Under the pieces are notes generated by a model that made no database searches, was not told the DNA's origin, and was given only the letters and a program-made list of their open reading frames with translations. A program made the translations under genes and the position numbers. From positions 1 to 43,648 of the forward strand of contig JAUVLU010000022.1 in assembly GCA_030600585.1 (NCBI GenBank): DNA of 43,648 nt, read 5' to 3'. Below, in pieces: positions 1-43,648 of this stretch. The number at the start of each line of letters is the position of its first letter. The first letter of the stretch is position 1. The stretch comes from Candidatus Cloacimonadota bacterium (lineage in GTDB: Bacteria > Cloacimonadota > Cloacimonadia > Cloacimonadales > TCS61).

Positions 1-183
1 TTTTTAAAAAATAGAATAAATGAACTTCTTCACAAACATACACAACAATCATTAAAAAGAATTGAAAAAGATACTGATCGTAATTTCTTCATGGGACCTG
101 AAGAAGCTAAAAAATATGGGATCATTGACGAAGTAATTGCGACTAGAAAAGATTCAATTTTAGCAGGAAAATCTGGAGAGTAG
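1..183 (+). CDS. clpP: ATP-dependent Clp protease proteolytic subunit (3' end)
   Basis: The window opens inside this gene, so only the last 60 codons are present (frame 1, stop TAG at 181-183). The tail reads [19 protein letters not shown], then [20 protein letters not shown]. This is the ClpP C-terminal helix and the conserved DRxxFMxxEEAxxYGxID block, which includes the catalytic-triad Asp of the DR pair. ClpP forms the tetradecameric serine-protease chamber that degrades substrates unfolded by ClpX. clpX begins two bases after the stop, so the two are almost certainly one transcript. The active-site Ser and His lie outside the window. Identification is secure despite the truncation. Confidence 0.93.
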
Positions 184-184
184 T

Positions 185-1414
185 ATGGAACAACAAAACA
201 AATGCTCATTCTGCGGTCGATCTGAAGTTGAAACAAATTATCTTATTAAAGGTATAAGTGGAAATATTTGTGAAGAATGCATAAAGATGTGTTCCACGAT
301 TATAGAATCTGAATTTCAGAAAAAAGAGATGGATAACTTCATTCTGCCTACACCAAAAGAAATCCATGAACTTCTAAATCAGTATGTGATCGGTCAGGAA
401 AAAGCTAAAAAAATAATCTCTGTTTCAGTTTATAATCATTATAAAAGGATCTTTAAGCAAGATACGAAAAGTGATATCGATATTGAGAAGAGTAATATTT
501 TAATGATCGGACCAACCGGTTCCGGTAAAACTCTCATTGCACAAACACTGGCGCGAATTCTCAAGGTTCCTTTTGCTATTTCTGATGCGACAACCTTAAC
601 CGAAGCAGGATATGTTGGTGAAGATGTAGAAAACATTCTGGTCAGGCTCCTGCAAAACGCCGATTACGATATTGAAAAAGCTGAAAAAGGAATTATCTAT
701 ATTGATGAACTTGATAAGATCGCCAGAAAATCTGAGACACCGTCAATAACGAGAGATGTTTCCGGTGAAGGTGTTCAGCAGGCATTATTAAAGATCTTAG
801 AAGGCGCAAAAGTTAATGTCCCTCCTAAAGGCGGCAGGAAACATCCGCAACAGGAATTCATCGAGATAAATACAAAAAACATCCTGTTTATCACGGGTGG
901 TGCATTTTTCGGGTTAGATAAGGTAATACAAAATCGACTTAAGAAAAAAGCTGTCGGATTTGATGCGGATATAATTTCCAAAAAAGATATAGATCCGGAT
1001 TTCTTTAGTAAAACAATACCAAATGACCTGGTGAAATATGGTCTGATCCCGGAATTAGTCGGGCGTATTCCTGTAATATCCTCTTTACACGAACTTGATG
1101 AAGAAGCTCTTGTTGCAATTCTAACCAAGCCCAAGAACGCTATTTGCAAGCAATATACAAAATTATTCGAAATTGAGAATGTGAAACTCGATTTTGGAAT
1201 TGATGCTCTCAAAGAAATTGCTCATTTGGCAATTAAACAAAAAACCGGAGCTCGTGGATTACGTGCAATAATGGAAAAATTTATGCTTGATATTATGTAT
1301 GAAATTCCCGAGATAAGTAATATAAAAGAGTGCTTTATTTCAGCAGATGTTGTTCTTGGAAAGACAGATCCGGTATTTTCTTATGAGGACAAAAAAAAGG
1401 AGCAGTCTGCTTAA
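185..1414 (+). CDS. clpX: ClpX, ATP-dependent unfoldase of the ClpXP protease
   Basis: The 409-residue protein has the usual ClpX length and order. An N-terminal C4 zinc-binding domain (C7, C10, C29, C32) serves for dimerisation and substrate or adaptor binding. An AAA+ module follows, with Walker A GPTGSGKT at 109-116, the GYVGEDVE pore loop shortly after, and Walker [10 protein letters not shown]. The AAA+ small domain carries the sensor-2 motif [10 protein letters not shown] near the C-terminus. ClpX unfolds tagged proteins and threads them into ClpP. The ATG at 185 lies two bases after the clpP stop, so translation is probably coupled. The motif set is complete and nothing looks degenerate. 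Confidence 0.97.
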
Positions 1415-1485
1415 GAAGCTGTTGAAAGAAATGTTTTCATCCTGAACTCGTGTCATCCTGCTTGCCAAGCCGAATCCCTCTGCTG

Positions 1486-1511
1486 TCTCCCTTTTAGTAA
1501 GAAAAGGGAGA
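1486..1511. repeat. Inverted repeat downstream of clpX
   Basis: The arms are TCTCCCTTTT and AAAAGGGAGA, 10 bp and perfect, with the 6-nt loop AGTAAG. No T-run follows on the plus strand, so it is not a textbook intrinsic terminator. It could still stabilise or end the clpPX transcript. Alternatively it belongs to the short hairpin repeats scattered through this genome. Confidence 0.6.
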
Positions 1512-1677
1512 TCATAAGAAGCCGTTGGAAGAATTGATTTGAGATTTTCGATTAACAATTATACGATTTGAGAATTAAAAATTCTGTCTTTCCGTCAAAA
1601 GCCGGACACAGTCTGAGGATTGTCAGCCTAAGGCTGATAAAAACATACATAGACATTCGACGACTTGTCACGGCGTA

Positions 1678-1694
1678 GTCCCGAAAATCGGGAC
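1678..1694. repeat. GTCCCGA-AAA-TCGGGAC hairpin element
   Basis: The 7-bp arms are perfect with a 3-nt loop. Close relatives occur at 9518-9535 (TCCCGAAA/TTTCGGGA) and 40949-40964 (CCCCGAT/ATCGGGG). All three are in non-coding accessory spacers, which marks a dispersed repeat family and not a local regulatory site. Confidence 0.6.
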
Positions 1695-1806
1695 GAAGAC
1701 GGAAGAATCTCAGTTTTTTTTAGTTCTCGTTACTCCGGCACTTGACGGATTGTCTTCGTAACGCTGAACAACACAGAATAATTATTACAGAATATGTTTT
1801 ATACTC

Positions 1807-1824
1807 TACACGTAAAGACGTGTA
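1807..1824. repeat. TACACGT-AAAG-ACGTGTA hairpin
   Basis: The 7-bp arms are perfect around the loop AAAG. The GTAAAGACG core recalls the GTAAAGACG hairpins embedded in hsdM (3385) and hsdS (5595), so it may be an intergenic member of the same palindrome family. Confidence 0.5.
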
Positions 1825-1888
1825 ATTTATTTTCTAATTGACATTTAATAATAATATTTACAAATTAGGTTTTGATTTTAATAATTAA

Positions 1889-2077
1889 TTTGCAACATTG
1901 GAATTTAGGAGAGAAGATTTGAGGTTTATACAGAAGATTTGGGGACATAAAAGTTCAAAAATAAAAAATGACGGTGTAAATGGCGGTGTAGATGACGGAG
2001 TAAATCAAGTTTTTAAGTTCATCGAATCCAATCCAAAAATTAAAGTTAAAAATATACAAAATTGTAGCATAAAATAG
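1889..2077 (+). pseudogene. C-terminal remnant of a regulator with a GVNGGVN-type linker
   Basis: This open frame has no plausible start. It encodes KNDGVNGGVDDGVNQVFKF, then IESNPKIKVKNIQ, and stops at 2075-2077. Repeated GVN/GGV units followed by a short winged-helix-like tail are, to my knowledge, typical of the C-termini of AlbA_2/RecG-like putative transcriptional regulators and some Fic proteins. The rest of such a protein (400 or more residues) is missing upstream, where the frame runs into a TAA at 1886-1888. I read it as debris from a gene lost when the island was remodelled. It could instead be a small expressed ORF, but no ribosome-binding site supports that. Confidence 0.5.
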
Positions 2078-2108
2078 AAGAGTTAAAAAAAGATTAAGGA
2101 TAACTGGA

Positions 2109-3929
2109 ATGAACTTTAAAGAGAAAGCAAATTTGATCTGGAGTGTTGCAGATTTACTTCGTGGTGATTACAAACAATCTGATTACGGAAAGGTGATTTT
2201 ACCGCTAACCGTTTTGAGACGTTTGGATTGCGTCCTTGCTCCGACAAAACAAAAAGTGTTAAATTATCTGCCAAAAATAAAATCGTCCGCAACTGACAGC
2301 ACGAAAGATTTGATTCTAAATAGTAAAGCTGGTCATAATTTTCATAATCGAAGCCAATTTGATTTTGCAAAACTAAAAGCTGACCCAGATAATATTGCAG
2401 CAAACTTAAGAAATTACGTTACTGGTTTTTCTGCAAGTGCAAGAGAAATTATTGAATATTTCAATTTCGATGACCAAATAGAAAGAATGGACAATCCGCA
2501 AGCCGATATTCTTTTTCAGGTAATTACAAAATTTGCTGAGATTGATCTTTCCGATATGGAAAGTATGGAAATGGGATATGTTTTTGAAGAATTAATAAGA
2601 AGATTTTCCGAGCAATCTAACGAGACAGCAGGAGAACATTTTACTCCAAGAGAAGTAATAAAACTAATGGTGAACCTTCTCTTCATCGCTGATAATGACA
2701 TTCTAACAAAAGATGGAATTGTAAAAACTTTATACGATCCTGCTTGCGGAACAGGTGGAATGCTTTCGGTTGCAGAAAAACATCTTAATGATTTTAACAG
2801 CAAAGCAAAACTTGAAGTATTCGGTCAGGAGATAAATCCTGAATCTTACGCAATCTGCAAATCCGATATGCTGATAAAATCTCAAAATCCTTCCAATATT
2901 AAATTCGGAAATACATTTACCTTTGATGCACTTTATGATGAAAAATTTGATTATATGCTCTCAAATCCTCCCTTTGGTGTAGATTGGAAAAAAGCAAAAA
3001 ATATCATTAAAGCTGAATTTGATAACAAAGGATACTCAGGCAGATTCGGTGCAGGTTTACCAAGAATTAATGATGGTGCACTACTCTTTCTGCAACATAT
3101 GATTTCCAAAATGAAACCAAGCGGAACCAGAATAGGAATTGTATTTAACGGTTCACCATTATTTACGGGACAAGCAGGAAGCGGTGAAAGCAACATCCGA
3201 AAGTGGATAATTGAAAACGATTGGTTAGAAGCCATTATTGCTCTTCCCGACCAGCTCTTTTATAATACGGGAATTTCAACTTACATCTGGATTCTTAACA
3301 ACAACAAAGATCACGAACGAAAAGGAAAAATCCAACTGATCAATGCAACAGGTGCAAAAGATGATGAATTGATAAAAGGTGTAAAGACGCAAGATATTGC
3401 GTCTCTGACAGAAAACCGTTTCTATGAAAAGATGACCAGAAGTTTGGGAAACAAAAGAAAGAAAATTGCAGAAAACGGAGAAGAAAAAGGAATCGGATTC
3501 ATCACAAAACTTTACGGTGATTATGTAGAAAATGAATTTGTGAAAATTTATCCGAATGAATTTTTTGGTTATCAAAGAATTACTGTTGAGCAACCCCAAA
3601 AAGATGAGAACGGTAAGATTATCCGAGATAAAAAAGGAAAACTAAAACCTGACGCAACTTTAAGAGATTATGAAAATATTCCATTCCTAAAGAAGCAAAA
3701 AGACGGAAAATTAGTTCAGCAAACTATCGCAGAATATTTTGAACGAGAAGTTGTTCCGCATCTTCCAAATGCTTGGATAGATAAAAGCAAAACAAAAATC
3801 GGTTATGAAATAAATTTCACAAAATACTTTTATGAATTCAAAAAACTTCGTTCGCTTACAGAAATAAAAGCTGACATTTTGGCATTGGAAGAAGAAACTG
3901 CAAACCTTGAAAAAGGTGTTTTATTATGA
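2109..3929 (+). CDS. hsdM: Type I restriction-modification DNA methyltransferase subunit (HsdM)
   Basis: The 606-residue protein is an N6-adenine methyltransferase subunit. The N-terminal HsdM_N helical domain opens with KANLIWSVADLLRGDYKQSDYG (20 or so residues; the key part is SVADLLRGD). The SAM-binding motif I DPACGTGG is at 210-217 and the catalytic motif IV NPPF at 286-289. The C-terminal region (about 450-606) ends in a coiled coil that should contact HsdS. With HsdS it modifies the target site, and with HsdR it restricts unmodified DNA. AAGGA about ten bases upstream supports the ATG. The stop overlaps the next start (ATGA). Odd: codons around 3385-3404 contain a perfect palindrome, described separately. 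Confidence 0.95.
   Translation: MNFKEKANLIWSVADLLRGDYKQSDYGKVILPLTVLRRLDCVLAPTKQKVLNYLPKIKSSATDSTKDLILNSKAGHNFHNRSQFDFAKLKADPDNIAANLRNYVTGFSASAREIIEYFNFDDQIERMDNPQADILFQVITKFAEIDLSDMESMEMGYVFEELIRRFSEQSNETAGEHFTPREVIKLMVNLLFIADNDILTKDGIVKTLYDPACGTGGMLSVAEKHLNDFNSKAKLEVFGQEINPESYAICKSDMLIKSQNPSNIKFGNTFTFDALYDEKFDYMLSNPPFGVDWKKAKNIIKAEFDNKGYSGRFGAGLPRINDGALLFLQHMISKMKPSGTRIGIVFNGSPLFTGQAGSGESNIRKWIIENDWLEAIIALPDQLFYNTGISTYIWILNNNKDHERKGKIQLINATGAKDDELIKGVKTQDIASLTENRFYEKMTRSLGNKRKKIAENGEEKGIGFITKLYGDYVENEFVKIYPNEFFGYQRITVEQPQKDENGKIIRDKKGKLKPDATLRDYENIPFLKKQKDGKLVQQTIAEYFEREVVPHLPNAWIDKSKTKIGYEINFTKYFYEFKKLRSLTEIKADILALEEETANLEKGVLL
3385..3404. repeat. Palindromic element inside hsdM
   Basis: Arms AGACGCAA and TTGCGTCT (8 bp, perfect) flank the loop GATA. 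The element lies wholly within hsdM codons and reads through in frame as roughly KTQDIAS. AGACGCAA...TTGCGTCT hairpins are, from memory, common dispersed intergenic repeats in several bacterial groups. Finding one in a coding frame suggests an insertion the protein tolerated. The site lies in the C-terminal part, after the catalytic motifs. Confidence 0.6.
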
Positions 3930-4951
3930 AAAACAAAATCATAAATAAACAGGATTTAATAGGTAATGAGCTGCAATTCAGATATATTATTGATTTGATT
4001 GCTCAGACAAAACAGCGAGTATATAAAACAGCAAATACACAACTAATTGATCTGTATTGGAGTATCGGAAAATATCTGCATAAGCAAGTCGAAGAGAACA
4101 GTTGGGGAAAATCGATAATTAAACAACTCTCACAATTTATTCAAGATTCACATCCGAATATAAAAGGATTTTCCTCCCAGAATTTATGGCGAATGAAGCA
4201 ACTTTTTGAATATTATAAAGATTTTCCAAAACTCTCGACGGTGTTGAGAGAAATCCCTTGGTCTCATAATATACGGATTTTATCTTCTGCGAAAAGTGTT
4301 GAGGAAAAAGAGTTCTACATTCGATTGGCAATAAAGGAACGGCTTTCTTTCAGAGAATTGGAAAGGCAAATTAATAGTTCTTATTTTGAAAGAGTGATGT
4401 TAGGAAATTCAAAACTCTCAACAGTGTCGAGAGAATTGCCGCAGAATATCACCAATGTATTTAAAGATACTTATGTTTTGGAAATGTTTCAACTTCCATC
4501 GTCTCATTCCGAAAAAGATTTGAAACATAAAATATGCAAAAATATTAGTTCCTTTTTACTTGAATTCGGTCGTGACTTTGCCTTTATGGGTGAAGAATAT
4601 CCTCTTCAAGTAGGAAATCAGGATTTTGCAGTCGATTTACTTTTCTATCACAGAAACTTACAGTGCTTAGTGGCAATTGAATTGAAAACTGAAAAATTCA
4701 AACCTGCACATCTCGGACAACTGAACTTTTATCTTGAAGCCCTCGACCGTGATGTAAAAACACCAACAGAAAATCCGAGCATTGGAATTTTGCTCTGCAA
4801 AGGAAAAGATGATATTGTTGTGGAATATGCTTTAAGTAGAAATCTTTCTCCCACTCTAATTGCCGATTATAAAACACAACTGCCAAATAAAAAATTGCTC
4901 CAACAAAAATGGCAGGAAATTTTGGAACAATTTGATAACAGTGATGATTAA
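3926..4951 (+). CDS. DUF1016 (YhcG-type) protein with PD-(D/E)XK nuclease domain
   Basis: The 341-residue protein belongs to the YhcG/DUF1016 family. The N-terminal part (about 15-180) has the family's helical DUF1016_N features, including LYWSIGKYLHKQ, FSSQNLWRMKQLFEYY and PWSHNI. The C-terminal part is a PD-(D/E)XK nuclease fold, with D237 in AVDLLFYHRNL and E252-x-K254 in AIELKTEKF. The family often sits beside or inside type I R-M operons. Its role there is not settled; nuclease activity is inferred from the motif. It overlaps hsdM by four bases and hsdS begins within its stop codon, so it is a full member of the operon. Two copies of one palindromic element are embedded in its frame (4232-4250 and 4415-4433). 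Confidence 0.9.
   Translation: MKNKIINKQDLIGNELQFRYIIDLIAQTKQRVYKTANTQLIDLYWSIGKYLHKQVEENSWGKSIIKQLSQFIQDSHPNIKGFSSQNLWRMKQLFEYYKDFPKLSTVLREIPWSHNIRILSSAKSVEEKEFYIRLAIKERLSFRELERQINSSYFERVMLGNSKLSTVSRELPQNITNVFKDTYVLEMFQLPSSHSEKDLKHKICKNISSFLLEFGRDFAFMGEEYPLQVGNQDFAVDLLFYHRNLQCLVAIELKTEKFKPAHLGQLNFYLEALDRDVKTPTENPSIGILLCKGKDDIVVEYALSRNLSPTLIADYKTQLPNKKLLQQKWQEILEQFDNSDD
4232..4250. repeat. Palindromic element in the DUF1016 gene, copy 1
   Basis: CTCTCGAC-GGT-GTTGAGAG: 8-bp arms with one G-U wobble. It is translated as part of LSTVLREI. The reverse complement of the second copy (4415-4433) matches this one at nearly every base, so the two are inverted copies of one element. Confidence 0.65.
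4415..4433. repeat. Palindromic element in the DUF1016 gene, copy 2 (inverted)
   Basis: CTCTCAAC-AGT-GTCGAGAG, translated as part of LSTVSREL. It is the inverted counterpart of the copy at 4232-4250. Because the element is nearly self-complementary, both orientations encode a similar LSTVxRE peptide in this frame. Confidence 0.65.
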
Positions 4952-6282
4952 TGAAAAAATACGATAAATATAAAGACTGCGGAATTGAATGGATTGGAGA
5001 AATTCCTGAACATTGGGAAGTGAAGAAGTTAAAATATATTGCTAAAATTAAGACAGGATATACACCGTCAAAAAATGATGCAGCAAATTATTCTGATGAT
5101 GGGACAATTTGGGTAAAGCCTGATATTTTAAATCAATTTGTTTCAATTACTAATTCCAATGAGAAGATTTCAGAACAAGGAATTAAGAGACAAAATATTA
5201 TTCCAAAAGGTTCTGTTTTAGTTTGTTGTATTGGGTCAATTGGTAAGTTTGGAGTTGCAGGAATTGATTTAGTAACAAATCAACAAATAAATTCATTGAT
5301 TTTCAAACATTATGTGATTTCTGATTTTGGTAAATTTATTATTTCAGCGTCCAAGTTTGAGCATATTAAGCAAGCAAATGGTAATGTAGTTAAAATATTA
5401 AATACAGAAGGACAAAGTAGAATTGTCTTTGCCATCCCATCCAAACCAGAACAAACCGCAATCGCCAACTTCCTTGACCGCAAAACAGCAGAAATAGATA
5501 ACTTGATTACCCAAAAAGAAAAACTGCTCAAACTCTACGATGAAGAAAAAACTGCCATAATCAACCAAGCTGTTACAAAAGGTGTCCCTCGTAAAGACGG
5601 AAAATCTTCCGTCTCCTTTAAAGACAGCGGTGTTGAATGGCTGGGTCAAATTCCTGAGCATTGGGAAGTGAAGAGAGTTAAGCATTTATGTTATGTAAAG
5701 GGTCGTGTTGGTTGGAAAGGATTAAAATCAAGCGAATTTTTGCAAGAAAGTTATTCATATTTAGTAACTGGAATTGATTTTAAAACAAGTAGAATAAATT
5801 GGAAAAACTGTTATCAAATCGATAAAGAAAGATATGAAGAAGATCCATATATTCAATTAAAAAATTACGACTTACTAATTACAAAAGATGGAACAATTGG
5901 TAAACTTGCAATTGTAGAAGATTTAAATAAACCTGCTTGTTTAAATAGCGGAATTTTTGTTGTTAGATCTTTATTAAATTCTTTTTCGACAGAATTTCTG
6001 TATTGGATTTTATTTTCTAATGTTTTTAAGAAATTTAATTCTTATACTTCTTATGGTTCTACAATTCAGCATTTATATCAGAATGTTTTTATAGAATTTG
6101 CATTTGGAGTGCCAAATATTGAAGAACAAACCGCCATCGTCCAACACATCGAAACCAAAACAAACAAAATAAATACCAAAATAACCAAAACCGAGAAATT
6201 AATTGAATTATTGAAAGAATACAAAACCGCTTTGATCAGCGAAGTGGTAACAGGGAAAATTGATGTGAGGGAAGAAAAATGA
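4951..6282 (+). CDS. hsdS: Type I restriction-modification specificity subunit (HsdS)
   Basis: The 443-residue protein has the classic two-fold HsdS layout. Target-recognition domain 1 (about 10-165) opens with GIEWIGEIPEHWEVKKLKYI. A conserved helical region follows (PEQTAIANFLDRKTAEIDN onward, about 165-215). TRD2 (about 225-385) opens with GVEWLGQIPEHWEVKRVKHL. A second helical region starts at EEQTAIVQHIE. Each TRD reads one half of a bipartite DNA site and the helices set the spacing. The start overlaps the preceding stop (TAATG). The DNA encoding the two half-starts is strongly similar, which could allow recombination between halves. A palindromic element lies in the linker before TRD2. 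The recognition sequence cannot be read from the protein. Confidence 0.95.
   Translation: MKKYDKYKDCGIEWIGEIPEHWEVKKLKYIAKIKTGYTPSKNDAANYSDDGTIWVKPDILNQFVSITNSNEKISEQGIKRQNIIPKGSVLVCCIGSIGKFGVAGIDLVTNQQINSLIFKHYVISDFGKFIISASKFEHIKQANGNVVKILNTEGQSRIVFAIPSKPEQTAIANFLDRKTAEIDNLITQKEKLLKLYDEEKTAIINQAVTKGVPRKDGKSSVSFKDSGVEWLGQIPEHWEVKRVKHLCYVKGRVGWKGLKSSEFLQESYSYLVTGIDFKTSRINWKNCYQIDKERYEEDPYIQLKNYDLLITKDGTIGKLAIVEDLNKPACLNSGIFVVRSLLNSFSTEFLYWILFSNVFKKFNSYTSYGSTIQHLYQNVFIEFAFGVPNIEEQTAIVQHIETKTNKINTKITKTEKLIELLKEYKTALISEVVTGKIDVREEK
4972..5033 (+). repeat. hsdS half-repeat, first copy
   Basis: This codes for the entry to TRD1. The 62-bp segment is roughly four-fifths identical at DNA level to 5620-5681, which codes for the entry to TRD2. 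Such internal repeats in hsdS are known substrates for domain shuffling. No recombinase gene is adjacent here. Confidence 0.6.
5595..5614. repeat. Palindromic element in the hsdS inter-domain linker
   Basis: AGACGGAA-AATC-TTCCGTCT has 8-bp perfect arms and is translated as part of KDGKSSVS. It has the same AGACG(N)AA...TT(N)CGTCT plan as the element in hsdM (3385-3404). It sits between the first helical region and TRD2, where extra residues are probably harmless. Confidence 0.6.
5620..5681 (+). repeat. hsdS half-repeat, second copy
   Basis: This codes for the entry to TRD2 (KDSGVEWLGQIPEHWEVK) and is the partner of 4972-5033. It begins six bases after a palindromic element (5595-5614), so a hairpin sits right at the junction between the two halves of HsdS. 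Confidence 0.6.
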
Positions 6283-6299
6283 ACCACGAAAAGCAAGAC

Positions 6300-6316
6300 G
6301 GTGACAATTTGTCACC
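6300..6316. repeat. Inverted repeat between hsdS and hsdR
   Basis: GGTGACAA-T-TTGTCACC: 8-bp perfect arms around a single base. It lies in the 109-bp hsdS-hsdR gap, which is itself framed by imperfect inverted ends (AACCACGAAAAGCAAGAC at 6282-6299 and GTCTTGGTGTCTTTGTGGTT at 6351-6370). The whole gap may be one dispersed hairpin element. It is too short and loop-poor to judge as an operator, and no T-run follows. Confidence 0.55.
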
Positions 6317-6391
6317 AACTGAAACTCGAAAGTTTACTTTTTCATTTCGTGTCTTGGTGTCTTTGTGGTTAAAAAGATTAAGGAATAAAGA

Positions 6392-9379
6392 ATGACTAAA
6401 ATAACATCCGAGAAAACATTTGAATCAGCAATCGTTGAATCATTAATTGAAAATGGTGGATATTCCCAAGGGAATTCAGAACAATATTTTCCCAAACTGG
6501 GAATGTTCAAATATGAGATTTTATCTTTCTTACAAAATTCTCAACCAGAAAAATGGGAGAAAATTATTGCTGTTCACGGTGTAGATGATGTTGGTGACAG
6601 AATTATCGGACGCATAAATAAAGAGATGGATTTGCGAGGAAGCCTCGATGTTATCCGCAACGGTTTCACGGATTACGGAGTTCGCTTCAAACTTGCTTTC
6701 TTCCAACCCGAAACTGGCTTAAATCCTGAAACTGAGATTCTTTATAACAAGAATCAATTAAAAGTATATCGTCAGGTTTATTACAGCGATAAGAATAAAA
6801 ATTCCGTTGATCTCGTAATTTCATTGAACGGAATTCCCGTTGCCACGATAGAATTAAAAAACCGCTTTACAGGGCAAAGCACAGCCAATGCCAAAAAGCA
6901 ATATAACACAACCAGAGATTTTAGAGAACTGCTTTTTAAATTTAAGAAAAGAGCGTTAGTTCATTTTGCCGTTGATGACGAAGAAGTTTTTATGACAACC
7001 AAAATTGCGGGAGAGAAAACTTTCTGGCTACCGTTTAATAAAGGCAATAATAAAGGAAAAGGAAATCCCATAAATCCTGATGGCTACAAAACAGATTATC
7101 TTTGGAAAGATATTTTGGTGAAAGATAGTTTCTTGGAAATCATTCAACGTTTTATTCATCTACAAAAAGAAGAGATTGAAATTGACGGTAGAACTTTCAA
7201 CAAAGAAAAAATGATATTTCCTCGTTATCATCAACTTGATGTCGTAAAAAAAATTACAGCAAATGCCAAGGTGACAGGAGCAGGGAAAAATTATCTTGTT
7301 CAGCATTCGGCTGGTTCGGGCAAAAGTAATTCCATTGCCTGGCTTGCTTATCGTCTTTCCAGTTTGCATAATAAATTTGATGAGCGAATTTTTGACAGCG
7401 TAGTGGTTGTTACAGATCGTCGAGTTTTAGATCAACAATTACAAAATACGATCTATCAATTTGAGCATAAAACAGGAATCGTTAAGAAGATCGATAAGAA
7501 CAGTCAACAGCTTGCAGATGCTATTTCTGCAGGCTCTCACATAATCATTACGACATTACAGAAATTTCCGTTTGTGATAGATAAAGTGGGTTCTCTTCCA
7601 AACAAAAAATATGCTGTAATAATCGATGAAGCTCACAGTTCTCAAGGTGGAGAAGCTCATAAAAAGATGAAGGAAGTTTTATCTTCTGCAAACGATAATA
7701 TTGAGGAAGAGGAATTTACTGCTGAAGATTTTATTTTGGAACAAATTGAAAGATCGGCAAAAGCTCGTGGACTGCAAAAGAATATTTCTTTCTTTGCATT
7801 TACGGCAACACCAAAATATAAAACGTTGGCGATTTTCGGAGAGAAGACAGGAGACGAGAAACCGCAACCTTTCCATTTATATTCAATGCGTCAGGCTATT
7901 GAAGAAGGTTTTATTTTAGATGTTTTAGAAAATTATACGACTTATGAATTGTTCTTTAAACTATCTAAAGTAATTGAAGATGATCCCAAATTGAATAAGA
8001 AAAAAGTGGCTCGTGCGATTGGTCGCTTTGTTAATTTTCATCCGCATAATTTAGCGCAAAAAGCAGAAATTGTAATTGAGCATTTCAAACAAGTTGTCTC
8101 ACACAAAATCGGTGGAAAAGCCAAAGCAATGTTTATAACTTCTTCTCGTAAACTTGCCAAAAGATATTATGAAGAATTCAATAAATACATCAAATTAAAA
8201 GGTTACACGAACGAGATTAAAATTTTGGTCGCATTTTCGGGAAAAGTTATTGATGATAATTATCCTGACGGAGTTTCCGAACCTGAACTTACTGGATTCA
8301 GCGAAAGCGAACTGCCGAGAGTCTTTAACAAAAATGAATACAAAATTTTGATAGTTGCCGATAAATATCAGACAGGTTTCGATCAGCCAATGTTGCACAC
8401 AATGTATGTTGATAAAAAACTTTCGGGAGTTAGAGCCGTTCAAACGCTTTCCAGACTGAACAGAACAGCACCGGGAAAAGAAGATACATTTATTCTGGAT
8501 TTCGTAAATGACAGACAAACAATTTTAGAAGCTTTTCAGGAATATTACGAAAGAACAATTGTATCAGAAGAACCGAAAATAAATCATCTTTACGATCTGA
8601 AAGCAAAATTGGACGAAAAGCAGATTTATTGGAATTCGGAGATTAATGCTTTTGCGAATCATTATTTTAAATCTTACGGAAATTTTACAAATAAAGATCA
8701 AGCTCGTCTTTATTCTTTTATCGATCCTGCTGTTGATAGATTCAACGCACTCGAAGAACAAGAAGAAAAAGATGAATTCAAAAAAAGCCTGAGAACTTGG
8801 CTAAATCTTTATGCTTTTTTTGCTCAAATTATGCCTTTCAAAGAATCCAATTTTGAAAAGTTTTATGCTTACGGTAAACTTCTTCAAACTAAATTGCCCA
8901 AACCTGACATTTCAGAACAATTAAAACTGATCGATGAAATAGCTCTGGAATATTATCGTTTGCAAAAAATCAAAGAAGGCTCAATCGAATTATCAAAAGG
9001 TAAAGATGGTGAATTAGACGGTGTTTCGGAAGCTGGTATAAAAAGAGCAAAAGAAGAAAAAGCACCGTTGTCTGAAATCATTGATATTTTGAATGAACGA
9101 TTCGGAACAGAATTTGAAGAAGCTGATAGACTGTTCTTTGAGCAAATTGAAACGGAACTTATTCAAGATGAGAAATTACAAACTCAAGCACGAGCCAATA
9201 AAATGGACACTTTCAAATATGCTTTCGACGATATGTTCTTTAATAAATTGATCGAGCGAATGGAACAAAATCAGGACATCTTCGATAAAATTGTGGAGAA
9301 CAAACCTTTCGGTAATCTGGTTCGAGAATTGATGTTGAAAAAGGTTTATCTGAAGTTGAATGAAGAGATTGCGAAATGA
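6392..9379 (+). CDS. hsdR: Type I restriction endonuclease subunit (HsdR)
   Basis: The 995-residue translocating endonuclease matches the length of the EcoR124-type R subunits. The N-terminal nuclease domain has D140 in VDLVIS and E154-L-K156 in ATIELKN (PD-(D/E)XK). The SF2 helicase motor has Walker A SAGSGKS at 306-312, DEAH at 412-415, motif III AFTATP, and motif VI-like VQTLSRLNR. A helical C-terminal region mediates binding to the HsdM-HsdS core. It cleaves DNA after ATP-driven translocation from an unmethylated site. AAGGAATAAAG upstream provides the ribosome-binding site. It is last in the operon and intact, so the system looks functional. Confidence 0.96.
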   Translation: MTKITSEKTFESAIVESLIENGGYSQGNSEQYFPKLGMFKYEILSFLQNSQPEKWEKIIAVHGVDDVGDRIIGRINKEMDLRGSLDVIRNGFTDYGVRFKLAFFQPETGLNPETEILYNKNQLKVYRQVYYSDKNKNSVDLVISLNGIPVATIELKNRFTGQSTANAKKQYNTTRDFRELLFKFKKRALVHFAVDDEEVFMTTKIAGEKTFWLPFNKGNNKGKGNPINPDGYKTDYLWKDILVKDSFLEIIQRFIHLQKEEIEIDGRTFNKEKMIFPRYHQLDVVKKITANAKVTGAGKNYLVQHSAGSGKSNSIAWLAYRLSSLHNKFDERIFDSVVVVTDRRVLDQQLQNTIYQFEHKTGIVKKIDKNSQQLADAISAGSHIIITTLQKFPFVIDKVGSLPNKKYAVIIDEAHSSQGGEAHKKMKEVLSSANDNIEEEEFTAEDFILEQIERSAKARGLQKNISFFAFTATPKYKTLAIFGEKTGDEKPQPFHLYSMRQAIEEGFILDVLENYTTYELFFKLSKVIEDDPKLNKKKVARAIGRFVNFHPHNLAQKAEIVIEHFKQVVSHKIGGKAKAMFITSSRKLAKRYYEEFNKYIKLKGYTNEIKILVAFSGKVIDDNYPDGVSEPELTGFSESELPRVFNKNEYKILIVADKYQTGFDQPMLHTMYVDKKLSGVRAVQTLSRLNRTAPGKEDTFILDFVNDRQTILEAFQEYYERTIVSEEPKINHLYDLKAKLDEKQIYWNSEINAFANHYFKSYGNFTNKDQARLYSFIDPAVDRFNALEEQEEKDEFKKSLRTWLNLYAFFAQIMPFKESNFEKFYAYGKLLQTKLPKPDISEQLKLIDEIALEYYRLQKIKEGSIELSKGKDGELDGVSEAGIKRAKEEKAPLSEIIDILNERFGTEFEEADRLFFEQIETELIQDEKLQTQARANKMDTFKYAFDDMFFNKLIERMEQNQDIFDKIVENKPFGNLVRELMLKKVYLKLNEEIAK

Positions 9380-9424
9380 TAAAATGTGCCTAACACAAGC
9401 ACCCACAGCCAAGCAAGAAGAAAA

Positions 9425-9473
9425 GTTTACAAGCCAGTCATAGGTTTACAAGCCAGCCAGAGGTTTACAAGCC
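9425..9473 (+). repeat. 19-bp tandem repeat, about 2.6 copies
   Basis: Copies start with GTTTACAAGCCAG at 9425 and 9444, and a third, partial copy starts at 9463. The first two are 19 bp each and differ at only two or three positions (AGTCATAG versus AGCCAGAG). The period is not a multiple of three and no gene covers it, so it is a non-coding minisatellite. Confidence 0.65.
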
Positions 9474-9517
9474 TTTGGTTTGCTGGTAAACCACGCCATA
9501 GGCGGACAAACGTGGCG

Positions 9518-9535
9518 TCCCGAAAGATTTCGGGA
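9518..9535. repeat. TCCCGAAA-GA-TTTCGGGA hairpin element
   Basis: The 8-bp perfect arms surround a 2-nt centre. It is a member of the same dispersed family as 1678-1694 and 40949-40964. It could end hsdR transcription, but it lacks a T-run. Confidence 0.6.
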
Positions 9536-9866
9536 GAAGTTGAGAAAAAACATCGGATTGTCCGAAGGTCATCCGATTGTTTTTGGAAATCAGCAGTTGA
9601 AGATTCAAGAAGTCAACATTCCAAAGATTCGACAAGTTAAGGTGAATGAGTAGAAATCGTTTGCTGGCAAGCCCGCCAAAGGCGGGTAAACGTGGCATGC
9701 CGCCATTAACAGTCTTTTTCTTCTGATTCGTCATCGGTCAGCGACCGGAGTAAACTCTGCCGGATAATAATTTGCAAAATATTGAATCCTCAAAAAAAAA
9801 TGTTGATTATTTTTTTTGTTCTAATAAATTTGGATATATAAGAGTTCAAGCTGAAAAGGAGATGTT

Positions 9867-12260
9867 ATGGTTAAAAAAAACATTAATAATATCAATCCTA
9901 ATAAAGCAAATTCTAATCTTGTATTAGCCTCTGAAATATTACCGAATAATCTAACAATTCTTCCTGCAGCAAAGCATCCTATATTCCCGAACATGATGAT
10001 ACCGCTTACATTTTCTGACGATAGATCAATGCAGATCATTCAATACGCTTATGAAAACAACAACAGGCTTTTAGGAATTACACTGATAAAAAAAGAAGAT
10101 AAATCCGATTTTTGGAATTCAGAACTGTATGAAGTCGGCACTATTGTTAAAATACTCAAAATAACACCTTTGAGTGAAAATGCTTTCCAGATGCTGATTC
10201 AGGGGTTACAAAGATTTACAAAAATACGAACAGCCTGGAAAGACCCTTACCTTACATGGAAAGTGAAATATTATTATGAACCTGAATATAAACCGGGTGA
10301 TGAATTAAAAGCTTACACTCTTTCCATCATGTCATCTTTGAAAGAACTGCTTAAGAAAAATCCGCTTTTCCAGGAGCAGTTAAAATTGATCTTGTCACAA
10401 GTCTCTCACCAAAATCCGTCATTAATACTCGATCTTGTTGCATCTATTCTTAATGCGGAAGCTGAAAAATTGCAAAATGTTCTTGAAACATTCGATCTTA
10501 TAAAACGAAGTGAGAAATTACTGATCTTATTAAAAGAGGAGATCGAACTTGTCCACCTGCAAGAAGATATAGAAAAACAGATCGAAAGTAAAATATCGAA
10601 ACAACAGCGTGAATTTTTCTTGAGAGAAGAGCTTAAAATTATTAAGAAAGAATTAGGGTTGGAGAAAGATGATAAAACTGCTGAAATTGATAAAATCGAA
10701 AATAAACTGAAAAACCTTAAACTGACGGATGAAGTTTCAACAATAATTCAGGATGAATTAAATAAACTGAAAATGCTGTCGCCTTCTTCTCCCGAATTCA
10801 ACGTCACAAGTTCATATCTCAATGCTATTGCAGATCTGCCGTGGGGTGTATATTCCAAAGATAGAGTTGATATTAAAAAGGTAAGAAAATTATTAGATGA
10901 AGACCATTATGGCTTGAACGAAGTCAAAGAAATGATCCTGCAATTCATAAGCACAATAATCAGACGAGGATCTGTTATCGGTTCTATTTTATGTCTTGTT
11001 GGACCTCCCGGTGTGGGAAAAACTTCTGTAGGAATATCTATTGCTAATGCTATGAATAGAAAGTTCTTCCGGTTTTCACTTGGCGGTATGCAGGATGAAG
11101 CTGAGATCAAGGGTCATAGACGTACCTACATCGGAGCTATGCCCGGCAAGATCATGCAGAGTTTAAAAAGATGCGGAACAGCAAATCCTGTTATTATGCT
11201 GGATGAGATAGATAAAATAGGAAATAGTTATCGAGGCGATCCTGCTTCTGCCTTATTAGAAGTGCTGGACCCTGAACAGAATACAGCCTTTTTAGATCAT
11301 TATCTCGATGTACGCTTCGACCTTTCCAAGATACTTTTTATCACTACGGCAAATCAACTTGATACAATACCGAGACCTCTTCTCGATCGTATGGAGATCA
11401 TAAAACTTTCAGGTTATATTTTAGAAGAAAAAATCGAGATCGCTAAAAGGTATTTAATACCAAAACAATTAGAAAAACATGGTCTTAAAAAGAAAGAGAT
11501 CAATATTACAGAAAAAGCCATTCATACAATAGTAGATCAATATGCCAGAGAATCCGGTGTAAGAAATTTGGAAAATCAGATAAAAAAAATAATGCGTAAA
11601 GTTACTCTTAAATTAACTGAGAAAAAAGGTAATTATTTTTCTATATCAGATAGAAATTTAAAATACTATCTTGGAAAATCTATTTTCACAACAGAAACAT
11701 TATATAAAAAGTTGATTCCGGGTGTAACACTCGGACTTGCCTGGACATCTTTTGGTGGTACAACTCTCTACATCGAAGCTTCTGCTATCAAGAGCAAATC
11801 GGCTGGATTCAAACAGACAGGACAATTAGGTGATGTAATGAAAGAATCTGCCGAGATCGCTTATTCTTATATTCGCTCATTTCTTTGTAATGAAAATACA
11901 AAACATAAAGACTTTTTTAATCAACATTATATTCACCTGCATGTACCGGCAGGAGCAACCCCAAAAGATGGTCCTTCGGCTGGAATCACAATGGCGTTGG
12001 CACTTCATTCACTATCTATAAATAAACCTGTGCAAAATAATTTTGCAATGACAGGTGAACTTACTTTAACCGGAAAAATTCTTCCCATTGGCGGAGTTAA
12101 AGAAAAGACAATTGCAGCACACAGGGTTGGAATATTTGAGTTGATCTTTCCAAAAGAAAATAAAAATGATTTTGAAGAACTCCCAGATTACATCAAGAAA
12201 GGAATAACAGCTCATTTTGTTGATTATTTCAAAGATGTTCTTATAATAGCTTATAAATAG
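9867..12260 (+). CDS. lon: Lon ATP-dependent serine protease
   Basis: The 797-residue protein has all LonA parts. The N-terminal substrate-binding LON domain (about 25-215) begins around LTILPAAKHPIFPNMMIPL. A coiled-coil linker follows (about 220-300). The AAA+ module has Walker A GPPGVGKT at 379-386 and Walker B VIMLDEIDK. The C-terminal protease domain has the catalytic Ser704 in PKDGPSAG and Lys745 in GGVKEK, with the usual spacing of about 42. It degrades misfolded and regulatory proteins in the cytoplasm. Two ATGs lie close together (9862 and 9867). Only the second is in frame, and AAAAGGA at 9854-9860 sits at good distance. It appears monocistronic, ending at a bidirectional terminator. 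Confidence 0.97.
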   Translation: MVKKNINNINPNKANSNLVLASEILPNNLTILPAAKHPIFPNMMIPLTFSDDRSMQIIQYAYENNNRLLGITLIKKEDKSDFWNSELYEVGTIVKILKITPLSENAFQMLIQGLQRFTKIRTAWKDPYLTWKVKYYYEPEYKPGDELKAYTLSIMSSLKELLKKNPLFQEQLKLILSQVSHQNPSLILDLVASILNAEAEKLQNVLETFDLIKRSEKLLILLKEEIELVHLQEDIEKQIESKISKQQREFFLREELKIIKKELGLEKDDKTAEIDKIENKLKNLKLTDEVSTIIQDELNKLKMLSPSSPEFNVTSSYLNAIADLPWGVYSKDRVDIKKVRKLLDEDHYGLNEVKEMILQFISTIIRRGSVIGSILCLVGPPGVGKTSVGISIANAMNRKFFRFSLGGMQDEAEIKGHRRTYIGAMPGKIMQSLKRCGTANPVIMLDEIDKIGNSYRGDPASALLEVLDPEQNTAFLDHYLDVRFDLSKILFITTANQLDTIPRPLLDRMEIIKLSGYILEEKIEIAKRYLIPKQLEKHGLKKKEINITEKAIHTIVDQYARESGVRNLENQIKKIMRKVTLKLTEKKGNYFSISDRNLKYYLGKSIFTTETLYKKLIPGVTLGLAWTSFGGTTLYIEASAIKSKSAGFKQTGQLGDVMKESAEIAYSYIRSFLCNENTKHKDFFNQHYIHLHVPAGATPKDGPSAGITMALALHSLSINKPVQNNFAMTGELTLTGKILPIGGVKEKTIAAHRVGIFELIFPKENKNDFEELPDYIKKGITAHFVDYFKDVLIIAYK

Positions 12261-12262
12261 GA

Positions 12263-12290
12263 AAAGCCGTACGGCAAACCGCACGGCTTT
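12263..12290. terminator. Bidirectional terminator between lon and the tRNA cluster
   Basis: The arms AAAGCCGTACGG and CCGCACGGCTTT flank the loop CAAA. There is one A-C mismatch read on plus, which becomes a G-U pair on minus, so the minus-strand RNA hairpin is perfect. It ends in TTTT on minus. It separates the convergent lon gene and tRNA genes and probably serves both. Confidence 0.75.
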
Positions 12291-12297
12291 GAAATTA

Positions 12298-12373
12298 TGG
12301 GGTGGATGATGGGATTTGAACCCACAACGCCCGGAACCACAATCCGGTGCTCTACCGTTGAACTACACCCACC
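12298..12373 (-). tRNA. tRNA-His (GTG)
   Basis: On the minus strand, the anticodon arm CCGGA-TTGTGGT-TCCGG gives anticodon GTG. The T-arm loop is TTCAAAT. The acceptor begins with the extra G(-1) opposite C73, the histidine identity feature, and CCA is encoded. It is last of the three clustered minus-strand tRNAs. Confidence 0.95.
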
Positions 12374-12383
12374 ATAAAAAAAA

Positions 12384-12460
12384 TGGCACGCCAAAAGGGA
12401 TTCGAACCCCTGACCTACGGATTAGAAATCCGTTGCTCTATCCAACTGAGCTATTGGCGC
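12384..12460 (-). tRNA. tRNA-Arg (TCT)
   Basis: The minus-strand cloverleaf starts GCGCCAATAGCTCAGTTGG. The anticodon arm ACGGATT-TCT-AATCCGT gives anticodon TCT, reading AGA, a frequent Arg codon in this AT-rich genome. CCA is encoded. It lies 10 bp from tRNA-His and is likely cotranscribed with it. Confidence 0.95.
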
Positions 12461-12473
12461 ATCCTAAAAAATT

Positions 12474-12550
12474 TGGTAGCGGCGCAGGGACTTGAACCCC
12501 GGACACTCGGATTATGATTCCGATGCTCTAACCAACTGAGCTACGCCGCC
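12474..12550 (-). tRNA. tRNA-Met (CAT), probably elongator
   Basis: The minus-strand cloverleaf starts GGCGGCGTAGCTCAGTTGG. The anticodon loop ATCATAA gives CAT. The 1:72 pair is G-U and the discriminator is A73, with CCA encoded. The lack of the three G-C pairs below the loop separates it from the initiator at 12678. A tRNA-Ile2, whose CAT is modified to lysidine, cannot be excluded without comparison, but the body resembles elongator Met more. Confidence 0.88.
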
Positions 12551-12592
12551 AATACAATAGTGAGGATTAGATTTTTTGCTATGATATCGGGG

Positions 12593-12598
12593 ATTATA
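12593..12598 (-). promoter_or_regulatory. Candidate -10 box for the Met-Arg-His tRNA cluster
   Basis: A perfect TATAAT on the minus strand lies 43 bases upstream of the tRNA-Met 5' end, inside the 127-bp gap between the two tRNA groups. No good -35 lies at 17 bp; TTGGCA is 12 bp away. This is therefore only a candidate. The remainder of the gap shows no gene. Confidence 0.4.
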
Positions 12599-12677
12599 AA
12601 CCCGAAATGCTGCCAAAATGTTCTAACTCACATCAACAATTTTTGTTATATAAAGATCAATTAAGACCATCAAAAAA

Positions 12678-12754
<77 letters not shown>

Positions 12755-12767
12755 TCAACAGGAAGCA

Positions 12768-12796
12768 GATAATTTTATTCACCTATTCTGTGTCAA
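12768..12796 (-). promoter_or_regulatory. Candidate sigma-70 promoter of tRNA-fMet
   Basis: On minus, a perfect -35 TTGACA (12796-12791) is followed after 17 bp by ATTATC (12773-12768) as a weak -10. The predicted start would be about 7 bases ahead of the mature tRNA, a typical leader. The spacing and perfect -35 support it. The poor -10 lowers confidence. Confidence 0.5.
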
Positions 12797-12871
12797 GAAA
12801 AAGATAATCAGAAATATCTTGACGGAATTATGCAAAAATCGGCTCTTCCAAAGAGGAGAAAATTAAAAAAT

Positions 12872-14356
12872 ATGTTTAATGAATTAATTGTTAGTTATAG
12901 TCCATTCGAGAAGAGAATAGCCCTTCTTGAAGATAATAGATTAGTAGAACTTTTTGCTGAAAAGAAAGAGCATCAAATTCTTGTTGGGAACATCTACGTT
13001 GGAATAGTAAAAAATGTACTCCCGGGTATGGGTGCTGCTTTTGTTGATATTGGTCTGTCACGAACCGCCTTTCTGCATTTTACCGATATTGACTCAATGA
13101 CACTGAATAAAACCAAGAAAAAAATCTTTGCAAAACGAAGATCTTCTGACATTGGGAAAATACTTTCTATCGGGCAGGAAATAGTAGTTCAAGTAAAAAA
13201 AGAACCTCTTCTTAAAAAAGGTGCGCGCGTAACAGGGAAGCTTTCAATTCCGGGCAAATTCCTTGTATTTATGCCGGGTGAAAAAAAGGTTGCAATTTCC
13301 AGAAAGATATCTTCGGCAAGTGAAAGAACCAGAATCAAGAAAATACTGAAGAAAGTAAAAGATAAAGACGTAGGAATAATAGTGAGAACAGATACGGAAA
13401 GTATCAACGAGGAAGATTTTAAACGAGAATATATCGGAATCGAAAGAACCTGGAAATTGATCAATAAACAAGCTAAACATGCAAAACCTCCCGCCTGCAT
13501 CTATGATGAAAATGATCTGTCTTTTTCTCTTGTACGAGACATTTTTAATTCATCAATAGACAGGATGGTAGTTGATGATAAAAAAATGAAGACCAAAGTT
13601 GTTTCCAAACTAAAAGATATAGCTCCTGAGCTTATAAACAGAATAGAATTATATCAGGAAGACTCTCCCATATTCAATGCTTACGGAATAGAAAAAGAGA
13701 TCGGGAATATCTTTAAATCGAGAGTCAGCCTTCCAAGCGGCGGCAATATCACAATCCAGCAAACTGAAGCGCTTGTTGCTATCGATGTGAATACCGGTAG
13801 TTTCACCGGAAAAGATAACTACGAGAAAACAATTACAAAAACAAACTTGGAAGCAGCCATTGAAGCAGCACTGCAAATTCGTTTGCGGGATCTTAGCGGG
13901 ATCATGGTAATTGACTTTATCGATATGAAAAATGAAAAAGATAGAGAAGCTGTTTATGCTGCTCTTAAAAATGCACTGAAAAGAGACCGCGCAAAACATA
14001 AAGTTTATCCTTTCAGCCCTTTAGGTTTGATAGAAATTTCGCGTAAACGAACACGTCCAAGTTTGCTTCTCAGTTATTCCGAGCAGTGCCCGCACTGCCA
14101 CGGTACCGGTCGTCTTCTTTCCAGAGATTCAATTGCCGTACAGATTTCCCGCTGGCTAAAACGGGCAAACTACTTTATTAAAAAAGATGCCCTGACTATT
14201 AAAGTTCACAAAAACGTAAAAAAATTCATTGATGAGAATCCTCATTTCTTTGATGATATTCAAAATTCTATTAAATTTGTAACAGATAGCGGGTTGGATT
14301 TTGACAAATTTAAGGTTTTCTCATCCAGGACAAATAAAGAATTTATAAATGAATAA
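12872..14356 (+). CDS. rng: Ribonuclease G/E family endoribonuclease
   Basis: The 494-residue protein is an RNase G-like enzyme: the catalytic half of RNase E without a degradosome scaffold tail. An S1 RNA-binding domain (about 35-120) contains GNIYVGIVKNVLPGMGAAFV. The RNase H-like and DNase I-like region supplies the Mg-binding D305 (VAIDVN) and D348 (VIDFID). The Zn-link CPHCHGTG (C406, C409) joins dimers. These positions nearly equal E. coli RNase E D303, D346, C404 and C407. It processes rRNA and decays mRNA. I prefer the ATG at 12872 because homology starts there (MFNELIVSY) and GAGGAG precedes it; an in-frame ATG at 12830 lacks a ribosome-binding site. rplU and rpmA follow. Confidence 0.93.
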   Translation: MFNELIVSYSPFEKRIALLEDNRLVELFAEKKEHQILVGNIYVGIVKNVLPGMGAAFVDIGLSRTAFLHFTDIDSMTLNKTKKKIFAKRRSSDIGKILSIGQEIVVQVKKEPLLKKGARVTGKLSIPGKFLVFMPGEKKVAISRKISSASERTRIKKILKKVKDKDVGIIVRTDTESINEEDFKREYIGIERTWKLINKQAKHAKPPACIYDENDLSFSLVRDIFNSSIDRMVVDDKKMKTKVVSKLKDIAPELINRIELYQEDSPIFNAYGIEKEIGNIFKSRVSLPSGGNITIQQTEALVAIDVNTGSFTGKDNYEKTITKTNLEAAIEAALQIRLRDLSGIMVIDFIDMKNEKDREAVYAALKNALKRDRAKHKVYPFSPLGLIEISRKRTRPSLLLSYSEQCPHCHGTGRLLSRDSIAVQISRWLKRANYFIKKDALTIKVHKNVKKFIDENPHFFDDIQNSIKFVTDSGLDFDKFKVFSSRTNKEFINE

Positions 14357-14373
14357 GTGGGTGTATAATATTC

Positions 14374-14408
14374 TTGACAATATAACCACTCAAAATTTCT
14401 TAGATAAT
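14374..14408 (+). promoter_or_regulatory. Possible promoter for rplU-rpmA
   Basis: A perfect TTGACA at 14374-14379 sits in the 85-bp rng-rplU gap. A GATAAT at 14403-14408 is the best -10-like hexamer, but the 23-bp spacer is too long. At 17 bp only TTCTTA is found. A separate promoter for the ribosomal-protein genes is plausible; its exact boxes are not settled. Confidence 0.35.
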
Positions 14409-14441
14409 CTCATTATGAATTGGTAGATAGAAGGAGATTAA

Positions 14442-14756
14442 ATGTACGCAATAGTAGATTTTAAAGGAACTCAGTTCAGGGTTGAAAAAGACCAAACAAT
14501 AAGAGTTCCATATATGAGTAAACTTGAAATCGGGGCAGAAATTGAAATGCTGAATGTATTACTTCTGCATACTGATAAAGATACAGTTGTTGGAACACCT
14601 ACTGTTAAGAATGCAAAAGTTCTTGCTGAAATCACTAACCATCTTAAAGATAAAAAAGTTATTGTTTTTAAGAAGAAAAGAAGAAAAGGTTATGAGAAAA
14701 AGCAAGGTCACAGACAAGATTACACTGAAATAATAATTAAAGACATAATCAAATAA
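14442..14756 (+). CDS. rplU: 50S ribosomal protein L21
   Basis: The 104-residue protein has the L21 signature throughout. It begins MYAIVDFKGTQFRVEKDQTI with the usual YAIVxxxGxQxxV start and ends KKRRKGYEKKQGHRQDYT, the conserved rRNA-binding KRRKxYxxxxGHRQ block. It binds 23S rRNA in the large subunit. AAGGAGA lies about 5 bases before the ATG. rpmA follows after 9 bp, the near-universal rplU-rpmA pair. Confidence 0.97.
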   Translation: MYAIVDFKGTQFRVEKDQTIRVPYMSKLEIGAEIEMLNVLLLHTDKDTVVGTPTVKNAKVLAEITNHLKDKKVIVFKKKRRKGYEKKQGHRQDYTEIIIKDIIK

Positions 14757-14765
14757 GGGGGTAAC

Positions 14766-15026
14766 ATGGCACATAAGAAAGGTGTTGGTAGTAGTAAGAA
14801 TGGAAGAGACAGTAACCCTCAATATCTTGGAGTGAAAAAATATGGCGGTCAGAAAGTTCTGGCAGGTAATATCATTATTCGCCAAAGAGGAACTAGAATT
14901 CATAAAGGTGAAAATGTTGGTATTGGAAATGATTATACTATTTTCAGTCTGATTGAAGGTTTTGTAAAATATGAAACTAAAAAGGCAGGACGAAAATTCG
15001 TAAGCGTCTTTCCTGAAAGAATTTAA
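14766..15026 (+). CDS. rpmA: 50S ribosomal protein L27
   Basis: The 86-residue protein starts [20 protein letters not shown] and contains [19 protein letters not shown], both diagnostic for L27. The mature N-terminus begins directly with AHKKG, so the Firmicute-style cleaved extension is absent. L27's N-terminus reaches the peptidyl-transferase centre. The preceding AAGGGGG is the ribosome-binding site. The operon ends at the hairpin starting at 15041. Confidence 0.97.
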
Positions 15027-15040
15027 TTTAACTTAATATA

Positions 15041-15066
15041 AAAAGCAGCCGAGGCTGCTTTTTTTT
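15041..15066 (+). terminator. Intrinsic terminator after rpmA
   Basis: AAAAGCAGCC-GA-GGCTGCTTTT is followed by further Ts, giving a GC-rich stem and an 8-10 base U-tract. It ends the rplU-rpmA (possibly rng-rplU-rpmA) transcript just upstream of pckA. Confidence 0.85.
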
Positions 15067-15122
15067 ATCTCTAAATTTGATTTTATACAAATAAAATATA
15101 TTATTTTTGGAGGAAAAAATTT

Positions 15123-16787
15123 ATGTCTAATCTTACAATTAAAGAAATGCAAAACACATTAAACAATATTCTGGTAGATCACAAAAATATTTTACCGGAT
15201 ATTACACGTGTCGATATGATCAAACGATCAGTTGAAAACAAAGAAGCATTAATTTCTGCAAATGGAAATCTTGTTACATGGACCCCGCCGGAATCGACCG
15301 GTAGAAGCCCCAAAGATACTCTTATCGTAAAAAGAGAAGAAAGTGAAAATACTATCGATTGGAATTCACCGAACTGCATTCCACTTGAACCAAAAACTTT
15401 TGATATGGCTTTTGAAGATGCTGTTGAATTAATTAAGAATAAAAATACTATCTATACAACAAATAGAGTAATTGGTGCTGATCCGCATTTTGCGCTGCCT
15501 GTAAAAGTAATAACAGATCAAGCTTTAACTGCATTATTTACCGACAATGTATTCCGCCCGATTCCTTCCGATATAGAAAAAAGTTGTTTTGCGAACAAAG
15601 AATTTACACTGCTTGTTTTCCCCTATGACAAACTTGATAGGAACAGGTATAATGGTCTTCTACGAAAATTACCTGACGGAAAAACATCAAATATGATCGT
15701 TGCAATGGATTTTGATAGAAGAATGGGAATCATTATAGGTTCTGCTTACGGCGGTAGTGTAAAAAAACTTATGTTCACCGTGATGAATTACTACCTGCCT
15801 TCCGAAGGTATTCTCCCATTACATTGTTCTGCTAATGAAGGTGAGAATGGAGATTCAGCTCTTTTACTCGGACTTTCCGGTACCGGAAAAACTACCCTCT
15901 CTGCCGATTCCACACGTGCTCTTCTTGGCGATGACGAACATGGTTGGAGTAATAGTGGTATTGCAAATTTCGAAAATGGCTGTTATGCTAAACTTATAAA
16001 TTTGAAACAAGATAAAGAACCTGAAATTTTTAATGCTGTATTTCATAATGATGAATTTACAAAGCATGGAGCAATTGTTGAAAATTGTATGATGTATCCA
16101 GATGGAACTTTTGATCTTGATGACGAAAGATTAACTCCCAATTCAAGAGCATCTTACCCACTTACATTTCTCAGTAATATTAAACATTTATCAACTTCCG
16201 GTCATCCAAAAACAATACTCTTCCTCACTGCTGATGCAAATGCAGTTCTTCCTCCGGTTGCTAAACTGAATTCTGAGCAGGCAATGCTTTGGTTCTTGAT
16301 GGGATATACAAGCAAACTTGCCGGAACCGAAACAGGAATTGTTGAGCCGATCACTACTTTTTCCAGATTCTTCGGTGAACCGTTCATGCCGCGTAATCCC
16401 GACCACTATGCTGCACTTCTTGGAGAAAAGATGAAAAAGCATAACACTAAAGTTTATCTCGTTAACACCGGTTGGAGTGGTGGTCCTTATGGAACCGGCG
16501 CGCGAATGGATATCAATTTAACCCGCAAACTTGTTAATGCAGCTCTTAACGGAACCTTAGAAAATGTAGAATATTATAAAGATGAAATTTTTCACATTCT
16601 TGTTCCCAAAACCTGCCCGGGTGTAGATCAAAATATTCTAACAGCAAAAAATACTTGGAAAGATAAAGAAGCCTATGATAAGCGTGCTAATAAATTGGCA
16701 TCAGAATTCAGTACTCATTTTGATAAAACTTACGGAAATACAAATCTTGATCCTGAAATCGTAAAACAATGCCCCAGAAAACAATAA
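15123..16787 (+). CDS. pckA: Phosphoenolpyruvate carboxykinase (ATP)
   Basis: The 554-residue enzyme interconverts oxaloacetate plus ATP with PEP, CO2 and ADP, for gluconeogenesis or anaplerosis. The kinase-1a P-loop GLSGTGKTT (250-258) and the DDEHGW metal/phosphate segment that follows mark the ATP-dependent class. Other family blocks are HPKTILFLTADANAVLPPV and NTGWSGGPYGTGARM. It runs slightly longer than the E. coli enzyme (540). GGAGG lies a few bases ahead of the ATG. Terminators on both sides show a single-gene unit. In anaerobes this enzyme often works toward oxaloacetate, but direction cannot be read here. Confidence 0.97.
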   Translation: MSNLTIKEMQNTLNNILVDHKNILPDITRVDMIKRSVENKEALISANGNLVTWTPPESTGRSPKDTLIVKREESENTIDWNSPNCIPLEPKTFDMAFEDAVELIKNKNTIYTTNRVIGADPHFALPVKVITDQALTALFTDNVFRPIPSDIEKSCFANKEFTLLVFPYDKLDRNRYNGLLRKLPDGKTSNMIVAMDFDRRMGIIIGSAYGGSVKKLMFTVMNYYLPSEGILPLHCSANEGENGDSALLLGLSGTGKTTLSADSTRALLGDDEHGWSNSGIANFENGCYAKLINLKQDKEPEIFNAVFHNDEFTKHGAIVENCMMYPDGTFDLDDERLTPNSRASYPLTFLSNIKHLSTSGHPKTILFLTADANAVLPPVAKLNSEQAMLWFLMGYTSKLAGTETGIVEPITTFSRFFGEPFMPRNPDHYAALLGEKMKKHNTKVYLVNTGWSGGPYGTGARMDINLTRKLVNAALNGTLENVEYYKDEIFHILVPKTCPGVDQNILTAKNTWKDKEAYDKRANKLASEFSTHFDKTYGNTNLDPEIVKQCPRKQ

Positions 16788-16810
16788 TTATCGTTTTAAT
16801 ATTACTGACA

Positions 16811-16836
16811 GCCGACTTTTTTTAGTCGGCTTTTTT
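16811..16836 (+). terminator. Intrinsic terminator after pckA
   Basis: GCCGAC...GTCGGC with an 8-base T-rich loop, extendable by one A-T pair, is followed by TTTTTT. It lies about 24 bp after the pckA stop. Confidence 0.88.
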
Positions 16837-16924
16837 ATTCGAAATATAGAAATTCTAATGAGATTTATTGTTTTTAAAATCTCTTACTTTTAACATCAAC
16901 TTAATGTTTTATTAAAAAAGTGTG

Positions 16925-16952
16925 TTGACAATTAATTTAATTTTCATAAATA
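16925..16952 (+). promoter_or_regulatory. Possible promoter for the FN3 lipoprotein gene
   Basis: A perfect -35 TTGACA (16925-16930) is followed after 16 bp by TAAATA (16947-16952), a weak -10. It lies 50-80 bases upstream of the start codon and directly after the pckA terminator. Confidence 0.45.
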
Positions 16953-17004
16953 AGTTAATGTATTACAAGATAAAATGAAATTGAGCAAAAAAGAGGAGGA
17001 AAAA

Positions 17005-18303
17005 ATGAAAAGGTTAGTTTATTTTTTTATGCTTACAATTCTAATATTTATTGTAAGTTGTGAATCTCCAATAAACATTCAGATCCATGAACTGGATGAA
17101 GTTATTGGTTCGAATTTTAATCGTAGTGAATTAAAAGTTGGTGGTGATTTTTCCGTTGGATACCAAAATGGAAATATCCAAACAACAAAAGTGGAACTTT
17201 CATGGACACAAACAACCGAAGAAGATTTCATGTTTTACAAATTAACACGTGATAACAACGAATTAGCTGTATTCACCGATATTACTAAAACGGCATTTAT
17301 TGATTCGTTGGTTTTTGAAGATAATTTTTACGATTATCAAATTACAGTATTTGCAGAAAATGGAATGGTGGCAAAAGATACAATCGAGATCAAAACACCA
17401 AAATGGCAAGCACCATCAAATTTAACAGCAAACGGGTTAAATGATACCGACGTACAATTAATGTGGGATGACAACACAGATTCAGAAGATAATTTTAAAA
17501 TCTACTTTTATGACAGTACAGCAAGAAGTTTAGTAGATTCATTTACCGTTAATGCAAACATTACAGAAAAAATTGTAACAGATTTGGATCCAACGGAAAC
17601 ATACAGCTTTACAGTTAAAGCTGTTAATCAATGGGAAGAGGATACAAATCTATCCCCTCAAGAATGGTTTGATATGACAAGTTTTGTGTTTGATCCGCCA
17701 TCAAATCTGACCTGTAATCAAAACAACGATATGAGAATCGAACTTAATTGGACGGACAATTCAACTCTTGAAACAGGTTTTTCGGTCGAAAGAAAAATTA
17801 ATAGTTCAGAATTCACGGAGATCGCAGAAATAGATCAGATAAACACTACTTCCTACACAGATAATAACACAACTGCCTATGAAGTCGGTGATACATTAAC
17901 TTATCGGGTTCGTGCTTTTAATGATTATGAGGTACTAGAATACACTGATTATTCTAATGAATATGAGATAGTAATTATTGAACCATCTACTGTTCCAACA
18001 CCGGAATATTTCTTCAGCGGAAATACATGGGTTGGTTTAGAAATAGAATACCCTGGAGAAACAGATGTGATTGAATGGACGAGCTTGGGAAGCGATCTCG
18101 ATATTGAAATCTATAATAATTCTGCCACAATGGATATCGCAATAAGAGTTTGGGATGAATACGGAAATTTTCTTGGTGAATTCAACAACAGTGGAACCGG
18201 TTATGATGAGTATCTGTATAATATTGCTTATGGCGAAACTTTTATAATTGAAGTATTCGATGTAAATAATACAATCGGCTCTTATGATATATATATCTAC
18301 TAA
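17005..18303 (+). CDS. Lipoprotein with two fibronectin type III domains
   Basis: From the ATG at 17005 (GAGGAGG five bases upstream) the protein has 432 residues. An in-frame ATG at 16975 would add ten charged residues before the signal peptide and is less likely. The signal peptide ends in a lipobox (FIVSC, lipidated C19). Residues about 30-130 form an Ig/FN3-like region (KVELSWTQTTEEDF). Two clearer FN3 repeats start near 132 (APSNLTANGLND) and 228 (PPSNLTCNQNND). The last 100 residues are acidic, aromatic beta-rich sequence resembling pre-peptidase C-terminal-type domains (SLGSDLDIEIYNNS). It is probably anchored in the outer membrane. It is likely cotranscribed with the next gene. Function is not known. 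Confidence 0.8.
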   Translation: MKRLVYFFMLTILIFIVSCESPINIQIHELDEVIGSNFNRSELKVGGDFSVGYQNGNIQTTKVELSWTQTTEEDFMFYKLTRDNNELAVFTDITKTAFIDSLVFEDNFYDYQITVFAENGMVAKDTIEIKTPKWQAPSNLTANGLNDTDVQLMWDDNTDSEDNFKIYFYDSTARSLVDSFTVNANITEKIVTDLDPTETYSFTVKAVNQWEEDTNLSPQEWFDMTSFVFDPPSNLTCNQNNDMRIELNWTDNSTLETGFSVERKINSSEFTEIAEIDQINTTSYTDNNTTAYEVGDTLTYRVRAFNDYEVLEYTDYSNEYEIVIIEPSTVPTPEYFFSGNTWVGLEIEYPGETDVIEWTSLGSDLDIEIYNNSATMDIAIRVWDEYGNFLGEFNNSGTGYDEYLYNIAYGETFIIEVFDVNNTIGSYDIYIY

Positions 18304-18317
18304 AATGAGGAGTAAAA

Positions 18318-20132
18318 ATGAAAAAATTAATAACAATCATAATAGTATGTTTTGCAATATCATTGGTTTTTGCAGATGAACCGCAATCGATGAGAGATGT
18401 AGCTTCTGATGGAGTTTTTGAGGATGCTTGGGAAAAAGTGTATGATCCAATCAAACTTGGAAAAATAGATAACTTCTATTTCTTCACAAATTTATCAGAT
18501 TTCAGTTTGGAATATAATGATCTGTTTGGAGATATTGGTGAAAACTCTGAAACTAGATTCTTCGAAGAATTACCGGCAGGTTTTGCTTTTACAAATCCAT
18601 TCCATAAAAATCTTAAACACGCACTTTTCATCAGGTTGAGAAATAATGAAACACCGGAATATTTGGGTAACGGTCATAGCGGAGAATATGAGGAATATGT
18701 TACAACTTATGAAGATATTACAGGTGATGATATCTACGACATAAAGACAATAGCGCACTTACACGAACAAGATAAAGAAGAGAATGAGAAATTATTCGAT
18801 TTTATCTGGAATAATAATTATCAATTCAGTGATTTTAGCGTTGGTTTCAAATTTTCGTCATTTACTTCAAAGGAAGAACTGGATAATTCTCAATCTTATT
18901 TAGGTAACTTTGATTTTGGAAATTATGGACTTATGAATGGATTTGGTTCAGGTGATCATCAAGAAGATATGTATAAGGAATTTTATGAACTTGAAGAAGA
19001 AGATTACTACTTTAGATATTCTGAAAAAGGAGATTTTTCCACAAAGATCGAAGACGATCAAAAGAAATTCCTGTTTTCATTAGAAAAAAATAATAATTTC
19101 TTGGTAAATAATTCATCCTTAAGATTCGATTTGGGAATGAATATGCATCAAAATTTATCGCGTGATACAAATGATGAATATACAGGAAGTTACGAAGAAA
19201 TCATTCTGGCGGACACTTTGATTAATTCCGGAAATATTTCCGAAACTTATAACAGAACAATTGAGAGAAATGAAAATGATTTTTATTTCTCGACTATCTT
19301 AAAAAAGAATTTAGAAAGCTCCTTTGATGGAGAAAAAGGTTTTTGGAAAACAGGTATAAAAATTGGTTACATTTCCGGTGATAAAGAAGATTCATGGCAA
19401 AATCATTTTATCTCTGAAGAAAAAATTGATTCATTAAACTCAATAGAATACACATACATTGAAACTACCGATAATTTTTCCAGTACTGATGAAAATGGAA
19501 ATGTTTCAGGGATTCATCTCGGTTCATATTTCTTAGTTAATTTACCGCTGAATGATTATTCTTTATTTGGCTTTGGCGGTTATTATAATTACTCTAATAC
19601 TTGTGGAAATTATGATTACGTTTCAGAAATTCTCAATATCGAAACATATCAAATTGGCTCTGAAATAGATACTGAAACAGAATATACTCAAACTGAAACA
19701 GAATACCTTTCTGCAGATAAACAAACGATCATAAAATCTTCAAATTTCAGAATTCCGATTGCCTTAGAATTAAAGATTCCTAAAAATCACACTTCACAAA
19801 ATGATGGTTTCGGATTAAGAAATTTCGTATTCAGACTTGGATCAACATTTTTCTTGAATTACACAGAAACTGAGGATACTTACGATGTAATTGAAAAGAA
19901 TGCGAATTTCGTCATTACTGAATATGGTGATGGAACAGTGACCGAAAACCATGATGCTGAAAATGAGCTTAATTCTAACAAAGTAATTACCAAAAAGATC
20001 GACAGTAAAAAACGATTTTCTGCCGGTATTGGTTACAAACATTCCGATAATCTCAGTATTGATCTTGGTGGATACTATAATTATAGTACAGAAAACTATT
20101 TTGTTGGAATTTCATTTACGGTAAATAAATAA
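18318..20132 (+). CDS. Exported protein of unknown function, possible outer-membrane beta-barrel
   Basis: The protein has 604 residues. Its signal peptide is clear (MKKLITIIIVCFAISLVFA, cleavage before D20). The mature part is very acidic and Tyr/Phe-rich, with many alternating strands and repeated phrases such as FGGYYNYSNT and LGGYYNYSTE. The C-terminus YFVGISFTVNK has an alternating pattern like a last beta-barrel strand but ends in K, not the usual aromatic. I recognise no family. GAGGAG lies 5 bases before the ATG and the FN3 lipoprotein gene ends 14 bp upstream, so the two products may act together at the surface. A terminator follows. Confidence 0.7.
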   Translation: MKKLITIIIVCFAISLVFADEPQSMRDVASDGVFEDAWEKVYDPIKLGKIDNFYFFTNLSDFSLEYNDLFGDIGENSETRFFEELPAGFAFTNPFHKNLKHALFIRLRNNETPEYLGNGHSGEYEEYVTTYEDITGDDIYDIKTIAHLHEQDKEENEKLFDFIWNNNYQFSDFSVGFKFSSFTSKEELDNSQSYLGNFDFGNYGLMNGFGSGDHQEDMYKEFYELEEEDYYFRYSEKGDFSTKIEDDQKKFLFSLEKNNNFLVNNSSLRFDLGMNMHQNLSRDTNDEYTGSYEEIILADTLINSGNISETYNRTIERNENDFYFSTILKKNLESSFDGEKGFWKTGIKIGYISGDKEDSWQNHFISEEKIDSLNSIEYTYIETTDNFSSTDENGNVSGIHLGSYFLVNLPLNDYSLFGFGGYYNYSNTCGNYDYVSEILNIETYQIGSEIDTETEYTQTETEYLSADKQTIIKSSNFRIPIALELKIPKNHTSQNDGFGLRNFVFRLGSTFFLNYTETEDTYDVIEKNANFVITEYGDGTVTENHDAENELNSNKVITKKIDSKKRFSAGIGYKHSDNLSIDLGGYYNYSTENYFVGISFTVNK

Positions 20133-20157
20133 TCTATTCATAATAGATAGTTTTATG

Positions 20158-20185
20158 AGGCAGTCTTTTCTCAGGCTGCCTTTTT
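20158..20185 (+). terminator. Intrinsic terminator after the exported-protein gene
   Basis: AGGCAGTC and GGCTGCCT pair with one U-G wobble around an 8-nt loop, followed by TTTTC. It closes the FN3 lipoprotein/exported protein unit. Confidence 0.8.
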
Positions 20186-20455
20186 CTTGTCATTTTTTAT
20201 GAGTCGAAGAATTTTATAACTTATTGATTTACTTGATCTTTTCGGCTCCGCTCAAGATGACATAATTTGAGGATTTTATACTTTTTACGAGATCGTCAAA
20301 GTTAAATGAGAAATTAATAATAAAGTTGTTATGCTTTTGTAAATATTTGTATTATTTAGATGCATTATTTAGAAAAATGTAAAAATCCTTGTCAGTGAAA
20401 CTTGGTTTAGTAAATTAAGCGCAGAAAAAAAAATAAAGAAGGGATTGATAATATC
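20186..20455. other. Spacer before the permease gene
   Basis: No gene is seen. It contains the phrase TCGGCTCCGCTCAAGATGAC near 20240, which recalls a dispersed intergenic repeat common in bacteria. Otherwise it is AT-rich sequence. AAGAAGGG at about 20437 is the ribosome-binding site of the next gene. Confidence 0.5.
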
Positions 20456-21559
20456 ATGAATATGATTAATAAAATAATTACTGAAAGTCTGTTGAAAGAA
20501 AAAGACGATAGAGATAATAAGTACAGAGAATCCAATACCATTAAATTATTTCTTGGAATTATTGCACTTGCGATCATCGTGATCTTCCTTAAAGAACTGA
20601 AGACAATATTTATTCCACTAACTTTTGCAGTTTTTCTCTCATTCATTTTCCAACCTTTTAATCGTTTTCTCTACAGTAAGAAAATCCCAATTATTATAAA
20701 TATTCTCTTAATTGTTATTATTATTCTTATTGTATTTACAGCTCTGGGTACAATTGTATATACAAGTGTTTCTTCTTTCGTTACAGATTTCCCCAAATAT
20801 GAAAAACAGATCACAATAATGATTTCGGATGTAATCACTAAATTAGAAATTCCAATGGAAGAAGTTACATTCTATTTACAAAATAAAGTAAATTGGCTGC
20901 AATTAGCAGATAAATTATCCCTCTCAAAGATCGTTTCCGGCAGCATGGGCAACTTTATAGATTTCTTTGTTAAACTCTTACTCACGGTTGCATTTATGAT
21001 CTTTGTTATATTGGAAAGGACCAGGATGTTTCAAAGTGTGGGTAAAGTAGTTTCTAAAGATGAAGCAGACCACTTTGGTGATGTATTAAATAATATTGAA
21101 AAACAAATAAAAACCTATGTAATAAATAAAACTCTTATTAGCTTGGCAACAGGGCTTATCAGTATGTTTTTCATCGCAATATTCGGCATTGATTTTGTTG
21201 TGATGTCCGGATTATTGATATTTATATTAAATTATATCCCCAATATCGGATCAATATTTGCCTCCGCTTTCCCAATAATCATCTGTTTCATCCAATACGG
21301 CTTTAGCTGGCAGCTTATTGCGATATCAGTTTCTTTAATTTCAACTCAAATGATCATGGGGAATATAGTAGAACCGAAAGTAATGGGAACCGGGTTAAAA
21401 CTGTCTCCGCTCATTGTTCTTATTTCTTTGATCTTCTGGTATTGGATTTGGGGTCCGGTAGGGATGATACTGGCAGTTCCAATTACATCAGCGCTCAACC
21501 TAATCCTAAAAGGGATTCCTTCCATGAGAGTTGTTTCTGCATTGATAAGCGCAGATTAA
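20456..21559 (+). CDS. AI-2E family transporter (TqsA/PerM-like permease)
   Basis: The 367-residue integral membrane protein has about eight hydrophobic segments: a pair at 30-80, one near 85-105, one near 175-190, and a cluster from 220 to 350. Family signatures are IPLTFAVFLSFIFQP near the start, YIPNIGSIFAS, and the C-terminal GTGLKLSPLIVLISLIFWYW. Members are described as exporters of AI-2 or as Na+/H+ antiporters, so the substrate is open. The DUF512 gene starts three bases after the stop, which suggests cotranscription. Confidence 0.9.
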   Translation: MNMINKIITESLLKEKDDRDNKYRESNTIKLFLGIIALAIIVIFLKELKTIFIPLTFAVFLSFIFQPFNRFLYSKKIPIIINILLIVIIILIVFTALGTIVYTSVSSFVTDFPKYEKQITIMISDVITKLEIPMEEVTFYLQNKVNWLQLADKLSLSKIVSGSMGNFIDFFVKLLLTVAFMIFVILERTRMFQSVGKVVSKDEADHFGDVLNNIEKQIKTYVINKTLISLATGLISMFFIAIFGIDFVVMSGLLIFILNYIPNIGSIFASAFPIIICFIQYGFSWQLIAISVSLISTQMIMGNIVEPKVMGTGLKLSPLIVLISLIFWYWIWGPVGMILAVPITSALNLILKGIPSMRVVSALISAD

Positions 21560-21562
21560 TCT

Positions 21563-22813
21563 ATGCCAATTATTATAAATAATATTATTGGTGGAAGTTT
21601 AGCAGATAACTCCAACTTGAAAATTAATGATAGAATACTTTCAATAAATGGGAATGAAATAAACGATTTTCTTGATCTGCAGTTTTATACAGCGGATGAG
21701 ATTTTAGAAATAATCTATTTAGATAATTCAGGTATAGAACACAAATTAGAAATACATCAAAATTGGGAAACTCCGGTTGGCATTATTCCGCAACAACATA
21801 AATGCCGTACTTGCACTAATAACTGTATTTTCTGTTTTATAGATCAAATGCCAGACAACTTGAGAAACACACTTTATATAAAAGATGACGATTACCGTTT
21901 TTCATTTGTATTCGGAAATTTTATTACACTTACAAATTTATCAGATAAAGATCTTTCACGAATGATCGAACAAAAATTAAATCCGTTATATATTTCTGTT
22001 CACACAACAAATCCGGTTCTTCATAAAAAAATGCTCCGTTATAAACATGATTTTAACATTATGGAAAAGTTAAAGTTTCTAAGTAAAAATGGAATCGAAT
22101 TTCATACCCAAATTGTTGTTATCCCGGATTGGAATGATGGTAAAGAGCTTGAAAACTCACTAATTGACCTTACTTCACCCGAATTAAATTCTCTATCCGT
22201 AGGAATTGTTCCTGTTGGATTAACAAAATTCCGTAGTTCACTAACTCAATTATCTCCCGTTAATTCAAAGCAAGCTGTTCATATCCTGAAATTATCTTCG
22301 AAATTTCCACGAACTTATTGTTCTGATGAAATTTATTTTCTGGCAAATGAGGAAATTCCTCCCGAAGAATTCTATGATGGTTATCCTCAATTGGAGAATG
22401 GAATAGGAATGATTCGATTACTTCTTGAAAACTGGAAGCTTAATAAAGATGACTTTATTTCTGATATTCTGTCAATGACTGAAAAGATCGTATTCATTAC
22501 CGGTAAATTAGCATATTCTACAATTTCAGAAATTTCAGAAGAGATAAATCAAAAGTATCCGCGAAAAACAAAAGTTGTTAAGATCACAAATTACGCTTTT
22601 GGTAAGAATATTACTGTGGCAGGACTTCTTAATACATCAGATATTCTCGATCAGGTTAAATTGGAGAAAAATGAAATACCTGCACTTAGTAGTAATATCT
22701 TTAATGAAGATGATCTTACAATTGATGGCATGAGTAAAGAAAAATTGAGACAACTGTTTGATAGTAAGTTATTAATAATAAATGAAGAATTTGAGGAGTG
22801 GATTTTTTTTTAA
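21563..22813 (+). CDS. DUF512 radical-SAM-like protein with PDZ-like N-terminus
   Basis: The protein has 416 residues. Residues 1-75 form a PDZ-like domain (GGSLADNSNLKINDRILSIN). A cluster CRTCTNNCIFC follows (C81, C84, C88, C91), in which C84-x3-C88-x2-C91 fits the radical-SAM CxxxCxxC motif for a 4Fe-4S cluster. The DUF512 domain occupies the C-terminal half (GIVPVGLTKFR; YCSDEIYFLANEE). This domain order is the conserved YP/DUF512 family of Firmicutes, cyanobacteria and others. The reaction is unknown. The start is three bases after the permease gene and lacks a strong ribosome-binding site, so translation is probably coupled. Confidence 0.9.
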   Translation: MPIIINNIIGGSLADNSNLKINDRILSINGNEINDFLDLQFYTADEILEIIYLDNSGIEHKLEIHQNWETPVGIIPQQHKCRTCTNNCIFCFIDQMPDNLRNTLYIKDDDYRFSFVFGNFITLTNLSDKDLSRMIEQKLNPLYISVHTTNPVLHKKMLRYKHDFNIMEKLKFLSKNGIEFHTQIVVIPDWNDGKELENSLIDLTSPELNSLSVGIVPVGLTKFRSSLTQLSPVNSKQAVHILKLSSKFPRTYCSDEIYFLANEEIPPEEFYDGYPQLENGIGMIRLLLENWKLNKDDFISDILSMTEKIVFITGKLAYSTISEISEEINQKYPRKTKVVKITNYAFGKNITVAGLLNTSDILDQVKLEKNEIPALSSNIFNEDDLTIDGMSKEKLRQLFDSKLLIINEEFEEWIFF

Positions 22814-22827
22814 AATAATTATTCCAC

Positions 22828-22856
22828 TTGACAGAAAAGAAGTTAATTAAATGAAT
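22828..22856 (+). promoter_or_regulatory. Possible promoter for the signalling pair
   Basis: A perfect TTGACA (22828-22833) lies in the 78-bp gap. At 17 bp only ATGAAT is available as a -10. A TATATTATA stretch near 22870 is too far away. Listed as a candidate only. Confidence 0.3.
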
Positions 22857-22891
22857 TAAAAAAATATTTATATTATAGAAGGAATATTTAT

Positions 22892-24394
22892 ATGTGTAAA
22901 AAACAAATTTTAGTCGTTGAAGATGAAGTAGTAGTTGCAGAAGATATTAGAAAGATATTACAGAGTTATGATTATGACGTTCCAGAGGCAATCTCAACTG
23001 GTGAAGCAGCTATCAAATCAATTGATAAAAAACGTCCTGACTTAATACTTTTGGACATTATGTTAAGAGACAAACTTAGCGGTATCGATGTTGCCAAGTA
23101 TATTATGGATATGAATATTCCAGTTATATACCTTACAGCTTATTCCGATAAAGATATTATTGAAAAAGCAAAAGCAACAGGTCCTTTCGGGTATCTTATC
23201 AAACCATTCCGTGAAAGAGAACTTGTTGCAACAATACAAATGGCTTTCTTCAAACATAAGATGGGACAAAAATTAAAAGAGAGTGAAACTAAATTCCGTA
23301 CTCTTGTTGAAACCACCGATGAAGGTATCTGTATGTTCGATACAGAAGATTATTTTATATTCATAAATGAAGCTGGTGCAAAGATCTTCGGCGGTGTAAT
23401 CAGCGATTTTGAAGATACCAATTTGTCAGATTATCTTAATAAATACAATATGGATAAAGTACTTAGACATCATAAATTGAGAAAAGAAAATAAATCTTCG
23501 CGTTATGAATTGGAAATTATTCGTAAAGATGGGAGAAAACGTTTTCTAAATATTATTGGCAGTCCAAGATTCGAAAATGATAAATACGTCGGCACATTTG
23601 GCATCTTTAATGATATAACTGAAAAGAAAATGGCACAGTTAAAATTAAAGAGGACGATGGACAGCTACACTCGGATTTTTGAGAATATCCAAGATGTTTA
23701 CTATGAAACTGAATTTGACGGAACAATTCTTGAGATCAGCCCTTCGATAGAACATGATTCAAGCTATACACGTAGAGAGTTGATCGGTAAATCTATGTAT
23801 AATCTGTATTATGATGAAAATGATCATGATCTTTTCCTAACGAAATTAACAAAAGATGGATATGTTTACGATTACGAGATAGTCTTGGAAGATAAAGACA
23901 AAACACCATTAACATGCACAATCAATTCTAAGATAATTAAAGATGAATGTTCCGGCAAAGTTAGAATTATCGGTTCATTAAAAAATATAACAGAACAAAG
24001 AGAAAGCGAAAATGCACGTCAGGAATATGAAAAGAGGTACCGTAAACTATTTGAATTTTCAATTGATGCTGTGATCCTGATGGATGAAAATGGCTTTATA
24101 GATTGTAACAATGCAGCTCTAAAATTGTTCGGATTCACAAATAAAACTGACTTTCTACATCTTTATCTTGCAGATATTTCACCTTCAACTCAAGAAAATA
24201 ACAAATCATCTCGTAAAATAGCTGAAGCATATATTCGCCAAACTTTTAAAGACGGATGTATGAAATTTAAGTGGATTTATAAAAAGAATAATGGAAAAAC
24301 CTTCCCGACTGAAGTTTGGTTGAGTAGCTTAAAATTGGATGGCAAATCACTGATTCAGGGTACGATCCGTGAAATAGCTGATATTACAAGTTAA
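22892..24394 (+). CDS. Response regulator receiver protein with three PAS domains
   Basis: The protein has 500 residues. The receiver domain (1-125) carries the acidic pair in VVEDE, phospho-acceptor D55 (LLDIM) and K104 (IKPF). PAS domains begin near 130 (TLVETTDEGICMFD), 254 (IFENIQDVYYETEFDG) and 378 (LFEFSIDAVILMDENG). There is no histidine kinase, GGDEF, EAL or DNA-binding output domain. The next gene, 14 bp on, encodes GAF-PAS-PAS-HD-GYP, so the output may be supplied in trans. AAGGAATA precedes the start. The receiver needs a partner kinase not encoded here. Confidence 0.88.
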   Translation: MCKKQILVVEDEVVVAEDIRKILQSYDYDVPEAISTGEAAIKSIDKKRPDLILLDIMLRDKLSGIDVAKYIMDMNIPVIYLTAYSDKDIIEKAKATGPFGYLIKPFRERELVATIQMAFFKHKMGQKLKESETKFRTLVETTDEGICMFDTEDYFIFINEAGAKIFGGVISDFEDTNLSDYLNKYNMDKVLRHHKLRKENKSSRYELEIIRKDGRKRFLNIIGSPRFENDKYVGTFGIFNDITEKKMAQLKLKRTMDSYTRIFENIQDVYYETEFDGTILEISPSIEHDSSYTRRELIGKSMYNLYYDENDHDLFLTKLTKDGYVYDYEIVLEDKDKTPLTCTINSKIIKDECSGKVRIIGSLKNITEQRESENARQEYEKRYRKLFEFSIDAVILMDENGFIDCNNAALKLFGFTNKTDFLHLYLADISPSTQENNKSSRKIAEAYIRQTFKDGCMKFKWIYKKNNGKTFPTEVWLSSLKLDGKSLIQGTIREIADITS

Positions 24395-24408
24395 AAAGCT
24401 ATTTAGAT

Positions 24409-26424
24409 ATGACGAACACAACTACGGAAAATAATCCTTACATGGCTGAACTCAATGAAAAATTGCAGAATGAGATCAACGACCGGATCAAGATTGAAGA
24501 AGAACTTCAGAGAAAGAATCATGATTTAGAATTAATTCTAAAAACTTCAAGATATATAAATTCCAGTTTAAATATTACTGAAGTATTTCAAAGAATAGCC
24601 ATTGCCGTGATGGATCATCTCAATTCTTACGGATGTGCTATTTACCTTATTTCAAAAGATGGAAAATTACTGCTCCCGCGGTTTGTTATTGATCCCGTTT
24701 ACGAAAAAGAGATCTTGGCAACACCGTTAGATATTAATTCAAGTTTTACCGGCAAAGTTGTAAAAGCAAAGAAAAGTATGATGTTCAACGATGCCGGACC
24801 TAATGAAAACGGATTTCAGATTCCCGGTACAACAGAAGAAGAGGAAGAAAGAATTATTGCTGCTCCTCTTATCTTCAAGAATGAAGTATTTGGTGCTATC
24901 TGTCTGAACAGGATCGGACCTTATTTTTCTGAAAATGATTTGAACCTGCTTGATACTTTTGCAAATTATGTCACCACATCTGTTAAAAATGCACAGAATT
25001 ATCAAAAATTTCAGCGTGAGATACTTGAACGTACTTCTGCTGAAAAAGCAAAAGAAAAGAGTGATAGAAAATTCAATGATCTACGGACTAATATCCCTGT
25101 TGGGTTATTCAGATCTACTCCCGAAGGAAAATTCCTATCTGCTAATCCAGCGATGGTTTCAATGTTTGGGTTCGATTCAGAACAAGAATTTCTCTCTACT
25201 CCGGCTACTGAATTATATCCAAAGATAAAAAGCAGGAATAAGCTTCTTTCAATATTAGGAAAAGAGAATAGTGTCCAAAATTATGAGGTTAAACTACAAA
25301 AAAAGAATGGTGTAAAACTTTGGTGTTTGCTAAGTATCAATATTATTTACGATGATTCCGGAAATTGGATATATCAGGATGGAATCGTTACTGATATCTC
25401 TAAAGAAAAAATGACTGCAAAGAACCTGGCCAAAACACAATTCCGTCTGGCAACCATATTAGACAACGTTCCTAATATTACTTTATATGAAACTGGTGGT
25501 ACAGAGGAATTTGTTTCAAAAAATATTTCTAAGATGTTAGGATATCCAGCAGAAGATTTTGTAAACGATAAAGAAAAATTTTCTTCGTTAATTCATCCGG
25601 ATGACAAAAAATATATAAAGCAAAAATATTTAGAATGGGAAAAAAACAATAAAAGTGGTATTCTCACATCATGGTTCAGGGTTAAAAAATCAGATGGTAC
25701 TTACATTTGGATCGAAGATAGAAAGTTAGAAATCACAGGTAAAGATAATACAAAATATACTGCAGGTATAAATATCGATATCACAAATCTCAAGAATGCA
25801 GAAGAACAGTTAAAAGAAAGTTACAATACTTTGCAGCGCATTCTTGAAGAAACCGTTGAAGGACTCGTTCAAGCAGTTGAAATGCGTGACCCATACACCG
25901 CTGGTCATCAACGACGTGTATCTGATCTTGCTGCTGTTATCGGTAAAGAAATGGGATTTCCTAAAGAAAAAATTAATGGGCTTAAATTGGCAGCATTAGT
26001 ACACGATATTGGAAAGATTAATATCCCTGCCGAAATTCTGAGTAAACCGGGAAAACTCACAACACCCGAATTTAATCTTATAAAAATGCACCCTCAAACA
26101 GGTTATGATATTTTAAAGTCTATTGAATTCCCCTGGCCTATTGCCGAAATCGTCCTTCAACATCAGGAACGATATGATGGATCTGCTTATCCGAAGGGCT
26201 TGAAAGGCACAGAAATACACATAAAAGCACGAATACTGGCTGTAGCAGATGTTATTGAGGCTATGTCTTCTCATCGGCCTTATAGGCCTTCTCTTGGAAT
26301 TGATTCTGCCTTAGAAGAAATTGAAAAAAACAAAAATATCTTATATGATCCGGAAGTAGCTGATGTATGTTTAAAATTATTCAGAGAAAAAGGTTACAAA
26401 TTTCCTAAAGTAACTATTAATTAG
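24409..26424 (+). CDS. GAF-PAS-PAS-HD-GYP protein, putative c-di-GMP phosphodiesterase
   Basis: The protein has 671 residues. A coiled coil (about 10-40) leads into a GAF domain (about 50-200), PAS (about 222-340), PAS with PAC (about 345-465, WFRVKKSDGTYIWIEDR), and HD-GYP (about 480-671). Metal-binding residues are H500 (AGHQRR), H532-D533 (VHDIGK) and H585. The signature reads HQERYDGSAYP in place of the more usual HHERxDGxGYP, so two positions differ (Q586, A in GYP). The HD core is intact and hydrolysis of c-di-GMP is the likely activity. There is no strong Shine-Dalgarno, so expression is probably coupled to the receiver-PAS gene. Its stop faces a convergent gene only 6 bp away. Confidence 0.88.
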   Translation: MTNTTTENNPYMAELNEKLQNEINDRIKIEEELQRKNHDLELILKTSRYINSSLNITEVFQRIAIAVMDHLNSYGCAIYLISKDGKLLLPRFVIDPVYEKEILATPLDINSSFTGKVVKAKKSMMFNDAGPNENGFQIPGTTEEEEERIIAAPLIFKNEVFGAICLNRIGPYFSENDLNLLDTFANYVTTSVKNAQNYQKFQREILERTSAEKAKEKSDRKFNDLRTNIPVGLFRSTPEGKFLSANPAMVSMFGFDSEQEFLSTPATELYPKIKSRNKLLSILGKENSVQNYEVKLQKKNGVKLWCLLSINIIYDDSGNWIYQDGIVTDISKEKMTAKNLAKTQFRLATILDNVPNITLYETGGTEEFVSKNISKMLGYPAEDFVNDKEKFSSLIHPDDKKYIKQKYLEWEKNNKSGILTSWFRVKKSDGTYIWIEDRKLEITGKDNTKYTAGINIDITNLKNAEEQLKESYNTLQRILEETVEGLVQAVEMRDPYTAGHQRRVSDLAAVIGKEMGFPKEKINGLKLAALVHDIGKINIPAEILSKPGKLTTPEFNLIKMHPQTGYDILKSIEFPWPIAEIVLQHQERYDGSAYPKGLKGTEIHIKARILAVADVIEAMSSHRPYRPSLGIDSALEEIEKNKNILYDPEVADVCLKLFREKGYKFPKVTIN

Positions 26425-26430
26425 AACTTG

Positions 26431-26862
26431 TTATTTAAAAAAACTATTTCTTTCAAATGGCGAATTATACTGTTTAAATTCAACTATGAATTTTATATTT
26501 TCAGAAGGATTATAATTTAATTGAAAATTTGGCAGAATTTTTGAAGTATTGTCATTATTACCGTCAAATTCAATTCCGCCTTTATACATTGCAGAACCAA
26601 AATTCACAATATTCAGATCTACTTTCAAATTTAATTTAGGACTAAATTTATAATTCAAATGATTTGTATATACCGATTCATAAGCACTCTGGCTGTTAGA
26701 AGAAATACTACTGCTGAATGACATTGAATGATTCATCGTAAGATTATTCATATTTATCATTGATGGCATTAGCAATTCAGGAGTAAACGCATTGTTTATT
26801 ATTTCTGCATTCAAAATCACCATAGAAGTAATAAGGATAATTATTATTAATACTTTTTTCAT
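26431..26862 (-). CDS. Small exported protein of unknown function
   Basis: The protein has 143 residues. A signal peptide (MKKVLIIIILITSMVILNA) precedes a Ser/Asn/Met-rich segment (SMSFSSSISSNSQSAYES) and then beta-like sequence with alternating hydrophobics (YKFSPKLNLKVDLNIVNFG; FQLNYNPSENIKFIVEFKQY). It looks like a short beta-rich periplasmic or outer-membrane protein. A GGGGGAGAG ribosome-binding site supports the start. It follows coaE after 61 bp and may be the last gene of that unit, or have its own promoter. I do not recognise a family. Confidence 0.65.
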   Translation of the reverse strand: MKKVLIIIILITSMVILNAEIINNAFTPELLMPSMINMNNLTMNHSMSFSSSISSNSQSAYESVYTNHLNYKFSPKLNLKVDLNIVNFGSAMYKGGIEFDGNNDNTSKILPNFQLNYNPSENIKFIVEFKQYNSPFERNSFFK

Positions 26863-26923
26863 CTCTCCCCCATATCTTGGTTACATATTTGAATTCTCAA
26901 TTTTGATGTCAATTTTTTTAACA

Positions 26924-27550
26924 TTAAAGTAAATCATCAACTTCTTTGAATTTTCTATTATTGATTTCTAATAGAACTTTTTTCAATTTATTTTTTAATG
27001 AACTTATGGAAGTATTATTTTCGATATTTATATCAGCTTTCTTTTGCTTAGCAGAAGCAGGCATCTGTGAAGAAATCCGCTGCAAAGCTTCTTCTTTAGA
27101 TATTGTTCCCCTGATCATCAGTCGTTCTAATTGAATTTCTTTATTAGCCCGGATATTGATAACAAGATCAAAAGCATTTTCAAGATGATCTTCAAAGAGA
27201 AGTGGAATTTCAAAAATAAGAATTTCATGCGTTCTTATATTAATTATTTGCTGCATTCTCTTTTTGATTTCCGGATGCAGAAGCTCATTGAGTTGTTTTC
27301 TTTTCTCCGCAGAATCAAAAATAATTTTCCCGAGCTTTGCTCGATCAACAAAGCCATTAAGAATAATTTCCTCTCCAAAAATATCTTCAATTTTGTTTAT
27401 GAAATATTTCTCTTCAAATAATTCATGCCCGATCTTATCAGCATAGAATACTGAGAAATTTTGCTCTTCAAACCATTTGGAAACAACCGATTTTCCAGAA
27501 GCTATTCCGCCTGTTATTGCAACCAAAAAGGGGCGATCAGGATGTTTCAT
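26924..27550 (-). CDS. coaE: Dephospho-CoA kinase
   Basis: The 208-residue enzyme catalyses the last step of coenzyme A synthesis, phosphorylating the ribose 3'-OH of dephospho-CoA. The P-loop GGIASGKS lies near residue 14. DKIGHELFE and the LLHPEIKKRM lid segment are diagnostic, as is FEIPLLFE. AAGG lies six bases before the ATG. The start overlaps the end of cdaA by 14 bp, so it is part of the same operon. It has normal length. Confidence 0.95.
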   Translation of the reverse strand: MKHPDRPFLVAITGGIASGKSVVSKWFEEQNFSVFYADKIGHELFEEKYFINKIEDIFGEEIILNGFVDRAKLGKIIFDSAEKRKQLNELLHPEIKKRMQQIINIRTHEILIFEIPLLFEDHLENAFDLVINIRANKEIQLERLMIRGTISKEEALQRISSQMPASAKQKKADINIENNTSISSLKNKLKKVLLEINNRKFKEVDDLL

Positions 27551-28280
27551 CCTTTATCCTTTGTGATAGTTCATCAATTGTAAGTCCAATATGAATTACA
27601 CCATTTTTTGCAACCGATATCTTGCCGGTTTCTTCCGAAACGATTATAGAAAAAGCATCCGAATTTTCTGTTACACCTACTCCCGCAAGATGACGTGTTC
27701 CCAGTTTTTGTGAATATTCTACACTTTCGGAAAGAGGTAATACAACCTTAACTGCATACAATCTTTCATTCCGAACGATAACAGCACCGTCATGAAGAAT
27801 TGTTTTGTTGTTGAATATAGTGAGAAGCAATTTCACAGAGATCTGAGCATCGATGATCTCCCCGCTTTCGATGAAATTATCCAGTCTTCTCTTATTCTCA
27901 ATAATTATTATTGCACCAATTTTCCTGAAAGACATAATAGAGACTGCATTTAAAAGTGGAGAATAGAAAGATTTTTTAGCACTTTTGAAAAGTGTCCTCA
28001 TATCATGGGTCTGCGTAATACGAACAAATAAATTCCTGATTTCATGCTGAAATAGAACTATAAAGATAATAATCCAATAATCTTTGAATACATTTAGAAT
28101 GGAAGTCATCATATTTAGTTTAAATAACGATGCAGTTAAATATATTACAAACACACCAAACAAACCTAACAACATTTGATAACCACCACTCTTCATTAAA
28201 AGAATAAAAACTCTATATAAAATAAATGCGACTATAATTATGTCGATCACATCAGTGATTTTTGGTATAAAAATATTCAT
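27537..28280 (-). CDS. cdaA: Diadenylate cyclase (CdaA/DisA_N family)
   Basis: The 247-residue protein would make cyclic di-AMP from two ATP. About three N-terminal transmembrane helices (residues 10-80) precede a DisA_N (DAC) domain. DGA is present at 164-166 (LHDGAVIV). The second motif, normally RHR, reads R196-H197-L198 (GTRHLAG). The first two residues are kept and the third is replaced by Leu. The reading is unambiguous in the DNA (CGT CAT CTT). Loss of an Arg that takes part in nucleotide contact could alter activity, or this may be a lineage variant. Its ATG overlaps the folP stop (TAATG), and coaE overlaps its 3' end. Confidence 0.9.
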   Translation of the reverse strand: MNIFIPKITDVIDIIIVAFILYRVFILLMKSGGYQMLLGLFGVFVIYLTASLFKLNMMTSILNVFKDYWIIIFIVLFQHEIRNLFVRITQTHDMRTLFKSAKKSFYSPLLNAVSIMSFRKIGAIIIIENKRRLDNFIESGEIIDAQISVKLLLTIFNNKTILHDGAVIVRNERLYAVKVVLPLSESVEYSQKLGTRHLAGVGVTENSDAFSIIVSEETGKISVAKNGVIHIGLTIDELSQRIKDETS

Positions 28281-29479
28281 TATATCTTCCTTATTTCTTT
28301 CATAACTTTTAGAAATCTTCTATGTTCCTGCACATCATGAACACGGATTATTTCTATATCATTTTGGAACGCATAAGCAGCCGCAGCAAGGCTTCCCGAA
28401 AGTCGCTCCGTTGGTCTCGAATCAATAATATTTCCAATAAAACTTTTACGTGACGCACCCAAAAGTATTGGAACTCCAAGACATTTGAATTCAGATATTT
28501 TCTTCAAGATAACAAGGTTATCTTCCTGTCTCTTTCCAAAACCAATTCCCGGATCAATAATTATTCGCTCTCTCAAAATTCCATTCTCTTCACAAAAATT
28601 AATTCGCTCCTCAAAGAAATCCAATAGTTCTTCAATTACATCTTCGTAATATGGATTTTCCTGCATTTTTTCAGGCGTTCCCTGCATATGCATCAATATC
28701 ACCGGCACTTGGGGAAAATTTTGTAATACTTTTATCATATTAGCATCAAACTTCAAAGCACTGATATCATTTAGTATGGAAGCTCCTGCCTGCATTGCTT
28801 CTTTTGCAACTTCAGCTTTAGTTGTATCGATAGAAATTGGAATATCGGAATGTTTACGCAATTCCTTAATGATCGGGATAACCCGTTCTATCTCTGTTTC
28901 CGCATCTACCTTCTCAGCTCCGGGGCGCGTTGATTCACCGCCGATATCAATAATATCAGCTCCCTCACCGATCATTTCCAATGCTCGTTCTACAGCTTTT
29001 TCTGTATCAAGATATTTATTCCCGTCAGAAAAGCTATCGGGTGTAACATTGAGGATCCCTATTATCTTTGTATCATTTAATTCCAATTGTATTCCATTAC
29101 AATTAAGAATTTTAGAGTGTGGATTTTCTAATCTATCTATACTTTTAATCAAGTCTTGTTTTATTTTCGGAAGACCGAAAATTGTTTGATGATCCAGTTT
29201 TTCTACCAATTTTTTAATTTTATCAAGATTTCCCAAAAGGATCACATCACTGATTTCTAATTTGCCATTTACTACTCCTCGTGCAACAGCAGCATCACCG
29301 CCGATTGAGAGCATTTCCTGTTTCAGTATATTTGCAGCACCAAGCTTTATATCGGTAAGTTTTATTGAAAGTCCAACAGTTTTTACAGCCATCACTTCAA
29401 CACCTTGTGAAGAGACCTTGATCTTCTCTAATTCCCTCCTGGCATCTTGTAATGAATAAATACTTAATATCCTGTTCAT
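28280..29479 (-). CDS. folP: Dihydropteroate synthase with N-terminal extension
   Basis: The 399-residue protein joins p-aminobenzoate to the pterin diphosphate in folate synthesis. The TIM-barrel DHPS domain starts near residue 130: ILNVTPDSFSDG, then IDIGGESTRPGA, DISALKFD, ILMHMQGTP and GIGFGKRQEDN. All catalytic loops are present. Normal DHPS is about 270-280 residues; here about 120 extra residues precede it (for example MAVKTVGLSIKLTDIKLGAAN). Similar extensions occur, as far as I recall, in DHPS of some anaerobes and archaea, with unclear role. tonB ends 14 bp upstream and cdaA overlaps its stop. Confidence 0.94.
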   Translation of the reverse strand: MNRILSIYSLQDARRELEKIKVSSQGVEVMAVKTVGLSIKLTDIKLGAANILKQEMLSIGGDAAVARGVVNGKLEISDVILLGNLDKIKKLVEKLDHQTIFGLPKIKQDLIKSIDRLENPHSKILNCNGIQLELNDTKIIGILNVTPDSFSDGNKYLDTEKAVERALEMIGEGADIIDIGGESTRPGAEKVDAETEIERVIPIIKELRKHSDIPISIDTTKAEVAKEAMQAGASILNDISALKFDANMIKVLQNFPQVPVILMHMQGTPEKMQENPYYEDVIEELLDFFEERINFCEENGILRERIIIDPGIGFGKRQEDNLVILKKISEFKCLGVPILLGASRKSFIGNIIDSRPTERLSGSLAAAAYAFQNDIEIIRVHDVQEHRRFLKVMKEIRKI

Positions 29480-29493
29480 CTATTATTCTCCAA

Positions 29494-30255
29494 CTATTTC
29501 AACTCATAAATAAAGGTAATTACACCTTTCTGAACAATATCCTGAGAGATAGGATTGAACTTCCATTGGCTTATTGCACCTAAACTATTGAATTCAAATT
29601 GCGGGTTTGCTTTTTGTATTACAACAATATTTGTGACAGAACCATCTGGAAGAACATCGAATTTCAACTTAACTTTCAAATTTTGCTGCAAACCTTCAGG
29701 ATAGGTTGGAATTACCTCAATTAATCTTTTACGGTTTGTGATCTCACCTTCCAAAATGTAGGGAGAATCACTTTCGCTTTCTCCAAAAAGTCTATTCGTG
29801 AGTGAATTCAAATATTCGTCATTTGTGAGGGCAGCAGTATCTTCAGCATTACTGATCTCAGATGTGTTGATGAAATTCTCATCTATTTTGCTTCTTATTT
29901 TAGTTTGGGAATTCCCAATTTTATTATTCATATCAAGTTGGTTAAAAGCTGTTTCTTCATGTTCGGGTATGTAAACCGATTCTTCTGATTTAGAAAATGT
30001 TTTCGGCAGATCCACTTTCTTAGGTATCAAATTACTCATTCTGCCAATATCTTGTGTATCTGAAGTTTTTGCCGATTGTGATAATGGCGAAATAAATCTT
30101 TTGTTATTTGCACTTTCATTAAAACCGAATTCGATATACTCGATGCGTTTATAAACATTTTCGGGTAAAATTGAAAAATGGATAAATACAGCAATTCCAA
30201 TTAGTATAATATGCAGAGAGAGAGAAGTTAGAATTCCTATATTTTTTTCACTCAT
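29494..30255 (-). CDS. tonB: TonB-like energy-transducing protein
   Basis: Start chosen at 30255: this Met begins MSEKNIGILTSLSLHIILIG just before the transmembrane helix (about 9-29), and it lies one base after the exbD stop. A longer frame from 30327 would overlap exbD by 71 bp. The 253-residue protein has the TonB plan: one N-terminal helix, a long low-complexity periplasmic linker, and a C-terminal TonB domain (YPEGLQQNLKVKLKFDVLPD; SLGAISQWKFNPI). With ExbB/ExbD it passes proton-motive force to outer-membrane receptors. The linker is Ser/Asn/Glu-rich, not Pro-rich as in E. coli TonB. No TonB-dependent receptor is in the window. Confidence 0.86.
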   Translation of the reverse strand: MSEKNIGILTSLSLHIILIGIAVFIHFSILPENVYKRIEYIEFGFNESANNKRFISPLSQSAKTSDTQDIGRMSNLIPKKVDLPKTFSKSEESVYIPEHEETAFNQLDMNNKIGNSQTKIRSKIDENFINTSEISNAEDTAALTNDEYLNSLTNRLFGESESDSPYILEGEITNRKRLIEVIPTYPEGLQQNLKVKLKFDVLPDGSVTNIVVIQKANPQFEFNSLGAISQWKFNPISQDIVQKGVITFIYELK

Positions 30256-30256
30256 T

Positions 30257-30673
30257 TTATTTTCTAATTTCCTCGATTTGAATTTCGGTTGCGATGAAAA
30301 ATCTGTTAGTTCCGGATAATTTGGCAATATCCAAAAGTTTTACTACATTTTTCAATTGTACTGTTTCATCTGCTCGAACCACTACAACCTGCTCAGGGTC
30401 TTCGATCAGCTTCCTATTCAATACTTCAGGAAGTTCTTCCCATCTTACAATTTCGTTATTGATAAAAATTTCATTATTCTTTGTAAGTGTGAGACTGATG
30501 TTTTTATTAAATTCATTCTGTTGGGAATTTGAACCGGGCAGATCGACCTTAATACCGGAATGTGTAATAAAATTTGAAGAGATCAGGAGGAAGATAAGCA
30601 GGAGAAAGATAACATCCGTAAATGAGATCAATCCGATTGTTGAGATCCGCTTTTTCCTCGTTTTAATTATCAT
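30257..30673 (-). CDS. exbD: ExbD/TolR family protein
   Basis: The 138-residue protein has one transmembrane helix (about 14-33) holding the essential Asp20 in SFTDVIFLLLIFLL, the proton-path residue of ExbD/TolR. A short periplasmic domain follows, ending near EQVVVVRADETVQLKNVVKL. It overlaps exbB by 11 bp upstream, and tonB starts one base after its stop, so it is the middle of an exbB-exbD-tonB unit. Whether it serves TonB or Tol cannot be told from this subunit alone; the downstream TonB-like gene favours TonB. Confidence 0.92.
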   Translation of the reverse strand: MIIKTRKKRISTIGLISFTDVIFLLLIFLLISSNFITHSGIKVDLPGSNSQQNEFNKNISLTLTKNNEIFINNEIVRWEELPEVLNRKLIEDPEQVVVVRADETVQLKNVVKLLDIAKLSGTNRFFIATEIQIEEIRK

Positions 30674-31331
30674 CCTTCATACCTCTAATATTATAGATAA
30701 ATTCATTTGTATTCTCTTCCATTTCGTGAGCAAGATCTTCAACCTTCCCAATTAGATAATTATAAAACAGGATCGCAATAATTCCAACTGTAAGCCCTCC
30801 AATCGTAGTTATCAATGCTTCCCAAATACCATTTGCCAGCAAGCTGATATCAACTCCACCACCGGTTTCACCTAATCTCATAAAAACTTTTACCATGCCG
30901 GTTACTGTTCCCAAAAAACCGATAAGAGGTGCTACTGCTGCGAATGTAGCCAGTGTCCCAAGATTCTTTTCCAGAAGATGGATCTCTTTATTTACAGCAG
31001 CTTCTATCACTTCTTTTGTTTCATCCATTCCTCTATCCAGAACACTTATCGCTTTGGCTATTATGTTAGCTATCGGACTGCTATTTCTGTCTTCGCATAC
31101 ACGAATTGCTATCTCAAGTTTCTTCTCACCAAGATATCCATAAACTTCCTGCAGAAATTCCTCTTCGTTCTTATGTGACTTTTTCAGTTTGACCAATCTC
31201 TCTATTATTATCGATAATGCAGCAATCGATATGATAAATAAAATTATCATTAAGAAACCGCCTTTCGAAGCTATCGAGAATAAGCTGGTCTCCACTGGAA
31301 CGTCAGCTGCCAAAACTATTAAATTCATCAT
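30663..31331 (-). CDS. exbB: ExbB/TolQ/MotA family proton channel protein
   Basis: The 222-residue protein has three transmembrane segments (about 25-45, 125-150, 170-195). The MotA_TolQ_ExbB domain carries LATFAAVAPLIGFLGTVTGM and WEALITTIGGLTVGIIAIL. It forms the pentameric channel around ExbD. Two start codons are adjacent (31331 and 31328). AGGAGG lies only one base before the first and four before the second, so initiation at 31328 is more likely. It leads the minus-strand run exbB-exbD-tonB-folP-cdaA-coaE, facing aroC divergently. Confidence 0.93.
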   Translation of the reverse strand: MMNLIVLAADVPVETSLFSIASKGGFLMIILFIISIAALSIIIERLVKLKKSHKNEEEFLQEVYGYLGEKKLEIAIRVCEDRNSSPIANIIAKAISVLDRGMDETKEVIEAAVNKEIHLLEKNLGTLATFAAVAPLIGFLGTVTGMVKVFMRLGETGGGVDISLLANGIWEALITTIGGLTVGIIAILFYNYLIGKVEDLAHEMEENTNEFIYNIRGMKDDN

Positions 31332-31424
31332 TCCTCCTCACGAAATATGTACGCCGAATAGAAGGAATCTGCTAATATTGTCAAATTATCTTTTGGCAAA
31401 TCTTCAAGGTCTTTGAATTGTGGT

Positions 31425-31458
31425 AAACCTTCAAGGTTTTTGGAAACCTTAAAGGTTT
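31425..31458. repeat. Tandem palindromes AAACCTT-N-AAGGTTT in the exbB/aroC divergent region
   Basis: Two 15-bp palindromes lie at 31425-31439 (AAACCTTCAAGGTTT) and 31444-31458 (AAACCTTAAAGGTTT), 19 bp centre to centre. A related half site, TTTGAAGGTTTTA, lies at 31474-31486. They lie between two divergent start codons, where an operator would be expected. However, AACCTTNAAGGTTT units are also known as common dispersed intergenic repeats, so regulatory function is only a possibility. Confidence 0.55.
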
Positions 31459-31545
31459 AATGTGTTTGAGATACTTTGAAGGTTTTATTTGACATTGAAT
31501 CTGTGTATTCAATCATATCCGCAGTTAAGAATAAAGGATAAGAAT

Positions 31546-32847
31546 ATGAGATCGAACAGTTATGAGAAATATTATGGGATAACCACTTTCGGTGAGAGTC
31601 ATGGGAAGGTAATTGGAGTAGTTATTGAAGATGTAAAACCTGGTATCGAGTTCCCGTTAGAAAGGATTCGGAATGCTCTGAACAAGCGTAAACCCGGCAA
31701 GGGAACATTTTCATCCGCAAGAAAAGAAAAGGATGAACTTCAAATTTTATCAGGTGTTTTCGATGGTAAAACCACCGGAATGCCGATCTGTTTAATTGTA
31801 TATAATGAAGATGCCCGCAGCAAAGATTATGAACATTTAAAAGATCTGTTCCGTCCTGGACATGCAGATTTCTCATATTTCAAAAAATTCAAGATCTATG
31901 ACCATCGCGGCGGCGGCAGAGCTTCCGGCAGAGAGACGATCTCACGAGTTGCAGCTTCCGGATTAGTTGAAAATATTTTAAAAGATATACAAATTAATAT
32001 CTATCCGGTAAAAATCGGGAAATTTGAAACAACTCAAACCGATCTTTCTTTCCAAAATGAATTATCATGGCGCGATAAAACAAATTATAAGAACCTAATT
32101 GAGTATTTGAACAACATAAAAAATGAAGGAAACTCGATTGGCGGAATCGTTGAAGTAAAGATCACAAATATTCCTGCCGGATTGGGAGATCCTGTTTTTG
32201 AGAAACTCGATGCAAATCTGGCAAAAGCTATTCTTTCGATAGGCGCAGTGAAAGGAATAGAATTTGGAGATGGTTTTTGTTTTGCAGCCCTGAAGGGAGA
32301 TGAAGCGAATGATCAGATGAATAAGAAAGGATTTATTACAAATCATAACGGTGGGATTATAGGTGGAATAAGCACGGGAAACGATCTCATATTTCGTTTT
32401 GCAGTCAAACCCACTCCCTCAATAAACATAACTCAGAAAACAGTAACAAAAGATAATAAAGAAGTTGAATTCAAATCTCACGGAAGACATGATATTTGCA
32501 TTATCCCGCGAATTATTCCGGTTGCAGAGGCAATGATAAAACTTGTTCTATCAGATGCAATAAGTCATCAAAAATTGATCTCAAACGAAAATTTGCAATT
32601 ATCCGATTATCGAGAAGCAATCGATAAAATCGATGAAGATATTCTAACAGCACTTGGCAGAAGACAAAAAATATCCGAACTGATCGGAAAAGTTAAACGA
32701 GAAAACAAAATTCAGATCGAGGACAAAGAACGCGAAGAAGAGCTTCTTACAAGACTGAAACAGAAAGCTAAATTATGGAATATCGATGAATCACTTGTTA
32801 CAAATATCTGGAATAATATTCTATCCGAAAGCAAAAAAAGACAATGA
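31546..32847 (+). CDS. aroC: Chorismate synthase fused to AroQ-type chorismate mutase
   Basis: The start at 31546 is chosen because AAAGGA lies seven bases upstream and AroC homology begins at once (SYEKYYGITTFGESHGK). The frame is open from 31489, but that part has no ribosome-binding site. Residues 1 to about 345 are chorismate synthase (EPSP to chorismate, FMN-dependent): FGESHGK, RPGHADFSYFKKF, HRGGGRASGRET. Residues about 350-433 are an AroQ helical chorismate mutase: YREAIDKIDEDILTALGRRQ and the I-GKVKRENK stretch with the usual Arg/Lys residues. The fusion joins the branch-point producer to the first step of Phe/Tyr synthesis. Its stop overlaps the aroD-aroE gene by four bases. Confidence 0.93.
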   Translation: MRSNSYEKYYGITTFGESHGKVIGVVIEDVKPGIEFPLERIRNALNKRKPGKGTFSSARKEKDELQILSGVFDGKTTGMPICLIVYNEDARSKDYEHLKDLFRPGHADFSYFKKFKIYDHRGGGRASGRETISRVAASGLVENILKDIQINIYPVKIGKFETTQTDLSFQNELSWRDKTNYKNLIEYLNNIKNEGNSIGGIVEVKITNIPAGLGDPVFEKLDANLAKAILSIGAVKGIEFGDGFCFAALKGDEANDQMNKKGFITNHNGGIIGGISTGNDLIFRFAVKPTPSINITQKTVTKDNKEVEFKSHGRHDICIIPRIIPVAEAMIKLVLSDAISHQKLISNENLQLSDYREAIDKIDEDILTALGRRQKISELIGKVKRENKIQIEDKEREEELLTRLKQKAKLWNIDESLVTNIWNNILSESKKRQ

Positions 32848-34217
32848 TAATTCTTTCAATTCCATACCTTAATAACGATTACGTAATTCAAAAAGCAAAA
32901 AAATATCCAAATTATTGGAAAGAATTCCGCCTTGATTATTCTATCAAATTTCAATCCTTTCCGCTTGAAATAATCGATGAGAAAACCATCCTTACAATTC
33001 GCAGTGAGAAAGAAGGCGGAAAGCACAAAGTTGATATTGCTGATAAAATCAAATTTTATAAAAAGATCATCTCCGATAAAAACTGTCTTTGTGATCTTGA
33101 GATCAATGAAATTAGCGATCAAGATATTTTATCTATACCAAAAAATAATCTGATATTATCATATCATGAATTCTCTAAAAATATCGATTTTACAAAATTG
33201 AAAGAAATTATCAGAAAATCAAATTCACTTCCTTCCAAATTTTTAAAGATTGCCGTTAATATTTCAAAATATTCAGATCTAATAAAATTATCTCAAATTA
33301 TCTCCGAATCCCGTAAACCGGTCATCTTTGCAGGAATGGGAAAACTTGGAAAGATAAGCAGAATATTATTCAAACATCTTGGTGCTGATGCAGTATTTAT
33401 CGGACTTCCCGACAATCCAACCGCCGAAGGACAGCTAACACCGAAAGAAGCAGATCTGTTCAAGCTTAGTTCAATTTCCAAAAAAACACAGATTGGCGGG
33501 ATAATTGGCGGAGAGCAGGTTGAGCATTCTCTCGGAATAAAATATTATAATGATATTTTCACAAAAGAAGAACTCGATGCTGTCTATCTCCCTTTTGCCA
33601 CCGATGATATTGATGACATTTGGAACTGGATAAATAAAGCAGATATAGATTTTTATGGATTTTCCATTACAATGCCTTTTAAGAAAAAGATCGGGGCAAA
33701 AAAACAGCTTCCAGCCATAAATTTGTTTCTTCCTAAAACTGATGAAATGTTGAATACAGACCTTACAGCATTTCAAAAAGCAATAGAAATATTGAAGATC
33801 AAAAAAGATGATCATATCCTGATAATAGGAAGCGGAGCAACAGCCGAAATCGCATTAACAGCATTCCAGACTTTTGATAATATTTCGATCTCAAGTAGAA
33901 ATTATTTATCCGGCACAAAATTAGCAAAAGCGAAAAATAGAAAATATATTCAGCCGAATTTACTAAAAAACTGTAAGTATGATCTTATCATTAATTGTAC
34001 GCCGATTGGCACAAAAAATGAAGATATCATTGAATTACTCGAGCTGAAATTACCTGAAAGAGTAATAGAATTACCATATATACAAAAAAATACTTTACTT
34101 ATAACAAGATGTATCGAAAATGAAATTGATTATATCGATGGTAAAAAAATCTGGATTCTTCAAGCAAAGATACAACAGCAAAAATTTATTAAAGCAATTT
34201 GTATGAGTTCTGTATAA
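32844..34217 (+). CDS. aroDE: Bifunctional 3-dehydroquinate dehydratase / shikimate dehydrogenase
   Basis: The protein has 457 residues. The N-terminal half (1 to about 215) is type I dehydroquinase: H108 in LSYHEF and the Schiff-base Lys135 in LKIAVN. The C-terminal half (about 220-457) is AroE-like: substrate-loop GGEQVEHSLGIKYYN, K280 in ITMPFKKK, D306 in LNTDLTAF, NADP fold GSGATAE starting at G329, and NCTPIGT. The second Ser of the usual HSxSP motif is replaced by Gly (HSLG), so shikimate contacts may differ. The order is that of plant and chlamydial AroDE fusions. It overlaps aroC-aroQ by ATGA, so four aromatic-pathway activities come from one mRNA as two proteins. Confidence 0.92.
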   Translation: MIILSIPYLNNDYVIQKAKKYPNYWKEFRLDYSIKFQSFPLEIIDEKTILTIRSEKEGGKHKVDIADKIKFYKKIISDKNCLCDLEINEISDQDILSIPKNNLILSYHEFSKNIDFTKLKEIIRKSNSLPSKFLKIAVNISKYSDLIKLSQIISESRKPVIFAGMGKLGKISRILFKHLGADAVFIGLPDNPTAEGQLTPKEADLFKLSSISKKTQIGGIIGGEQVEHSLGIKYYNDIFTKEELDAVYLPFATDDIDDIWNWINKADIDFYGFSITMPFKKKIGAKKQLPAINLFLPKTDEMLNTDLTAFQKAIEILKIKKDDHILIIGSGATAEIALTAFQTFDNISISSRNYLSGTKLAKAKNRKYIQPNLLKNCKYDLIINCTPIGTKNEDIIELLELKLPERVIELPYIQKNTLLITRCIENEIDYIDGKKIWILQAKIQQQKFIKAICMSSV

Positions 34218-34279
34218 TAGAGTGTTTTCTACCTCACCTCAATCCTCTTGAGATCGTTTGCTTCGCAAGCCGACTCATA

Positions 34280-34321
34280 CCTAAAAGGAGAGGAGGTCAA
34301 AATTTTCTTTCTCCTTTTAGG
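34280..34321. repeat. Long inverted repeat between aroDE and the lipoprotein gene
   Basis: The 12-bp perfect arms CCTAAAAGGAGA and TCTCCTTTTAGG flank an 18-nt loop. It is not followed by a T-run (AGAAGGC follows). It lies in the 209-bp gap after aroDE. The flanking CTCACC...CTCCTTTTAGGAGA phrasing resembles a widespread dispersed hairpin repeat. It may act in mRNA 3'-end stability. Confidence 0.65.
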
Positions 34322-34426
34322 AGAAGGCTAAAAGAAAAATCGTTTTTCTATGAAAAGCCGATTAATTGCTATGGGATGAGGTTGCTTTAGAAAATTTATG
34401 ATAAATATATATTTTAGGAGGATAGA

Positions 34427-35989
34427 ATGAAATTTAAGGTTATAATATTTTTTTGGATCAGTCTGTTTCTAATTTCCTGTTCTATGGTGAAATATACCGA
34501 ACAGGCAAAGCTGACTTTACAAAGTTCGGAAAAAAACAAAAAAGAACTTAAAAAAGCTGCAAAATACTTTCATAAAAATAAACAATCAGATAAATTAGAT
34601 GCGCTTCTTTTTCTTTATGAAAATATGCCGAGTCATTCGTTTGTAAAGGTTGGACTTTTTGATGAAAATGAAACAGAGGTAAATTGGAATTTCTCTGAGT
34701 TTAAAGATTACGAAGAAGCAAAAAATGCGATGGATGCACTTGAAGAAGAATTTGGCGAATTATATTGGAAGAAAAAGGAAAAGAAAATCGATCATCAGAC
34801 CATCTCTTCTGAATTCTTAATCGATAATATAGATCTCGCTTTTAAAGCATGGGAAAACAAACCATGGTCAAAAGAATATGATTTTACAATTTTCAAGGAG
34901 TATATTCTGCCTTATCGTGGAAGTAATGAACCTATCGAGTCATGGCGTTCATGGCGAGGTTATTTTCTGGATCATTATAAAAATATTCCCTCAAAAATGT
35001 TTGATCAGACCGATATTATTGAAGCTGCCAAATTGATAAATAATGACCTGAAAACCTGGTTTAAATTTAATTCTAAATACTATCTGCATCCAACCGATCA
35101 GGGGCTTTTTGAAATGCTCATGAATAAAGAAGGCAGATGCGAAGATATTACAAATCTCACAATTTATGCCTTGCGGGCTAATGGGATCGGCGCAACAAGC
35201 GACTTTACTCCGCATTGGGCAAACGCAGGCAATAATCATGCATGGAACGTAATTATCATGCCCGATGGGAAAGCAGTTCCATTTATGGGTGCCGAATCCA
35301 GCCCGGGTAAATATAAACTTTCCAACAAAGCTGCAAAAGTTTATAGAAAAGTTTTTTCTGAGCAGAAAGATAACCTTGCCTTCAAATTAACAGGTACGGA
35401 AAAAGCACCGGCATGGCTTTCCGGTAAATGTTATAAAGATGTAACCAAAGAATACACAAAAGTAAATGACGTGAATATTACGCTTGATTGTGAAATCCCG
35501 GATAGTACCAATTATCTATATTTATGTGTTTTTAATTCAGGTGAATGGAAGGCAATTCATTGGGCAAAGTTGAATAATAAGACTGCTGTTTTTACAAATA
35601 TGGGAGTTGATATTGCCTATCTTCCCATGTTCTACGTTGAAGAAAAACTCTTTCCTGCCGGCAATCCATTTATTCTTATGAAAAGTGGAGATCAAAAAGT
35701 ACTTAACGGTAACGGACAGTATGAAGAAGTAGTATTACGCTCTGTCACCAAAAAACATATCGACCGATCTAAACAAAATGAACGCAATGTATTTTTAGAA
35801 GAAGGTAAAAAATACGAGATTTTTTATTGGGAAGACGGATGGGAATCCTTTGAAACACAGACCGCAACCAAAGAGCCTTTAAGATTCAAGGAACTTCCGG
35901 CGAGAAGATTATATTGGCTGGTAAAAGAAAATTCAGATGAAGAAGAGCGAATATTTACTTACGATAATAACAAACAAATTTGGTGGTAA
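34427..35989 (+). CDS. Lipoprotein with transglutaminase-like domain
   Basis: The protein has 520 residues. The signal peptide ends in FLISC with C18 as the lipid site. Residues about 180-300 form a transglutaminase/protease-like core: C238 in GRCEDITN and H271 in NNHAWNV. Where the Asp of the triad is expected, the sequence reads VPFMGAES, so the third residue is uncertain. D280 in MPDGK is an alternative. The C-terminal 200 residues are beta-rich (ITLDCEIPDSTNYLYLCVFN) and may bind ligand or peptidoglycan. Peptidase or cross-linking activity is inference only. AGGAGG precedes the start. The pyrimidine phosphorylase gene starts 22 bp after the stop. Confidence 0.8.
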   Translation: MKFKVIIFFWISLFLISCSMVKYTEQAKLTLQSSEKNKKELKKAAKYFHKNKQSDKLDALLFLYENMPSHSFVKVGLFDENETEVNWNFSEFKDYEEAKNAMDALEEEFGELYWKKKEKKIDHQTISSEFLIDNIDLAFKAWENKPWSKEYDFTIFKEYILPYRGSNEPIESWRSWRGYFLDHYKNIPSKMFDQTDIIEAAKLINNDLKTWFKFNSKYYLHPTDQGLFEMLMNKEGRCEDITNLTIYALRANGIGATSDFTPHWANAGNNHAWNVIIMPDGKAVPFMGAESSPGKYKLSNKAAKVYRKVFSEQKDNLAFKLTGTEKAPAWLSGKCYKDVTKEYTKVNDVNITLDCEIPDSTNYLYLCVFNSGEWKAIHWAKLNNKTAVFTNMGVDIAYLPMFYVEEKLFPAGNPFILMKSGDQKVLNGNGQYEEVVLRSVTKKHIDRSKQNERNVFLEEGKKYEIFYWEDGWESFETQTATKEPLRFKELPARRLYWLVKENSDEEERIFTYDNNKQIWW

Positions 35990-36011
35990 AAAAAATGGGA
36001 GGTTCAATAAA

Positions 36012-37325
36012 TTGAATCCAGTAGAATTAATCATAAAGAAGAAAACCGGAAAAGAGTTAACACAAAATGAATTGGAATATTTTATTAATTCCTATATAAA
36101 TAATGAAATCCCCGAATACCAGATGTCGGCTTTGCTGATGTCTATTTATTTCAAAAGTATGAAGATCGAAGAGATTCAGACCTTAACAAAAGTTTATATC
36201 GAATCCGGCAAGCAGATCACATTTCCAAAATCATATAAAACCGTAGATAAGCATTCAACCGGTGGTGTTGGAGATAAAATATCAATAATGCTGGCACCAA
36301 TAGTTGCAGCTTGCGGCGGGAAGATCCCAATGATTTCCGGTCGCGGATTAGGTCATACCGGCGGCACTTTAGATAAACTTGAATCAATCCCCGGCTTTAG
36401 AACAGATATCAATGACAAAGAATTCAAGGAGATAGTTGAGAAAGTAGGATTTTCCATAATAAGCCAATCAGAAGAACTGGTTCCTGCCGATCGCAGGATA
36501 TATGCTCTGAGAGATGTTACCGGAACTGTGGAAAGTCTGCCGTTAATTACCGCCAGTATTATGAGTAAGAAAATCGCCGAAGGCGCGCAAAATCTTGTTA
36601 TCGATTTGAAGATCGGCTCGGGAGCATTTATTAAAGATATTAAAACCGGAAAGAAACTTGCCGACCTTCTTATTAAAACCGGAGAAAAATTCGGGCAAAA
36701 AGTATCGGTTGTTTTTTCCAATATGAATTCTCCGCTCGGCGAATATATCGGCAACGCTCTGGAAATCAAAGAAACTATTGAATACCTGCAAGGTAAAGAA
36801 TTACCCGATATTGATATTTTAACAAAAACTTTAGCGACCGAGATGTTGTTGCTTTCAGAAACTGCATCTACAAAATTGGAAGCGATGGAGATGATTGAAG
36901 ATGCTATCGAAACCGGTAAAGCTCTCAAATATTTCAAAGATTTCATTACTGCTCAAGGTGGAAGCGAAAAAGTTTGTGATGATGTATCTCTGTTGCCTCA
37001 AGCGAGATATACAATTCCGATAATTTCACAAAGATCGGGTTGGATAAATTCTATTGATTCTCAACAAATAGGTTATGCATTAATTGAAATCGATGCAGGC
37101 AGAAAAACCCTCGATTCCAAACTAAATTACGCATCGGGAGCATTTCTACCTAAAAAAATTGGTGATAAAATCACAATAAATGAAGAGATTGGAAAAGTCT
37201 TTTGCGATGATAAAAATCTCGGTAAAATGGTGGCGGATAAAATTGCAAATTGCTATTTAGTCTCTAATAAAAAAGTTCAAAAACAAAATATGATCCTCAA
37301 AATCCTGAATAAATTTTCAGATTAA
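36012..37325 (+). CDS. pdp: Pyrimidine-nucleoside (thymidine) phosphorylase
   Basis: The 437-residue enzyme splits pyrimidine nucleosides with phosphate. Key blocks are KHSTGGVGDK (K80-H81), SGRGLGHTGGT, LDKLESIPG, PADRRIYALRDVTGTVESLP, and the C-terminal domain RKKT-like AGRKTLDSKLNYASG. Start: TTG at 36012, nine bases after GGGAGG (35997-36002), puts the family's NPVELIIKKKTGKELT at the N-terminus and gives the usual length. An ATG-initiated frame from 35937 would overlap the upstream gene by 53 bp and add 25 unrelated residues. DeoA and Pdp cannot be told apart with certainty; length and the KHSTGGVGD context suit the Pdp type. Confidence 0.9.
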   Translation: MNPVELIIKKKTGKELTQNELEYFINSYINNEIPEYQMSALLMSIYFKSMKIEEIQTLTKVYIESGKQITFPKSYKTVDKHSTGGVGDKISIMLAPIVAACGGKIPMISGRGLGHTGGTLDKLESIPGFRTDINDKEFKEIVEKVGFSIISQSEELVPADRRIYALRDVTGTVESLPLITASIMSKKIAEGAQNLVIDLKIGSGAFIKDIKTGKKLADLLIKTGEKFGQKVSVVFSNMNSPLGEYIGNALEIKETIEYLQGKELPDIDILTKTLATEMLLLSETASTKLEAMEMIEDAIETGKALKYFKDFITAQGGSEKVCDDVSLLPQARYTIPIISQRSGWINSIDSQQIGYALIEIDAGRKTLDSKLNYASGAFLPKKIGDKITINEEIGKVFCDDKNLGKMVADKIANCYLVSNKKVQKQNMILKILNKFSD

Positions 37326-37437
37326 ATTGTGGAAATATAGAATAAATGAATATCGGCATTGAAGATTAGAATGTACACATTTTATATTGGCGCAGCGTAC
37401 ATATGTTCGGCGCAAATATTTAATAGTAGGAGTAAAA

Positions 37438-38190
37438 ATGAATAGTTTCGAGAAGAAGCACATATTATTTCCAAAAGGATTCAGAACAATTAGGACTTTA
37501 TGTATCATACTTGGGATATGGAAATTAATTAATTTACTATATGTTTTGTCCTTACAAAATACAGAACTCATTGATATCATAACAGGCAATTATTTTACAT
37601 TATGGGTAAAAGTTTATATGTTGATATCTTCTTTGGTTATCTTATTTAGTGCAATACTGATTTTAAAATTAAGAAATTATGGCAGGATAATAATTCTCAT
37701 TTGTGCATCGGTAGAACTTCTTAGAATGATTTGCAGATCAATTACTTTGGAGACAACTTACCCTTTAGCACAATTATTATCTGCATTCTTAATTATTTCT
37801 TACGCCAAAATTATTGAATATTTTTTTAATCCAAACATCAAAATATTCTTACTTGAGTATAGTAGTACTACAAAATATATTGAGAAAACCTTTGATGAAA
37901 AGTTAAGAAAATATTGGATTAATCTCAAATATCTATGGAATGTTTTAATAATATCACTTATCTATACGTTAATGATTAAGTCATTTTTACTTGAAAAATT
38001 AACAGTAACATCTTTTCTAACAGGCAATGTATTTTTTATAACTTTTTCTACATTATTTGCTTTAATAGTAAAAGCGAGTCGATATTTCGTTTATAAAAAA
38101 AAAGAAAGTTTCACTAAAATCTTATTCTATTCTTCACTATTTATTTGTGTTTTGTTTACATATTATTCATTTAAAAGTTATTTCTTTTAA
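37438..38190 (+). CDS. Multi-pass membrane protein of unknown function
   Basis: From the ATG at 37438 (AGGAG five bases upstream) the protein has 250 residues. A longer frame from 37387 is less likely. Six or seven hydrophobic segments are seen: around 20-40, 58-80, 85-103, 110-130, 163-185, 192-213 and 227-245. There are no recognisable motifs. Bases around 37391-37413 (GGCGCAGCGTACATATGTTC, GGCGC) look like spacer sequence. It lies at the edge of the second accessory region and is unlike its neighbours in function. Confidence 0.65.
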   Translation: MNSFEKKHILFPKGFRTIRTLCIILGIWKLINLLYVLSLQNTELIDIITGNYFTLWVKVYMLISSLVILFSAILILKLRNYGRIIILICASVELLRMICRSITLETTYPLAQLLSAFLIISYAKIIEYFFNPNIKIFLLEYSSTTKYIEKTFDEKLRKYWINLKYLWNVLIISLIYTLMIKSFLLEKLTVTSFLTGNVFFITFSTLFALIVKASRYFVYKKKESFTKILFYSSLFICVLFTYYSFKSYFF

Positions 38191-38507
38191 TTGAATTAAA
38201 AAATCAAAATTAAAATGAATATAAGACAACGATTTATTAACTACAATATTTCGGTTAATAGAATCGCTTTTGAAAAGTGTTTTAAAACATTGCAGAGTAT
38301 ATTTTATAAGTGTAAAAAAAAAGCAAAAAGTAACCTCTTTTTGGGTTGTTTGTTTTGAGGATGAATGCGCCGAACAAGCGTGTCGTTGGTAGGGTTGGTC
38401 AGTGCTTTTTGTTTGAATCTTCCGATTCAAACGGCTGGTCAGTTTGTTTACGTTGGAATCTTTCTGATCTCGTCGTACATGCCATTAGCTACCTAAAGTA
38501 GGCTTAT
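38191..38507. other. Cassette-like spacer A, before the FRG gene
   Basis: No gene is seen. It contains CGAACAAGCGTGTCG (38371 on), a perfect hairpin GTTTGAATC-TTCC-GATTCAAAC (38411-38432), the block GCTGGTCAGTTTGTTTACGT (38434 on), and CATGCCATTAGCTACC before the gene. The GCTGGT(C/T)(A/G)GTTTGTTT block is shared with the spacers at 39768 and 40861. The left part (38191-38340) is plain AT-rich sequence. Confidence 0.65.
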
Positions 38508-39644
38508 ATGAAGAAAATTAAGTTAATTGATTTGAACGACATAAATAAAATGTTAAATATAAATTCTCAAGATTGTATAAAAGCACAGTTAATTGAAAAA
38601 GAAAAGAAAATGAAGCATGGTAAGATTCCATTAAAATTTAACAGAGCTGAATTCTATCGTGATGTATTTTCTGATGACTATGTTGAAGGATTTATAATGT
38701 CATATCCTCATGGTACAGTTATTAAACAATCAAGAAAACAATTTTATTATAGGGGTGAAAATAAATTGTTCCCTGAGACAAAATCAAGCTTAGCGCGTAA
38801 ACTTGATAAAATAACAAATGAAAAGGAGAAAAAATTATATATTATTGAATCTGAAATAAGATTAATTGAATTTTACATATTAATCAATAAGTTTGAAATA
38901 GTTAAAAAATTTAATAATTTTGGAATATCAGTTTTGCATGAGCATTTGGCACAGCATTATGGTTTTGCCACAAGATATGTGGATATTACTAGTGATTTTG
39001 AAGTAGCTTTATTTTTTGCTTGTTGTAAATATAATAATGATAAACAAAGATGGGAGCCATTGACAGAAAATGACATAACTAGTAACGAAATTGCCCAATA
39101 TGGAGTAATATTCAAGCGAGACTCAAAATATGATATGTTAGATTTATTACGTTTTTCTCAAACGAATAATCTATATAATTTAATTCTACTAGTTGGTTAT
39201 CAACCATTCATGAGAACGGCCAAACAAAGTGCTTACTCATTATACTTTTCGGATAATAATGACTTAAAAAATGATGATAGATTTGAATTATTTAAATTTA
39301 AGCATAGCACAGCATTGTCTAACTACATATATAATAAAATGGGGAATGGAAATGAAGTCTATCCAAGAGAAGGACTAATTACAATTATTGACCAACTACA
39401 TTTGTTACAGAATGCAAAAGAATTTTCAAATGAATCCTTTGAAATTTATATAAAAGATGCAAGTTCAATTGATAAACAAAAACTTATTAACGATTTAAAA
39501 GAAATCAATGTATCAATAGGTAAATCACCATTAAACTTATCTAGAAATCGTATACGAGAGTTTAATAGAAAACTAAAAAAAATGAAATTGGAAGAGTATT
39601 TAGGAGTAAATTTTTCAACAAGAAGGAGCTATTCAGGTAGCTAA
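38508..39644 (+). CDS. FRG-domain protein
   Basis: The protein has 378 residues. It contains the FRG domain: YYRGEN (R82-G83), then AQHYGFATRYVDITSDFEVALFFAC (key residues Q149, H150, Y151, R, D), matching the family pattern FxxRGQ...QHYGxPTRLLDxTxxPxxALxFA. FRG proteins have no firmly assigned biochemical role and are frequent in mobile and defence-like regions. The C-terminal part (about 250-378) is charged and helical. The stop codon TAA is itself part of a CTAACA motif that opens the next spacer. The AT content and codon use look higher in A/T than the housekeeping genes, consistent with acquisition. Confidence 0.83.
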   Translation: MKKIKLIDLNDINKMLNINSQDCIKAQLIEKEKKMKHGKIPLKFNRAEFYRDVFSDDYVEGFIMSYPHGTVIKQSRKQFYYRGENKLFPETKSSLARKLDKITNEKEKKLYIIESEIRLIEFYILINKFEIVKKFNNFGISVLHEHLAQHYGFATRYVDITSDFEVALFFACCKYNNDKQRWEPLTENDITSNEIAQYGVIFKRDSKYDMLDLLRFSQTNNLYNLILLVGYQPFMRTAKQSAYSLYFSDNNDLKNDDRFELFKFKHSTALSNYIYNKMGNGNEVYPREGLITIIDQLHLLQNAKEFSNESFEIYIKDASSIDKQKLINDLKEINVSIGKSPLNLSRNRIREFNRKLKKMKLEEYLGVNFSTRRSYSGS

Positions 39645-39885
39645 CACAGCTATCCACATACAGGTTAACTGATTAGTTTGCACTGAATCGTACCGATTCA
39701 GCAAGGTGTCGAGTTTGAAAAATAATCACCCCAGTAGTACGTGGCATAGCTCATACATTAGCGGTAAGCTGGTCGGTTTGTTTTCGTCTGAATCCGGCAT
39801 CCGTCAAAAGCCGGAGTAAACATGCCGGATTCCCGCCGCATACGAGAACATTAGTGGAAATAAACAAAATTATAAATGAGGGAAT
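39641..39885. other. Cassette-like spacer B, FRG gene to lipoprotein gene
   Basis: It opens with CTAACACAGCTATCCACA (39641-39658), which overlaps the FRG stop codon. Next come a hairpin CTGAATCG-TAC-CGATTCAG (39683-39701) and CATACATTAGCGGTAAGCTG. A 65-bp unit (39768-39832) holds an 11-bp perfect inverted repeat, GAATCCGGCAT and ATGCCGGATTC, around CCGTCAAAAGCCGG. That unit recurs almost unchanged at 40861-40923. No gene is seen. Confidence 0.65.
39768..39832 (+). repeat. 65-bp spacer repeat, copy 1
   Basis: It begins GCTGGTCGGTTTGTTTTCGT and contains CATCCGTCAAAAGCCGGAGT between the arms of an 11-bp inverted repeat. It differs from 40861-40923 at only a few positions. The first third is also found at 38434 on. 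Confidence 0.75.
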
Positions 39886-40773
39886 ATGAAAAAAGTATTA
39901 CAATATAGCTTATCTTTTTTTCTAATTTTTATAATATTGGTATCATGTAGCAGTGATAATAAAACTAATCCAGACGTTGAAGCACCAACAATAGAAATTA
40001 CTAATCCATTAAATAATGCTGAGATAATTTATGAAACAATTGTTAATATTGTTGCAGAAGCAGATGATAATGAGGAAATAGAAAGGGTAGATTTCTACAT
40101 TAATGGCTCTCTTGTTTCAATGGATGGTAACTATCCGTACGAATATAATTGGGATACAAATAATTTTGCATCAAACAATATGATATATTGTACAGCTTAT
40201 GATACTTCAGATAATCAAGCGATCTCTGACTCCATCTTTGTGACATTAATAACTCTTACAGAAATAGTTTTCACAGATCTTTTTAATAATGCTAATAATT
40301 GGGCATTATCAACAAGCTATGATCCTGAAATGGGTGACACCGCTGTTGCTGAGGTTACTCAGGGCATTCTAAATCTATCAGCTAGTCAAGGTGGAGGAGG
40401 TGCTTTTGCTTCTGCTCTATTTAACATCCCTGACAGTTTAGTAACATTAATAAATTCTCATAATATTGAAATTTCAACAAATATTATTACATGTGATTTT
40501 TGTCCTACTCCAGGATGTGTAATTCGTCTTAACTCAAATCAATATATAGAAATTCCTTGGGGTTATGATTACAATTTGAAAATTAAAATATTATTTGACC
40601 TTCAAATAATTGAGATATTCAAAGATGATGTAAAAATTTATGAGATAGATGATTTTTATCTTGATTTCTTAAATTCAGTTAGATTTTCTGCGAGTGCATG
40701 TAGTCCAGATTTTTGGGCTTCTGCAGATTTACAAGTTGATGATTTTTACATATCTATACTATTGAGTGAATAA
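39886..40773 (+). CDS. Lipoprotein with an Ig-like domain
   Basis: The protein has 295 residues. The signal peptide ends in ILVSC with lipidated C21. Residues about 32-122 form a bacterial Ig-like domain (PTIEITNPLNNAEIIYETI; ERVDFYINGSLV; YEYNWDTNN), a type common in surface proteins. Residues about 125-295 are beta-rich and resemble a concanavalin/LamG-like or carbohydrate-binding sandwich (VFTDLFNNANNWALS; ASADLQVDDFYISILL). Two Cys pairs lie near CDFCPTPGC. It is probably exposed at the outer membrane. Both flanks are related repeat spacers and it looks like a cassette gene. Function is unknown. Confidence 0.75.
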   Translation: MKKVLQYSLSFFLIFIILVSCSSDNKTNPDVEAPTIEITNPLNNAEIIYETIVNIVAEADDNEEIERVDFYINGSLVSMDGNYPYEYNWDTNNFASNNMIYCTAYDTSDNQAISDSIFVTLITLTEIVFTDLFNNANNWALSTSYDPEMGDTAVAEVTQGILNLSASQGGGGAFASALFNIPDSLVTLINSHNIEISTNIITCDFCPTPGCVIRLNSNQYIEIPWGYDYNLKIKILFDLQIIEIFKDDVKIYEIDDFYLDFLNSVRFSASACSPDFWASADLQVDDFYISILLSE

Positions 40774-40860
40774 ATTCTTATACTTTAGTTAGTAGATTGG
40801 AGAGATATAATTTTTGAAAGGTTGAAAAATAATGCCATTAACGGCCGTTTCTGCGGTTGG

Positions 40861-40923
40861 GCTGGTTGGTTTGTTTCGTCTGATCCGGCATCCGTCAAAA
40901 GCCGGAGTAAACACGCCGGATTC
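40861..40923 (+). repeat. 65-bp spacer repeat, copy 2
   Basis: It begins GCTGGTTGGTTTGTTTCGTC and contains CATCCGTCAAAAGCCGGAGT. Its terminal arms TCCGGC and GCCGGA are kept, but the outer bases differ from copy 1 (one base lost after CTGA; ACACGCC versus ACATGCC). It lies 1.09 kb after copy 1. Confidence 0.75.
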
Positions 40924-40948
40924 AGGTTTGTTCGGTTTGTCTGGTTGT

Positions 40949-40964
40949 CCCCGATAAATCGGGG
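40949..40964. repeat. CCCCGAT-AA-ATCGGGG hairpin element
   Basis: The 7-bp perfect arms surround two bases. It is the third member of the family seen at 1678 and 9518, here inside cassette-like spacer C. Confidence 0.6.
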
Positions 40965-41065
40965 CGATGACGTGGCAGCTACAAATCATTAAATACAATT
41001 TGATAAAATATATCTGTTTTAATAACTGGAATTATAATAATTCTAATTATTAAAAGGAGTGTCAG

Positions 41066-42329
41066 ATGATATTTATAAACAGAGAAAAGGGGGTTATACT
41101 TCTTTGCTGACACTCAAAATGAAAAAGGGCAAATCAGAAGGTTTCAAAATCAATTAGCAGATACATTTGATGATAAACTATTAAAAGAAGTTACGATTGA
41201 ATCCTGGGATTTGATCTTTGATTATTTGAGTGAGAAATTAGATACTGAAGAAAGATTTGTTCTTGCAATAGATGAATTTCAATCATTAGTAAATTCTAAT
41301 AAACATTTTTCATCAATATTTCAAAGAATTTTTGATACTAAACTGAAGAACAAAAACATTATGATAATTCTATGTGGCTCACTAATTAGTATGATGTATA
41401 GTGAAACTTTAGCTTACAGCAGTCCTCTTTATGGAAGACGAACAGCTCAAATCAAACTTCAGGAGATAGATTTTTCGCATTATAGTGAATTTTATAAAGG
41501 ATTGAATAATATCGAATTGATTGAATATTTCAGCGTAACCGGTGGAATCCCAAAATACATCGAATTATTTAATCAAGGTAAAAATCTATATAGATCAATT
41601 AAGACAGAAATTTTAAATAAAAACAAATTTCTTTATTATGAACCAAGATTTTTATTACGTGAAGAAGTAAATGATGTTTCGACATATTTTTCAATTCTGT
41701 CTGTCATTGCTGCAGGTAATCATAAACTGAATAATATTACCAGCAGATTAGGAGTTCAAGCGAGCAGTATAACATCATTTTTGAAAAAATTGATAGATTT
41801 AGACATTATCGAAAAACAAGTTCCAGTAACAGAATCTAATCCTTCTAAAAGCAAGAAAGGACTATATTTTATAAAGGATAATTTTTTGAGATTTTGGTTT
41901 TGTTTTGTTTTTCCCTATCAAAGTTATCTGGAGATGGATGATTCGGATTATGTAGAGAAAAAAATTAAAATAGAACTAAAATATCTTGTTGCTAATGTTT
42001 TCGAATCTCTTTCAAGACAAGTTATGCTTAAATTTAAATTTCCATTTGTAATTGAAAAATGTGGAAGATGGTGAGATAAAAATGGTGAAATTGATGTAGT
42101 TGGAATTGGTGGTGATAATATAATCTTCGGAGAATGCAAATGGTCTAAAAAGCACGTCGGGATGAGTGTTTTAAAAGAGTTACAAGCAAAAAGCAAAAGT
42201 GTTAAATGGGGATCAAAAAACAGGAATGAATATTTTGTTCTTTTTTCTAAATCCGGATTCAGTAACGATCTAATTCAATATGAAAAGAAAAACGAAGATG
42301 TATTCTTAATTGATGTGGATCAATTTTAG
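41066..42329 (+). pseudogene. Broken ATPase gene (ATP_bind_2/DUF234-type archaeal-like ATPase)
   Basis: The start MIFINREKG (ATG 41066, good ribosome-binding site) is the normal opening of these AAA ATPases, but the frame hits TGA at 41108. The body resumes in another frame (LYFFADTQNEKGQIRRFQ from about 41094) and continues with LAIDEFQSL (Walker B-like) and GSLISMMYS to IEKCGRW. Then comes TGA at 42072, where homologues read RWWD. The tail DKNGEIDVVGIGGDN...FGECKW, a nuclease-like C-terminus, continues in frame to TAG at 42327-42329. So there are two lesions: a deletion plus frameshift removing the Walker A region, and an apparent TGG-to-TGA change. An intact C-terminal part could only be made by internal initiation. 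Confidence 0.82.
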
Positions 42330-42525
42330 AATTGTATCTAACAAACGTTCCCACAATTCAGTCTTGTGGTTCATTTTCTGTTGGTTCCGATGATTCGGAA
42401 CTAAACCGCAGCATGCATAAAACATTCATGGAGCATTTGTTTTGTTGACTTAATATGATGATATAAAATATTGAACCTGATTTTTAAGTGATTAATTAAT
42501 TTTATTTAATGTTTTTGAGGTAGTT
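42330..42525. other. Cassette-like spacer D, pseudogene to histidine kinase
   Basis: It opens with CTAACAAACGTTCCCACA (42338-42355), nine bases after the pseudogene's final stop. It then has a hairpin GTTCCGA-TGAT-TCGGAAC (42384-42401). The remainder is AT-rich, with GAGGT about 8 bases before the kinase start. No gene is seen. Confidence 0.6.
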
Positions 42526-43419
42526 ATGAAAAAATTAAATATATTCAAAAAAACATCTATTTATAATAAACAAATTATTATCATTCTACTCTTTTTTTTG
42601 TTTCTATTTTTAATCATTACATTAGACGAAGTGTTAGATTTACCTTATCATATTTTTGGAGCACCACGCACACCTGTAAACACTTTTGAGATATTGATTG
42701 AAATAGTTATTACATTAATTATATTGTTAATTCTTCTTCTGATAATAAAAAAATTGCACGATACTCAAAAAAGAACCGAAAAAGAACTTATGATAGGTAA
42801 AGAACGTCTGAAAATATTAAATAAAATACTTCGACACGATCTTTCAAATGATTTCATAGTAATTAGAAGCGCAATTAATCTTTTCAAAAAATCATCTGAT
42901 CCGAATATGCTTTTAGAGATAGAAAAAAGGGTGAAGAAAAGTTTGGAGACAATTGCTGAGTATAGAAAATATGAAGCGTTTATAGACATTAATGCAAACT
43001 TAGATGAAATAGAAGTATATGAATTAATAAATGACATAATTGCCGAATTTCCAATTATAAAGTTCAATTTTGAGGGTAAGTGTAAAGTCTTTGCTGATGA
43101 TTCATTGTATTCTGTATTCAGAAATCTTATTACAAATTCTATTAATCACGGTGATTCTTCTAAAATTGATATAAGAATAACTAATAATGCAAAATTTTGT
43201 AAAATTGAATTTTGTGACAACGGCAAAGGAATACCGGATAAAATAAAAGACAAAATATTTGATGAAGGTTTTATTTATGGTAATAATGGCCGTACAGGAA
43301 TTGGTCTATATATTGTAAAACAAATAATTGAAAGTTTTGATGGTTCGATTTCTGTTATGGACAATCAGCCTAATGGAGCAATTTTTATAATTAATTTACG
43401 AAAAGTTCTTAAAACATAA
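42526..43419 (+). CDS. Membrane-bound sensor histidine kinase
   Basis: The protein has 297 residues. Two transmembrane helices (about 14-36 and 54-76) flank a short periplasmic loop. A coiled coil leads to the H-box LRHDLSND with phospho-acceptor H104. The HATPase domain shows the N-box RNLITNSINHG (N204), the G1 box DNGKGIP and the G2-like GRTGIGLYIVK. There is no HAMP or PAS domain. The RHDLxN type of H-box is one seen in archaeal and some environmental bacterial kinases. No response regulator follows in the window, so it is an orphan. It could in principle feed the receiver-PAS protein at 22892, but nothing here proves that. Confidence 0.88.
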   Translation: MKKLNIFKKTSIYNKQIIIILLFFLFLFLIITLDEVLDLPYHIFGAPRTPVNTFEILIEIVITLIILLILLLIIKKLHDTQKRTEKELMIGKERLKILNKILRHDLSNDFIVIRSAINLFKKSSDPNMLLEIEKRVKKSLETIAEYRKYEAFIDINANLDEIEVYELINDIIAEFPIIKFNFEGKCKVFADDSLYSVFRNLITNSINHGDSSKIDIRITNNAKFCKIEFCDNGKGIPDKIKDKIFDEGFIYGNNGRTGIGLYIVKQIIESFDGSISVMDNQPNGAIFIINLRKVLKT

Positions 43420-43594
43420 TTTTTCTATTTTAAATGTATTGAAATTAAAAAATCTATACAATAAGCAGTTTTACACCCGCATTATTCTCAATTTACAGCT
43501 CAGCATGAATAATTTTGGACAGTAAACCCTAAAAGTATCCAGTTAATTAATTTGAAAATATTTAATAGAAAAGTATTTGAAAAAGTAAAGAGAG
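43420..43594. other. AT-rich end spacer
   Basis: I see no gene or clear signal. A phrase ATTTTGGACAGTAA near 43511 faintly recalls insertion-sequence ends, but no transposase or matching end is present. Confidence 0.5.
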
Positions 43595-43638
43595 TTATTA
43601 TTCGTGTATTGGCGATATCGCCAATACACGAATAATAA
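43595..43638. repeat. 44-bp perfect palindrome near the window end
   Basis: Left arm 43595-43616 (22 bp, core ATTCGTGTATTGGCGAT) and right arm 43617-43638 are exact reverse complements with no spacer, centred on GAT|ATC. No T-run follows on either strand. Ten bases of A/T-rich sequence follow to the window end. It may be a true cruciform-forming site, or a fold-back artefact at a contig edge. Confidence 0.85.
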
Positions 43639-43648
43639 AAAAATCCTT

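Follow-up and report, generated by a model that had tools for sequence, protein, structure and literature searches.

Rickettsia palindromic elements are ~100-150 nt long (PMC4316617). Shorter palindromes make up the CGTC-tagged REP super-family, which is known from Bacteroidetes and Spirochaetes, includes intragenic copies (Di Nocera et al. 2013, PMC3733652) and is built on stems of 8-9 bp with loops of 4-5 bases (PMC3733652). Sites read by the chromosome-partitioning protein ParB can likewise be genic, as a parS site is located inside parA in M. bovis BCG (PMC2346475), and ParB R173 contacts a guanine, with Gln at that place in the related protein Noc (PMC7383237). Genes for DUF1016/YhcG nucleases occur widely, both on chromosomes and on plasmids and phages, and also next to type I R-M genes; in the literature searched, subscription papers and preprints aside, no function was found for them, nor any link of the family to a DNA site of its own or to a palindrome within the gene.

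The window, by which we mean the whole 43,648-nucleotide stretch of Candidatus Cloacimonadota DNA that was analysed, carries a type I R-M operon in the order hsdM-DUF1016-hsdS:

2109..3929, plus strand: hsdM, type I R-M methyltransferase subunit (Pfam N6_Mtase and HsdM_N; PADLOC MTase_I)
3926..4951, plus strand: gene for a DUF1016/YhcG-type PD-(D/E)XK nuclease (Pfam DUF1016_N, 2.9e-40, and YhcG_C, 1.7e-56; PADLOC PDC-S02; AlphaFold2 pLDDT 85.8)
4951..6282, plus strand: hsdS, type I R-M specificity subunit (Pfam Methylase_S)
6300..6316, no strand assigned: spacer hairpin GGTGACAATTTGTCACC between hsdS and hsdR, without sequence relation to the other hairpins
6392-9379: hsdR, assigned from its place and sequence

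Pfam domains, the PADLOC assignment and the catalytic residues identify the protein encoded at 3926-4951 as a full DUF1016/YhcG member. A sequence-only reading of this DNA had proposed that hairpins in hsdM, the DUF1016 gene (twice) and hsdS are in-frame copies of one palindrome family active in this genome. All four are present, two of them perfect and two near-perfect. The hsdM hairpin at 3385-3404 (AGACGCAA-GATA-TTGCGTCT) and the hsdS hairpin at 5595-5614 (AGACGGAA-AATC-TTCCGTCT) have perfect 8-bp arms, and the DUF1016 hairpins at 4232-4250 (CTCTCGACGGTGTTGAGAG) and 4415-4433 (CTCTCAACAGTGTCGAGAG) are near-perfect and, as had been read, in inverted orientation, with agreement at 17 of 19 bases once one of the two is reverse-complemented. 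Across the whole window, a scan for arms of at least 8 bp, a loop of 1-5 and a GC content of at least 40% returned 10 hairpin matches, terminators included, versus 0.6 in shuffles (maximum 3).

The proposed single family did not survive the sequence comparison. The hsdM and hsdS hairpins have the pattern GTAAAGACG-N10-CGTCTC in common, which does not occur again in the 2.58-Mb genome, and a looser genome search for this palindrome gave fewer matches than the control. The DUF1016 pair is a second, unrelated sequence, whose only genome-wide copies within 3 mismatches are these two. Both spacer hairpins that had been named as relatives exist, the one at 6300 perfect and the one at 1807 weak, but their relatedness was not borne out: the former is a third sequence, the latter has only the letters GTAAAGACG in common, and neither matches the hsdM/hsdS or the DUF1016 pair. 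With two copies of each sequence in the genome-wide count, there is no active local family, and neither palindrome is a dispersed repeat of this genome. The four hairpins are two unrelated phenomena superimposed, and we consider it probable that passenger insertions in hsdM and hsdS and self-recognised sites in the DUF1016 gene together explain them.

Alignment with homologous proteins gave opposite answers for the two pairs. Insertion, which had been claimed for all three genes, is evident in HsdM and HsdS; in DUF1016 it is ruled out, as the homologous proteins have residues aligned with both hairpins and show no insertion there, an outcome that the sequence-only reading had itself named as refuting. 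The inserted palindromes are:

3384..3404, plus strand: palindrome in hsdM (hairpin 3385-3404), AAG ACG CAA GAT ATT GCG TCT = KTQDIAS, 7 codons in a variable loop
5595..5614, plus strand: palindrome in the hsdS inter-domain linker, net 5 codons, VPRKDGKSSVSF versus LDPNVPM

Among 93 aligned HsdM homologues the hairpin-coded peptide is found, besides the window, only in a Spirochaetales MAG (L041, insert VKTQSIAS) and a Bacteroidales MAG (L064), the latter carrying both the HsdM and the HsdS insertion, and it is missing from close homologues. Where homologue L009 reads GTA|CTC, the window reads GTA|AAGACGCAAGATATTGCGTCT|CTG, a gain of 7 codons; in L064 hsdM a second palindrome, TGTAGAGGCGCACGGCCGTGCACCTCTACA, appears to sit within the loop of the other one. 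The HsdS linker of the window, VPRKDGKSSVSF, stands in place of a 7-residue LDPNVPM-like segment in most homologues, and L064 has the same linker insertion in the form of a different perfect palindrome, its inner bases altered on both arms (CGGCCG for AAATCT). Related perfect palindromes, AGACGCACGGCCGTGCGTCT among them, turn up repeatedly in genomes of Bacteroidales; some lie in frame in genes of other kinds and one elsewhere within an HsdM. Several dispersed copies are present in the genomes of L064, L073 and L038, compared with two in the genome of the window. That the HsdM insertion arose once for the window, L041 and L064 is not supported, their common ancestor spanning 38 of 94 tips. As the carriers are not a clade, either the loop received inserts repeatedly, or loss or exchange of the insert took place. 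A short dispersed Bacteroidota palindrome has probably been inserted in frame into tolerant loops of R-M genes, which would subsequently have been transferred into this genome with their passengers; the insertions and the copy numbers suggest that the palindromes probably came in together with the R-M genes. They would then be a further case in which mobile R-M genes gain peptides from short palindromes and carry these along from one phylum to another.

The DUF1016 palindromes, which are not insertions, are conserved as palindromes:

4232..4250, plus strand: palindromic site 1 in the DUF1016 gene, centre 4241, 18 nt 5' of the codon for invariant W112, a family-wide position
4415..4433, plus strand: palindromic site 2 in the DUF1016 gene, centre 4424, +183 from site 1, a copy matching site 1, in a low-confidence inter-domain linker

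At the two places a 78% identical DUF1016 protein (L073) reads KLLTLLRE and KLSTVSRE, and those of L058 and L062 read KVSPLVRQ and KVSPLVTQ. Most homologues have a palindrome of other sequence, usually at the same codons. Site 2 of L058 and L062 is a perfect palindrome of very different letters (GTGTCACCACTGGTGACAC, GTGTCACCAGTGGTGACAC), and site 1 is repeatedly palindromic, in unrelated letters, in distant homologues (for example AATTGTGTCAGCACTGCTGACACAATT in L121). We compared palindrome counts with a null obtained by recoding the genes with synonymous codons. At one fixed centre, 18 nt before W112, at least 9 of 13 pairs were matched in 59 of 101 homologues (null 4.4), in 47 of 63 viral and plasmid genes (null 4.3) and in 78 of 122 genes from new genomes (null 7.0). 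When the stretch from -90 to +12 nt around W112 was scanned in 285 genes, 245 had a site with at least 9 of 12 pairs (null 29.8), 186 one with at least 10 of 12 (null 5.5) and 54 a perfect one (null 0); about 14% of the genes had no site of at least 9 of 12 within this stretch. Judged from these sequences, an intragenic palindrome is a feature of most members of the DUF1016/YhcG family, including E. coli yhcG.

Extra copies of a gene's own palindrome were found nearby 38 times, versus 0.9 for the palindromes of other genes. The places of these second copies recur, at +183 in 13 genes including that of the window and at about -108 in 7, and a few lie at the start codon or directly past the stop. 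Of 192 genes, only ~3 to 5 had a copy that overlaps or precedes the start codon as estimated, so the palindrome is not, as a rule, a promoter operator. Selection for distinct palindromes among the paralogues of one genome was considered and rejected, as no clear excess was seen.

Further support for recognition of the site by the protein is provided by covariation, measured as the coupling between residue identity and half-site base identity corrected for overall identity. The top couplings are 143-2 and 85-7, the first number being the residue and the second the half-site position. In the window these residues are encoded at:

4178..4180, plus strand: Q85 codon, first recognition-helix residue (GFSxxNL motif), covarying with half-site position 7
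4352..4354, plus strand: R143 codon, second helix-turn-helix, WSxR motif, covarying with half-site position 2

In an independent gene set the 85-7 coupling ranked 1 and the 143-2 coupling 2 of 3492, with seven pairs named beforehand all within the top 77. The 143-2 coupling is largely clade-level. At residue 85, R goes with G at half-site position 7 and K with C. On the coding strand this position is the wobble base of codon W-9, and where that codon is valine, R85 genes use GTG (45:2) and K85 genes GTC (20:0; P=4e-15), while the share of GTG elsewhere in R85 and K85 genes is equal at 0.55; where it is leucine the counts are 16:0 (R85) versus 0:8 (K85). These codon counts are not independent by descent; mapped on a tree, the class of residue 85 shows 38 changes and the base 47, but the two jointly only 54; among close R/K pairs at residue 85, 12 of 15 are concordant. 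In 73 genes with a relocated palindrome, R85-G7 holds in 38 of 39 and R143-C2 in 48 of 49, and the +183 copies also obey the residue-base rule. In the DUF1016 gene of the window both sites have C7, together with Q85 in the protein, and C2, together with R143, in agreement with most other Q85 genes. Because the palindrome is conserved and its bases covary with these residues, we conclude that the DUF1016 nuclease very probably recognises the palindrome within its own gene.

The predicted structure is consistent with such a role. In the AlphaFold2 model the N-terminal domain is all-helical (pLDDT 94), and it contains two helix-turn-helix-like pairs, in which residues 85/89 and 142/143 lie at the start of the second helix. 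By Foldseek the C-terminal domain is similar to PD-(D/E)XK nucleases, EndoMS/NucS among them, and the whole model gave matches to its nuclease domain only. Its catalytic residues are conserved:

4634..4687, plus strand: catalytic PD-(D/E)XK residues D237, E252 and K254, placed by homologue conservation

D237 and K254 occur in 169 of 169 ungapped homologues, and position 252 is E or D. A PDB sequence search with the protein gave no match. When the N-terminal domain was searched alone by Foldseek, ParB/Noc came first with weak, non-significant scores (E 0.35-2.6, TM ~0.36). A ParB-type N-terminal CTPase domain is absent from DUF1016, Pfam finding DUF1016_N and YhcG_C only and the model having a long helix instead.

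A similar arrangement is found in E. coli. The yhcG gene of K-12 MG1655 contains palindromes in frame at three places (gene positions 315, 354 and 393), spaced by 39 nt, and the strain 103 allele differs mainly in the stretch of the recognition helix and palindrome. A 31-mer palindrome is single-copy in almost every genome that carries it (3523 of 5426 genomes). As read from the sequences, K85 of K-12 goes with C7 at one site and G7 at two, so the residue-base code is not absolute.

How the site might work can be outlined as follows. The N-terminal domain, with its two predicted helix-turn-helix units, would read one half-site of the ~27-bp palindrome, and two subunits, presumably as a dimer, would together cover both halves. 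Selection would retain the palindrome in the coding sequence, base changes following changes in the recognition residues. Bound to its own gene, the nuclease could limit its own transcription as a road-block, and the intragenic site would travel with the gene into any operon, such as hsdM-DUF1016-hsdS. Autoregulation of this kind would be the simplest use of the site and suits DUF1016, a gene located in the operons of other genes. We regard it as the likeliest purpose of self-recognition, a judgement that may turn out right about as readily as wrong.

Binding could also serve something other than repression, namely loading or cutting by the nuclease at its own gene, action on extra copies or same-allele rivals, or ParB-like nucleation. 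This is possible, if on the whole doubtful. Such a self-targeting or nuclease-loading role is kept in play because the site is nearly always intragenic rather than at a promoter and the nuclease looks active, its catalytic residues being conserved in palindrome-bearing genes. The many distinct DUF1016 paralogues per genome, the E. coli alleles that are nearly identical outside the recognition segment and the weak fold similarity to ParB/Noc point the same way, but cutting of its own gene by an active nuclease would call for some protection, and none was identified. In its strongest form, which we hold only tentatively, the palindrome would be a fast-diversifying self-recognition mark and not a plain operator, acting on same-allele copies or loading the nuclease at its own locus. 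If true, the gene would be self-addressed, a single cassette within which the specificity of the protein and its target evolve together.

A palindrome within a transcript is able to fold, and it might act as an mRNA hairpin in translation or mRNA decay. We find this very improbable: G.T and A.C mismatches are about equally frequent (9 versus 12), and the lack of a G.U bias argues for duplex DNA rather than an RNA hairpin; the symmetry often reaches the central base, and palindrome bases covary with helix-turn-helix residues. Rfam returned no accepted match in the DUF1016 palindrome region. That all four hairpins are copies of one active mobile family of this genome, as first proposed, is scarcely credible, since only those of hsdM and hsdS are truly inserted in frame, the two sequences are unrelated and each has two genomic copies. 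Least plausible of all is that the DUF1016 palindrome merely follows from the protein sequence, amino acids that coevolve spelling it by chance. Non-synonymous positions do contribute a part of the symmetry, but the counts are far above the synonymous-codon null, and the residue 85 rule holds at a synonymous base as well as at relocated sites, where different residues are encoded.

Overall, self-recognition by DUF1016 would give the DUF1016/YhcG nucleases a predicted DNA target and a predicted residue-to-base code (R85-G, K85-C; R143-C2/G2'). The conserved palindromes also show a DNA-level constraint within protein-coding sequence across distant lineages, one that could mislead codon-based and RNA-hairpin analyses.

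Compared with described systems, the hsdM and hsdS elements resemble Rickettsia palindromic elements, the precedent offered by the sequence-only reading, as in-frame palindrome insertions that add peptides. The precedent stands as an analogy and not as membership, as the inserts here are ~20-28 nt, belong to another lineage and have no shown sequence relation. They are closer in form to CGTC-tagged REPs, with ~20-28 bp, an 8-bp stem, a 4-base loop and in-frame genic copies, a likeness of size, stem and loop; CGTC-tagged REPs are further marked by an unpaired CGTC tag at one end, a CCA-like tail and many dispersed copies in their host, whereas this genome has two copies. For DUF1016 the nearest parallel is ParB/Noc with parS/NBS, in which a palindromic site is read by a helix-turn-helix domain through a few specificity residues, as predicted for DUF1016, and whose sites can also fall in coding sequence; the exchange of R173 in ParB for Gln in Noc closely parallels residue 85. 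DUF1016 differs from ParB/Noc in being a PD-(D/E)XK nuclease without a recognised CTPase domain, and its candidate site varies from gene to gene and lies in the gene of the protein predicted to read it.

The Bacteroidales palindrome, the short dispersed hairpin family inserted in hsdM and the hsdS linker of the window, has additional in-frame copies at two other loci (L064:7601 and L427:1501), where it sits at a different position in HsdM, following the residues YENIPFL. In the Bacteroidales genome that carries L064, AGACGTAACATGTTGCGTCT occurs 12 times within 9 kb (G484:C100:50926-59989), with some of these copies spaced about 200 bases apart. The HsdS of homologue locus L045 has an insertion at the same linker position as the palindrome, but a different one, PPLKGDKGGC, which possibly represents another repeat family; this part of HsdS may be a hot spot for insertions.

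Within the clpX-hsdM interval of the window lies a Type-P3 twister ribozyme-like RNA (RF03154; 1585-1655, + strand), whose match of 30.6 bits (E 0.0022, 5.3 kb searched) is below the gathering score of 39.9. A perfect 44-bp palindrome at the end of the contig (43595-43638) is possibly an assembly artefact.

Two E. coli alleles (L416:1123-2250 and L417:801-1913) of yhcG, the DUF1016/YhcG-type nuclease gene, differ mainly within the stretch covering the recognition helix and palindrome, while the nuclease domain is almost unchanged. This looks like specificity-cassette exchange.
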